Positions 1 through 64,000 of a stretch of 64,000 nt of DNA are shown here, piece after piece. Each line of letters starts with the position of its first letter. Position 1 is the first letter of the stretch. The position numbers were made by a program, and so were the translations under genes. The DNA comes from Siphonodentalium dalli (lineage: Eukaryota; Mollusca; Scaphopoda; Gadilida; Siphonodentaliidae): assembly GCA_032622095.1 (NCBI GenBank), contig CP136061.1, positions 23,934,991-23,998,990 on the forward strand, written 5' to 3'. The notes under the pieces are model-generated. The model saw nothing but the letters and a program-made list of their open reading frames with translations. It was not told where the DNA came from and searched no databases.

Positions 1-331
1 TGTCAATTGGAAGCATTGCGCATTGTGATTGTGACGTTGGCAAGTGTTTTTTTCAAAGCATACGAAGCCGGCGTACCAGTATTTCATGTATTCATCGACC
101 TATTGTATCCGTCCCTCCAAATTACGCAGAAAACATTTGGAGGTTCGAATGAGCCATGTCCGTTTGACGTCGAGGTTTTTACTGACCTTCATAGCATCTA
201 AATCCGGTGGAGGAAATGTCGCTCGGCATACACATAGAATTTCTACCACAAGGCTCTGTGTGACATGGATTCGTGGACGCCTAAAATAGAAATGATCAGT
301 TCATGCTTGTATATATTCAACGTTAAAGTGA

Positions 332-500
332 TGTGAAACACTCCGGTTGGGTGAACAGAATCGAAATGGATAAATGGAGAATAATCTTGCTCAAAGTAGT
401 TTTTTTTTATATGAATTTTAACCCAAATTTTAACACACACCGTCAGTCTGATATATGTATTAAACTCAATGATTGTCGATTGTTGCGTCCCGAATCGAGA
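332..500. repeat. Dispersed repeat, copy A
   Basis: The segment beginning TGTGAAACACTCCGGT and ending near a TTGCGTCC motif recurs in diverged form at 16103-16260. The order of blocks is the same: a CTTACTCAAAG-type stretch, then an AACACACA-CGTCA stretch, then GTTGCGTCC. No coding potential is seen. This is a dispersed repeat of unknown class. Confidence 0.5.
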
Positions 501-504
501 TGTA

Positions 505-740
505 AATATTTACAATTGGGCGTAGTTCAGACCGGGTTTTCTATGGAGTTGTATGGTTGATTTCTTTGAGATTTTGGGCGATGTTAGTAGAATGCTACAC
601 CCCCCTGTTAGCATAGCGCCTGCGTACTAATTTATCAGCTTCCCGCACCAGAACAAGTCCATAATTTGTCTTTAAAGATTATCTATCTCTTCATATAACA
701 AGTTTTATATAGTTTCCGGGTATAAAATAATAAATATGAA
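505..740. repeat. Direct repeat flanking the 36-bp minisatellite, left copy
   Basis: This block includes GTAGAATGCTACA and TAGCGCCTG and runs to TGTCTTTAAA. It is repeated in the same orientation at about 1305-1530 with moderate divergence. The two copies bracket the 36-bp minisatellite, so a larger unit was duplicated locally. No gene is recognised. Confidence 0.6.
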
Positions 741-961
741 TTGAAGACACCTGTCCGGAAATGTTTCTATCAATTAATAATGATTTTATTTCGAATTGTC
801 TGGTATAATACATGTTTACTGAAGCTGTATTTATTTTTGTTTGTTATTGTTATTGTTGTGTTGTTGTTTTTGGAGTTTGATGATACGGGGACCATCGAAT
901 ATAAATGAGTACCTTTAGTTATTTTGTACTGAAGTTTCGATTTGTACAATCATGCTGGACA

Positions 962-1248
962 GTCATCAGTGATTATAATAGTGTTTCTGTCGTGACATTC
1001 ATCAGTGATTATAATAGTGTTTCTGTCGTGACATTCATCAGTGATTATAATAGTGTTTCTGTCGTGACATTCATCAGTGATTATAATAGTGTTTCTGTCG
1101 TGACATTCATCAGTGATTATAATAGTGTTTCTGTCGTGACATTCATCAGTGATTATAATAGTGTTTCTGTCGTGACATTCATCAGTGATTATAATAGTGT
1201 TTCTGTCGTGACATTCATCAGTGATTATAATAGTGTTTCTAACAATCA
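962..1248. repeat. 36-bp minisatellite, about 8 copies
   Basis: The unit starts CATCAGTGATTATAATAG and ends GTCGTGACATT, and is repeated head to tail with almost no divergence. Because 36 is a multiple of three and the unit lacks stops in some frames, spurious 12-residue-repeat reading frames exist on both strands. I do not regard either as a gene. Confidence 0.95.
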
Positions 1249-1304
1249 TGGCATTTCTCCAGAGTAATTAATTCAATGGGTTTTTATTTTTGCGATATCG
1301 GCTC

Positions 1305-1530
1305 ACTATTTACAATTGAGCGATGTTTTCTATGGAGTGGTAGGGTCGATTTGCTTCTGATTTTCGGCGATGCTAGTAGAATGCTACATTCCTCCAGTTG
1401 GCGTAGCGCCTGGTTACTAACGTATCAGTTTCACCAACCCGAACAAGTACATGATATGTCTTTAAAACTGCATTTAGACACTCAGTATATATTGTTTCTT
1501 GTTATAAAATTACTAAATACCCGGTATAAT
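1305..1530. repeat. Direct repeat flanking the 36-bp minisatellite, right copy
   Basis: This is the diverged second copy of the 505-740 block, sharing GTAGAATGCTACA, GTAGCGCCTG and TGTCTTTAAAA in the same order. Confidence 0.6.
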
Positions 1531-1954
1531 GTCAGTCTATAGATCACTCCGAACATAAAATGCATGGACACATTACATAAGTAATAACTGTCATGTCAAA
1601 CTAAGCTAATCACATTCACCAACATGTAATAGGTAGTTGATATGAAACAGACAGTAGGTGGTGTAAATTTTTAAAAAATTCCGAAAAAAAGTTGATTTCG
1701 TGTTTCTAGCGGGGGTGGCTATCGAAAACTGGTCGGTAAAAAAAACTTGATAAAACGGAAACAAATTAAAGTCGAGGGTGGGTGGGTCTAGATAATGGCC
1801 AAAGGTAAAAAATCATCACACGTGTCTGAAATATTTTCCGACATCCCCCTGAATCAAGTTGAAAATTACGTTGAGAAAGTTTGACTAATTTGGTAAATAT
1901 TTGAAGACCCACATCATCCGAATTAACGCGACCCACATCCGAATTAACGCTCCT

Positions 1955-2150
1955 AAATTACCATTTCTTTGGCTTTGGGGTTAAACAATACTTTATTTGA
2001 GTCGATGAACCCACACACCAAAGCTCAGAGTTTAGCTATGTTCCAAATCTGTAATTGTTCACCACCTGGAATCTTTGGCATCTTGGCAACTATTCGACTA
2101 ATGCTTCCCGGCATGCTCTCGATACGAAATTGCGTTGAAAAAATTTTGAT
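1955..2150. repeat. Fragment of the Kolobok-like MITE family
   Basis: The stretch with TTTCTTTGGCTTTGGGG, GAGTCGATGAACCC and CTCAGAGTT matches one arm of the inverted-repeat element at 20813-21291. Only one arm is recognisable and the termini are lost, so this is a decayed relative. Confidence 0.55.
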
Positions 2151-2300
2151 ATATAACACGTTTTGGAAAAGTTTATGCTAGAGCATTATTGTTTAGTTAT
2201 TAATCGATTCTGATAACTAAAGCGTCTTTTGACGAAATGTTGTTGTTGTTGTTTGAATCTGATAATATGGGGGGGGGGGGCATCGAATAACTTTACTCAC

Positions 2301-2618
2301 CAAATTGGTCCTCGTTGCGTATACAATTGCTGAATTGAATGGAATCGCACCGGCCGCCATCTCTAGTAGATGACACTTTCTAGTTCTCGAATCGTAGGCC
2401 ACCTTTTTGCATCTGGCTGTATAAGCACAGATAGTCTGACACCGGGCTAAATTAGACGTTGTCCAACTACAGAATTCAACCATGTTTGTTGGACGCACAT
2501 TCAACCTTGCTGGCACAGAACATCCTTCTGCTTGAACAGGTACCATCATATGTGTACGGCCACCAAACTGTATCCCAAATATCAACAGACACATGTATCT
2601 GGTTAAATACGTCAACAT
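2301..2618 (-). CDS. First exon of a secreted PAN/apple-like protein gene
   Basis: Reading starts at an ATG (2616-2618) and gives 106 codons. They end exactly at a strong donor, TTG|GTGAGT, so the exon is phase 0. The N-terminus has a hydrophobic stretch (residues ~9-20, MCLLIFG...) and a likely signal cleavage after a VPVQA motif. A cysteine-rich part follows, with ARCQTICAYT and KVAYD followed by KCHLLE. That spacing and layout match the first exon at 23714-24028, which is 105 codons and also phase 0, with the shared core C-AYT--C-KVAY-----CHLL. PAN/apple domains are extracellular modules binding protein or carbohydrate; the ligand here is unknown. No convincing second exon was found between 1 and 2300, so the gene may be truncated, or its later exons may lie beyond the window or be unrecognisable. 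The poly-G tract at about 2271 lies in the intron. Confidence 0.7.
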
Positions 2619-3289
2619 TATATCTAGTCTCTGAGTGTAGTTGGCTGCGGGATTGAATATTCCGAATAGCAGGAACGGAACGATGAACAGGAACGGGTTC
2701 CAAGAAACAAGTGACTATACCGAGTATATATAACAGGAACAGAAATATAAACTAAATTTACTCGCGTTTTACACAACGCAGCAATGCATATTATAAATCA
2801 TTCGAAAGCTTGAAATATCCCCTTCAGGAAAGGTGCAACATTTATAATCATCACTTTGGAGAATTAAATGTATTAATTACAAAGAACGACGAGTAGTGAA
2901 TCGGCTATTAGCACTCCGAAAAACGGAACAGATTCGTCATAGAAAGTCGCCTATTTTTCACAAATTACGCTATATCAGTCAAGTATTCATAGAAATTAGA
3001 ATAGTATCAACCATGCACTCAACCCAATTATGCTACCATATGATGATACGACGACGAAGAACGCGACCAAATGATAGCGAACAGCATTTCGAATCATTCA
3101 ATGTATCTGCTGTCATGGTTAAATAAGCTATTTGTATGCGCCCCAATGTCCAATGCTATTACCCGATTTCCTGGACGGGGTTTTATTATTCATACAACAA
3201 AGTTGTATGCCTCTTTGTTGTATGCCTAACATCCCGTAAACTCAACATGTATTATTGATCAAAATTACACTAGTTTTAGCACTTTAGTC

Positions 3290-3425
3290 CTGACTCTGTG
3301 GACTGCCACGAACTGTGACTGTTAGTTCCCGGCCATCGCATTGGACACCAGTGCTTGATCTTCTATGCGTGGGTACCCTACACGCCACAGGGAGGGTCAT
3401 ATAACCACTGAACCACCAGCATACA
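3290..3425 (-). repeat. Possible tRNA-derived SINE fragment
   Basis: On the minus strand the segment contains TGGTTCAGTGGTTA, a good RNA polymerase III A-box. No clear B-box follows, so this is only a candidate SINE head. It is not a functional tRNA, because no cloverleaf can be drawn. Confidence 0.25.
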
Positions 3426-3784
3426 AATGACGCGTTCCTTTGAGAGATTTCTATCACATCGATTTAAAAATTCCAATATCTGCGATTAGTAAATACTGCA
3501 TGTAAGGAAACCTTTTTTTGAAATCAAATCTATCGACGGCCAATACCTGGTATACTGCGTATATATAGACACGTGGGCGTGCCGGTAACACACACAGGAG
3601 AGTGTGTCTCGATCTTCTTATGGGGTCTTTTACATTGGTGTAGATCTGTGTACAGTTCCACGCGCATACTAGTGTAAACGGGTTTATACCACGATTGCCG
3701 ATCTTACTATATAAATAAAGCATTCTGTTTAAATTTTACATTTAATTAACACCTGTTGATTAAACGTACCTACTGTTGATTAAA

Positions 3785-3951
3785 CTTCGCAGAGTGAATT
3801 GATCTTTCTCTATACAATTTGAACGGAAAAGTGTTTATCCATCGCATTGTAAAGATCGTGGCATAAACTTCGCAGAGTGGATTAAACTTTCTCCATACAA
3901 TTTGAACGGAAAAGTGTTTATTCATCGCATTGTATTGATCGTGGCATAAAC
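3785..3951. repeat. 83-bp tandem duplication
   Basis: Two adjacent copies share CTTCGCAGAGTG, then ATACAATTTGAACGG and ATCGTGGCATAAAC. They are offset by 83 bases with a few substitutions. The duplication abuts the foldback element at 3955. Confidence 0.85.
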
Positions 3952-3954
3952 AAA

Positions 3955-4094
3955 ATATACGCATAGTGTTTCTGAATAACAAATTTAATCCACTCGTGGG
4001 ATTGGTGATTTACACCACTCGCTGAAGCTCGTGGTGTAAATCGCCAATCCCACTCGTGGATTAAATTTGTTATTCAGAAACACTATGCGTATAT
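3955..4094. mobile_element. Foldback element with CTCG loop (copy 1)
   Basis: This is a near-perfect inverted repeat with arms of about 63 bases: ATATACGCATAGTGTTTC at the left, reverse-complemented at the right. The central loop is ACTCGCTGAAGCTCGT. It resembles the hairpins at 10251 and 19659, which have unrelated arms but a related apex. It has no coding capacity. Confidence 0.8.
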
Positions 4095-5153
4095 TCTATA
4101 TACATGTATCACTAGTTGACACTAGTATACGTGTAGAAATGTACATAGACAGAAATGCACAGAGAAAGAAAACGGTATTCGTTGGTTCGTTACACAAGTC
4201 ACGGTCAGCACCGAGGGATTGCGACAGGCGAATCGGATTTGATTAATCGTTACCGGGGTTTGGTGTATGTGTGCTTAATCTGTGTATGTTCAACACACGT
4301 ATCCAAGCTAATCCATGGCATCAGGAGGTTCGCAAAGGTGATCACATTTAAGTACTTGGTATATGGTCGAGCAAACATCTGGGACGATTTTGCATATTGC
4401 TGAATCAGAAATCTGAAACTCGGTTCGCAACCAGAAGGCAGGAATCGCAGAGTGACAAATATTGTTTTGATACGGCGTCTGAATGAGTGCGTCGTGTTTC
4501 TTGTTTCTCGTAGACTCGACTCTACTCGGCTGAATTTATTAACAACGATGTTGAAAGTCTCCTTGCAGTTTAAAGCTCGTGGGCTTTGTCTGATTCAAGG
4601 GGGGTACCTATAGGCACGTCCCTGTTCGGCTTTTGTCTGCTGATAGTGCATGATTCATTTTTTGTGTGGCCTAAACTGATGCGTTGCGTAGTGAATTGTC
4701 CAATACCTATATATGTACTGTTGAGCGCCCGTTCACTGCCAACAATCATGCACATATCTACACCAATGTATCTGTATATATTGCAGTGCAGGAACCAATT
4801 CTGGTTGTAGACGCACAGGTCCAGGTGCTACCACGGCCGAGTAACTTTATAACCCTGCGGTGAATCCAGTAGCGTTCATTAACGTGCATACACCGAAGCG
4901 TGTACACGGGTCAGCCATTAATGTCCGCGCCCGATCGGAGAGCGAACTGCACCCACGACAACATACATGGACAAGTGTTGTAATGGGGGGGGGGGGTGGG
5001 GGGAGTCGGCATTTTGCATTCGGATCTTTATTCAGTGATCTCGAATGAGACTTTTCAGCCTGACAAACTTGGTGTTGGTATCTGACCGAGTTCTGATTTT
5101 TGTCAGAATACCCTGACCAGGTTGCAATCCCCGGTCCGCTACCTCTCGGCTGC

Positions 5154-5506
5154 CGACGTCACTCATTTGAAATATTTGTCGATATTACACTGTTACTGAG
5201 AGGCGATCTAATTAATAAATAGGATATTACTTGGTTGGTTTGATATTACAAGCATCATATCAGCCTTCTATACTTTCGGGTTCTGCAACATCTGTGTAAT
5301 AATTAGAGGATATTACTTGGTTGGTTTGATATTAAGCCCTATATCCACCCGAGGTAATCTTATATCAGCCTGAGACCGAAACTATAGAAAGCTGATATGA
5401 TGCCTATAATATCAAACCAACCAATAAATATCATATTTATTGATTAGATCGTCTCTTAGTAACAGTGTAATATCGACAACTATTTCAAATGAGTGACGTC
5501 ATAAAA
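5154..5506. mobile_element. MITE with ~130-bp terminal inverted repeats
   Basis: The left arm starts GACGTCACTCATTTGAAATA and continues through TTGTCGATATTACACTG, and the right arm is its diverged reverse complement ending CAAATGAGTGACGTC. The arms enclose a short centre with TTGGTTGGTTTGATATTA in both orientations. It is non-coding, and no target duplication could be assigned with confidence. Confidence 0.75.
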
Positions 5507-5574
5507 TAGATGTATACACATTATTTAACAGTGAACACTATAGTTACAATATATCGCAAAACCATTTATGATGT

Positions 5575-5660
5575 AGTAAAATGGTATTACTCTGATTGGT
5601 GATGTCGTAAAATGGTATTACTCGGATTGGTGATGTCGTAAAATGATACGACTCGGTTTA
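5575..5660. repeat. Short tandem repeat (about 30 bp, 3 copies)
   Basis: Units carry GATGT(A/C)GTAAAATGGTATTACTC followed by GGATTGGT. There are three imperfect copies just upstream of the 33-bp minisatellite. Confidence 0.7.
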
Positions 5661-5767
5661 ATGTCAAATTGAAGCGACATTCACCTTGTTCGACAACAAG
5701 CCGTTCTGGGAAAACATGTCATATCTAATTTATATAATGTCAAATGAGGGGTCTCTGGGGGTAAACG

Positions 5768-6995
5768 CTATATAATATATCCACTATGTCTGTAATCGAT
5801 GCTTATAATGTATCCACTATGTCTGTAATCGATGCTTATAATATATCCACTATGTCTGTAATCGATGCTTATAATGTATCCACTATGTCTGTAATCGATG
5901 CTTATAATGTATCCACTATGTCTGTAATCGATGCTTATAATATATCCACTATGTCTGTAATCGATGCTTATAATATATCCACTATGTCTGTAATCGATGC
6001 TTATAATGTATCCACTATGTCTGTAATCGATGCTTATAATATATCCACTATGTCTGTAATCGATGCTTATAATATATCCACTATGTCTGTAATCGATGCT
6101 TATAATATATCCACTATGTCTGTAATCGATGCTTATAATATATCCACTATGTCTGTAATCGATGCTATATAATGTATCCACTATGTCTGTAATCGATGCT
6201 TATAATATATCCACTATGTCTGTAATCGATGCTATATAATATATCCACTATGTCTGTAATCGATGCTTATAATATATCCACTATGTATGTAATCGATGCT
6301 TATAATATATCCACTATGTCTGTAATCGATGCTTATAATATATCCACTATGTCTGTAATAGATGCTTATAATATATCCACTATGTCTGTAATCGATGCTT
6401 ATAATATATCCACTATGTCTGTAATCGATGCTTATAATATATCCACTATGTCTGTAATCGATGCTTATAATGTATCCACTATGTCTGTAATCGATGCTTA
6501 TAATGTATCCACTATGTCTGTAATCGATGCTTATAATATATCCACTATGTCTGTAATCGATGCTATATAATATATCCACTATGTCTGTAATCGATGCTTA
6601 TAATATATCCACTATGTCTGTAATCGATGCTTATAATATATCCACTATGTCTGTAATCGATGCTTATAATATATCCACTATGTCTGTAATCGATGCTTAT
6701 AATATATCCACTATGTCTGTAATCGATGCTTATAGTATATAATATATCCACTATGTCTGTAATCGATGCGTATAATATATCCACTATGTCTGTAATCGAT
6801 GCTAAATAATATATCCACTATGTCTGTAATCGATGCTTATAATATATCTGTAATCGATGCTTATAATATATCCACTATGTCTGTAATCGATGCTTATAAT
6901 GTATAATTAACGTTGGCGTATATATAATATATCCACTATGTCTGTAATCGATGCTTATAATATATCCACTATGTCTGTAATCGATGCTTATAGTT
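5768..6995. repeat. 33-bp minisatellite, over 30 copies
   Basis: The unit is TATAATRTATCCACTATGTC followed by TGTAATCGATGCT. Most copies are identical except for an A/G at one site; a few have short insertions such as GCTATATAAT. Open frames of 11-residue repeats occur on both strands because 33 is divisible by three and the unit lacks stops. I treat these as by-products, not genes. Confidence 0.97.
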
Positions 6996-7031
6996 TATAA
7001 TTAGCCGTTACGACCATCTATTGCATCATTT

Positions 7032-7097
7032 AGTGAGAAAGATAAGGGCATTTTAATATACATATATATATATTAAAATGCCCTTATCTTCTCACTA
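7032..7097. repeat. AT-rich perfect hairpin
   Basis: AGTGAGAA(A)GATAAGGGCA is mirrored as TGCCCTTATCTTCTCACT around a TATATA centre. It sits directly after the 33-bp minisatellite and before a TCTGTCTGTC-rich repeat head, so it may be the terminus of a non-autonomous element. Confidence 0.7.
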
Positions 7098-7567
7098 TAA
7101 TATATAAAAGTAGGATCTGTCTATCTGTCTTCTGTATGTCTGTCTGTCCTGATTTTTCTCTCAGCCCTGGACCGAGTTCAATCAAATTTTATCCCAATTA
7201 TTATAATCATGCATGTATACCAATACATTTTAACAGAACATTAATAATTTGAACAACTTTTCAAAACTACCAAAACAATAAGAAGTAACATATTGTTCAA
7301 ATTCCAACACAGCCTCTCAATAACAGCACGCAGCGAGCGCGAGTACACGATCGATATGAGGTGACGTAGGTGGTTCAACGGCTTTTTGTGAAGTAGACTT
7401 CATTATTGTTTAGCAATATCGGAAATGTGTTCATGTAAACCGCATGGCGAAATGTACTGATTATGTGAATGTAGATGGTTTGTGATTATATCTATTTATA
7501 TTGATTAATTTGTTTTCAATTCGGAACGTGAATTTTTAATGATAATTCGGTCTAAGTTTGCTCTGAT

Positions 7568-7680
7568 AACTTTACTCACCAAAGGTGGTCCTCGTTGCGT
7601 ATACGGATCGTAAGCTACCATTTGGCATCTGGCTGAGAATGCACCAATAGTCTGGTATTGATCCAGTTAATGTCACACAG
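7568..7680 (-). pseudogene. Decayed PAN-like exon fragment
   Basis: On the minus strand this segment repeats the 3' part of the 2301-2618 exon. It has the donor region TTTGGTGAGTAAAG, a GTATACGCAACGAGGACC block, and further 5' the GCATCTGGCTG/GTAAGC cysteine-motif region. The stretch between these blocks is missing, so the exon is internally deleted and has no full frame. It is a relic of the same secreted-protein family. Confidence 0.6.
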
Positions 7681-8309
7681 TGTGGTGTCCTTGTGTAATG
7701 GTCTGGGTCCATTGGCGAGAGACCACTCGGACAACGACTTTACTCCACAATCAATTTATCAAATGTGAGTACCCGGGTGTTACATTTTCCTCACCAGTAG
7801 GCTTCACAATATCAATATCATATGATGACGAACATGGACATATCATTACATCTCCTTTTTTATGAACATATAATACATAACAGCATATATATACATGTAC
7901 ATTATATTGTTTACTAATAAAAACATTATTATGACTGGTTTGCAATCCCTTTGAAACCTTCTTATTTTGGGTACATCTTGTTGAGTTGCTTGTACAACTG
8001 GTGGCATAGATATATCACTGCTATATTAATTCTGAAGTTCTCTTTGAAAATTATGGAACTCTGGTGTAACTAAGAATTTTATTCTAGACTACGAATACCC
8101 GAATTTACATTGTAAGTAGGTGGTTTATGGATATTGTATACTTCTGGTGAAAATGTGTAATTTTCTAATGTTTTAGCAAATCTGTCCTATCTCTCATGTA
8201 AGGTTGTCCACGTTCAGATAGAACTCTCTTAGATCGATCTGAAACTTATCCAAGAAATCAAGCTTTAGAGTTCCGAGTATTACCCTTACCCAAATGTATT
8301 GTTACACTG

Positions 8310-8735
8310 TCACCCGTTTTTATTTCAGGTAATTCTTTGGAACTATGTATGCGGACCTGGCAGTGGTGGTCCAGTGAAGGGGGGGGGGGGGTCCGGTGCG
8401 GTCCGGTCAAGCTCTCGGTTGTCCGGTATTCACCCGTTTTTATTTCAGGTAATTCTTTGGAACTATGTATGCGGACCTGGCAGTGGTGGTCCAGTGAAGA
8501 GGCGGTCCGGTGCGGTCCGGTCAAGCTCTCGGTTGTCCGGTATTCTATCTGAAACTTATCCAAGAAATCAAGCTTTAGTGTTCCGAGTATTACCCTTACC
8601 CAAATGTATTGTTACACTGTCACCCGTTTTTATTTCAGGTAATTCTTTGGAACTATGTATGCGGACCTGGCAGTGGTGGTCCAGTGAAGAGGCGGTCCGG
8701 TGCGGTCCGGTCAAGCTCTCGGTTGTCCGGTATTC
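8310..8735. repeat. Local segment triplication inside the gypsy remnant
   Basis: The block CACCCGTTTTTATTTCAGG through GGACCTGGCAGTGGTGGTCC to GGTTGTCCGGTATTC occurs three times. Copies two and three are nearly identical, and copy one carries a poly-G expansion near 8380. The copies contain GCGGTCCGGT motifs also seen at the end of the neighbouring MITE. Long open frames here are by-products of the duplication. Confidence 0.85.
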
Positions 8736-8809
8736 TAGCCTTGACAACGTTTTGTTCTTAGCATTGACAACTGAATATATTCCAGATAGATTGGTCAATT
8801 TCCGACATG

Positions 8810-9097
8810 CAGGGATGCGTATCGCCGTACCGGTAATGGTGCAGTTACTTCGAGTTAGATATTGCCAACTTTAGGCTAGTATATCGCGATTCGCGTACAA
8901 TGTTCAATACATTGAAATGTAGATGAGGGATAGTTGACATGGTATTGACCCAGTACTTGTCATATACAATGTATTAAAGTTCGCGAACCGGTACAATACC
9001 GGACCGCCATGGGTGGACTGGTCCAAAACGGTCCGATGACAGCTGTCCGGTCCGGTCCGCGGTACCGGCTTTTTTTGCGGTCCGGTCCGCATCCCTA
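8810..9097. mobile_element. hAT-like MITE
   Basis: The termini are AGGGATGCG at 8811 and its complement CGCATCCCT ending at 9096, preceded by C and followed by A as in hAT (C/TA)GGG ends. Internal sub-terminal sequence is rich in CCGGTACC and GGTCCGG. The flanking eight bases do not match, so a target duplication is not proven. It is non-coding and lies within the gypsy remnant. Confidence 0.5.
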
Positions 9098-10250
9098 TAC
9101 TGGAAACCTTTTCATAATTGACTTTTTCCTTTCCTTTTTAATTCATTTTGTTTCTCATTTTAATAACTCCGTCTTGCACACTGAAACATTTGTAATATAG
9201 TCCTCAAATTTAACAATTGTGCAGGAGACATTCCACGCTCTAAAGGAACTGCAATGTACTGAAGCAGTGCAATAAATAGATCTTCATTTTTATGCTTGGA
9301 TTTCTTAAGCACATTCTTAATAATGTTGACACCAATTTCAGCCTTCCCATTACCATGTGAATGGTATGGAGCCGAAGAAGTTTGCTTAATTTTTTACTTT
9401 TCATAACATTTCGTGAATGTCATCCTGGTGAAATAGGAAGCGTTATCGCTGCGAAGAACCTTAGGATGTCCATGCCTTCCAAAAGTGGACTTCAAATGTT
9501 GAATAGTTCATTAACTACTTGTATTATTCAGAAGAGCTGAATAATTACTGAAATAATCTATCACAACCAAATTATCATTTCATTCCAAAGTGAAAAGATC
9601 TATACCAAACTTCAATTTCGAATTCGTAAATTAACAACCGCTGTTTACCTTTGGTATTTTTGACATACTTCACAAGATTTGACCAACTTTGTGATATATT
9701 GGTTCACTCCTGGTCAGTATTTTTATTTCTAAGGGACCAGCATTGCATTTCTCATTGATGATGGAATGACAATTCTAGACCCTTTCCTCAAAATTCCATT
9801 GAGAACATACAATTCCTCTTGTATTAGATATAATGAAATTCGACCAATACATTCTTTAGCAATTCTGTATGCAAATACATAATCACATTTTGCATAACCT
9901 TATCTTTCGCCGTTTCATCTTGAGTCTTACACAATTGTATATCAGATACTGTAAATTCTTTCCAATCATGTCAATATGCACATTTATCCATGACATTTGT
10001 CGTCTACTATATATAGATACAGGCTGCAAAAATAAACAATGGGTTTATTTTAGCACGTGCTAAATACAAAAAGAACGGCTACTTCAACTATCGCAATAAA
10101 TGCACGTGCTCAGATCGAACTACAAACGAAAATCTTGCAATCGATTTAAATGTTTCCTGAAGAAATTCCCCATTAATTTCTTATCCCATTTTACCAGATT
10201 TAATAGTTATTAACGACTTTTAAACTTTGTTGATGGATAAAAACAATACC

Positions 10251-10389
10251 CATATAGTTGGTGAGATACAAAGCTTATGTTCGCTCGTATGGTTCAGCAA
10301 ATGTAGGGATACCTCGCTGAAGCTCGGTCCCCCGTTTGCTGAATCATACTCGCGAAAATAAACCTTGTATCTCGTCAAACTATATGGAT
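10251..10389. mobile_element. Foldback element with CTCG loop (copy 2)
   Basis: The arms begin CATATAGTTGGTGAGATACA and are mirrored imperfectly at the right (TGTATCTCGTCAAACTATATG). The loop is ACCTCGCTGAAGCTCGGT, close to the loop of the 3955 element. The following sequence shares ACTAGTTGACACT with that downstream of the 3955 element. Confidence 0.75.
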
Positions 10390-10698
10390 ATTCTATATTT
10401 ATTTATACACCATGATTTGGACTAGTTGACACTTTATCAGATTTAATTCTTGCAATAGCCAAAGAAGTAAATGTAACAATATGAGAATATATCTGTAACT
10501 TTATCATTAATCTCAACAAAATATGACTGAAAATGTTTTAGTTGTCAAAGCAGTTTTAATATCTACAAACTCTGCTTCACGAGGAGATTCCCATGAGCAT
10601 TCATCTGATTTCCGTAAAAGTTTTCTCATTGAGCTAACACAAGCTGATAAATTTGGTACAAATTTACCCACATAATTAACACACGCACGTTTAACCAT

Positions 10699-10815
10699 TT
10701 CAAAATGGATTTTCTCAAAATCTGCCAGGAATTTCTTTGTGAAATTTGGTACAAGTAATTAGTGTGACGTAATTAAGAACCATCGATCCGTTGAAAATTA
10801 TAACCTCATTTACTT
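10699..10815. repeat. Dispersed repeat, matching 17972-18090
   Basis: TTTCAAAATGGATTTTCTCA, AGGAATTTCTTTGTGAAATT, and GAACCATC..GTTGAAAATTATAACCTCATTTA recur in the same order and orientation at 17972-18090, about 80% alike by eye. The class is unknown. Confidence 0.7.
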
Positions 10816-10845
10816 TACTTTTATGTCATGAAAAATATATAAAAC

Positions 10846-11570
10846 TAGCTGATGTGCCCGACTTCGTTCCGGGCTATTTAGGGATTTCTTTGTGATCGCC
10901 ACCGTCTGGGCATATTAAACAGCGTCGGTCCAGAAATATGCCTATATGAGCGAGGTCAAAGTCAAAGCCAAGGATACGATCCCACGTGAAATTGGACCCG
11001 CCCATATGTTTCCGATATCAAAGTAGGCCTACATACCAAATTTGAGTCGGATCGGTCGAGGTCCAGAAACATATGAGCGTATATGAGCGAGATCAAGGTC
11101 AAGTTCAACGACACGGTCGCACATGAAATTGGACCTGCCCATATTGTTCCCGGGATCAAACTAGGCCTGCATACCAAATTTAAGTCGGATTAGTCGAGCA
11201 GTTTTCGAGTCTATAAGACACATACACACATTCACACACAGACAGAAGTTCCAAAAATATATCATAGACTAGCAGATGTGTCCGACTTCGTCCGGGCTAT
11301 TTAGGGAACAACGCTGAAAAGTATTAGGAGAAAGAAAAAAACTGTTGTTCGATCGGTCCAGAAACATGTCTATATGAGCATATATGAGCGAGGTCAAGGA
11401 CACGATCGCACGTTAAATTGGACCCGCCCATATTGTTCCCGGGATCAAAGTAGCCTACATACCAAATTTGAGTCGGATCGGTCGCGCAGTTTTCAAGTAT
11501 ATAACACACATACATACAGGCATAGAGATAGAGCGACAGAGAGAAGTTCCAAAATATATAGGAGATTTCA
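10846..11570. repeat. Two tandem copies of a short retroposon-like repeat
   Basis: Both copies start ACTAGCTGATGTGCCCGACT or a close variant, then TTCG(T)CCGGGCTATTTAGGG. They contain GGACCCGCCCATAT, and ACCAAATTTGAGTCGGATCG in both or close variants. They end in CACACATAC..ACAGACAGAAGTTCCAAA. This looks like the 3' region of an RTE-type LINE or a SINE mobilised by one. Related heads occur at about 22870 and 62415. Confidence 0.6.
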
Positions 11571-12175
11571 CTGTTTTTCAGATATACACGTACCAAGAAC
11601 GTCTGTAAAATGTGGTTTTTTTTGTGTGTGACCACCACGTTATGAGTGTACAGCGCGCACTACCACGAACAAATGAGACCAGAAAACCATAATCAGAAAT
11701 GGTAACGTCCTCAAGATCATATTATTAGCCATAAATATAAATTATAATATAAAATATATTGGTTACATGAATGCACCGCCTCAGAATTCCGTTAAAACAA
11801 CTAATCCTTCAAATTGTTACAAAAAACTACGGCTTATTACTGCAGGTTTCTCATTCACCACACCAGAAAACTTCTAAACGCGGATCAAAAATCGGAGGCA
11901 TTGTGTTCCCGCCAAGAGTGCATGGCCCAGCCATTATTCATACCTAAACACCGAAAGCAATTAACGCGGTCATAATAGTTACATACTGCAACTATAAGAC
12001 ACCCAGCGAATACACACCCCACGAAAACCCGAAATGTGTTGTCCTGCGAGAAATCCCATCGCTATAGCTCAATTTGACACGGCCAGATTAGCCTTCCTAC
12101 AATATCCTAAAACAATAAAGCTTCTCAAATCATCGGCATAGTCAACAGAACTTTCACGAACTTGGACATCGACAC

Positions 12176-12640
12176 TTTCTAATCGCTCTACATAAGCATG
12201 GTCAGACCTATCATCGAATACTGGAACTCTCATGGAGTCCACGTCACAAATATCAAAGCATTGTGTTAGAGAAATACAAAGAAAAGCAACGAAACTAGTT
12301 CGTCACATAAAAACTCTATGCTACCGAGACCGAATGATAAGACTCAATCTGATGTCTTTAAAAATCGAAGATTTAAAGGAGATCTAATCGAGGTATATAA
12401 ACTGTTGAATGGTCATTACAATATCAATGCCTGTGACCTATTAGAAAGACATTCACCAGGAACAACAAGAGGACATAATAAAAAGCTACAGATGCGCACT
12501 GTTAACAATGCCACAGGAAAATATTTCTTCACGCAGAGGGTGGTAAATAGCTGGAACTCTCTGCCAGACTTCGCTGTTGAGGCTCCAACACTCGATCAAT
12601 TCAAAATATAGTTACATAGATTCATTCTTCTATTATATAA
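12176..12640 (+). pseudogene. 3' fragment of a CR1/Jockey-group LINE
   Basis: The frame from 12318 encodes KGDLIEVYKLLNG, TTRGHNKKLQ and FFTQRVVNSWNSLPD, which are hallmarks of the region downstream of reverse transcriptase in CR1/Rex/Jockey-group LINEs. Just upstream, in another frame, motifs of the type MVRPIIEYWN and IQRKATKLVR can be read. At least one frameshift therefore separates the two parts. No RT catalytic core or 5' end is present. It is a dead, 5'-truncated copy. Confidence 0.75.
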
Positions 12641-13925
12641 AATACGAGTTCGACGACAAGTAATATGTTCAAGTGACTCACAAGTAAATATCGAATGACG
12701 ATACATATATTTGTAAACAATCATTGCAAATAATGTTAGTGGGACGAAAAGTCGCAAGACTTGTTCCGTATTATGATGATGATGATGATGATGATCGATG
12801 ATGATGATTATGATATAATTGATAGAACAAACCACTATTATGATGATCGTGTCTTTATTTATTTAAAATACGTATCAATTGACATATACGCACCCGTTCC
12901 CTAATTAAAATAAACATATTTCGACAATTTTAGGGGACGTCCGCGAATTCGGGGACCTCCGCAAATAGTCCGCAAATAGCGATCTACTGCGAATTGTCAT
13001 AACCGGAAACACCCATTATCTATTTATAAAATGCTCAGCGAACCACATATTTCTAAAATCTGCAGAGCAGTATACACCGCACCGGGGGCGTTAATAACTA
13101 TTAGGTATTTAGTTGAGAAGATGGTTAATTATCTTACACTTCTTCCAACAATATTTATGGAATTTCAGTAGCCAATGAATAGTAGTTTTTTCTCTCTCAG
13201 TTTTAAATTTGCACACAGACAGCTACAAAAAATAGTACTTCGCGAATTTAAACATGAGTAAGGTATGTCCGCTCACTTAGAACACACCGACCTTTTTTAG
13301 TCATCTGTGCTGTCAAAAAGGTGTGGTGTCGGTTCGTGTTATGTGGTGTGTTTTACTGTGATATAAAATGCATGACCCAATATCAGATTACCAAATATAA
13401 TTTAATGTATATGTACATATATTGTAACGAAAGACAAAATTATTGTGCGAGTCTGCGTTTCATATGATGATTTCAAATTCAACGTCCTTGAGAACTCAGA
13501 ACTATCGCCCCTTTCTTGGTTAGATTAGAAGCACGTACGCCATACTCTCTTGGAATTCCGTAGACGTTTCAAGGTTGTGAGTTAATCAATCGGTAAATTT
13601 TAATACCGACCACTTTTACAAACCTATCCTTTGATTTGAGGCGTCGGATTTACACTATAATATTTTATACTCTATCAGAGTTGCTCGACCACTTTTACAA
13701 ACATTTAAGTCGGTTTAGCTGCCATTTCAACAAATTTAATTCTATATCGTTTTAAAGATCTTGAATTAAATTCTAAAATCCTCGTCGATATTTTTTGTCC
13801 TGTCCCCGGTGTAATTCTTTAACATACACTCACACCTACACTCACACAAACACTAAACACTAATAGTGGATACTTTCAATTCAGTATTTAATTTCTTCAG
13901 TGTTATGACACCGGGGTGGGTCGAT
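12640..13925. other. No gene seen
   Basis: A short (GAT)n run lies at about 12774-12810. The block CCACTTTTACAAAC occurs twice (13610 and 13690). CCCCGGTGT (13803) and ACACCGGGG (13908) face each other about 100 bases apart, possibly a small MITE. Nothing coding is supported. Confidence 0.5.
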
Positions 13926-14182
13926 CGTGTTTGCTCTTATTTCAACGTCGCCTGCCACTATTCTTATTCTATACCTACTTCTACGATTTACCTATCCGTG
14001 CGCTGTTCTGTTATATTGCGGGGATAGACACTACACATATTATATATCATATTTCCTCTGGAATATATCGATAATACTACTGGTCCTGAATGGCGTTGAA
14101 CGGATACGTGTATCGGCTAAGTGGGATTTGGGTATATAATTCATGTAAAATACAAGAAACCACACCCCCACTCTCCATATAT

Positions 14183-14274
14183 GTTAGGGTTAGGGTCAGG
14201 GTTATGGCTAGGGTTAGGGCTAGGGTTATGGCTAGGGTTATGGTTATGGTTAGGGCTATGGTTAGAGTTAGGGA
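14183..14274 (+). repeat. Degenerate telomere-like (TTAGGG)n tract
   Basis: About fifteen six-base units of GGTTAG, GGCTAG, GGTTAT and similar run head to tail. TTAGGG is the ancestral animal telomere repeat, so this is an interstitial, decayed array. A reading frame through it is an artefact. Confidence 0.8.
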
Positions 14275-14289
14275 TAATGTAGTCTTACA

Positions 14290-17280
14290 TGAAGGACATG
14301 CCGGGATTTGCCCATATGGAAGGCTCTTTCCTGGTCATTATTAGGTACATATATGAATATGTTATATCTGTTCGATCATGATGTACAGCTGTGGGTTTCC
14401 AACCCCGACACCTTCAACTGGTACCATACATGTGTAATAGTATCATAAATCGTATGCATATTTACAGAACTCTAGAGATTAAAATTAATATTTAATGTTT
14501 TCTATATTTCTGCACGCGTGATATCATGTAAACCAATTATCGCAGCGAAGAATGCTGATTACTCCCGGCCAACAATAAATTCTCTCGCCTAGGTTTGTGG
14601 AAATTTAGATATTGTCATTGTCCCGTGGAAGTCAGGTAAAATTGTGCTCCCGTCGAGTTGACAGATAATTTCATTTCAGAACCACTTTCAATGGACTCAT
14701 GGTGTGTATATGTAAAAGGGAACACTGTAAACCCAAAAGAACTCAGTATTTTACATGCGGATAGGTATGACTCAGAGCCACATGCAGAACAATTGATAGA
14801 TGTCGTAGCAACCATAAAACAGAGGGCTCAAATGGTGCGTGTGTGCACAAGAGAACAAACTAAGATTTGAATTTGATCCAGTAGATGGTATCAATTAACA
14901 TACCGACAAGTTTGCATCCACCACTTATTCGGGGAGCGATTTTGTTCTGGTTTGATTTCGTTGATGAGGAAATACAAGTCATCAAGACAACTTATCCAGT
15001 CATCCTGCAACCAAACCTCAAACGGTTCTTTTCACGGCCATCCGAAATTTGACAAAGATACTTCACTTTTAGATTAGATTATACATTTACCGATGGTCCG
15101 CCTAAGAATACATTGCGTTCTATACTTTCTCTTTGTTGCAAGTACTGGTAATGGAATCGAAACGCTTCGAGTTCATATGTTTTTTTTAAGTCCAGTGGTT
15201 CCGCTGAAGGGAACACCGACGACACTGCCATTATAGGCAACTGAACTCGAGGACTTCGAATTGTGTCCGAGTCCCCGCTCTTCTACTCGTCAGTAGGAAA
15301 ATATTCGAATTTCGGTCTAAAACTAACAAAATTCACACAATGTGCTGGTTGGAAATATCAAGCTATCAGATCAAATTTAACGTAACTGTTATCTGAGCTG
15401 TCCAAACATCATTGTGTCATACATGTATTGCCAACTGTTTAAAATGTCCCTGATGGTATCTGTAGAGTGGTGGTTGGTGTTCTTTTGCACTGGTTGGTAT
15501 TGATTCACACGGATAAAGAAATGTAAAGGACCATAGAATTAAATAGTCTCATAATTTTCTGGAGCGAGTGTGACATGTACTTAACCCCAACCTTGAGTGA
15601 GGTGGATGACAAACGCACTAAGTTTTGTCCGATCGAATTGGTTTTTGTTCGTGCTCATCGCCTCGTCAGCCACTATCTCATATCACGATGTTCTTAGTTT
15701 ACACAATAGTTTCCTCAATTGTATGACAAACCGGCTTATTCAAAAAACATTTTCATGCTCGAACCCCAGAATATCGAACTTAACAGTACATCTATCTCCA
15801 AATCAATGCATATCGTATTGGGCAACCGCTCATTAATTCCAAATGACTTGTTATAGTGCGGGAACCGACACATCAAGACGAAATTCATGCTAATATCACA
15901 TGACTCACTTAGACTTTATGCAGTATCCAATGCAACATGTCAAGAAGTAACTCATGCTAATATCACAAGAATCCGACCTGCTGTGGCAATAAACAAATTA
16001 AAACGAAATTCATGCTAATATCTCATGACTCCGACCTCACAACAAGACGAAATATGTTAATGTCACATGACGCAGACAGCAACGCTGACAACGCTTAGTG
16101 TTGTGAAACACTCCGGTAGTGTGATCAAATAGAGGATACTCTTACTCAAAGGGGTTAATTTTACAAATATTAATTCCAAACTGATAACACACATCGTCAT
16201 TATTATATATAAACCGTTTCCGTTACTTTATCTCCGATAGTTGCGTCCAGAGTGAGCGTCCCCAGCGGTTGGGTGCCCCAGAGTGGTCGCCCATACTACT
16301 GACATCATCTTGGATAACAAAGTTTCCCCAAAGCGGATTTTAACGGGATTTTAGACATGTATTATACTAAAGACTCTCCTTCGTCTTTTGACACCAAAAT
16401 TTATTTCTCCCGGTTTAACAAATCATAAGGGAGAGGAGCCTCACTAAGTTTGTTAACTTGTGCTCCGATCCCCTGTGCACTCACAACATTGTTTATAAAT
16501 TCTGTGTTATGTAAAATATTCCATGTATATGTGAGTCACAATAAATATGTTCAAACAAACATGTCGAGTACCATAACCATACTATCGAATGCAATCAGTT
16601 CGTTTTGCACTCTGTGACCTGTTGACCCCTGGGACCTCCGAAGGCCGAATTATGTCAGATTCGATCACGATGTAATTAGGAATTCATCCCATCATTTTGA
16701 TATATGATATGGCCCCATACTCCAACTATACGTCATGTTGGTGCGTTGTTTTTATCCCTACCTCTAAACAGAATCCAACGCGATAACTAACATGGGTACT
16801 GCGAGACGATGTCGATTTTCATATTTTGCGTACAGATCTCGCAGGGGATTTTTAATATATGGTGTGAAAATGTCCCCGCTTACCATGAACATAATTTCAT
16901 TCTGGGTTAGGCCGTATTTCTCGTATTTTCACTGGACTACCAGCAGCAGGCCGGTCCTTGACATGTTCAATTTTGTATATATATTTTTCGTATATTTCAA
17001 TTAAATTGTGTTATAATGTATCCAGGGACTAAATTTGAGTTGGGCAGTAGATAGTAGATGTCTCGTCAGTCATGGGTTGTGAAAATTGGCGACATCGATT
17101 TCCGTGAATATGACATTGTATCAGAACCAACATATACTGGATGAGTAGGCAGCCGTCCGCGGATATGCGCTCGACGGAAACGAAACACACTCTTGAGTTG
17201 ATGACACGAATTGAAGATGTTTATACTTGGCCGAGATTCTACTAGTGACATCAATCTTGAAGATTACAATTGAATGAGTT
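14290..17280. other. No gene seen; short degenerate repeats
   Basis: The only structures noted are four loose copies of AAATTCATGCTAATATCACATGAC at about 15875-16080 and the dispersed repeat at 16103-16260, a relative of 332-500. The scattered frames of 60-80 codons have no recognisable motif. Confidence 0.5.
16103..16260. repeat. Dispersed repeat, copy B
   Basis: This is the diverged copy of 332-500, with TGTGAAACACTCCGG, CTTACTCAAAG, AACACACATCGTCA and GTTGCGTCC in the same order. Confidence 0.5.
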
Positions 17281-17399
17281 TCCCTGGGCGTATTATGCTC
17301 ACCATATCAATAGATATCCGACGATTGCTGCCGGGAAAGAAGTCGGCGTGCCTAGATCGTTCCGTATGCGACTTGAGGGGTAGCTACAACATATATACG

Positions 17400-17780
17400 G
17401 CTCATTCGGCGTGAGTCTCACTCTCTGGAGTTGTGATATCTCTGCGGTATTCTGTGTTATTCCGTCAAGAGGTGGGGTGTCTGTGGCAACTTCGGTTAAC
17501 CGAGACGCGATCTTTCATTGTGTGTCTCTGATTCAAGAGTTGGGGTAGCTAAGACATAATTATACGGCTCATTCTGTGTGACTCTCGTTCTCTGGAGTTT
17601 GCATAGCTTAGATTTGTGTGACTCTTATTCAAGAGGTGGGGTGTCGTGACAACTTCGGTTGTGTGACTCTTATTATTGAGGTGGGGTGGCTAAAACATTT
17701 CGGTCGGTTTGACAGGATCGTCCATTGTGTGTCTTTTATTCTAGAGGTGGGAAAGCTAAGACATCTGTAATTAGCTTCAA
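17400..17780. repeat. Degenerate tandem repeat
   Basis: Motifs TGTGTGACTCT(T/C)ATTC, AGAGGTGGGGT and CTAAGACAT recur five or six times with irregular spacing. This is an old, eroded tandem array. Confidence 0.55.
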
Positions 17781-17971
17781 CGGATTCGCTGTTTTGTGAG
17801 TACCATATACATTATAGATACGTCAAAACTATTTGAGTGGAGTTCTTTTGACCAACTTACTCAACCCATTCCAAAATATCCGAAATTCGTCTGACAGACT
17901 GCAGTAAATTTGAATTTACTGATGTATCCATCAATAGTCAGGCGCATGCTTTGCTAAAATTTCCTGATATT

Positions 17972-18090
17972 TCAAAATGGATTTTCTCAGCTGTCTGGAA
18001 TTTCTTTCTGAAATTTTGTACAAGCGATTATTGTGACACAATTTAATTTAAGAACCATCAACTAGTTGGAAATTATGACCTCATTTAACT
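17972..18090. repeat. Dispersed repeat, matching 10699-10815
   Basis: This is the second copy of the repeat described at 10699. It shares TTTCAAAATGGATTTTCTCA at the left and AATTATGACCTCATTTA at the right. Confidence 0.7.
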
Positions 18091-19650
18091 TTGATGGCAT
18101 GAATATGGCAATTTTCGCTCGTCCGGTACCAAAAACTTCCATAAGATTGAACGTTTTTAAAAGTGCCGTACATATATGCATGATGACATCTGAGGATCTT
18201 GAAAGGAGAATTAATTTTGTTTTATTCAATAAATTACATAATTATTTTTATTTAGAAAGACAACCGGCTATAAATAAGGCTCTATATTTGAGAATTTTAT
18301 GTCATGCTTTATGATCAATAAAACATAGGGCTGAGATTAGTTTTAGGTCATATGTCCATAGTCGAATCCCCAGCTGACCAGGGAGTCTTTAATACTGTGG
18401 ACTGTCTCCCCATGTAACGTATGATATCTATAAAATTATATCTTTTTAAAAGTTGTGCACTCGTTTTAAATTTATATTTGTACTCGTTTTTAACGACACG
18501 CCCTTGTGAGAAATAGTATCAAAACAAAATTGTTCGATCTTACCGGGATGCCAAATTCCAAATAATCACCACCCACACCCATCTCACACCCCGGGATAAC
18601 GAAAATTAAATCCCATGAGGGGGCATCTCTTCCCCCATACCGGGAATGTGTACATTACTATTTCAGGAGAGCTGTCTAAGCCTCATCCTCGTGCATCATT
18701 ACAGTGCCAATTTTTAGAGATGACTTTGAGCTGAGAATCATACATGTACATAGAACCAAACAATGAATAAATAGCAGCTCAATTAAACTTTAAATGATAA
18801 CGATGGGCATGGCCTATTATAGCGCTGAGATATATTGCAGACACCACAAATATTATTAAAACCCAATCTTTGAGATCATGAAGTGTATATCACGCATGTA
18901 TAGATGTGAATATATGTTTAATGGTCTTACTCAAAATTGGAACACTATAAACAGACAATGTCTCAAAATCATGCCATAAAAAGCAGAATTTATTTGTGGT
19001 ATATGAAAGCGGTCGAATTAACTATCAAATTAAAATATCTTACGTTCATACCCTTGGGTCAAGTAATTGTGTCCTAAGTGTTCACGTTAGCCACGGTAAG
19101 TATATCGGATTAAAGCCAGTTGGCTGTTTGACGCATCCAATTAGATTGGCACGCGCGTAAAATTTAAAATCTCATTCATGTTTATGCTTACTAAATGTTT
19201 TAACTCAATCACGTCCCGATAACATCGCCACCCAACCTCTCATTATAGTATATTTAATTTTATTACATGATCCTACCTTTATTCCATTCAATAAACCCAT
19301 TCTATAAATTGTGATATTAAACGTTCGTTTAATAACAGGAAATAGTGCCAGGTGACCTCTGACTTCCGGTTTGTGGTTTCTTTACATTCCGTACGCTACG
19401 TCTCAAAATACTATGGCTTCCAATATAATTTCAACAAACTATAATGAATGAAGAGTTTGAAAAGTTATGTCGTTAAATATACGCCATTAAATACTCCAAA
19501 GAGTCTTTATTTATATGGGACTATTTCTTTGCGCGTGCAAACAACGCAGAGTTGTGTGAAACGTCATCGCATGCCTTATAGAAGTTGATGTTAGTTTCGC
19601 GTCCCATTTGTTGATTTAAGTATGTTTTGTCGAGGTTTTGGATCATGTAA
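18091..19650. other. No gene seen
   Basis: The segment is AT-rich and has no frame with recognisable motifs. A possible tRNA-like B-box (AGTCGAATCC at about 18361) occurs in isolation. Confidence 0.45.
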
Positions 19651-19658
19651 TAAATAGA

Positions 19659-19804
19659 ATCTACAACTCGTCCCAAGTTTATATCGAAATTTACAAAACT
19701 CGTCCAGTAAATTAGGTCTGGACCTCGCCAAAGGCTCGGTCCAGACCTAATTTACTGGACTCGTTTTGTAAATTTCGCTATACACTGGGGACTCGTTGTA
19801 GATC
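19659..19804. mobile_element. Foldback element with CTCG loop (copy 3)
   Basis: The arms ATCTACAACTCGTCC...AAATTTACAAAACTCGTCCAG are mirrored to the right, ending in GTTGTAGAT. The centre reads GGACCTCGCCAAAGGCTCGGTCC. The arms are unrelated to those of copies 1 and 2, but the layout and loop are alike. Confidence 0.75.
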
Positions 19805-20262
19805 CTCTATATATCACATGAAACCCCTATTACATAATTAGAAAGCTATTACATATGTCCTCACTAGTTATGAATAGGCGTGTGCTTCCCACTTATCACC
19901 TGGCATCGCGCCAAAACAATGAACGTGCGTCGTTACATTGATTCAGACGGATTAATAATATTTCGGAAAGCCTTGCATGACACGAACACCGGACAATGCA
20001 AAATGATTGCTGCATACTTTAAAGTTAAATTATTGCCTAAATTCGTTGCACGAACGAAAATATACACAAAAACAAAGAGGCAAACTCGAGGACTATATTT
20101 TCCGTCGCCAGCCAGAGCGCGCAATACTGCATGTCGTATACGGTTGTGAACCGTCTCAGACAACGCTGCAAATGTATTGCATTTTGCACCTTCTTTTAAG
20201 GATTTTGATTGTTAAACATTAATAAAGCTCCAGTTCTTTTTTTCATATGATATACAAGATGT

Positions 20263-20458
20263 TGGGATATAAGATTTTATGAAATCCTTTTGATAAATTT
20301 GATTCACAACTCGCCTACGACTCGACTCGGTCAAAAGCTCTGAAGTGTTTGGTATAATGTTTCCACCTCCGATTTAAAATAAAATTTATCTTATCTAACT
20401 TATCTTTGTGAATAAAATTTATCAAAACTCGTTTCATAAAATCTTATATCGCAACATA
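20263..20458. mobile_element. Eroded foldback element (copy 4)
   Basis: GATATAAGATTTTATGAAA at the left is mirrored by TTTCATAAAATCTTATATC at the right. Internal AAATTT(A)TCAAAA segments are also inverted. The loop contains ACTCGCCTACGACTCG and AAAGCTCTGAAG, again a CTCG-type centre, but longer and partly decayed. Confidence 0.6.
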
Positions 20459-20724
20459 AATCGTTGGAGATCCTTTTTTACTGACCAATTTAAACCAGTG
20501 ACAATAACCAATAAGTAGTCTGGAGTGGTCGCAAGGCCGAGATACTTATGCGATTTTTCTTTCGTTATGTTTTCGTTCTGCAATATTAAGTTCAACGGAT
20601 CGTATCTCGAAGTAAAAGAGAAATATATTGCATTTTTGTTCTGTGGATTAAATGTGATAAGCCATCGTTCAGACTCAGCCCATAGCATGACTGTGTTAAG
20701 GCCTTTATTTCTGATTATAAGCAA
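20434..20724 (-). pseudogene. Reverse-transcriptase fragment of a CR1/Rex-type LINE
   Basis: The minus-strand frame reads WAESERWLITFNPQNKN, IYFSFTS, LILQNENITKEKSHKYLGL. This is the conserved segment just downstream of the RT catalytic motif in CR1/Rex/Jockey-group LINEs (the usual form is W-ITFNP-K-E---FS, then HK-LGL). No FADD box or other domains flank it, so it is a short dead fragment. It overlaps the right arm of the foldback at 20263. Confidence 0.65.
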
Positions 20725-20812
20725 TTTAGATCAAAATCAGACCTAGTGAGACCCAGTGACACTTGGACCGCATTTTAACCTGACATAGCGTATATACCTG
20801 CCGGTTGTTTAA

Positions 20813-21291
20813 AGGTACTCAATCCGTAAAGAGGGTCCCCATCTCAACAGATTCCAACAACAACAATCCGATCAGAGGGTCCTATATTACTATTTCTTTG
20901 GCTTTGGGGGTAAAAACTATTTGATTCGAGTCGAGGAACCCATCAAACAAATCTCAGAGTTATTAGATATTGATTTTTGAAATTTGTTAATTGCTCGAGA
21001 TGAGTACTAATAACTGCCGTCAATTTGGTAACCTGCTCGAGATTTGACGCCAAAACTCTATTCAAACAGACAAGGATGGATAACTCTATAATCAAGTGGT
21101 AATAATAACGAAACTTTGACTGTCTTCTGGGCCAGAAAGAATTCCCGATAATGAAAAATAATAGATTTCTAAAATCGATATCTAACAAATCTGAGCTTTG
21201 ATGGGTGACTTCCTCGACTCGAATCAAATAATTTTGACCCCCGAAGCCATTGAAATAGTAATTGAGAGGAGTTTTATCGGATTGAGTACCT
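20813..21291. mobile_element. Kolobok-like MITE with TTAA target duplication
   Basis: The element begins AGGTACTCAATCCG and ends CGGATTGAGTACCT, flanked on both sides by TTAA. The arms extend over 100 bases inward, with TTTGGGGG..TATTTGATTCGAGTCGAGGA and its complement. The left arm has about 50 extra bases. TTAA targets with AGG/CCT-type ends fit Kolobok; piggyBac is the alternative. It is non-coding. Confidence 0.65.
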
Positions 21292-21499
21292 TTAAAGCTA
21301 GAGTTTTACGTAGACCAGGTTTAAACTGGAGCTGACGAATCCGGCCATAAAGTCCTGATCGATGTCTACAGAACAACACAGAGCGTGCATTGGTTCTGCC
21401 CTCGTTATAAACAATAATATATTTATGTTTAAGTATTAATAATGCGCGGAATTGAAATGCTGGTGTCAGCGTCCGACTAAATAGCATCCGCACTGAAGT

Positions 21500-23300
21500 A
21501 TACGCGTAGCTTTTAACGGCAAGCCAGAGTCATTCTTGAGTTGACAGCACATGTCAACTGTAGTGTCATGGGTGTTTTGAAATGTAGCTAAAACACTCCG
21601 TGTTCAGTTGTAGCTATCGAATTTACACATCAGCTGTCTTCACAAACACCGTGAGTAACGTGTACAAGGCGAGTGATACGTGTTTCAATCCACAGAAAGG
21701 CAATGGAAGCTTCCAGTTCAATCGATCTTTTTGATACATTTAGTAATACGTGCCACTGTTCATCTTTGTATAATAAAATGTTATCTCGCTGGTGATGACA
21801 GCAGGGTTTTCAGTCAGGTGGGAATCAATTTAATATTCTGAGGGATCATATAGTAGTAGTAGTAGTAGTAGTAGTAGTAACATATTTATTGTGCCATGAA
21901 TATAATGGATTAAATTACAAATTAGATATATTTATACATGTGATGTGGCAACAGGGGATTGGAGTACAAGTTATGCAACTTATTGATGATCATCTCCCCG
22001 TATTCAGAAGCACTCATGAGGATATAGTAAAGAGATGGTAGTGCTGATAAGAAAAGGATATACCAAGTTTAGATGGGATCATATCATTCCTATGAATATA
22101 CTAGAGCTGCGTCCCTCTCTTTCAAGATCGGTATAATGCATGGGGTGCAAGCCTGATATTAGATATATGTGGCAAATATATAGGGGCGATCGTCGGTTTT
22201 GTTTTAGGAAACTGGCAACATACAATTTTGGTTTTGGTGGCTGTTGTGGCTCGTATAAAATATAATATGGTCAATATCAAAGACATTCTGTTCAAATATT
22301 TGGACACTAATTAGGATGAACACCACATTTGATGAACATGTATTTATCGGCATTTATACCAAACTTATATAGCCAACATGGGGGCTGGGAAAAGGGAACA
22401 AACATTGTTAACACTTTTTTGTCGCGCTTTACACTGAACATATATTGGTATGGCTGCGATATAAGGAACCTAATGGTGTAGTTTACGTTTTTCGAGGTGG
22501 CATCATTCGGATCGGGAATGTGGATCAGGGAGGTGAGCACCAACACAATTGTTTCATCGATACTGATATAAACACGTATATAGTCTTCTCCATGCAAGCT
22601 ACGATGAAATAATGGTGTAGTTTAAAGACCACAAACATGTTCATGTCCATGTCAGGAAAGGACTGCGGAAGGGGCGCCAAAATTGTATAACAAGTTTGCC
22701 GGCTTCAACAAATTTGACGCCCGATGTTAGTATGGGCATCGGGGTACCTTCAAATTTAAGGACACGGGATCATCTATGGCATTGATACAAAATACAGAAC
22801 TCTTAATTCATACTGGTATGTGTGCTTACCAACCGATTGACAGAATTTATTAACGTTTTGATTACACTTTAACCCGGGCTACGCCGGGCAACCCTGCTAG
22901 TTTCTTATATAATATAGCTTATTGATGATTTATTCCCACAAAAAGCTGAGTGTATTCTTATTTATTTTCACAAAATGACCGATAATTTGAGACTAGCCCA
23001 CGCAGCACATTAAGTTGGGGTTTCCAAAATATTAGCTACGATAACGTGATCGATATAAATAACTGGCTTCAGATGCAATTCGGCTGAACTTTGAAAAGCA
23101 AATTTTATAATTTACCAAGCGGAACCGCCAGATAACACTTGTTGTTTCCAATACCACATCAAGTCACACGCATAAGTATATATATATAACTCGATAACGT
23201 TTGCTCCGCAGATTTGCATGGAAATCCCCATTCAAATTTGTTCACTTGGCCTCCCCTTAAGTCCCCTTCTAACCTTTTTATTTGAATACCAGCTACCATT
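21500..23300. other. No gene seen; (TAG)n microsatellite and repeat head
   Basis: A (TAG)9 run lies at about 21851-21880. The segment CCCGGGCTACGCCGGGCAACCCTGCTAGTTTC at about 22870 is, on the minus strand, the head of the CTAGCTG-type retroposon-like repeat also seen at 10846. No frame shows recognisable motifs. Confidence 0.5.
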
Positions 23301-23304
23301 CGGA

Positions 23305-23470
23305 GGTATGAATCCTAAATGCCGGCTAACAGCGGGGTATGAATCCTGAATGCTGGCTTACAGCGGGGTATGCACCCCGAATGCCGGCTAACAGCGGGGT
23401 CTAAATCCTAAATGCCGGCCAACAGCGGGGTCTGCATTACGAATGCCGACTAACAGCGGGGTATGAATCA
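23305..23470. repeat. 31-bp minisatellite, 5 copies
   Basis: The unit GGTATGAATCCTAAATGCCG plus GCTAACAGCGG is repeated five times with 3-6 differences per copy. It lies upstream of the secreted-protein gene at 23714. Confidence 0.9.
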
Positions 23471-23713
23471 CATATACATGTATGATATCAGAACAGAAAC
23501 AACAGGTATACACAATAGCACAATGGTGTGAGCAAATAAAATGTTAAGTATGACATAACCTACAATTTTGCCTCCGGCGATAGTTTAAGGATGAAAGGGT
23601 AAGCTGTAAAAGGGAAGGGGAGACACCCTTATATACGTACCACATACAATTATGCTCGCTGTTTCAGAAAATAACGGACATTTCGACCGATAAAAAACAC
23701 CGGAATCACAACA

Positions 23714-24028
23714 ATGCAACGCAACGTGTTCTCATGGACAGTGTCTTTGATTGCGTTTATATCAGTGATCATCTTCTGGGAACATACGTTTGCTGAAATG
23801 TGTGAGCCACCAACTTTGCTGCAGAAAGCTGTGGTTTCATCTCTGACCATTCAACTCAGCACCAGAAGCATTAACATTGCCAGATGTAGGCGGATGTGCG
23901 CGTATACCAAGGGATGTGTCAAGGTGGCATACAGTGCAAATAGTACGACATGTCACCTCCTCCAAACCGCTGACGGCGAGGATCTGGATACTGAACCATC
24001 GATGGAATTCGCTAATAGAACTATTCTG
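23714..24028 (+). CDS. Secreted PAN/EGF/threonine-rich protein, exon 1
   Basis: The ATG at 23714 opens 105 codons that end at a strong donor, CTG|GTGAGT, in phase 0. Residues ~6-26 are a strong signal peptide (WTVSLIAFISVIIFW, then HTFA before EMC). The mature part carries cysteines in the order C, RCRRMC, KGCVKVAY, TTCHLL, an arrangement like PAN/apple modules. It aligns well with the first exon at 2301-2618 on the other strand. Two N-glycosylation sequons (NST, NRT) are visible. The product should be exported. It joins exon 2 at 24707 without a frame change, giving a predicted protein of 306 residues. Confidence 0.8.
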
Positions 24029-24706
24029 GTGAGTACACATGTACATGTAATTTCAGTTCCAAATTTGGAAAGTAACCTTTCTCCACAAACTGGATTCGCC
24101 CATCAATTATGAAAGTATAAATTGGATATATGTGTAAAATATAGGAAGACGACATACAGGCGAACAGATAATACGCAATGTAATGCAGAGGGATTCATTT
24201 TAGCTGGTGAGAAAACTTATAATCTGAATATGTCCTTCGGGAACTACTCGCCAATGAGTATTATCAAAGAAAGAATGCAATGCAGATATATACAATCCTC
24301 CACACTTCACTGTTTACCCTTCTTACTCGACGATGTTTGCATCGTGATTGAAACCCCAACCCATGTCGATACATCCCTGGAGCTAGGTATAATTTCTTAC
24401 TGTGATACAACTATATGTGCCCAAACACATATCATTTTTAATATTATGGATATCATCTGCCCGCCAATTACACGTTTGTCTCCTTGTCTCATTTTGTTTA
24501 TTATACGGGCTTTAGGAGCACTACCAATCTCAAACCAAAATAATGTTTTTTTCGGGACCATCTAGTTTCACACATGCCACGATATACAGTGTGCTGCAAA
24601 CGATCTACTCACTATATAGATATAATTTGCCCGTCAGTTTTGTGCAGATTATTATATTTTCGAATAAGGCCTGCTATAAGATTCAAATCGGTATTAAATG
24701 TTTCAG

Positions 24707-25312
24707 GACGAATCCCACCCATGCCACATGACTCCATGTGGTGACAACGCGATCTGCGCACCTACCGAGTTGCCACAACCCAGATACCGATGCATTCCTT
24801 TCAAAAGTGTGGCAACTACAACCGCGACAACCACGACTACAACCACGACTACGACTGCAACCACGACTACAACCACGACTACAGCCGCGACAACGACTAC
24901 AGCCACGACTACAACCACGACTACAACAGCGACTACGACTACAACTACGACTACAGCCGCGACAACGACTACAACCACGACTACAACCACGACTAAAACA
25001 GCGACGACTACAGCCGCGACAACGACTACAGCCACGACTACAACCACGACTACGACTACAACCACGACTACAGCCGCGACAACGACTACATCCACGACTA
25101 CCACGACTACAACCGCGACTACACCCACGACTACAGCCACGACTACAACCACGACTACAACCGCGACTACGACTACCACGACTACAGCCACGACTACCAC
25201 GACTACAACCACGACTACAACCACGACTACAGCCACGACTACAACCACGACTACAACCGCGACTACGACTACACCCACGACTACGACACATAACTATGTA
25301 AATCCCAAATGA
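24707..25312 (+). CDS. Secreted PAN/EGF/threonine-rich protein, exon 2
   Basis: The exon begins after the acceptor TTTCAG and continues exon 1 in phase 0 for 201 codons plus stop. Residues 1-30 of the exon hold four cysteines in an EGF-like pattern (PCHMTPCGDNAIC, then YRC). The remainder is an array of ACG/ACT/ACA/ACC codons broken by GCG and GCC, giving a Thr-rich, Ala-dotted stalk of about 160 residues, a likely O-glycosylated mucin-like tail. It ends HNYVNPK-stop. Frames rich in CSRG or V on the opposite strand are shadows. The last codons lie in the first unit of the following satellite, so the present C-terminus is shared with that repeat. The function is unknown; a cell-surface or secreted recognition or mucous role is possible. 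Confidence 0.75.
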   Translation, partial: DESHPCHMTPCGDNAICAPTELPQPRYRCIPFKSVATTTATTTTTTTTTTATTTTTTTTAATTTTATTTTTTTTATTTTTTTTAATTTTTTTTTTTKTATTTAATTTTATTTTTTTTTTTTTAATTTTSTTTTTTTATTPTTTATTTTTTTTATTTTTTTATTTTTTTTTTTTTTATTTTTTTTATTTTPTTTTHNYVNPK

Positions 25313-26375
25313 TACCATAAAGTAAATGTTCATTTGGTGTTGAATGCTGACATATATAATTATAAGTTATATCATTGTAAATTATTGTATGACACCCATA
25401 TATTGAATAATGTCTGCTCATAATGTGAATTTCAATGTAAAACCTTCACATTAAGTAATGACTGTATATGGAGAAATATTTGTGAAGTATTCAGATCCTG
25501 GGAAGAGCAAAAAGGGAAGTTAAATCAATTTCGGATACATAACTATGTAAATCCCAAATGATACCATAAAGTAAATGTTCATTTGGTGTTGAATGCTGAC
25601 ATATATAATTGTAAATTATTGTATGACACTCATATATTGAATAGTGTCTGCTCATAATGTGAATTTCAATGTAACATCTTCATATTAAGTAATGACTGTA
25701 TATGGAGAAATATTTATAAAGTATTCAGATGCAAGGAAGAGAAATAAGGAAGTTAAATCAATTTCTGAAATATGACTATGTAAATCACAAATGATAACAT
25801 ACAGTAAATGTTCATTTGATGTTGAATGGTGACATATATCATTGTAAATTATTGTGTGACACCCACCCATATATTGAATAATGTCTGCTCATAATGTGAA
25901 TTTCAATATAAAACCCTCATATTGTCTAATGACTGTAAATGGAAAATAATTGTGAAGTATTCAGATCATGGGAAGAGAAATAAAGAAGATAAATAAATTT
26001 ATGATATATAACTATATAAATCCCAAATGATACCATAAAGTAAATGTTCATTTGGTGTTGAATGCTGACATATATAAGTGTAGATTATTGTGTGACACCC
26101 ATTTATTTAATAATGTCTGCCCATAATGTGAATTTCAATTTAAACAATGATTCCAAAAAGTAAATGTTCATTTGGTGTTGAATGCTGATATTATAACTGT
26201 AAATTATTATGTGACAACCATGTGTTGAATAATGTCTGCTCATGATGGGAATGTCTTTGTAAATCCCAAATGCAAAAGATACCATAAAGTAAATGTTCAT
26301 TTGGTATCGAATGCTGACATATATGATTGTAAATTATAATGTGACACCCATATATTGAACAATGTCTGCTTATGG
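25288..26375. repeat. ~240-bp tandem repeat downstream of the secreted gene
   Basis: Units start ATAACTATGTAAATCCCAAA and include AAAGTAAATGTTCATTTGGT, TGACACCCATATATTGAATA and TTTCAATGTAAAACC. About four full and several partial copies occur (25288, 25538, 25773, 26008, then shortened copies). The first unit contains the stop codon of the gene. A stray fragment lies at 38695-38745. Confidence 0.85.
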
Positions 26376-26682
26376 TGTGACTGGCTCTATCGTAGTTGGA
26401 CCCCGTCTTTCCCGCTAAAACGAACATACCCGATGTAACTTGGGCGCCATTCTCGAAGACATAATCGGATGTTGCCGTTCGATTACAATGAAAAGTTGGA
26501 ATAGGAAGCGGAAACAACTATCCGGTTAACAATGATAACGTTCAATTAAAGTCATACCACTGTGCCAAATTGTACAAAAAACACAAATATTAATAATGTT
26601 GTATATACAAAATAAGTTAACAAGTAATTATGGTGTACTCACCTATTTACACTATATACAAGGTGATAGTAACTTTTTTCAG

Positions 26683-28374
26683 TTACTTTGTTTTTCGGAA
26701 TTTTTTGACAACTGGAGCGAAATCGTCTTCACTGTCGATATCACTCCAAGAAACGAACCCTGGTCTCGTCACTTTCCTCACTGTTCTGGTTCTAGTTTGG
26801 GTCACAATCGGCGAAACAGGAGTGGATACAAGCACGAGTTCATCTGAGGATAGCTCATTGTCGATGTAGGTTACCGGACACGTATGTTTCCGTTTAGGGC
26901 GTTTCGTTTTTTGCGATTTGGCTTTCAGCCTAAGTTGCCGCCTAATTTCCGGAGGTGTTGTATTCGGCTCGGGCGCTAATGGTGAACTGCTGGATATCAA
27001 ATAATTACAGGATGGAGAGTTAATGGTTGCGATAGATGGATTTTCGGATGGTTTTTGTGCTGCTGTGGGCTGTGAAGCGAATTCAGGTATTACGAAAATT
27101 TGAGGAGTGGGAGGCGTGTTATTGAATAGCAATAACCGTTCTGGCGAATTTTCCAATGGCGGCATGCTCGAATCCGTTAAAATGGGGCTTGCTGCGATGG
27201 TAGCTGTTGGAATTGGTGATGGCGAATTATTAGGCTGATCTGCGTCACTTAGTGGAAGTGTATCGTGTTGGACATTTTCTTTGAATTTTGGAATGACAAT
27301 ACGTTTTGTGCAGTCAGATGGAAACCCACTCCATGTTTGAAAAATCGGATCTGGATACAGATATTTATATTCGTCGTAAAGGGTATACATTTCTCGCATG
27401 GCGTCGTAAAAGGAAGAATAGATGTTTTGATTTCGATGGTGATTTCTAAATATTAAAGAGCATAAGTGACTTTCGAATGTTTTACTGCTGCAACCAGCCA
27501 TCTTCCGGAAATGATTCTTCATGTGGGCCCAGGCGCCTTCGATGGTATTGGTGTCTACAGTAAGGACCTCTCCCGTTACTCTGTGGCGGTATTCGTGGCT
27601 GAACTCATATTGGTGGAATAAATTGAAATGGTTGAATCCCATATTGTTGAGTTTATTATACGGGAGCCAGCCATCGCTTATAATAGTCGATCCCTGCTCT
27701 ACGTACTTCTCTATCAATGGCAACAAAGTTTTTTGTGTTCGGTCGATAACTGGAAATATTATGTACGTATAAGTTTCGATTTCGACCATTCCAAAAATCC
27801 AAATTTTCTTCCCACGACGTTTCCCGCGTCCATACTTAGAAACTCGGCCGAATACGCTCTCATCAATTTGAATAGTGCCTTTAAGTTTAAAGTCGCCCCC
27901 ATTCAAAGTTTTGTATACGTATTCACTGTATACTTCTCTAACGAATGACGCCCAATCGACTGCTGTTTTCTTGTAATTAATTCCGGCGACGATAGCTGCT
28001 TGTTTCAAGTTCATATGGATAAGATAATCATTAATAAAGACAAAAATGTCCGGTATACTGATATGTGATCTGGAAAAGAAACTGTTTTTTCGAATTGATA
28101 TCTCGTGGTTTTTATTTTTTTTGCACCGCCATGTGTAGCCATCATTCAGTTTAGATTTCTTTTGGAGATTGCAATAGACGTTACACTTATCGCACTTCAT
28201 GTGTTGTCGGATGAAACCATTGCGACGCAACCAGCAGATCACATTAATGAAAGGCAAAGCGAACAGAGCAAAGAAATACCATGGATTGCTAAAATCGCGA
28301 ACATCGCAGCGTGATGGATTTTCTAATTTTTTTCGGAAATTTCCGACAGGTTTTTGTGGAATATTTCTCGGCAT
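26683..28374 (-). CDS. Merlin/ISXO2-like DDE transposase
   Basis: This is one uninterrupted frame of 563 codons from an ATG at 28374. Residues 61-84 hold a CDKC..C..C zinc-ribbon-like motif. The DDE nuclease core follows, with D171 in IQIDESVFG, D234 in IISDGWLPY and E279 in NTIEGAWAHMK. That spacing and context are those of ISXO2/IS1016-type enzymes, the Merlin superfamily in animals. Such enzymes cut and rejoin DNA at short terminal inverted repeats. Family members are usually about 300 residues, whereas this one has a further ~210 residues rich in Pro, Ser and Thr. It ends with an acidic/aromatic patch (WSDIDSEDDF) and a basic tail, possibly a nuclear or chromatin contact region. All catalytic residues are present and no breaks are seen, so it may be active or recently active. 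I could not define terminal repeats or a target duplication. Confidence 0.85.
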   Translation of the reverse strand: MPRNIPQKPVGNFRKKLENPSRCDVRDFSNPWYFFALFALPFINVICWLRRNGFIRQHMKCDKCNVYCNLQKKSKLNDGYTWRCKKNKNHEISIRKNSFFSRSHISIPDIFVFINDYLIHMNLKQAAIVAGINYKKTAVDWASFVREVYSEYVYKTLNGGDFKLKGTIQIDESVFGRVSKYGRGKRRGKKIWIFGMVEIETYTYIIFPVIDRTQKTLLPLIEKYVEQGSTIISDGWLPYNKLNNMGFNHFNLFHQYEFSHEYRHRVTGEVLTVDTNTIEGAWAHMKNHFRKMAGCSSKTFESHLCSLIFRNHHRNQNIYSSFYDAMREMYTLYDEYKYLYPDPIFQTWSGFPSDCTKRIVIPKFKENVQHDTLPLSDADQPNNSPSPIPTATIAASPILTDSSMPPLENSPERLLLFNNTPPTPQIFVIPEFASQPTAAQKPSENPSIATINSPSCNYLISSSSPLAPEPNTTPPEIRRQLRLKAKSQKTKRPKRKHTCPVTYIDNELSSDELVLVSTPVSPIVTQTRTRTVRKVTRPGFVSWSDIDSEDDFAPVVKKFRKTK

Positions 28375-29054
28375 TTTGTCGAAGGAGACATTAGGTGCTT
28401 TGTGTATTCATTATATAGTCGGAATAAATTGTTTGAGAACCACGTGTTATTTTTCCCCGTGCCAATGATTTCTCCGTGCGATGGGGGTTCGTGGTATAGT
28501 CCGTGCATAAATATTCCATTGAAATGTTGAAAGGGTTTCTTCACGGGTACTAGTATTGATTAAATTAATAAATAAACAATCATATACTTCTTGGATATGA
28601 GATGTAGGGGTCACAATCTTGAAGAGATCTCCATGCTTTCCCCACAAAGATTACCATATATGGGCAGATAAGTGATAGGTGGGCGTGTTGAACTGAAAAA
28701 TATGCATGCAAGTGCATTCAATTTCGACCTCAATTTCTGATTGATATTGTTTTTTGTTTCAAAATTCGCGTGCAATACGTGAGTTAATAGATATAATCGA
28801 AGTCGCTCTCGGGCATGACCCGACCGACTAGTTCTCTATCTAGTCTCTTGTGGCAAAATTCTATTTTTATGATCGAAGGGGGGCGACTCGACCAATCGTC
28901 GCGCTGCATATACCAGACAACCCCTAATGACGTCATAAAATTATGGTTCACCGCTCCTCTCCACCCATGAACCGAAGGTCTCCATGACGTTAGGTACCCG
29001 TCTATTTGGCAATAATTTTATTGTGTGTGAATCCATCCGTGTCGCAATATTTAA

Positions 29055-29477
29055 ATGTCACATGACCTTGTAGATGTTCGTGCACTTCGTCATATTGTTA
29101 AAATGAATGTGGGGGCACAGCTTCTACGAAATAGAAACCGAGAGACCCACACACAATGGTCACTAATTCAGGAGTTGATAGGTCCGGCAAACCTTTGGCC
29201 TCACCATATGAGGCGACTTTTTTGGGAGGTCAACCCAACTTATTGGGACCGCACCAAGTTGAGTGCGTTTGTGTGGGTAAATGGGCTCGATCCCATACTC
29301 TTTTTTGACTGGGCCGACCACATGCGGCTCTATAACGCCAGGAATCGCGCCCATATGCAGCGGCTGCTGCACAGCTACGAGACCATCAACTATCGATTGT
29401 ATGCATACAATGTTAGCCAGGGGGGGTATCAATACCTGGATGGAACGCGGGTGCGTTACGGATCCTATCGTAACTAA
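29055..29477 (+). CDS. Unidentified 140-residue protein
   Basis: The ATG at 29055 opens 140 codons ending in TAA, just before a CTG|GTGAGT donor-like site that would lie in the 3' untranslated part. The composition is unlike random translation: many Trp, Tyr, Phe and His residues, and ordered motifs such as LWPHHMRRLFWE, NPTYWDRTKLSAFVWVNGLDP and YQYLDGTRV. There is no signal peptide or membrane segment. It stands 680 bases from the divergent Merlin-like transposase and could be its accessory ORF or an independent gene. I do not recognise the family. Confidence 0.6.
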   Translation: MSHDLVDVRALRHIVKMNVGAQLLRNRNRETHTQWSLIQELIGPANLWPHHMRRLFWEVNPTYWDRTKLSAFVWVNGLDPILFFDWADHMRLYNARNRAHMQRLLHSYETINYRLYAYNVSQGGYQYLDGTRVRYGSYRN

Positions 29478-29499
29478 TCTGGTGAGTTCTTATTTAAAT

Positions 29500-30340
29500 G
29501 TTTCATTCGCCATACGTCTTCATCACATTTGTGTCGTATACTTTTCACTTAATCGTCGTGCAAAGATCTGAAAAATATCGCTTTGTCATTAACCCGACGG
29601 TCCCCTTTAAGCATATGATTTTTCCGAGTAAAACATAAGAGGAACAACTCTATATGTTCTAAAGCTCCGAACAGACTCTCTTGGGTTATCTTTCTTGTAA
29701 TAGGTGGATGGAATATTTTGCCAGCCGCTGTTCAAATGGGATGATCTTTGAAATAACGATTTCGTTCAAAAATTGAACACTCTATATACATCATATTGAG
29801 ATATATCAACTAAAACATATCAGAATGTCCTTACGTAAAAATAATATTAAATTTTCGTTCAGAAAGCGTTAAGATAGCTGACCCTCAAATAAAGCTTAAT
29901 TGGCCACTATCTGTGTTTGTCTGTCGAGTTTAGCGTATGATAATGCATGCCCCTATGTCGGGAATTGTGACAAAAGTTTCCACATTTGTGAGATTGCTTA
30001 GAACATTAGCAGAGTTGGGGTCCAACGTCATACTTGAAATTAAATTGTTATGATCATTATTATTAAACCAAGTATACGTATCGGTAATTAAAGCGACAAT
30101 CGATCATAATCCATACGAAATAACGTGCATTGTGACTTGCTCCTTATTTCGTAAATATTCATATTTACGAGGTAACATTCACAAGATAACGGTAATATAT
30201 TTATACATGCGCATCATCAATATTTACTGCCGCCTGACGTGGACTGCATATTTCGTAACGTTCAGGGGAAGAAACTTAGGTAGACATTAAAATGAGCACA
30301 TTCATATACATATCGCTGGTTTCACCCCCGTGTGAACAAT
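29500..30340. other. No gene seen
   Basis: AT-rich spacer. At about 30115-30175 a TACGAAATAACGTG..TTATTTCGTAAATATTCATATTTACG cluster resembles the motif that dominates the ~870-bp satellite further on. Confidence 0.4.
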
Positions 30341-32510
30341 AATGGTCCACTCATAAGGGGTTAAAGTATCTGATGTTCATAATAAGTATGCATGTCTTTG
30401 AATAACCCCCTAACTACAACTAAACTTTTTTTTTTTTTTTTAATCCCCGAAGAAACCCTTAGTGGCATTTAATGATTGAATTGTGGAGCCCTCCCCTTAA
30501 TACTTATCTTAGTGTTAACCCGCTTTACGAATAAATGTCCTTCCAAACGGGGTCAAAGTATCTGATGTTCGTAATAAGTGTCTATGTCTTTGAATAAACC
30601 CCCGAAACATAACTAAACCCCTGTTCGTTTTTTTGATCCCCAAAGATACCCTTTGCGGCATTTAATGATTGAATTGGGAAGCCCTCCCCTAATAGTTATC
30701 TTATTTTAAACCCGCTTTAACAATAAATGTCCTTCCAAACGGGATTAAAGTATCTGATGTTCGTACTAAGTGTCTATGTCTTTGAATAAACCCCCGAAAC
30801 ATAACTAAACCCCTGTTCGTTTTTTTGATCCCCAAAGATACCCTTTGCGGCATTTAATGATTGAATTTGGGAAGCCCTCCCCTAATAGTTATCTTATTTT
30901 AAACCCGCTTTAACAATAAATGTCCTTCCAAACGGGGTTAAAGTATCTGATGTTCGTACTAAGTGTCTATGTCTTTGAATAAACCCCCGAAACATAACTA
31001 AACCCCTGTTCGTTTTTTTGATCCCCAAAGATACCCTTTGCGGCATTTAATGATTGAATTGGGAAGCCCTCCCCTAATAGTTATCTTATTTTAAACCCGC
31101 TTTAACAATAAATGTCCTTCCAAACGGGGTTAAAGTATCTGATGTTCGTACTAAGTGTCTATGTCTTTGAATAAACCCCCGAAACATAACTAAACCCCTG
31201 TTCGTTTTTTTGATCCCCAAAGATACCCTTTGCGGCATTTAATGATTGAATTTGGGAAGCCCTCCCCTAATAGTTATCTTATTTTAAACCCGCTTTAACA
31301 ATAAATGTCCTTCCAAACGGGGTTAAAGTATTTGATGTTCGTACTAAGTGTCTATGTCTTTGAATAAACCCCCGAAACATAACTAAACCCCTGTTCGTTT
31401 TTTTGATCCCCAAAGATACCCTTTGCGGCATTAATGATTGAATTGGGAAGCCCTCCCCTAATAGTTATCTTATTTTAAACCCGCTTTAACAATACATGTC
31501 CTTCCAAACGGGGTTAAAGTATCTGATGTTCGTACTAAGTGTCTATGTCTTTGAATAAACCCCCGAAACATAACTAAACCCCTGTTCGTTTTTTTGATCC
31601 CCAAAGATACCCTTTGCGGCATTTAATGATTGAATTTGGGAAGCCCTCCCCTAATAGTTATCTTATTTTAAACCCGCTTTAACAATAAATGTCCTTCCAA
31701 ACGGGGTTAAAGTATCTGATGTTCGTACTAAGTGTCTATGTCTTTGAATAAACCCCCGAAACATAACTAAACCCCTGTTCGTTTTTTTGATCCCCAAAGA
31801 TACCCTTTGCGGCATTTAATGATTGAATTGGGAAGCCCTCCCCTAATAGTTATCTTATTTTAAACCCGCTTTAACAATAAATGTCCTTCCAAACGGGGTT
31901 AAAGTATCTGATGTTCGTACTAAGTGTCTATGTCTTTGAATAAACCCCCGAAACATAACTAAACCCCTGTTCGTTTTTTTGATCCCCAAAGATACCCTTT
32001 GCGGCATTTAATGATTGAATTTGGGAAGCCCTCCCCTAATAGTTATCTTATTTTAAACCCGCTTTAACAATAAATGTCCTTCCAAACGGGGTTAAAGTAT
32101 TTGATGTTCGTACTAAGTGTCTATGTCTTTGAATAAACCCCCGAAACATAACTAAACCCCTGTTCGTTTTTTTGATCCCCAAAGATACCCTTTGCGGCAT
32201 TTAATGATTGAATTGGGAAGCCCTCCCCTAATAGTTATCTTATTTTAAACCCGCTTTAACAATACATGTCCTTCCAAACGGGGTTAAAGTATCTGATGTT
32301 CGTACTAAGTGTCTATGTCTTTGAATAAACCCCCGAAACATAACTAAACCCCTGTTCGTTTTTTTGATCCCCAAAGATACCCTTTGCGGCATTTAATGAT
32401 TGAACTGGGAAGCCCTCCCCTAATAGTTATCTTATTTTAAACCCGCTTTAACAATAAATGTCCTTCCAAACGGAGTCAAAGTATCTGATGTTCGTAATAA
32501 ACTGATGTTC
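30340..32510 (+). repeat. ~191-bp satellite, direct orientation, about 11 copies
   Basis: Each monomer includes ACCCGCTTTAACAATAAATG, CCTTCCAAACGGGGTTAAAG, TATCTGATGTTCGTACTAAG, CCCCCGAAACATAACTAAAC and TTTGCGGCATTTAATGATTG. Diagnostic variants alternate (GAATTGGG / GAATTTGGG). Others recur about every 768 bases (TATTTGATG at 31328 and 32098; AATACATGTCC at 31493 and 32264). This indicates a four-monomer higher-order repeat. The outer copies at 30340 are more diverged. Confidence 0.95.
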
Positions 32511-32609
32511 GTAATAAGTTCGTAATCAGTGTCTATAGTCTTTGAATAAAATAGTTCGGGGGGGGGGGGTGATATTAACAGACACTTTTTGTGAGCATCA
32601 ATAAATTCA

Positions 32610-33200
32610 AACCCGTTTGAATGGACATTTACTCTTAAAGCGGGTTTAAAATAAGATAACTATTAGGGAAGGGCTACCCAATTCAATCATTAAATGCCGC
32701 AAAGGGTATCTTTGGGGATCAAAAAAACGAACAGGGGTTTAGTTATGTTTCGGGGGTTTATTCAAAGACATAGACACTTAGTACGAACATCAGATACTTT
32801 AACCCCGTTTGGAAGGACATTTATTGTTAAAGCGGGTTTAAAATAAGATAACTATTAGGGGAGGGCTTCCCAATTCAATCATTAAATGCCGCAAAGGGTA
32901 TCTTTGGGGATCAAAAAAACGAACAGGGGTTTAGTTATGTTTCGGGGGTTTATTCAAAGACATAGACACTTAGTACGAACATCAGATACTTTAACCCCGT
33001 TTGGAAGGACATTTATTGTAAAAGCGGGTTTAAAATAAGATAACTATTAGGGGAGGGCTTCCCAATTCAATCATTAAATGCCGCAAAGGGTATCTTTGGG
33101 GATCAAAAAAACGAACAGGGGTTTAGTTATGTTTCGGGGGTTTATTCAAAGACATAGACACTTAGTACGAACATCAGATACTTTAACCCCGTCAATACGG
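32610..33200 (-). repeat. ~191-bp satellite, inverted orientation, 3 copies
   Basis: These are the same monomers as 30340-32510 but reverse-complemented, starting with AAAGCGGGTTTAAAATAAGA. A poly-G tract and about 60 non-repeat bases (32550-32610) separate the two orientations. A degraded unit follows to about 33400. The open frame at 33078 is only satellite read through. Confidence 0.95.
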
Positions 33201-33839
33201 AAATGTGTTCTTAGTGTGGAGTTAAAAGAAGACAATTGTATAGGAAGAGGGCTCCTTGATCCCATCTTTAAATGCCACAAAAGATGGCATTCGAGAGAAA
33301 ACAGAGACCATTTGTGTAGTAAATGAGATGGGGATTTATGCAGATATTCGCAACTAAATATTATGAGAATCAGAAACTTTAACCCCGTAAGGCAGTATAA
33401 AGAGTGTATTTTTAGTATTTAGTGGTTCCGGATGGGCTAGTTCACTAAATAAAGCATTAAATCGAGATAAACAGCGCAAATTTTAAGACATGAAATACGA
33501 AATATAACTAAACTGGATAGTAATGTCGAAGTAAAAGACATTTAGAGTTATCCCGCCTTCATCTTCATCCAGCCTGAAAACAACTTGTTTTTATTGAAGA
33601 CAAGTGCATGGCAAAATAGTTAAGAAAAAACAATTCCGGTACCTGTATTTGAACACCATCGGTTAAATATCAACGGTAATGATGTTATCCTAATTTGAAC
33701 GAAATAACTTGTAATACTAGAACGATCTATCTCTAGTTAATTCTGTTTGTCACTTTCAATAAATAGCCTTGATTTTGTCAAGAAATTCGTGTAATATCTA
33801 CAAGTGTTGATATGAGTGAAATAAATGTTTAAATATGTA

Positions 33840-36800
33840 AATATAGAACGAAATTACGGGTATCATGCACCGAATGATTTGTATATAATGCTGAGGAAAG
33901 TTGTCCAGATTAAAATTACCCCGCCGCCAGTAATATAGGATTCACTATTACCGAGGTGGGATATTTTGTACTGGGGACCTGTATTGCCAAGTATATGGTG
34001 TTAGAGACCATGGAGCGGCCACAGCTTTTAGTTCTCTGATATTAATTATACAGCAAAACTGTCAACATTTGGAAATGTGTATCAGTATTGAATAATTACG
34101 GTGTTATACCCCCACCTGTCGGCACGTCCCTGATGAGGGATAACAGCGCGTGCACTTGAACCAGAGAACGCATGCTTATATTTCCGAGCATGAAATATCC
34201 CATATATAGCCCACGAAATGCTTGTCAACATTCTAAATGTTTGGGTCCATAAAGTAAAAAATTATCAGTTAAATCGTTTATAGGTTCACATGCATGTATT
34301 GAACAAGTGTTTATTAGCGAACTGAATATTTAAATATGTAAATAAAACGATTTAACTGGCATCATGCGCCATTAGGTGCAAGTAAAGATGGCCGTTATTT
34401 CGTTATATTTACCCAATTTAATAACAAAATGTTTAAATGTGTTAATATAACGAAATAACGGGCATCACGCACTATTAGGTGGATGTAACGATGCCCGTTA
34501 TTTCGTTATATTTACACGTTTCAAGAACTGAATGGTTAAATTTGAACATAACGAAATAACGGCCATCGTTCACCGAGTTATATATCATTCGCTGCATAAT
34601 TGCCGTTATTTCGTTATATTTACTTTTTAAGAACTGAATATTGAAATATGTACCTATATAACGAAATAACGGCCATAATCCACCGAATGGTTAGTTATAG
34701 TTACATATTTCAGTTTTCATCTCACTAGGTTTAAATAATATACAGCGCCAATGCTTATAATTCCGATCGTGAAATATCCGACAACTAATTCTTGTCAATA
34801 TACAATTTGAAATGTCTATACCCGCTGAAGCAAACAAGATGTCCGCTATTTCGTTGAAGATACACCTTAATATATATCGGTCCCAGTCAACAAATGTTGA
34901 TATGATTTATACAGCCAAACTGTCAACAGTTGTATATATGTATAAGTATTGAATATTTACGGTGTTAGACCCCCCCCCCCCCACCTGTCGGCACGTCCCT
35001 GATGAGCGATAACAGCGCGTGCACTTGAACCAGAGAACGCATGCTTATATTTCCGAGCATGAAATATCCCATATATAGCCCACGAAATGCTTGTCAACAT
35101 TCTAAATGTTTGGGTCCATAAAGTAAAAAAAATATCAGTTAAATCGTTTATAGGTTGACATGCATGTATTGAACAAGTGTTTATTAGCGAACTGAATATT
35201 TAAATATGTAAATAAAACGATTTAACTGGCATCATGCGCCATTAGGTGCAAGTAATGATGGCCGTTATTTCGTTATATTTACCCAATTTAATAACAAAAT
35301 GTTTAAATGTGTTAATATAACGAAATAACGGGCATCACGCACTATTAGGTGCATGTAACGATGCCCGTTATTTCGTTATATTTACACGTTTCACGAACTG
35401 AATGGTTCAATTTGAACATAACGAAATAACGGCCATCATTCAGCGAGTTATATATCATTCGCTGCATAATTGCCGTTATTTCGTTATATTTACTTTTTAA
35501 GAACTGAATATTGAAATATGTACCTATATAACGAAATAACGGCCATAATCCACCGAATGGTTAGTTATAGTTACATATTTCATTTTTCATCTCACTAGGT
35601 TTAAATAATATACAGCGCCAATGCTTATAATTCCGATCGTGAAATATCCGACAACTAATTCTTGTCAATATACAATTTGAAATGTCTGTACCCGCTGAAG
35701 CAAACAAGATGTCCGCTATTTCGTTGCAGATACACCTTAATATATATCGGTCCCAGTCAACAAATGTTGATATGATTTATACAGCCAAACTGTCAACAGT
35801 TGTAAATATGTATAAGTATTGAATATTTACGGTGTTAGACCCCCCCCCACCTGTCGGCACGTCCCTGATGAGCGATAACAGCGCGTGCACTTGAACCAGA
35901 GAACGCATGCTTATATTTCCGAGCATGAAATATCCCATATATAGCCCACGAAATGCTTGTCAACATTCTAAATGTTTGGGTCCATTAAGTAAAAAAAATA
36001 TCAGTTAAATCGTTTATAGGTTCACATGCATGTATTGAACAAGTGTTTATTAGCGAACTGAATATTTAAATATGTAAATAAAACGATTTAACTGGCATCA
36101 TGCGCCATTAGGTGCAAGTAATGATGGCCGTTATTTCGTTATATTTACCCAATTTAATAACAAAATGTTTAAATGTGTTAATATAACGAAATAACGGGCA
36201 TCACGCACTATTAGGTGCATGTAACGATGCCCGTTATTTCGTTATATTTACACGTTTCACGAACTGAATGGTTCAATTTGAACATAACGAAATAACGGCC
36301 ATCATTCAGCGAGTTATATATCATTCGCTGCATAATTGCCGTTATTTCGTTATATTTACTTTTTAAGAACTGAATATTGAAATATGTACCTATATAACGA
36401 AATAACGGCCATAATCCACCGAATGGTTAGTTATAGTTACATATTTCATTTTTCATCTCACTAGGTTTAAATAATATACAGCGCCAATGCTTATAATTCC
36501 GATCGTGAAATATCCGACAACTAATTCTTGTCAATATACAATTTGAAATGTCTGTACCCGCTGAAGCAAACAAGATGTCCGCTATTTCGTTGCAGATACA
36601 CCTTAATATATATCGGTCCCAGTCAACAAATGTTGATATGATTTATACAGCCAAACTGTCAACAGTTGTAAATATGTATAAGTATTGAATATTTACGGTG
36701 TTAGACCCCCCCCCCCCCCCCACCTGTCGGCACGTCCCTGATGAGCGATAACAGCGCGTGCACTTGAACCAGAGAACGCATGCTTATATTTCCGAGCATG

Positions 36801-38190
36801 AAATATCCCATATATAGCCCACGAAATGCTTGTCAACATTCTAAATGTTTGGGTCCATTAAGTAAAAAAAATATCAGTTAAATCGTTTATAGGTTCACAT
36901 GCATGTATTGAACAAGTGTTTATTAGCGAACTGAATATTTAAATATGTAAATAAAACGATTTAACTGGCATCATGCGCCATTAGGTGCAAGTAATGATGG
37001 CCGTTATTTCGTTATATTTACCCAATTTAATAACAAAATGTTTAAATGTGTTAATATAACGAAATAACGGGCATCACGCACTATTAGGTGCATGTAACGA
37101 TGCCCGTTATTTCGTTATATTTACACGTTTCACGAACTGAATGGTTCAATTTGAACATAACGAAATAACGGCCATCATTCAGCGAGTTATATATCATTCG
37201 CTGCATAATTGCCGTTATTTCGTTATATTTACTTTTTAAGAACTGAATATTGAAATATGTACCTATATAACGAAATAACGGCCATAATCCACCGAATGGT
37301 TAGTTATAGTTACATATTTCATTTTTTATCTCACTAGGTTTAAATAATATACAGCGCCAATGCTTATAATTCCGATCGTGAAATATCCGACAACTAATTC
37401 TTGTCAATATACAATTTGAAATGTCTATACCCGCTGAAGCAAACAATATGTCCGCTATTTCGTTGCAGATACACCTTAATATATATCGGTCCCAGTCAAC
37501 AAATGTTGATATGATTTATACAGCCAAACTGTCAACAGTTGTAAATATGTATAAGTATTGAATATTTACGGTGTTAGACCCCCCCCCCCCCCACCTGTCG
37601 GCACGTCCCTGATGAGCGATAACAGCGCGTGCACTTGAACCAGAGAACGCATGCTTATATTTCCGAGCATGAAATATCCCATATATAGCCCACGAAATGC
37701 TTGTCAACATTCTAAATGTTTGGGTCCATTAAGTAAAAAAAATATCAGTTAAATCGTTTATAGGTTCACATGCATGTATTGAACAAGTGTTTATTAGCGA
37801 ACTGAATATTTAAATATGTAAATAAAACGATTTAACTGGCATCATGCGCCATTAGGTGCAAGTAATGATGGCCGTTATTTCGTTATATTTACCCAATTTA
37901 ATAACAAAATGTTTAAATGTGTTAATATAACGAAATAACGGGCATCACGCACTATTAGGTGCATGTAACGATGCCCGTTATTTCGTTATATATATATTTA
38001 CACGTTTCAAGAACTGAATAGTTAAATATGAAAATATAACGAAATAACGGCCATCATTCAGAGTTATCATTCTCTGCATAATTGCCGTTATTTCGTTCTA
38101 TTAACTTTTTAAGAACTGAATATTGAAATATGTAACTATAATGAAATAACGACCACGATCCACCGAGTGATTAGTTATAGTTACAAGGAA
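33840..38190. repeat. ~870-bp satellite, about 4 full and 2 partial copies
   Basis: Landmarks such as ACCTGTCGGCACGTCCCTGA recur at about 34113, 34982, 35849, 36721 and 37593. Within each unit, TAACGAAATAACGG(C/G) and its complement CCGTTATTTCGTTA alternate about seven times. A poly-C tract of variable length precedes ACCTGTCGG. Inner units are nearly identical; the first and last are diverged. It has no coding capacity. Confidence 0.95.
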
Positions 38191-38199
38191 GCAGGCCTA

Positions 38200-39780
38200 A
38201 TTTTCAAGAAATACGGTCCATTTGTTCATTGTATACACACAAACTACGATTTCGGTTATGAATTGTAACTGTTGGCAATCTAGTGTGTGTACTGTTCCGG
38301 CCCGACAACACAAATCATTATACTTCCGGTTATAAAAATTGTTCGCTCAGTGTTCTGTTCTAAATGTTAACTTTTTTTTCAGGAGTATATGCTTACAGAC
38401 GGAGTCGGGCGACACTGATGTAACTGAGAACAAGAAGAAGAAGAAGAAGAAGAGAATATTATATAAAAAGTCTTTAACAAATGTTGTGTTTACTATTTCT
38501 TTGCCCTTGCGATCATACCGGAATGTACACTCACAATTGTCTGACAATTCCCGTTCCCCGGAAAGTGGTCCGTTTCCAAAACCAACTTTTACCTGTGATC
38601 TCACGGGGACAGCCGATAGCGCACGTGATAACTAGTTCGGACATAAACAAATATGGCGACATGATCGGCGGGGTTAAAGTACGAGAGAGCCGTGTGACTT
38701 TCAATGTAAAACCCACATAATAAGTAATGACTATTTGTAAAAAAAAAAATCCATTTATTACCCACCCAAAAAGAAAATAAACCCAACCTTACTGTATTAT
38801 ATCACACATATACAATTTGACCATGTTCAATCCAAGCAGCATAAACTTCACAACATTGTCCAGTACATTAAGGTTGTAAAACCAACAAATATGATCGACC
38901 CTCCCAAAATCAACAAACTTAAAATGTTTGAATAATACGCTAGATTGTGAGCGCACCCTTAGGATCAGGGGTTACGGTGAAGTTGGAAATATTGGTTTAT
39001 TTTGAGACTCACATTGTCACTAGTCATGTTGATTAATGAGAGGGGTTGCATTACTACCGGCACGGGCCAGTGCACTGCTATAGTCTTCTTATACACAATA
39101 CCATATTAGAATAATCCAAGAAGAATCATACGTTGATAAACTTCATTCGACTTCAACATCTATCAGAACACAACGCGAGTATGTCGAACACAATAACGCT
39201 TGAAAGCAATACCAAGCAGTGGGTCAAATCTATCACCACCTGATGAATAGAACATGTCAGTTCACATCAAACTGCCACATTTATCCCGTGAAACACGATG
39301 GATATCATTGGTAGGTCAGACACAAGTTATTGTGACCCTAATCATACCAATCTTACACGTCGTGACTTTGTAATATTCCGATTCCATGTCATTTTTGGCC
39401 AATTTGCATACGCAGGACTACGCGTACATGATCCAACTATGAAATCATGCCGTGTGTTTTTTTTTCTTTTCATTGTTTGTATCCCACAACATTAATATTA
39501 ACCAACATGTATATCAGTCACCAGATTAGTTCAACATGTTTGCCAATATTATTGGGTCTTCGTTAACAGTATTGTCTGCCGTGTCTTATATTAGCCTTTG
39601 CTGTATATATATATAATGTATACCTCCTATCAACTGCTTTGTTTACATATACTCATGCTGTGAATATTTATGCTTTTTGAATTAATATATATGTATGACA
39701 AGGATGTGCGAGAAGGGACGACAAAGAAACAACACTTCTGTGTGATTCAACTAATTGGAAAATTAAAAACCAGGGGCAAG
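38200..39780. other. No gene seen; (AAG)n and a satellite fragment
   Basis: An (AAG)n run lies at about 38431-38453. At 38695-38745 TTTCAATGTAAAACCCACATAATAAGTAATGACT matches a part of the 25288-26375 tandem repeat. Overlapping frames on both strands around 38350-38720 have no recognisable domain. Confidence 0.45.
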
Positions 39781-39814
39781 CGAGATAACTCTAAATTTAA
39801 CATATGCACTATTG

Positions 39815-42800
39815 ATGGCTACCGATAGAATAACTCTTGGTGAGCTCCAGGGTGACAATTACAATTTCGCATCTATTTATAAGGGAGATGACTGCGATGA
39901 AAGCACCATTTATGACATAATTAATCATTCTTCAGAATATTACGCTCCATCAAAAATAAAAGAAAAAATACCATCTAATGGGAAGACGAAGACCTTTCTG
40001 GGTCTAAACTGTCGAAGTTTGAAGGCAAACTGGAACTCGTTTGTAGATCTTCTCTGCAACATTCAACCACAGTCATGCGGAAACATATTCGATGTTATCG
40101 CACTCTCCGAAGTCTTTAAAATTAGAGATACTCACTCATTAGAAGGGTACCACCCCTTTGAATATAAATCTAGACCAGATGATGACGATGGACACGGAGG
40201 CATCGGACTCTTTATAAAAAGCAATCTAAAATATAAACTGCGTCCTGATCTGTCGATATTTATTCCCCATGTAATCGAAACTTTGTTTGTAGAAATACAC
40301 ACAGGAAAGAATAAATCGTATGTCGTTGGATCCATATACATACCAATTAGTGCTCCATTAGCTGACATCTCGGAATTTTCGGACCAACTTGATAATATTA
40401 TCATAAAAATAAACGAATCTAATTCTAAAGCATATCTTATAGGTGACTACAACATTGACTTATTACACACAAATAATCATAATAAAACCAGTGAATTCGT
40501 TAGCAAAATGTTCGAACGAGGATTTATACCATTGATAACCAAACCAACGAGGGTAACTGAGTTCTCAGCAACTTTAATTGATCATATATACACAAATAAC
40601 ATATCAAACTGTAAATTCACCAGCGGAATAATACTAACAGACGTTTCCGATCACTTTGGTACGTTCCATATTGAGACCAATACTACATGCGAAACATTGT
40701 CAGAAAATAACTCAACGCTAATACCAACTCGGATAATGTCAGAAAACAACTTCAGAAAGTTTAAAAGTATACTAAACAGCTATTCGTTTGAAGAAGTATT
40801 CAGATGCCGAGATGTTAATCTCGCATATAACTCGTTCCTTAATATTTATTCACTTGCTCAAGAGGAGGCATTTCCCTTAATAACCAAAAAACTGCCAAAT
40901 AAATATATTAAACGCGAACCTTGGATGACAACGGGTCTACTAAAATCGTCAATAGAAAAACATAAAATATATATCAAAAAATTAAAAATTCCAACCAACC
41001 AAAACATTGACAAATATAAGAATTACTGTCGAATATACAATCAGCTAAGAAGAAAATGTAAAAACCAATATTACGACCATGCACTAAAAGAAAACCAATC
41101 TAACATGAGACGAACATGGTCAATATTGAAAGACGCATTAAAGATGTCTCATGACACACTTAAAATTCCAACTGAATTCCTAGTAAATGGAACCACGAAC
41201 ATAACCGACCCAATATCGATAGCATGTACTTTCAACAACTACTTTTCAGACATAGGTCGAAAAATTAATAGCTCAATTTCACCTCGACCAGGTTTGGACT
41301 ATACAACTTACTTATCGAATAACAACAAATCGAATTTCTTCATGTTTCCTACAAATTCAGATGAAGTGCTCAAGTTGAGTTCAAATTTATCCAGCAAGTC
41401 ATCTACGGACTTCAATAATGTTTCTGTAAAGTTAATGAAACGAACAATTAATGAAACCGTCGACCCGCTAACCCATATTTTCAATCTTTCCTTCACACAA
41501 GGTGTTGTACCAGAGCAAATGAAAATTTCAAAAATTGTGCCAATCTATAAAAACGGTGATCTCGATCGAATTGAGAACTACAGACCCATCAGTATTTTAC
41601 CAGCATTCTCCAAAATGCTGGAAAAACTAATGTATCAGCGGCTATCATCTTTTTTGACCAAGCATCATATACTACACGAAAACCAATATGGTTTTCGTAA
41701 AAACCACTCTACTGTCCACCCCCTGATCCACCTTCTAGACGAAGTTGCGAATAGCAACGACAAAAAAACCCGTGACTCAACATTGGCTGTCTTCATAGAC
41801 CTATCAAAGGCATTTGACACAATTAATCATGATATTTTACTCCACAAATTAAAGCACAATGGAATACGCGGCTTAGCATACGAATGGTTTAAAAGCTACC
41901 TATCGGAACGAAAACACTATGTTAATCTTTATGGAGTTAACTCTGGAATGTTGGCAATGAAATATGGTGTACCACAAGGGTACGTTCTTGGACCCTTGGT
42001 ATTTTTAGTTTACGTTAATGACATGCCGAACTGTACGTCCATTAAACTCCTCTCATTCGCCGATGACACTACTATGTGTACATCAGGAAATAACTGTGGC
42101 AAGATGCAGAATACAATTAACGGAGAACTAGAAAAACTTTTTAGATGGTGTTGCAGCAACAACCTATCAATTAATGAGTCTAAGAGTAAATACATGCTCA
42201 TACACCCCCAAAACAATGACTCAAAATGGAACGATATAAGGATACAACTGAATCGTAAAGAACTTACCCGTGTTGGAAACCAATACAAAGAAAAATCTCT
42301 TAAATTTCTCGGAGTGATCATAGACGAGAACCTCACATTCAAGTATCATATATCCATGATGACAAAAAAAAAATTCTCATGCCACATATTGCTTAAACAT
42401 GGCAAAACGATTTCTCCCCAAAAACGCACTCAAAACCCTTTATTTCGCTCTCATTCACAGTCATCTCATGTACGGCTTAATAATATGGGGCCATGCAACT
42501 ATAACAGGATCATTATTTAAGTTTCAAAAGAAAGCTATACGCATTATATGCAAGACGAAATATCGTAGCCACACCGAACCACTTTTTAAGAAGGAAAAGA
42601 TCCTCAAACTACACGATCTATATCATCTCCAAATCGCATTATTTATGTACAATTGGAAAAATAAAACTCTCCCATCATCATTCGAAAAAACATTCAAATA
42701 TACACCCATATCTACAACTAGACAAGCCGGAAGCTTGATGATGACAAAACCGAGAACAAATTTCTCACTAATACTTCCAAAACACGCTTTCCCCAATGTA

Positions 42801-42941
42801 TGGAACTGTTTGAACGCTTCGCTCAGAAATTCTCCAAATAAAACACAATTCAAAAAGTCTATCACCAATAATCTATTATCACAATATAGTAATGATACTA
42901 TATGTAAAATTCGAGAATGTAAATCGTGCAGAGTAACAACT
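39815..42941 (+). mobile_element. CR1/Jockey-group LINE, ORF2-type polyprotein with one frameshift
   Basis: The first frame runs from ATG 39815 to 42520. The second, overlapping frame continues from about 42370 to 42941. They are separated by one frameshift at an A9 run (42364-42372). An apurinic-type endonuclease comes first: LNCRSLKANW (~residue 67), ALSEV, GDYNID (210-215) and SDHFGTF. Reverse transcriptase follows: PIYKNGDLDRIENYRPIS, FIDLSKAFDTINH, GVPQGYVLGP (the usual S is Y) and the catalytic FADDT at 748-752. The C-terminal part has HSHLMYGLIIWG and VWNCLNASLRN. The enzyme nicks target DNA and copies its own RNA there. No gag-like ORF1 is seen upstream. Assignment within the CR1/L2/Jockey group is by motif only. 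Confidence 0.85.
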
Positions 42942-43211
42942 TGAAATCACTGACCTTGTTATTGACATGGCCCAACAAGTATGAGTCACCGAGGCACCCT
43001 CACCTTTTTGGGGCGATTTAATAATACGTATATTTTCATGCACGCGTACATAATTAGCTTAGCTCCAACATTAAACACATATTCGAATGTCAGACTGCCC
43101 TACAGGATAAGAAGATTTACCACTGACAAACCCTTCCACGCTCATCCTTGTTGTAAATACTCATTATTCAGCAATGAACGCTATCTCAATCATACATGTA
43201 ATGTTATATTA

Positions 43212-43255
43212 CAGGGGTGGCAGGAAGACGGCCTGTACTGGCCATGCCACCCCTG
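43212..43255 (+). other. 3'-UTR stem-loop of the CR1-group LINE
   Basis: CAGGGGTGGCA pairs with TGCCACCCCTG across a 22-base loop that itself contains GGCC..GGCC. It lies between the ORF end and the presumed 3' end (ATTCAAACTG ATTCAAAC near 43316-43335). Such hairpins near LINE 3' ends are often the RT recognition site; here that role is inferred. Confidence 0.5.
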
Positions 43256-43337
43256 CACATGTAAATATGTATACATATAATTATATAATACTGTATTGTA
43301 TTAATGTGCAAATAAACATTCAAACTGATTCAAACAG

Positions 43338-43533
43338 CCACGACGACAACCACGACTACAACCGCGACTACGACTACACCCACGACTACACCCACGACTA
43401 CAACCACGACTACAACCACGACCACGACAACAACAACAACAGCAACGACGACAACAACAACTCCAGATGGTAAATACTCTCTTAAAGACGTACATGTAAT
43501 GTGTTTTATTTTATTTTAGTCAACCCTGCTTGA
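43338..43533 (+). pseudogene. Threonine-rich terminal exons of a second secreted-family gene (5' part missing)
   Basis: After an acceptor-like AACAG, 132 bases (43338-43469) of ACG/ACT/ACA/ACC codons run to a donor, GATG|GTAAAT. After TTATTTTAG, the next exon starts at 43520 and stops at 43531-43533. In the Thr frame the end reads TPDVNPA-stop, close to the HNYVNPK-stop of the gene at 24707-25312. This suggests a paralogue that still has its last intron. The upstream signal peptide, PAN-like and EGF-like exons are not seen; the CR1-group LINE ends immediately 5' of the exon. The alternative His-Asp-Tyr-Asn frame reads further (QPCLMSQYPGTCNC) and cannot be excluded. Confidence 0.4.
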
Positions 43534-44646
43534 TGAGCCAGTACCCAGGTACTTGTAATTGTAACCATATTAATGTTACCTATCGGGAAGAAAACACATC
43601 TGAAATACGAAAAATTGTAGATACATGTATATATTCCCTATATAATAGCACTCCCATGTTTCATTTCACTAAGTCGGAATTCTCAGACACTATATTTATT
43701 AGATATGACAAACATATACAGTGGACATAACAGGTAGAACACACAGCCATGGGGGATACATGTTTAGAGATTTTACTATGTCTCTAGTCTGAAAACAAGT
43801 CACAAACACATGATCCTACCAGAAACAATTCTTTGTATCCACTGTTATTTACTGTGATTGGTAAACATGAAATGTGATAATGAATCATGTGAGAAGAAAG
43901 AGGAATGAATTATGCCTCATAAAACGTGATTCGTTAGCTATTATCTTGAATCAGACTTCTAACAAAGACAATTAATATTTCATCAAATTACGAACAGCAT
44001 CCTAGAGTCTGAATGTAATTTGGTATGGAGGTTTGCCATCACAATTGCGTTCAAAATACTACACAATGACATTGTTTCCACTCTCATTTTGTCTGAGATA
44101 CCATCCTCAGTTTGTCGTGATTTTAGTTTATCAGGTTTGATAACTCAAACAGATGTGAACCGATTTCAATATATTTTTGAATTCATGTAGGGTTTACCCA
44201 ATCATTACAGGCGAAACAAAGACAAAGCCACATCAGAAAACGAATAAACCTCAGTGGAAAGCCACATTGGTGGGGATACTCTGGTGGTGCACTTGTGCGC
44301 CTTATTACTTATTCCCTGTTGGAAAATATATACTTAGCTAACATAAAGAGTGTTGTAGTGTGGCTTCCAAGACACACGTTCCACACACTGCACCACGATC
44401 AAAAATGGCCACCGTCCAGATGGGTTAAAATGCTGAGGCAGTTGTGTACGAAAAACAGAAGGCCACTTGGGTTAATTGGTTTATCAATACGGCACGTGTG
44501 GCATCACGGAAGGATAAACATCGAGCATGTGTCTATCATTCTATTGCGCACCGGCACTCGTGTCATATCAACAAGCCCATTAACACATTCGTGTCGTTCT
44601 GTGTATACATACATAGCCTATGCCCTAGCTACATCCACCAGTATGT

Positions 44647-44660
44647 AAACATATTACTGC
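44647..44660. repeat. Left target-site duplication of the Tx1/L1-like LINE
   Basis: AAACATATTACTGC occurs here and again at 58443-58456, directly outside the two ends of the LINE. A perfect 14-base match at these positions is the expected result of target-primed insertion. Confidence 0.85.
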
Positions 44661-45452
44661 CTTTCATTTTTATTTTTCAATCTCCATGGGTCCACGAGTT
44701 CGAGGCTGGCGGCAAGATTTTTCAGTGCGTCTTTTGAGTTTGGATTATTAATGTTGTTGTAATTGAAGGTATCAAGTTCTTGATCTTGCGAGATGTTCCA
44801 GTCACCACATATGATTATTTGAGTATTACCGATGTCTAAAAGCAGTTTGTTGATATTTTTATAAAAAGTTGGATTATCGTCATTCGGGCCATAGATTGTC
44901 ACGAGACTGAATCTAATTTTTTCGATCGATATATCTAATATAATGTAGTTCCCTTCTGAATCCCGTGTCGTGTCATGTAGTTCATATTCGAAGTTATTAT
45001 TAAAGAGGAATGCCACCCCACGGGATTGAGACGAGTAAGAGGCCATTACTGTTTTGAATCCCCTTTCTGCTTCAATGTATTTTTCCATGGCTTTGGTGAA
45101 ATGAGTGTCCTGTAGACAATATATTGAAGCTTTTTTTATCTCGAAGGTGATGGAACAGATCTCGGCGTTTTTCGTTTTGGTTAAGCCCTCGGCAGTTTAG
45201 AGAAATTATTTCGATATTAGACATAGGAAAGTACAAGTACGCAGACGTATCGGCCAATCTCCATGCAACATATTATTAACAAGTGTCTATGTAATGCATA
45301 TTTTGAATGATGTGTATACACAATATAAATGGTACCAGTTTCAGCAGACACACTCTGTGGAGGGGGGTAGGTAATAACATATCTATGTACAAATGATATA
45401 ACAATACAAATAGTCCGGCACGTGGGCGCCATTTTTAATGGCCTCCACCCGC
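44661..45452 (-). pseudogene. Tx1/L1-like LINE, inverted 5' part with endonuclease domain
   Basis: On the minus strand the sequence encodes an apurinic-type endonuclease: IEIISLNCRGLNQ, RGVAFLFNN, TIYGPNDD, IICGDWN, then LVDPWRLKNKNER. One frameshift separates the first ~40 residues from the rest, at an A-run near 45130. The frame ends at 44661, exactly at the target duplication. The missing continuation (YTW..SPIKMARLDFF) is found in the opposite orientation from about 54600. The two pieces therefore belong to one LINE copy whose 5' part was inverted on insertion. Its 5' UTR continues beyond the MULE insertion at 54207-54597. It is inactive because of the inversion and frameshifts. Confidence 0.8.
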
Positions 45453-45458
45453 CCTTCA

Positions 45459-45916
45459 GGAATCACTGAACTAAATGTTTTCCCATAGGCGACAGTGTTA
45501 ACGTTTCAGCCATATTCACAGAATTTCAGCCTCCGAGCCATTCCAGTGATGTTTACCCAGTTAGACTGACACCAGATCATCCTGAAAATGCAAGAAAAAC
45601 CATAGGTCGAGTGTTTACTTTTCGAAATAATTCCTCAGGTGTAAGACAGGGTTATCCCGCAGCAAAATTTTACCTGGAAAAACCCAGAAATACCACAACT
45701 AGTTAAATAAATTTCACACTCACAAAAATCCTTTTCCCAATTAATTCACCAGTTTAAATTATTTAGATATGATGTACAAATCAAATAAACAAGATCTCAT
45801 CATTAAATAATGGATCACCTGTATGAGGTGAAGGCCATTCTTCAATTATCCTTCACCTTTAGGGTTCCACGGTGTATTCGATAGTGACTCTGGAACATAT
45901 TTAGCTCCCTGATTCC
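45459..45916. repeat. 458-bp terminal direct repeat, copy 1
   Basis: The repeat begins GGAATCACTGAACTAAATG and ends CATATTTAGCTCCCTGATTCC. The ends are imperfect inverted repeats of each other (20 of 25 positions). It recurs in the same orientation at 49600-50057 and 53743-54200 and looks identical in the lines compared. Outside it lies CCTTCAGG (45453-45460, overlapping the first GG), repeated after copy 3. Confidence 0.9.
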
Positions 45917-46614
45917 TATATATATGTACATATGCATTAAATGGCATTGCATACAGTATTTTATCCAGATATAGACCTTACTGAAACTAAAAATGAGTTC
46001 TAGCGGGCAGTATTGGTTCTATTTTTTCAATATGATGCCTCCCGAATATTAGTGTCAGTCATCAAAATAAACTTTTTTTTCTTTCTTTTTTTTCAATTTA
46101 ACTAGGTTTTTTATTTTGTACAATCTGAAATATGCGTTATTCCCATATACACCCTAATATTACTAAATTGAAGAGGAAATATTAAGCTACATTTTGAGAG
46201 GCATATCTTGACCAATTTTAACTCTTTTCCTTCAGAATTTGGCAATTTATAATAAAAATGGACCTAATTTAACAGAAAAATGGGAATTTAAAATACTTTA
46301 ATAGCAACATGAAGCAAGCTTCAGTCAATGGAAATATGTGAACAGCATGAAACTGTATTAGACTAAGCCTCAGGCATGAAATTGTATCAGATGGCATGGC
46401 ACACTCTGTTTAATTAGCACGAACAGTCCCAAGTTTGCATATGACTGTATCCTCAGGAGAAATAACAGGTTGTTCTGTATTACACAACAGTATCATATCC
46501 CAGCTCTTGTAAGCAAAGCAAATAATTCAACATCTCACTTTATGACTGGAATTTACTGAGACACTGACACAATAAACTCCTTGTTATAATTTGTGAGAAT
46601 TAATTGGCTCAATT

Positions 46615-46904
46615 ATGTCTAAAATCCCAAAATTACGCCGAATACAGCAATTAAAACAAACAGGTTTTTCGAGTTTAAGACAGCCTGATCACAAAAAAAT
46701 GCAGCCGGTGAATGATATTGTAATAGATAATGACAGTTGCAGATACGTAAGGGTACCAAAAGACAAATATGACATGGTTACCTCAGATATCGCCGCTCCA
46801 GTTCAACCAGCAGATAACCAAGAAACAACAGTAAAACTTCTACGACCTCTGATCAAGGAAACATCTGATGTCAAAGTTCTTGCTGGAAAGGAAACAGATA
46901 CATG
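46615..46904 (+). CDS. Mutator-like transposase, exon 1 (element copy 1)
   Basis: The ATG at 46615 opens 96 codons plus two bases, ending at donor ACATG|GTAAAT. Read through, the frame would stop at once (TGG TAA), and the exon joins the acceptor TTTTCAG at 47345 without loss of frame (TG+G = Trp). The N-terminus is basic (SKIPKLRRIQQLKQ), consistent with a nuclear-targeting or DNA-contact region. The rest has no recognisable domain. Confidence 0.75.
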
Positions 46905-47345
46905 GTAAATATACACATTCAACATTTACTTGCAATAAATTGTCTAAACTCATAATTAAAATTGAATAAATGATCCCCACTGTCACCATAAGAAGGATTA
47001 ACTCTCATTGATCTGCTTGAAAATGCTAATTAATGCATAAAAAGTAATAGGATTACCTCCCTTTGATTGAATTATCTCCCCAGAAGTGGCTTGCCCCCTA
47101 CATTCATATAGATATCACAGTATAATACAAACATCTTGTATAGTATACCACATCAGCTATCAGTGTCACTCAACAATTAAGAACTTAGCACAGTTACCCT
47201 CTCCCCCCCCCCCAACTACAAAATAATGGTCGAATATTTCTGTAATGCATGATATGCAAGATATAAACAACTGAATAGCCACAAATCAATTTAACAGATT
47301 TATCCCATTCATTTGGACTTGAATAGCTGTTTTTTTACTTTTCAG

Positions 47346-49104
47346 GGCTGAGAATGATACATATCGGCTTGTGCACGTCAAACGTATGACCGATATGTGG
47401 AATGACGTGTTTTCAGAGCATCGACACATCCATCCAAATTGTCTTGGGTATTTATCATATATTCCGGGTGCCGAAGACAGAAGAGGATTAGTCTGCAGAG
47501 AAAAAGTTGGCTGCAATATATGTAGCTACATTTCTAAGTACTTCATATTATACGATGAGATTGAAACTGGCAACAAAGGGCGGAAATCTGCCAGAATTAA
47601 TGAAGCCCTGCAGATTGCTCTTACACAGATGCCCATCGGAAATACCAATGTTCGAAAACTGTTGATGACGTGTAACATTCCACCACCGTCTGGGAGAGGC
47701 ATGCAAGCTGCATCAAACAAGGTGTGCAGACAAATAGTAGAGGTCAACACAGATGATTTGGGGCACAGACGTGAGGAACTGAAGGAAGTGAATAAATTGC
47801 GAAATGCGCAGAGTGATGTTATAAACATTGAATCGGATGGAATTTACTCAAATCCACTATATTCTGGAGTTGGACGAACACCATTCCAGCCTGCAACACA
47901 GTGTTCATACCTACATGTTGAAAACATGACCCACAAGAAACAAGTTATAGCACTCACAAACAAAAGCAAGCTGTGTGCAAACCATGGTAAACACAAAAAT
48001 GGAAATGACTGTTTGGCAAATTCTTCCAAATGCAGTGCTAATCTAAAATCAACTGACACAATTGGAAATGAGAAAGATTGGAACACTGAATGTTTAGAAC
48101 AGCTGAATTCCAGTGGTCTGTCTGTACATTACCTCACAACGGATCAAGACTCAAAACCATTCATGGGTGCAGAGCAGTTCTACGACTCCGGTAAATCATC
48201 CATCAAGCCTGAGCAACTGTATGACACTCGACATCTTACTGCAAGTATAAGGAAAAAAATAAAAAATTCTGTTCCTGTTATCGACATCATGCCCGGTAAA
48301 ACTAAAGCGGAGAGGAAGAAGGTATGCAATGGCTTCTCCGATGACTTAATGGCACGATGTAATAGCGAACTCAATAAGGCGCACAAACAATTTGGAGTGG
48401 ACACTACAAAGTTATTGTGTGCGCTGACATACATTGTTGACAGTATAGTGGACTGTTATCAGGGAAGACACAAACTGTGTGGACAATATTCGTTTGCCTG
48501 CAATTCAAAAGGGACTTGGCGCATAAAAAGCAGATACCTACAAAGCGATTTCAAAATAAATAGCTCCAAAGTATCCGAAGACAGACTCCGTGAGTGTGTG
48601 AACTGGCGACTTGGACGCGATGCAATGCTGAAAACAAAATTTGGGACGACAACCCAAAAATCTGAAGCTGTAAACAGAAGTATCAGGAGGTCTGTTCCGA
48701 GATCTACAACATTTTCTAGGAATTATACAGGGAGAGTTCACAGCGCGGTTCATTCAGTTAATAACGGTCCAGGCGAATCGATAGTCAAACTGTGCCAAAA
48801 GTGTTTGTGTCCTATATCACCCGGATCTCATTCTGCAAAACAGCTGAATCAATTGCAGAACAAATCGACACAAGATAAATTGAGACAAGAAACACCTGAC
48901 TTCAAAGCTAGGAGAAATAAACGTCGCTTCCAACTCTTCAAAAGTTATAAGGACATTCAGAATAATAAAGATGACACTTATGAGAAAGAAACATTACCGT
49001 TGAAAACACCAACCGAAATTAAAAATGCTCCCGCGGGTAAAAATAAACGAAAAATTAAACGTCGTCATGAGGACCACACATACAGTTTACGGAAAAAAAA
49101 CAAC
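47346..49104 (+). CDS. Mutator-like DDE transposase, exon 2 (element copy 1)
   Basis: With exon 1 this gives 683 codons, exactly in phase at a strong donor AAC|GTGAGT. Without splicing the frame runs on to 49233. The N-terminal part has VKRMTDMWNDV..H..H and CREKVGCNICSY, a zinc-ribbon-like pattern usual for this transposase group. Likely catalytic residues are D261 (NIESDGIYS), D363/D365 (LTTDQDSKPF) and E537 (TTTQKSEAVNRSI). The CQGRHKLCGQY-like histidine/cysteine block lies between the second D and E, and the tail is very basic. This order matches the invertebrate Mutator-like transposase domain (TQ--E--N motif). Its role is cutting and joining element ends. An in-phase acceptor CCTATAG|GAATCACTGAACTAA at the next terminal repeat would add only ESLN-stop. 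Confidence 0.8.
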
Positions 49105-49134
49105 GTGAGTAACATAATCTTACTTTTAAAATAT

Positions 49135-49515
49135 TTATATCATGCATGGTGGTTCGGCGTGGTGACCAAAACATGTTTTGAATCTCTTGCACGCGTTGCG
49201 CTTCATGTTGTCGCTCGTCGTCTCCAGCGTTAAATGGTTGACATTAATGCATAAAGTATTGTGACAGAGATGGCTCACTTCTTTGCCTATAAATTCAGGA
49301 TTAATAATGGTCCACTCTTTGGAAATCAGAAATGCCATTCGGTGTGCTAAATAAGCATCCGATCCTGGTAATGCTGGATCCAAAAGCATCCAGGACACTC
49401 GAACACGGCCATATCTCCCAGATTTTCCCTTCGTCCACACACGACACTCACTCTCTGGACTATTTTGCGATGAATCTAACATTTTCTTCCTTAAATCTTG
49501 CCAAAATGATGCCAT
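49135..49515 (-). CDS. I-PpoI-like His-Me finger endonuclease (element copy 1)
   Basis: The ATG at 49513-49515 opens 126 codons. The core matches the zinc-binding His-Me homing endonuclease family in order and spacing. C24 is in ECRVWT. H82, the expected general base, is in VSHLCHNTLC. C84, C89 and H94 would bind the first zinc. N103 is the expected metal-binding Asn. C109, C115, H118/119 and C124 form the second zinc site. The intervals H82-C84-C89-H94-N103-C109 equal those of I-PpoI residues 98-100-105-110-119-125. The length is close to a minimal catalytic domain. The gene is convergent with the transposase gene and overlaps its unspliced tail. A donor-like ATG|GTAAGT occurs about 45 bases upstream, so a 5' exon is possible. 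Such enzymes make specific double-strand breaks; the target is unknown. Confidence 0.8.
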   Translation of the reverse strand: MASFWQDLRKKMLDSSQNSPESECRVWTKGKSGRYGRVRVSWMLLDPALPGSDAYLAHRMAFLISKEWTIINPEFIGKEVSHLCHNTLCINVNHLTLETTSDNMKRNACKRFKTCFGHHAEPPCMI

Positions 49516-49599
49516 TATTACTTGTAAATCATAAAATATGAAACTAACAACTTACCATGGAGACACGTGAATTTTAAAATTTCGGCGGTTTTTCCTATA

Positions 49600-50057
49600 G
49601 GAATCACTGAACTAAATGTTTTCCCATAGGCGACAGTGTTAACGTTTCAGCCATATTCACAGAATTTCAGCCTCCGAGCCATTCCAGTGATGTTTACCCA
49701 GTTAGACTGACACCAGATCATCCTGAAAATGCAAGAAAAACCATAGGTCGAGTGTTTACTTTTCGAAATAATTCCTCAGGTGTAAGACAGGGTTATCCCG
49801 CAGCAAAATTTTACCTGGAAAAACCCAGAAATACCACAACTAGTTAAATAAATTTCACACTCACAAAAATCCTTTTCCCAATTAATTCACCAGTTTAAAT
49901 TATTTAGATATGATGTACAAATCAAATAAACAAGATCTCATCATTAAATAATGGATCACCTGTATGAGGTGAAGGCCATTCTTCAATTATCCTTCACCTT
50001 TAGGGTTCCACGGTGTATTCGATAGTGACTCTGGAACATATTTAGCTCCCTGATTCC
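49600..50057. repeat. 458-bp terminal direct repeat, copy 2 (shared, central)
   Basis: This copy is identical in layout to 45459-45916 and serves as right end of the first unit and left end of the second. Its immediate flanks are CCTATA on the left and TATATATG on the right. Confidence 0.9.
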
Positions 50058-50755
50058 TATATATATGTACATATGCATTAAATGGCATTGCATACAGTAT
50101 TTTATCCAGATATAGACCTTACTGAAACTAAAAATGAGTTCTAGCGGGCAGTATTGGTTCTATTTTTTCAATATGATGCCTCCCGAATATTAGTGTCAGT
50201 CATCAAAATAAACTTTTTTTTCTTTCTTTTTTTTCAATTTAACTAGGTTTTTTATTTTGTACAATCTGAAATATGCGTTATTCCCATATACACCCTAATA
50301 TTACTAAATTGAAGAGGAAATATTAAGCTACATTTTGAGAGGCATATCTTGACCAATTTTAACTCTTTTCCTTCAGAATTTGGCAATTTATAATAAAAAT
50401 GGACCTAATTTAACAGAAAAATGGGAATTTAAAATACTTTAATAGCAACATGAAGCAAGCTTCAGTCAATGGAAATATGTGAACAGCATGAAACTGTATT
50501 AGACTAAGCCTCAGGCATGAAATTGTATCAGATGGCATGGCACACTCTGTTTAATTAGCACAAACAGTCCCAAGTTTGCATATGACTGTATCCTCAGGAG
50601 AAATAACAGGTTGTTCTGTATTACACAACAGTATCATATCCCAGCTCTTGTAAGCAAAGCAAATAATTCAACATCTCACTTTATGACTGGAATTTACTGA
50701 GACACTGACACAATAAACTCCTTGTTATAATTTGTGAGAATTAATTGGCTCAATT

Positions 50756-51045
50756 ATGTCTAAAATCCCAAAATTACGCCGAATACAGCAATTAAAACAA
50801 ACAGGTTTTTCGAGTTTAAGACAGCCTGATCACAAAAAAATGCAGCCGGTGAATGATATTGTAATAGATAATGACAGTTGCAGATACGTAAGGGTACCAA
50901 AAGACAAATATGACATGGTTACCTCAGATATCGCCGCTCCAGTTCAACCAGCAGATAACCAAGAAACAACAGTAAAACTTCTACGACCTCTGATCAAGGA
51001 AACATCTGATGTCAAAGTTCTTGCTGGAAAGGAAACAGATACATG
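50756..51045 (+). CDS. Mutator-like transposase, exon 1 (element copy 2)
   Basis: The translation is identical to 46615-46904, offset by 4141 bases, with the same start and the same ACATG|GTAAAT donor. Confidence 0.75.
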
Positions 51046-51488
51046 GTAAATATACACATTCAACATTTACTTGCAATAAATTGTCTAAACTCATAATTAA
51101 AATTGAATAAATGATCCCCACTGTCACCATAAGAAGGATTAACTCTCATTGATCTGCTTGAAAATGCTAATTAATGCATAAAAAGTAATAGGATTACCTC
51201 CCTTTGATTGAATTATCTCCCCAGAAGTGGCTTGCCCCCTACATTCATATAGATATCACAGTATAATACAAACATCTTGTATAGTATACCACATCAGCTA
51301 TCAGTGTCACTCAACAATTAAGAACTTAGCACAGTTACCCTCTCCCCCCCCCCCCCAACTACAAAATAATGGTCGAATATTTCTGTAATGCATGATATGC
51401 AAGATATAAACAACTGAATAGCCACAAATCAATTTAACAGATTTATCCCATTCATTTGGACTTGAATAGCTGTTTTTTTACTTTTCAG

Positions 51489-53247
51489 GGCTGAGAATGA
51501 TACATATCGGCTTGTGCACGTCAAACGTATGACCGATATGTGGAATGACGTGTTTTCAGAGCATCGACACATCCATCCAAATTGTCTTGGGTATTTATCA
51601 TATATTCCGGGTGCCGAAGACAGAAGAGGATTAGTCTGCAGAGAAAAAGTTGGCTGCAATATATGTAGCTACATTTCTAAGTACTTCATATTATACGATG
51701 AGATTGAAACTGGCAACAAAGGGCGGAAATCTGCCAGAATTAATGAAGCCCTGCAGATTGCTCTTACACAGATGCCCATCGGAAATACCAATGTTCGAAA
51801 ACTGTTGATGACGTGTAACATTCCACCACCGTCTGGGAGAGGCATGCAAGCTGCATCAAACAAGGTGTGCAGACAAATAGTAGAGGTCAACACAGATGAT
51901 TTGGGGCACAGACGTGAGGAACTGAAGGAAGTGAATAAATTGCGAAATGCGCAGAGTGATGTTATAAACATTGAATCGGATGGAATTTACTCAAATCCAC
52001 TATATTCTGGAGTTGGACGAACACCATTCCAGCCTGCAACACAGTGTTCATACCTACATGTTGAAAACATGACCCACAAGAAACAAGTTATAGCACTCAC
52101 AAACAAAAGCAAGCTGTGTGCAAACCATGGTAAACACAAAAATGGAAATGACTGTTTGGCAAATTCTTCCAAATGCAGTGCTAATCTAAAATCAACTGAC
52201 ACAATTGGAAATGAGAAAGATTGGAACACTGAATGTTTAGAACAGCTGAATTCCAGTGGTCTGTCTGTACATTACCTCACAACGGATCAAGACTCAAAAC
52301 CATTCATGGGTGCAGAGCAGTTCTACGACTCCGGTAAATCATCCATCAAGCCTGAGCAACTGTATGACACTCGACATCTTACTGCAAGTATAAGGAAAAA
52401 AATAAAAAATTCTGTTCCTGTTATCGACATCATGCCCGGTAAAACTAAAGCGGAGAGGAAGAAGGTATGCAATGGCTTCTCCGATGACTTAATGGCACGA
52501 TGTAATAGCGAACTCAATAAGGCGCACAAACAATTTGGAGTGGACACTACAAAGTTATTGTGTGCGCTGACATACATTGTTGACAGTATAGTGGACTGTT
52601 ATCAGGGAAGACACAAACTGTGTGGACAATATTCGTTTGCCTGCAATTCAAAAGGGACTTGGCGCATAAAAAGCAGATACCTACAAAGCGATTTCAAAAT
52701 AAATAGCTCCAAAGTATCCGAAGACAGACTCCGTGAGTGTGTGAACTGGCGACTTGGACGCGATGCAATGCTGAAAACAAAATTTGGGACGACAACCCAA
52801 AAATCTGAAGCTGTAAACAGAAGTATCAGGAGGTCTGTTCCGAGATCTACAACATTTTCTAGGAATTATACAGGGAGAGTTCACAGCGCGGTTCATTCAG
52901 TTAATAACGGTCCAGGCGAATCGATAGTCAAACTGTGCCAAAAGTGTTTGTGTCCTATATCACCCGGATCTCATTCTGCAAAACAGCTGAATCAATTGCA
53001 GAACAAATCGACACAAGATAAATTGAGACAAGAAACACCTGACTTCAAAGCTAGGAGAAATAAACGTCGCTTCCAACTCTTCAAAAGTTATAAGGACATT
53101 CAGAATAATAAAGATGACACTTATGAGAAAGAAACATTACCGTTGAAAACACCAACCGAAATTAAAAATGCTCCCGCGGGTAAAAATAAACGAAAAATTA
53201 AACGTCGTCATGAGGACCACACATACAGTTTACGGAAAAAAAACAAC
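51489..53247 (+). CDS. Mutator-like DDE transposase, exon 2 (element copy 2)
   Basis: The translation is identical to 47346-49104, offset by 4143 bases because the upstream poly-C tract in the intron is two bases longer. The acceptor TTTTCAG, the catalytic D, D and E motifs and the terminal AAC|GTGAGT donor are all preserved. Both copies are therefore potentially functional. Confidence 0.8.
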
Positions 53248-53277
53248 GTGAGTAACATAATCTTACTTTTAAAATAT

Positions 53278-53658
53278 TTATATCATGCATGGTGGTTCGG
53301 CGTGGTGACCAAAACATGTTTTGAATCTCTTGCACGCGTTGCGCTTCATGTTGTCGCTCGTCGTCTCCAGCGTTAAATGGTTGACATTAATGCATAAAGT
53401 ATTGTGACAGAGATGGCTCACTTCTTTGCCTATAAATTCAGGATTAATAATGGTCCACTCTTTGGAAATCAGAAATGCCATTCGGTGTGCTAAATAAGCA
53501 TCCGATCCTGGTAATGCTGGATCCAAAAGCATCCAGGACACTCGAACACGGCCATATCTCCCAGATTTTCCCTTCGTCCACACACGACACTCACTCTCTG
53601 GACTATTTTGCGATGAATCTAACATTTTCTTCCTTAAATCTTGCCAAAATGATGCCAT
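53278..53658 (-). CDS. I-PpoI-like His-Me finger endonuclease (element copy 2)
   Basis: The 126-residue frame is identical to that at 49135-49515, offset by 4143 bases. All zinc and catalytic residues are retained. Confidence 0.8.
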   Translation of the reverse strand: MASFWQDLRKKMLDSSQNSPESECRVWTKGKSGRYGRVRVSWMLLDPALPGSDAYLAHRMAFLISKEWTIINPEFIGKEVSHLCHNTLCINVNHLTLETTSDNMKRNACKRFKTCFGHHAEPPCMI

Positions 53659-53742
53659 TATTACTTGTAAATCATAAAATATGAAACTAACAACTTACCA
53701 TGGAGACACGTGAATTTTAAAATTTCGGCGGTTTTTCCTATA

Positions 53743-54200
53743 GGAATCACTGAACTAAATGTTTTCCCATAGGCGACAGTGTTAACGTTTCAGCCATATT
53801 CACAGAATTTCAGCCTCCGAGCCATTCCAGTGATGTTTACCCAGTTAGACTGACACCAGATCATCCTGAAAATGCAAGAAAAACCATAGGTCGAGTGTTT
53901 ACTTTTCGAAATAATTCCTCAGGTGTAAGACAGGGTTATCCCGCAGCAAAATTTTACCTGGAAAAACCCAGAAATACCACAACTAGTTAAATAAATTTCA
54001 CACTCACAAAAATCCTTTTCCCAATTAATTCACCAGTTTAAATTATTTAGATATGATGTACAAATCAAATAAACAAGATCTCATCATTAAATAATGGATC
54101 ACCTGTATGAGGTGAAGGCCATTCTTCAATTATCCTTCACCTTTAGGGTTCCACGGTGTATTCGATAGTGACTCTGGAACATATTTAGCTCCCTGATTCC
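53743..54200. repeat. 458-bp terminal direct repeat, copy 3
   Basis: This is the right-hand outer repeat. It ends CTGATTCC and is followed by TTCAGG, so that CCTTCAGG (54199-54206) duplicates the sequence at 45453-45460. Confidence 0.9.
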
Positions 54201-54206
54201 TTCAGG

Positions 54207-54597
54207 ACAGACCACAAACTTCCATTTTGTATATACATTTTAAGCAAAGGTAACAAGTGGTGTAACTCCATGCATAGGCATAATTGAGATTTGTGTCGAT
54301 AGAGTTATCCCTCGTCGATCGATTACAATTTATCACATTTTAATATCAAGAATTTTGGAATCAACTCGAGCAAATTTGATGGCATTAGAACTATACGTAT
54401 CGCATATGAATCGTGGATGGCAATAGGTGTGTTGCTCGATGTTATCTACTGAAATGATTTAAGTATCATAGCGTATTATGGCGGCTATCTGAATTATTGT
54501 CACAAACGCAGTGGCCTGTAACGCGCTTCATCCCCACCCCCGCGCAGCCCAATCCGTTGTCCCCAAGCACGCGCCCGCGCTACGTCAATGGCACTAT
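54207..54597 (-). other. Inverted 5' UTR of the Tx1/L1-like LINE
   Basis: This lies between the MULE insertion and the start of the forward LINE segment. By the twin-priming model it is the reverse-complemented 5' UTR. A GC-rich stretch (54530-54590) marks the probable original 5' end. No gene is present. Confidence 0.5.
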
Positions 54598-57500
54598 ATT
54601 GAAAAATAAAATGAAAGACGATATACTTGGCGAAGAAAATCCCCAATTAAAATGGCAAGGTTGGACTTTTTTATGATCTCTTCAGATCTTTTAAGTTTAC
54701 TCGAAACTGACCCAGACATTTTACCTGCTTATAGATCGGACCACTCCATGATTAATCTCACACTCAAAATTAATAACTCGGAAAGGGGACCCGGATTTTG
54801 GAAATTTAATAACTCCCTACTGTACGAAAAAGAATATGCATCAACTGTAAAAACAATCATACATGAGAATAAAGTTAGATATGGCATCACACAGCCAGAT
54901 GGCACCCCTGTCGAAACCCCCCCCCCCCCCCCACGATCACTAAACAACTATTCATTGACGCAATGCTACTAGACATTCGTGGTGCGACAATTCAGTTCTC
55001 ATCCAAACGCAAACAAGAATCGAAGCTCAGAGAAAATAAGCTCATTTGTGATCGAAAATAAATTGAATTGACAACAGTCTCGAAGAAAAAAGTTCCCTTT
55101 TACGAAAACTTGACGAATTAGATTCAAAAATTCAAAATATGAGAAAAGATAATATTCGCGGAGCCATGATTCGGTCACGTGCTCAATGGGTCGAACAAGG
55201 CGAGAAACCTACTAAATACTTTCTTAATTTAGAAAAAAGGAATTATGTATCTAAGACAATAACACCCCTTAACGATAACTCAGGCAACACCTTATCGTCC
55301 CAGACTGAAATCATCAATGAGGCGCGTAGCTTTTACAAACATCTTTACTCACACCGACCGGTCCATAAGCAACAAATCAACGAAATCATCCGTAACGAAA
55401 ATGTCCCCAGGCTATCCCCCGAACAATCTGAAAGCTTAGAAGGCACCCTAACCCTTAATGAACTAACTTCTGCGTTGAAACGAACAAAGAACGGCAAAAG
55501 TCCTGGTCCAGATGGCTATACAGTAGAATTCTTCAAATTCTTTTGGGTAGATGTAGGTCCCATTCTCTTGGAATCCCTAAATGAATCAATTACAACCGGG
55601 GAGCTGTCCATTACACAAAAACAGGCTTGATCACTCTTATTCCAAAGAAAGACAAAGACAGGTAACTCCTAAAAAACTGGCGCCCAATCTCACTGTTGAA
55701 TGTGACATATAAACTAGCATCAGCTTGCATAGCAGATAGACTGAAAACAGTTTTATCGGTAATAATAGACCCAGATCAAACAGGCTTCCTCTCAAATAAA
55801 TTTATTGGAGACAACACCAGACTCATATACGACATTCTTCAAAAAAACAGAGCAGGAATCAAAACCAGGAATGCTACTATTAATAGATTTTGAAAAGGCC
55901 TTCGACTCTGTATCATGGTCATTCATACATGAGTGCCTAGATTTTTTTAATTTTGGTGAATCAATCAAGTCTTGGATATCCATTTTCTACAATAATATAT
56001 CCTCTTCAATTCTCATAAACGGGCATATTTCCCAAAGTTTCAATCTATTCAGAGGCTGTCGGCAGGGTGATCCTATTTCACCTTATATTTTTTTAATTTG
56101 TGCAGAAATTCTAGGTATCCTAATGAGACAAAACACTAAAATTAAAGGAATAATCCTCGGCGGTTTAGAATATAAAATAACACAGTACGCAGACGATACA
56201 ACGCTGACCTCGATGGCAGTCAGGAAAGTCTATTAGAATCTTATAGTACATTAGACAAATTCGCCTCGGTGTCAGGACTGAATATCAACCACAGTAAATG
56301 TCAGGCATCGTGGATTGGGGCTCTGAAGGGAAATACACACAATATATGCCCTGAACTACATGTACAATTCACCAACTCCTTTACTCTATTAGGGATCAAA
56401 TTTAATACCAACCTTGATAAAATATTAGATAACTACGACTTAAAGCTATCCGATATTAAGACCCTGATAAAATCATGGGGACATAGGCTATCGACTCCTT
56501 TGGGTAGAATCACGGTAATAAAATCTCTTATATTGCCAAAAATAACCCACCTATTTCAGTCTCTTCCCAACCCGACAGCATCATTTTTTTTAAATTTAAA
56601 AACGATTCTGTTTAACTTTGTTTGGGGAGGAAAACGAGACAGAGTTAAAAGAACCCAACTCTGCCAAAATTTCGAAGCAGGGGGCCTGAAAATGGTTGAT
56701 GTCGAAGCTTTCAATTCATCTATGAAGATAACATGGATCCGCCGAATTATACTGAAACGGCACCCCCTTGTAGATTTACCAATAGACGAAGATCCCCTCT
56801 TTCTTGCATATGGAGGCCAATACTTAAAGCTATATTCTGCTCGCATTCAGAATCCTTTCTGGAGAGATGTCCTTATCGCCTGGTCTGAGCTATTGGTAGC
56901 AGAAAAAGATACCATACCCTTACTGTCTTCAATTTTATGTAATAATGAACATTTTAAAATAAATGGTTCGACACTAAATATACGGACATGGAGATAACAT
57001 GGAATCATTTTCGTTAACGATCTTTTCCAGACTGATGGCACATTTCACACTAGACATTCCCTCTTATCGACATTTAATGTCCGAACAGATTTCATCACCT
57101 TGCATGCGCTTCTTCGACAAGCAGAAAAAAGTGTCAAAACCCTTAAACAACCTAATAATCCCCTGGTGGCACCAATCCTCCCAAGTAATTACATATTATT
57201 ATTACGCAACGCGAAAGGTGGGCGCGATTTTTACAACTGTCTAGTGTCGAGAAACAAGAAACTGGACGTGTGCTCGAAATGGGAATCCAAACTAGGCGAG
57301 TACAACATTCCATGGGATATTTGCTTCAAGGCCCCATTCCAGTCCACGTCTGACACTAAATTATATTACACTGGCTTCAATTTCGTATAAACTGTAGAAA
57401 ATTATACCTACCAATTTTAGTTTTTAATAATCAAAATTAAATAATTTGTAATATTATCCGTTCGATTGCTCATGTTTCCAAGCGTGATTGTCTTTTTTGT

Positions 57501-58442
57501 TAAAGGAATGACGAAATTGTTTGATATTGTCCATTTGGAAAATTTACAACGGACCAATTGTCTATTGGTAGCTCTAGAATTTTAGCTACCAATAAATTTC
57601 TAAAACTGGCCAAGATTAGACAAAACGATCTTTGCAACCGATGTCAAACACAAGAAACGATATGCCACATATTTTGGGAGTGTCCGCATGTTCAATCATT
57701 CCCAGACAAGCTTTCCAAATGGACAATATCAAACAATTTCGTCATTCCTTTAACAAAAAAGACAATCACGCTTGGAAACATGAGCAATCGAACGGATAAT
57801 ATTACAAATTATTTAATTTTGATTATTAAAAACTATATTTACAAAACAAAATTTACAACGGACCAATTGTCTATGAATGCTTTAATTGCAGAATTCAACT
57901 TTAGGTATAATTGCGAAAAATACAATGCATACTGCAGACTTGAACGTAATATGTTCGATACCAAGTGGCTTCTAATGAAACGAGCACTTGAAAACGAAAC
58001 CCGATAAGATACAACACTTTAAAGGCCGTTCGGATATATATCTCAATATTATATTGGTAGAATAGAAAGTTGAAACACGGCCAGTCATTGACCGATTGTT
58101 CATAAACAACGAAATAATTTGTCGACAAAGAACAAAGGGTAACAACTCTATTAATATAACACCCGGCATCGAGGCTGTATCTTCTGTTTTAACATATCCT
58201 GACTGTTTCGCAGCGCTGTGTCGTGTATCGTGTCCAATCTCCCATATTTGATATCAACATATTATATGTCCATATAACATTATATGATGACACCAGGTGC
58301 GAATGAATGAGTGTGAGACTGTGCGCATGTGACATTGAGATAGTTTCCCCTCTCGCCCTTGAAGTATCGTATGCTAATGTATGTCTGTGATATTCCGTGT
58401 ATGTTTTGCTATTCAATAAACAAAATTATAAAAAAAACAAAC
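54598..58442 (+). pseudogene. Tx1/L1-like LINE, forward part: end of endonuclease, reverse transcriptase, C-terminal zinc knuckle
   Basis: The segment opens with TTGAAAAATAAAATGAAAG, also present at the end of the inverted part (44661-44680). It then encodes YTWRRKSPIKMARLDFF and YRSDHSMINLTL, the close of the endonuclease. Reverse transcriptase follows in several frames: QGEKPTKYFLNLEKRNYVSK and KSPGPDGYTVEFFK (55139-55630), NWRPISLLNV (55679), IDFEKAFDSVSW, RGCRQGDPISPYIF and the catalytic YADDT (55805-56236), then LNINHSKC and FVWGGKRD (56269-56997). A CNRCQTQETICHIFWECPHV knuckle lies near 57640. There are at least six frame breaks, including a poly-C expansion at 54918. The 3' end is AT-rich (AATAAACAAAATTATAAAAA) and abuts the 14-base target duplication. 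It is inactive. Confidence 0.85.
57410..57590. repeat. Templated inverted duplication inside the LINE
   Basis: About 130 bases from ACCAATTTTAGTTTTTAATA to TTGATATTGTCCATTTGGA are the reverse complement of about 57715-57840 downstream. They are followed by a direct copy of AATTTACAACGGACCAATTG (also at 57850). The insert splits an otherwise continuous coding stretch (..IPT / ATNKFLKLAK). Confidence 0.85.
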
Positions 58443-58456
58443 AAACATATTACTGC
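58443..58456. repeat. Right target-site duplication of the Tx1/L1-like LINE
   Basis: AAACATATTACTGC, a perfect match to 44647-44660, follows immediately after the A-rich 3' end. Confidence 0.85.
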
Positions 58457-60070
58457 AGCTGAGCCGCGATTTTTGACAAATGCGTGTTTGTCGCTGGTAA
58501 TGTTTTTTCTTCTTCGTGGATTCCGGTAGTCTAGAGTACCACTGTGAAGACCCATAGGCTGACTATCTGGCAGCTTTGAAGAATTTGATAAATTCGGGTT
58601 AAACAAAGATGGCTGTCAAGATGGCTATCCTTGCCACAAGGAGAAGGTTTCTACTGGAATATAAACAGAAAAGTATGGCACTAGCACACTGATTATGTTT
58701 CTGAATCTCAGTACGCATTCAGCAGAATTTGTGATGATGGTTTCAAAGATGGCCACCAAGATGGCGGCTTGAAAATCAGGAGTTTTTTCCTAATATCCAA
58801 CAAAACACCACAGTAACGGTATATGGAGTACTATTGGCCATAAATGTGGCATGTGCGAAATATTTGTTTAGTCCGACATATATATAGCCATCAAATCTGC
58901 ACCTTGGTCGGTGTCTTCTTGTATGTAAACCTAAGTAAATACGTACACGAGATGAAATACAATATGGTAGGATTTTAATATCATTGCTAGGTATGTGGAA
59001 TCCGACACTAGATTGTACAGCAATTTTTTAAACTGATAGTTCATTCCGACATATATTTAGCCATCACATCGGAACTTTAATCTAAATAATCTAATATAAC
59101 ATTAGTATGATTGAACAAATATCAGCATGTCATGTGATAGTACAGCGTGTGATATGGTGAAGTCTGACTAATCAACAAGCGAACATGTGGCTTCTCTGCT
59201 TTCTTTAACTATAGTAGTCGTTAGTGTTTTTGTAAAGTCAGTTAAATGTAATTACAATTCGTTCAAATTACAATTCGTTGTTTCAGTATGCTCATTGACG
59301 ACGGTTCATTTGGGTTCGCTCTCTGGGTTTTACCGGGAATTGATGGCTATGTCTAATAGGTGTTATTATTTCTGAGATTTAAATGCATGTTGCAACTCCA
59401 ACTGTTCTCTTTGAACGTTTAAAATGCTTGGTAGACTGAAAAACATAAAAAAAAAGCAATTAGTCAATACAAAAATGAAACAGAATGTCTCTTGTATCAA
59501 GAATACGTGGGTCTAATAAAGGGTCACTGTCTTGTTTCAAAATACGTTTTGAAATCGTCGTTGTATCGTTGCGCAAACAAACAACTAATATCAGAACGGA
59601 AGACATACATGTACTGAAGTATATATTGCGGTATAAAATCGTAGCTGATGATTTAATGCATCGCAGAGCTGATATGTGACCAGAACCAATACATGATTGG
59701 AGGGAGATGCATGGTGTTTTACTTGGGACCAGTTTCGTGGCACGTAGCACGTGATGAGTGTGCAACAATTATAGGCAGGCTGGCAGTCATTGGTTCACAA
59801 ACAACATTTGACACAGTGAGGGCCATCGTAGACGAGAAGGCGGGTAAGTAATCAATTACAGCAGCCTCGTGTAAAGGTTACAAGGAACTATAGAGTTAGA
59901 GTTATGCTTCTTGAATTTGTGTAGGGAAACTGGATTCGCATTAAATAAAATTATGGTTGCTGATTGGTGTATTTCCTGAGCAGTAACACATCACACACTG
60001 TGTAAACATGGCGAACATTATGTATCAACCGACAGGGAGTGTCTGGCGGGTTCCCGAATTTGTGGAAAGA
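58457..60070. other. No gene seen; CAAGATGGC motif clusters
   Basis: Two clusters of AAGATGGC (58606-58628 and 58739-58768, the second with CAAGATGGCGGC) resemble YY1-type sites. Frames of about 60-100 codons lack recognisable motifs. Confidence 0.4.
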
Positions 60071-60078
60071 GACTGGGT

Positions 60079-60200
60079 GGCCGGATTCGTCATCTCCGGT
60101 TTAAACCTCCGAGTTTAAACCTGGTTTAAACCTACATTGGCGGTCCAGCCAAACCGGGTCTAAGGGGGCGTTTTTGTCATTCAGTTACCAACTAATTGAC
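60079..60200. mobile_element. End fragment of a GATTCGTCATCTC-type MITE
   Basis: GGATTCGTCATCTCCGGTTTAAACC starts a segment related to the element at 61453. TTTAAACC repeats follow. The opposite terminus is not found, so this looks like a solo end. Confidence 0.5.
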
Positions 60201-61450
60201 AACTCGATTTGGTGATATGAGCATACAGTCAAACTACCCTCTTACCTATCGGACCAAAAGACAAGCCGATGTAATGGTTATTGACATGTCATAAATCATC
60301 GCGAACGCGTGCACGATTTATTCATTGAGAAATGAGTATCGCTCATGGACCATTAATCCGATCTCTTTGTGGGTTTAAACCAATTTGACAAAGGGCATGT
60401 TTCTCAACACGAGCTTCACGCGCTGTTTATCACTTTGTTTGTGATTGATTTTCTACAAGATGCTTTTCCCGCAAAGACAAAATATGGTGTATCTACATGT
60501 ATCTATGTATATATTAAAGGATATAGGAGCTGTATATATGTTTGTCCGTTAGTCTGTTTGCAACTGTTCTAAAAATGATTTAAAAATAAGAATAATTTAA
60601 TTTGAAATAAAATGAAAAAATTGTGTTGCTAAATTGAGCAAGGAGTTGTATCTAACAAGAAACAATATTTAAAATTTATATTAATATTTGTTTGTTTTCA
60701 ATATAATTAAAAAAAAATATCAAATGATCAAAATGTGCGCAAATGTGACACAGGCTCCTGTCGATCGAAGGGGCCGCGGGACCCTCTGACGCTGCATGAA
60801 TAAAGGCTCCATAATCGTGTCAATCTTGGACCAAGAGGTCAGTCAAGTAAAAGCAATTTGCTTATGAGTACACACCAGAAGCGGCATCTGAACTGTTTAA
60901 AGTGGGCAACTATATAGAGGCACAGCATTTAATAAAGAAATATATTACATGCGTTGCTTTTTTTCAATGTAAAAGTTTTTTCATCATGCAGAAAATCCAA
61001 AAGTTCCCAGGTTTTGAACTGGTGGAATATTATGGAAATTTATGAGCGGAGCCAGAGTAGAGCTTTGTGGCATGATCTACATAAAAATAAGTTATCAAAT
61101 TTGACTCATATAGCAATATAAGTTTAGGATTGCAAACTATGTGTCTAGCATATCTGGTCATGCAGTAGCATCGTTTTGGTTTCAAAATTAAAACGTTGAA
61201 CCATTCAAATGAATTCGTAGAAAACACCAGTATTTGTGATTGCCACAAGCCAAAAACAAACACAAGATAGTTGTAAAATCATACTGAAGGAACGTGTCAA
61301 TATCTGAGCAATGCTCGCATGGGAATGAATCAACTGTGACATGATAACACCTGTCGGCAACCGCCACTTGGACACGCCCTCACTCGAGATAATTTACAGC
61401 TCCACCCTTCGATTGATTGTCTGACAATTCTAAACCGCGATGAAGAAAAG
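60200..61450. other. No gene seen
   Basis: AT-rich DNA without recognisable frames or repeats. Confidence 0.4.
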
Positions 61451-61452
61451 AC

Positions 61453-61857
61453 GGATTCGTCATCTCAAGTTTAGCCTCGAGAAAGCTGGTTTAGCTGGAC
61501 CACCTAATTAGATGGTTTAGTTGCCGGTTTAAGCTTATAAAACGCAAATAAAACATCGAAATTGACAAAAACTTATCCCCACGCGCTTTATATGTGTGAG
61601 TGCTTCTCGCTTATAAATTTCCAATCAAAATATGGTCGCTGTCGAAATTATTGATTTTTGCAATCAATAAAACGAGGCGGTCCGCATTAGGAAAGTACGA
61701 TTAATTTTCTCGACGATACAGAGACACTACTGCTAAACCACTGGTCTGGCTGGACCAGGTTTAAACCAGAGATGACGAATGCGTCACTTAGACCTGCGGT
61801 CGCGGGTTTAAACCACGGATTTTGCTGACTCACGGAAAACCTGAGATGACGAATCGG
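61453..61857. mobile_element. MITE with GATTCGTCATCTC termini
   Basis: The left end GGATTCGTCATCTCAAGTTT is mirrored by AACCTGAGATGACGAATCGG at the right. An additional internal GAGATGACGAAT lies at about 61771, and GGTTTAAACC-like motifs occur in between. It is non-coding; no target duplication was assigned. Confidence 0.6.
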
Positions 61858-62414
61858 GCAGGTATGTTTATGATGATGGTGCAAATAGTTGGCTAGTTGG
61901 GGAAATGCAAGATTTTAGTTTTGATTATAACTCCGAAAGGAATGCTTTTTTGTTCACCAAATGGTGCATCGGGTGACATTCTATGCAAAACGTTAGCGGG
62001 GGACGGGGTAGTAAACAAAATTGCGGGAAGATATGCCGTTTTGTTTTTAATCTGGCATTTTCGGGCCCCCCCCCCCCCCCAAACCTGCAAAAACAATACT
62101 TTTTAACTCCCAATTTGTGGACACCACCCCCCAAATTTCACTAAATTTGATCTAAAACTGCATAAAACTCTACTAATATCACTCATATGACTGGGAATTA
62201 TCTCATTTAGTTCAACAGTTTAACCTGTTTCAGAAGCTGTTTTAATTGAAACAAACTTTTTTTTTATAAATTGCTGATTATCTGTAAACCTAGGTCATTG
62301 TGCCGGATACACACAATTGCATAATTGCCTGATTAGTCTTTCAACCAGCACATTATCTAACATATTCCATACCACTTATTTGAGTGTACTGGGGCATCTT
62401 ACTTCTATTATTAT

Positions 62415-62780
62415 AAACTAGCTGAAACAGGCTCCCTTCGGGAGCCTATATTCAGCGTCGGAGATACATGTGGCCCCCCCCCCCCTTTGTGGGACTTCGC
62501 ACACATTTTGATCTTAGACAAAGCCTTTATTTAGCGGCGGCCCGTTTGTGCGATTCAAGCACATTTTGATCATTGAAACATTTTGTTTTATAAATATTGT
62601 TTTAATTTTTTTTAGATTGAATTCCTTGCTCAATTTAACAAAAACAATTTTAAATTTTTTTTTTTAATTCAAAATTTTAAAAACTAACACCATTACAAAC
62701 TCCGCCAGGGTACCACGAGTCACCACACCAAATTTGGTTGAAATCGGTCCAGGGATCTGAGTGAACAATTCGGACAGATC
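62415..62780. repeat. Retroposon-like repeat with CTAGCTG head
   Basis: AACTAGCTGAAACAGGCTCC is followed by a short hairpin (GGCTCCCTTCGGGAGCC). Further on, ACCAAATTTGGTTGAAATCGGTCCA resembles the body of the repeat at 10846. This is probably an RTE-type 3' fragment. A poly-C tract interrupts it near 62476. Confidence 0.4.
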
Positions 62781-62784
62781 CTAC

Positions 62785-64000
62785 TCGTTTATATTTGTAA
62801 ACGACAAGCAGTCACAGCACTCTACCAGACTTGGATACTTTAGGTATTGTGAGAGATCATCTGAGTTGATAGACATGGAAATAATTCACTGATTGCCTTG
62901 ATGTACTGATGACAGATATTTTCTACCCATTGGTAGTCACATTAATGCTACATTAGCTTAGCCGAGTCTGTAAATAAACACATGTGGATAAATTCATAGC
63001 ATTCAAAGCAAACTTGAAACTGACCTAATGTACGTCCATACATGTATGTGATATATATATATATATATGCGCCAGTTCTTGGTCTGCGATGCTTCGATTC
63101 GGTGTCTGCGTGGGGTACATTTTTGAACCTCATGGAAAGTTCCCCATCTCGATCATCGCCGTCAACAAATGACGCATCAGTAGCACGAAATCGATAATAA
63201 CCCATCTCTACTCCAATATTATTCATTAATCGTCTACGCCATCTTGTACTTTAGGATGTTCTGTATATATGTGGGGTTATCTTTATTTGTCATTTTGTTT
63301 TTGTTCACATTTTGTAATTATTATATTATATCAACTCTTCATGATATGGAGGATAAATAAAGATATATATAAATATGGTGTTTTTGTTGTTATAAATATT
63401 TAAAATATGTTTCAAACTGTTACACATGTCAAATAAGGACACTAAAGGTCTTTAGTAAAACATTTGCATGAGATTGTAAAAACTTGTTTTTTGGCCCTCG
63501 GGCCACCCACCAACCCCGGCATACCTTCCTGCAAATTTTTGACCCCCCCCCCCCCCCCGGCGTTACGAGAAATAATTAGATTTTCTACATATATCCCTTA
63601 GACGTGTCACATGAGTGATCGTAATAAGTACGGTTCTACATACATTAATCATTTTAGCAGTTCTTGGTACCTAAAGGGGCAGAAAGGGGGCATTTTTTCA
63701 GCTTTCGAAACCTATTACAATCCACTGTTTTGTCGTAATAATTGTTCAGATTTTATATACAAAGCATCTTAGTGGACACCTTCTGCATACCTAACTATCA
63801 CTGATAACAATTATTAATATCTAATAGTAGTCGTAAATGTTTCCGACGGTCCAAAAAATATATATAATAAATAGGATTCCGTTTGTGAGAAAATCGTGCA
63901 CACCGTTCAAGTTTCTTGCCAGTCGCAGGAAGGTGAAATGGTTCGGCTTGCAGTGATTATTTCTGTATTTAATTAAGTTGTTATCGTTTCATAGTCAGTG
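62785..64000. other. No gene seen
   Basis: AT-rich DNA with a (TA)n run at 63051-63068 and a poly-C tract at 63543. The minus-strand frame at 62948-63226 has no recognisable domain. Confidence 0.4.

Follow-up and report, generated by a model that had tools for sequence, protein, structure and literature searches.

We found that positions 45459-54200 of the window, the whole 64,000-nucleotide stretch of Siphonodentalium dalli DNA that was analyzed, hold a mobile element organized as (LTDR-INT)2-LTDR, in which each interior (INT) carries a spliced DDE transposase on the plus strand and an intact I-PpoI-like nuclease on the minus strand. By its architecture, gene content and target-site duplication (TSD), this element is almost certainly a KolobokP transposon, and we hold the identification together with the anatomy of the two-unit copy with high confidence. 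KolobokP was described, especially in bivalves, by Kojima & Bao (2022, Mobile DNA 13:24, PMC9587614). That paper reports 228 families, with an LTDR-INT-LTDR structure, LTDRs of ~450 or ~660 bp that have their own short terminal inverted repeats (TIRs) and 5'-RR..YY-3' ends, a DDE transposase on the plus strand, and a downstream I-PpoI-like nuclease on the minus strand; solo LTDRs and multimers of the form (LTDR-INT)n-LTDR occur, some families have no detectable nuclease, and the LTDRs are called unlike any other DNA transposon. The window element agrees in LTDR length, TIR with GG..CC ends, 3-5 bp TSD, transposase residues, position of the nuclease downstream on the complementary strand, and the presence of solo LTDRs and multimers; nothing essential differs.

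The earlier note knew of no described Mutator element with such a second nuclease. The pairing of a transposase with a homing-type nuclease is real, but it was already published in 2022 with the same architecture (PMC9587614), and the same source holds a close dual-mechanism proposal, so that the idea of a two-nuclease mobility system survives as a reading of the element and loses its priority. However striking, the pairing thus belongs to an element type on record, whose class and target duplication are corrected here. KolobokE, KolobokD and KolobokH also pair a DDE transposase with an accessory enzyme, namely a lambda-exonuclease-like nuclease, a DEDDh nuclease and a RecQ helicase (PMC9587614).

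Three repeats of 458 bp, the length claimed before, bracket two nearly identical interiors: LTDR1 (45459-45916), LTDR2 (49600-50057, common to both units) and LTDR3 (53743-54200) alternate with INT1 (45917-49599) and INT2 (50058-53742), all on the plus strand, and both interiors have TATA at the start and at the end. The three repeats are in direct orientation, and each has imperfect 18-bp inverted ends of its own (GG...CC), which corrects the earlier description. In LTDR1 the TIRs are GGAATCACTGAACTAAAT and ATTTAGCTCCCTGATTCC, matching at 15 of 18 positions when counted by eye. LTDR2 and LTDR3 are listed as 100% identical to LTDR1, and INT1 and INT2 differ at two places, a single substitution and a change of 2 bases within a C run. 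As judged by eye, the INT end mimics the LTDR end in the window family (TTCCTATAGGAA junction) and partly in L019, and this mimicry did not hold at L022 or L023. Long direct terminal repeats in a tandem array might also suggest an LTR retrotransposon or a segmental tandem duplication instead of a DNA transposon; we give this practically no weight, because the gene content of the interiors, a DDE transposase and a nuclease, already refutes it, and because monomers, solo repeats and the dimer of the window all have 4-bp duplications, at different loci.

The window element is flanked by TTCA on the left (45455-45458) and on the right (54201-54204), a 4-bp TSD. The nuclease does lie inside the element, enclosed by LTDRs, as had been proposed, but the bounding duplication is not the 8 bp then assumed. 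That 8-bp reading, CCTTCAGG, adds CC and GG to TTCA, and it fails because these extra bases belong to the LTDR on one side, while on the other the flank matches them by chance. Among the 11 elements first compared, all were bounded by GG..CC, nine had a 4-bp duplication, and the 8-bp reading was possible in one, the window itself. Both ends could be observed for 20 insertions of the same family; 17 of these have exact 4-bp duplications, and the exceptions are L010, L011b and L054/L055. The TSD of L017 can also be read as 6 bp. Seven solo LTDRs with matching TSDs were found in the same genome. The TNNA form was seen in 13 of the 17 exact duplications, whereas 3-5 bp without strong preference is given for KolobokP (PMC9587614).

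These counts bear on whether the window holds a MuDR element that captured a homing endonuclease by chance and makes an 8-bp target duplication. Mutator elements have TSDs of 8-11 bp and usually long TIRs, and the insertions compared in the window family do not have TSDs of that length. Although the Pfam name of PF20700 is Mutator-like transposase and CCTTCAGG stands on both sides of the window copy, such an origin is very improbable in view of the single 8-bp case among 11 insertions against nine with 4 bp, the LTDRs with their own TIRs and GG..CC ends, and the identical published architecture of KolobokP (PMC9587614).

The transposase gene consists of exon 1 (46615-46904), an inferred GT-AG intron (46905-47345) and exon 2 (47346-49233), which contains the PF20700 match; in the second copy the exons are at 50756-51045 and 51489-53376, all on the plus strand. 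This splice yields a 725-residue protein instead of the 683 residues reported before, with some uncertainty about the 3' end, since the frame shares 49135-49233 with the nuclease gene on the opposite strand. A 620-aa frame matched PF20700 at 1.8e-46. The spliced DDE transposase of the earlier note was borne out, as Kolobok-type instead of Mutator-type. Its catalytic residues are D156, D258 and E432 (620-aa numbering), with DxxH at 285-288. From an alignment of the window sequence with 31 of 95 homologues, we observed that D156, D258, H288, E432, C202, C221, C362, C370 and C377 are kept in all 32 transposases; for KolobokP, a DDD/E triad with C/DxxH and zinc-finger cysteines is described (PMC9587614). 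The named eukaryotic homologues come from Mytilus, Pinctada, Mercenaria and Saccostrea, all genera in Table 1 of that paper. The longest contig listed for 20 of the 95 homologues is 4.06-4.45 kb, near the length of one LTDR plus INT, and these contigs could be circles or collapsed repeats. Scanning viral contigs with the transposase alignment gave 19 pattern-matching stretches, none confirmed as a relative.

The nuclease gene encodes 126 aa on the minus strand (49135-49515; second copy, 53278-53658). As claimed, both copies of the element are intact: nucleases and spliced transposases are open, and the two proteins of each kind are identical. The identification of a small opposite-strand His-Me nuclease also proved sound, with matches of 3.2e-11 to PF05551 and 1.5e-4 to I-PpoI (phmmer), the value reaching 2e-10 with a 16-sequence profile. 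A protein search with the lone sequence gave no matches; with the 16-sequence alignment it gave 40 proteins. In an alignment of the window sequence with 30 of these 40, S81, H82, C84, H94, E98, N103 and C109 were invariant (31/31), and C24 (29/31), C89 (30/31), C115 (28/31), H118 (27/31) and C124 (30/31) were nearly so. Some of the conserved His/Cys we take to be zinc ligands, assigned by alignment. The protein shows the His-Cys box, a catalytic His and Asn with eight putative zinc-binding His/Cys, and shares these and the conserved Ser/Glu with I-PpoI and the eukaryotic His-Cys box homing endonucleases. Unlike them, it is encoded in a transposon and not in a group I intron, and it is shorter than I-PpoI (126 vs 163 aa in the PDB chain). 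The fold predicted from the single sequence was poor (pLDDT 54). A predicted fold with pLDDT 92 had I-PpoI as its top four Foldseek matches, the best at an E-value of just 7.2e-3 (TM 0.41), with no match at or below 0.001. Fifteen pattern-matching stretches were obtained when viral contigs were scanned with the nuclease alignment, and none was confirmed as a relative.

Of the LTDR pairs or triples listed for the same family, 11 in number, 10 enclose a full-length nuclease, and in the eleventh (L058) an internal deletion has removed most of the gene; full-length nucleases are also present in diverged families. The co-occurrence check within the genome therefore supports the earlier view that the element is mobile and encodes two enzymes that cut DNA, with the nuclease as one of its regular parts. 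Nor does the nuclease lie mainly outside such elements, since the transposase is also present at 21 of the 25 long nuclease loci. The other four share 0.36-0.7 kb with KolobokP loci and look like remnants. In a Pfam scan of ten proteins in all, the seven frames from nuclease-only loci L028, L030 and L033 gave just one zinc finger, in L028. On the LTDR pairs, the 21 loci and the four remnants, we rejected chance capture of the nuclease. Among 42 listed LTDR matches, 11, at six loci, have the top score and agree with the window LTDR over its full length at 100% identity, a sign of recent activity.

We propose that the DDE transposase would bind LTDR ends and move either complete LTDR-INT-LTDR units or single LTDRs, inserting with a 4-bp stagger and TNNA preference, and that the window dimer would then have formed in place, when LTDRs recombined by unequal crossover and no further insertion took place. 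In the model of Kojima & Bao (PMC9587614), the nuclease may cut at or inside the LTDR or at abutted LTDR ends, which probably boosts unequal-crossover repair and hence adds LTDR-INT units. Such a role in multiplying units is a predicted activity, and we rate its chances as slightly short of even.

Alternatively, the nuclease may be a neutral or tolerated passenger, with the transposase alone moving KolobokP and multimers arising by ordinary unequal crossover, a reading that we consider possible and lean against. The 458 bp of LTDR homology may suffice for spontaneous crossover, the families without detectable nuclease fit, and no candidate cut site was apparent: searching nine LTDRs from several families for an internal nuclease target, we found no semi-palindrome (8-bp arms, <=1 mismatch) inside that of the window and none that the different families share. 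Against it stand the invariant catalytic residues across 31 nuclease sequences and the dN/dS values. These could be rated for 18 of 105 nuclease pairs, all among nucleases other than the window's own: 0.30 (L018/L019), 0.35 (L020/L021), 0.31 (L021/L022), 0.24 (L023/L026) and 0.27-0.30 when L024 or L025 is compared with L028, L032 and L033. The remaining eight pairs, three of them among nuclease-only loci L028, L032 and L033, had values of 0.45-0.65, in some cases based on few changes or close to saturation. Values of ~0.3 suggest purifying selection in some related KolobokP families, the window's own not among them.

Of the 149 scored nuclease matches, 50 sit in 14 tandem clusters, most of them known from spacing alone and one made of truncated nuclease copies. 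Nearly identical KolobokP copies coexist in this genome with solo LTDRs and with clusters that reach 9 nuclease units, which may make it well suited to testing, on the sequence of a single species, the published hypothesis of transposon multiplication through unequal crossover induced by a homing enzyme. The C6 array (four nuclease matches, two ends fetched) has TAGA on both outer flanks, as in-place expansion predicts; the outer flanks of the C2 array, with 8 nucleases, are unmatched (TTAT vs TAAA). The C8 array has at least nine nuclease units, and all nine scored nucleases are open although the transposase lacks the first catalytic Asp in the one unit read, the same loss in other units being inferred from equal spacing; this too argues against a passenger. 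It is conceivable, if unlikely, that the nuclease multiplies units in place with no need of the element's own transposase; it would cut ends that abut or border LTDRs, at CC-TNNA-GG type junctions, and drive repair that adds LTDR-INT units, so that C8-like arrays would grow like homing-driven satellites. The C8 period is 4.04 kb; we rejected a C8 array without LTDRs, as it does contain an LTDR, together with a shortened transposase.

The three direct repeats and two interiors that the earlier note had described in 45453-54206 are seen in the sequence. They form a (LTDR-INT)2-LTDR dimer (45459-54200), where LTDR denotes a long terminal direct repeat and INT an interior, with 458-bp LTDRs at 45459-45916 (LTDR1), 49600-50057 (LTDR2) and 53743-54200 (LTDR3). 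All three start with GGAATCACTGAACTAAAT and finish with ATTTAGCTCCCTGATTCC, and each has its own imperfect inverted ends, 15/18 matching when counted by eye. Both interiors start and end with TATA; a single substitution and a C run altered by 2 bases are all that distinguish one from the other. Each encodes, on the plus strand, a two-exon transposase of 725 residues by inferred splice, of which the 620-aa frame of exon 2 matches PF20700 (E = 1.8e-46), and, on the minus strand, a 126-residue nuclease matching PF05551 (E = 3.2e-11). Transposase and nuclease overlap tail to tail at 49135-49233.

This organization fits an already described kind of element, KolobokP. In the parts of Kojima & Bao 2022 (PMC9587614) considered here, KolobokP is an INT between LTDRs (~450 or 660 bp) that have TIRs of their own; it has ends of the form 5'-RR..YY-3' and carries a DDD/E transposase and, downstream on the complementary strand, a His-Me nuclease of I-PpoI-like type. 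The forms reported include solo LTDRs as well as (LTDR-INT)n-LTDR multimers, and the hosts belong to seven animal phyla, with bivalves especially rich in the element. The window element agrees with that portion of the account on LTDRs, ends, gene content and orientation, and multimers. The pairing of transposase and nuclease, for which the earlier note knew of no described Mutator example, is therefore not novel; the element that it described is confirmed, but neither its Mutator-like label nor its length for the target duplication stands.

Both enzymes have invariant residues. In the transposase (620-aa numbering), D156, D258, H288 (DxxH) and E432, and likewise C202, C221, C362, C370 and C377, are invariant in all 32 aligned sequences (the window and 31 of 95 homologues). 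Of the 95 homologues, 20 have a longest contig of 4.06-4.45 kb, near one LTDR plus INT, and one, P0109, carries the name of a bacterial symbiont MAG, probably as host contamination. In the nuclease (126-aa numbering), S81, H82, C84, H94, E98, N103 and C109 are invariant in 31/31 (the window and 30 of 40 homologues), and C24, C89, C115, H118 and C124 are kept in 27-30 of the 31. Invariant residues correspond to S97, H98, H110, E114 and N119 of I-PpoI, as named in the part of PMC9587614 considered. With the alignment-based nuclease model (pLDDT 92.1), Foldseek returned no match at E <= 0.001, and its first four matches were I-PpoI entries (best E 7.2e-3, TM 0.41). The likeness to I-PpoI is clear by sequence family and modest in structural score. 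NFI transcription-factor DNA-binding domains rank next among the structural matches.

We searched the genome (2.23 Gb, nine contigs) with PF05551, scoring 150 of 390 candidates and listing 149 matches, so that counts are lower bounds. Nine same-family loci (L009-L017) were chosen from this list, and in each one both genes lie between two LTDRs, the right one being interrupted in L013. The nuclease is open in eight of the nine, with one stop in L010; three loci (L010, L013, L017) have a broken transposase frame, and L014 a broken exon 1. Since these loci were picked for having a nuclease, an LTDR-side search was added (40 of 2093 candidates scored, 42 matches listed), whose 40 main matches comprise 17 singles, 10 pairs and the window triple. 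Nine of the 11 listed pairs or triples were known beforehand to bear the nuclease (the window and eight of the nine loci). Of the two left, the pair L057 includes a transposase and a nuclease region of full length, and the pair L058 has lost, by an internal deletion, the 3' portion of its transposase along with most of its nuclease. Among the matches listed, at least 11 LTDRs, spread over six loci, have exactly the sequence of the window LTDR, and this identity indicates recent movement.

Across families, we took 25 long nuclease loci (L009-L033), nine from the window's family and the others hand-picked from the nuclease matches. A profile search found a transposase in 21, and none in L028, L030, L032 and L033. 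L028, L032 and L033 have 0.4-0.7 kb in common with the L024/L025 KolobokP family, and L030 shares ~0.36 kb per tandem unit with the L026 KolobokP family; from this shared sequence, we infer that all four are remnants. With 21 of 25 loci carrying a transposase and the other four read as remnants, the nuclease belongs to the element, and the proposal that it is a regular part is upheld from the LTDR side too, where 10 of the 11 listed same-family pairs or triples enclose a full-length nuclease. L028 and L033 represent a ~6-kb repeat (97% identity) whose nuclease frame is open (dN/dS 0.45 between the two loci) and in which no transposase was detected. L030 (C3:298491500-298499500) contains tandem units of ~2.7 kb in which truncated nuclease frames occur alongside 79-bp minisatellites.

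For target-site duplications, the first flank set held 11 insertions: the window, nine sister loci and one neighbouring solo LTDR. Nine have identical 4-bp flanks, although that of L017 sits in a TA run where a 6-bp reading is also possible; flanks are unequal in L010 (TAAA/TATA) and the neighbour L011b (TATA/TTTA). The 8-bp duplication proposed earlier holds in the window only (1/11), where it fits because CC stands by chance in the left flank and GG in the right. Among 17 further short stretches, seven solo LTDRs, two with one changed terminal base, have 4-bp duplications (TATC, TGTA, TCTT, ACTA, TCTA, TATA, AACA). L048 and L049, 17 kb apart, have TAAA on both sides and are taken as two ends of one insertion; L054 and L055 are ends of another, flanked by TATA and AATA. 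The other six (L047, L050, L051, L052, L053, L056) adjoin internal sequence and give no flank pair. Over both sets, both ends are visible for 20 insertions; an exact 4-bp duplication flanks 17 of them, and in 13 of these 17 it is TNNA. At L011 7466-8381, just 4 bp (TTTA) lie between a monomer and a solo LTDR of 83% similarity, so that the abutted ends make a near-palindromic junction.

Most likely, the transposase mobilizes units that have LTDR ends as their borders, leaving the 4-bp duplications as its trace. The window dimer was most likely made in place by unequal crossover between LTDRs, because one duplication lies on its outer flanks and the inner junctions of both units are TATA. Tandem arrays recur in the genome: at least 50 of the 149 listed nuclease matches can be grouped into 14 same-strand clusters of 2-9, defined by spacing alone (<7 kb), one of which (C3:298.49 Mb) consists of truncated copies among minisatellites. 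A cluster of four on contig C6, of which the two ends were fetched, has TAGA on both outer flanks, as in-place growth of one insertion predicts. A cluster of eight on C2 is spaced at exactly 4495 bp, and its unlike outer flanks (TTAT, TAAA) do not match this simple picture. A cluster of nine on C8, spaced at 4032-4043 bp, runs on past the right end of the fetched piece, and all nine nucleases are listed without internal stops. Its inner piece L029 has two open nucleases and one complete transposase frame short by ~0.45 kb, including the stretch of the first catalytic Asp. Equal spacing suggests that the remaining units share this deletion, and transposase could come from other copies.

In the model of Kojima & Bao, as set out in the part of PMC9587614 considered, a nuclease cut within an LTDR or adjacent to it would induce the crossover. 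Of 105 nuclease pairs, 18 could be rated for dN/dS (those with a dS between 0 and 1.5), and the window nuclease is in none of these 18. The ratio is 0.24-0.35 in four within-KolobokP pairs, 0.27-0.30 for L024/L025 against L028/L032/L033, and 0.45-0.65 in the remaining 8, some of which have few changes or are near saturation. This selection on related nucleases, together with open nucleases beside defective transposase in the C8 array, is compatible with the crossover model. We looked for the nuclease cut site as a semi-palindrome inside the window LTDR and identified none.

The dimer is flanked at 44654-45257 (minus) and 54652-56997 (plus) by what we take to be LINE-like fragments in opposite orientation, which may be parts of a single inverted (twin-primed) insertion that the dimer has interrupted. 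Elsewhere in the window, a 563-aa frame at 26683-28374 (minus strand) is presumably a Merlin/ISXO2-type DDE transposase, judged by its motifs, and frames of 902 and 181 aa at 39812-42944 (plus strand), which by their look we assume to hold endonuclease and reverse transcriptase of non-LTR type, presumably make up a nearly complete non-LTR retrotransposon.
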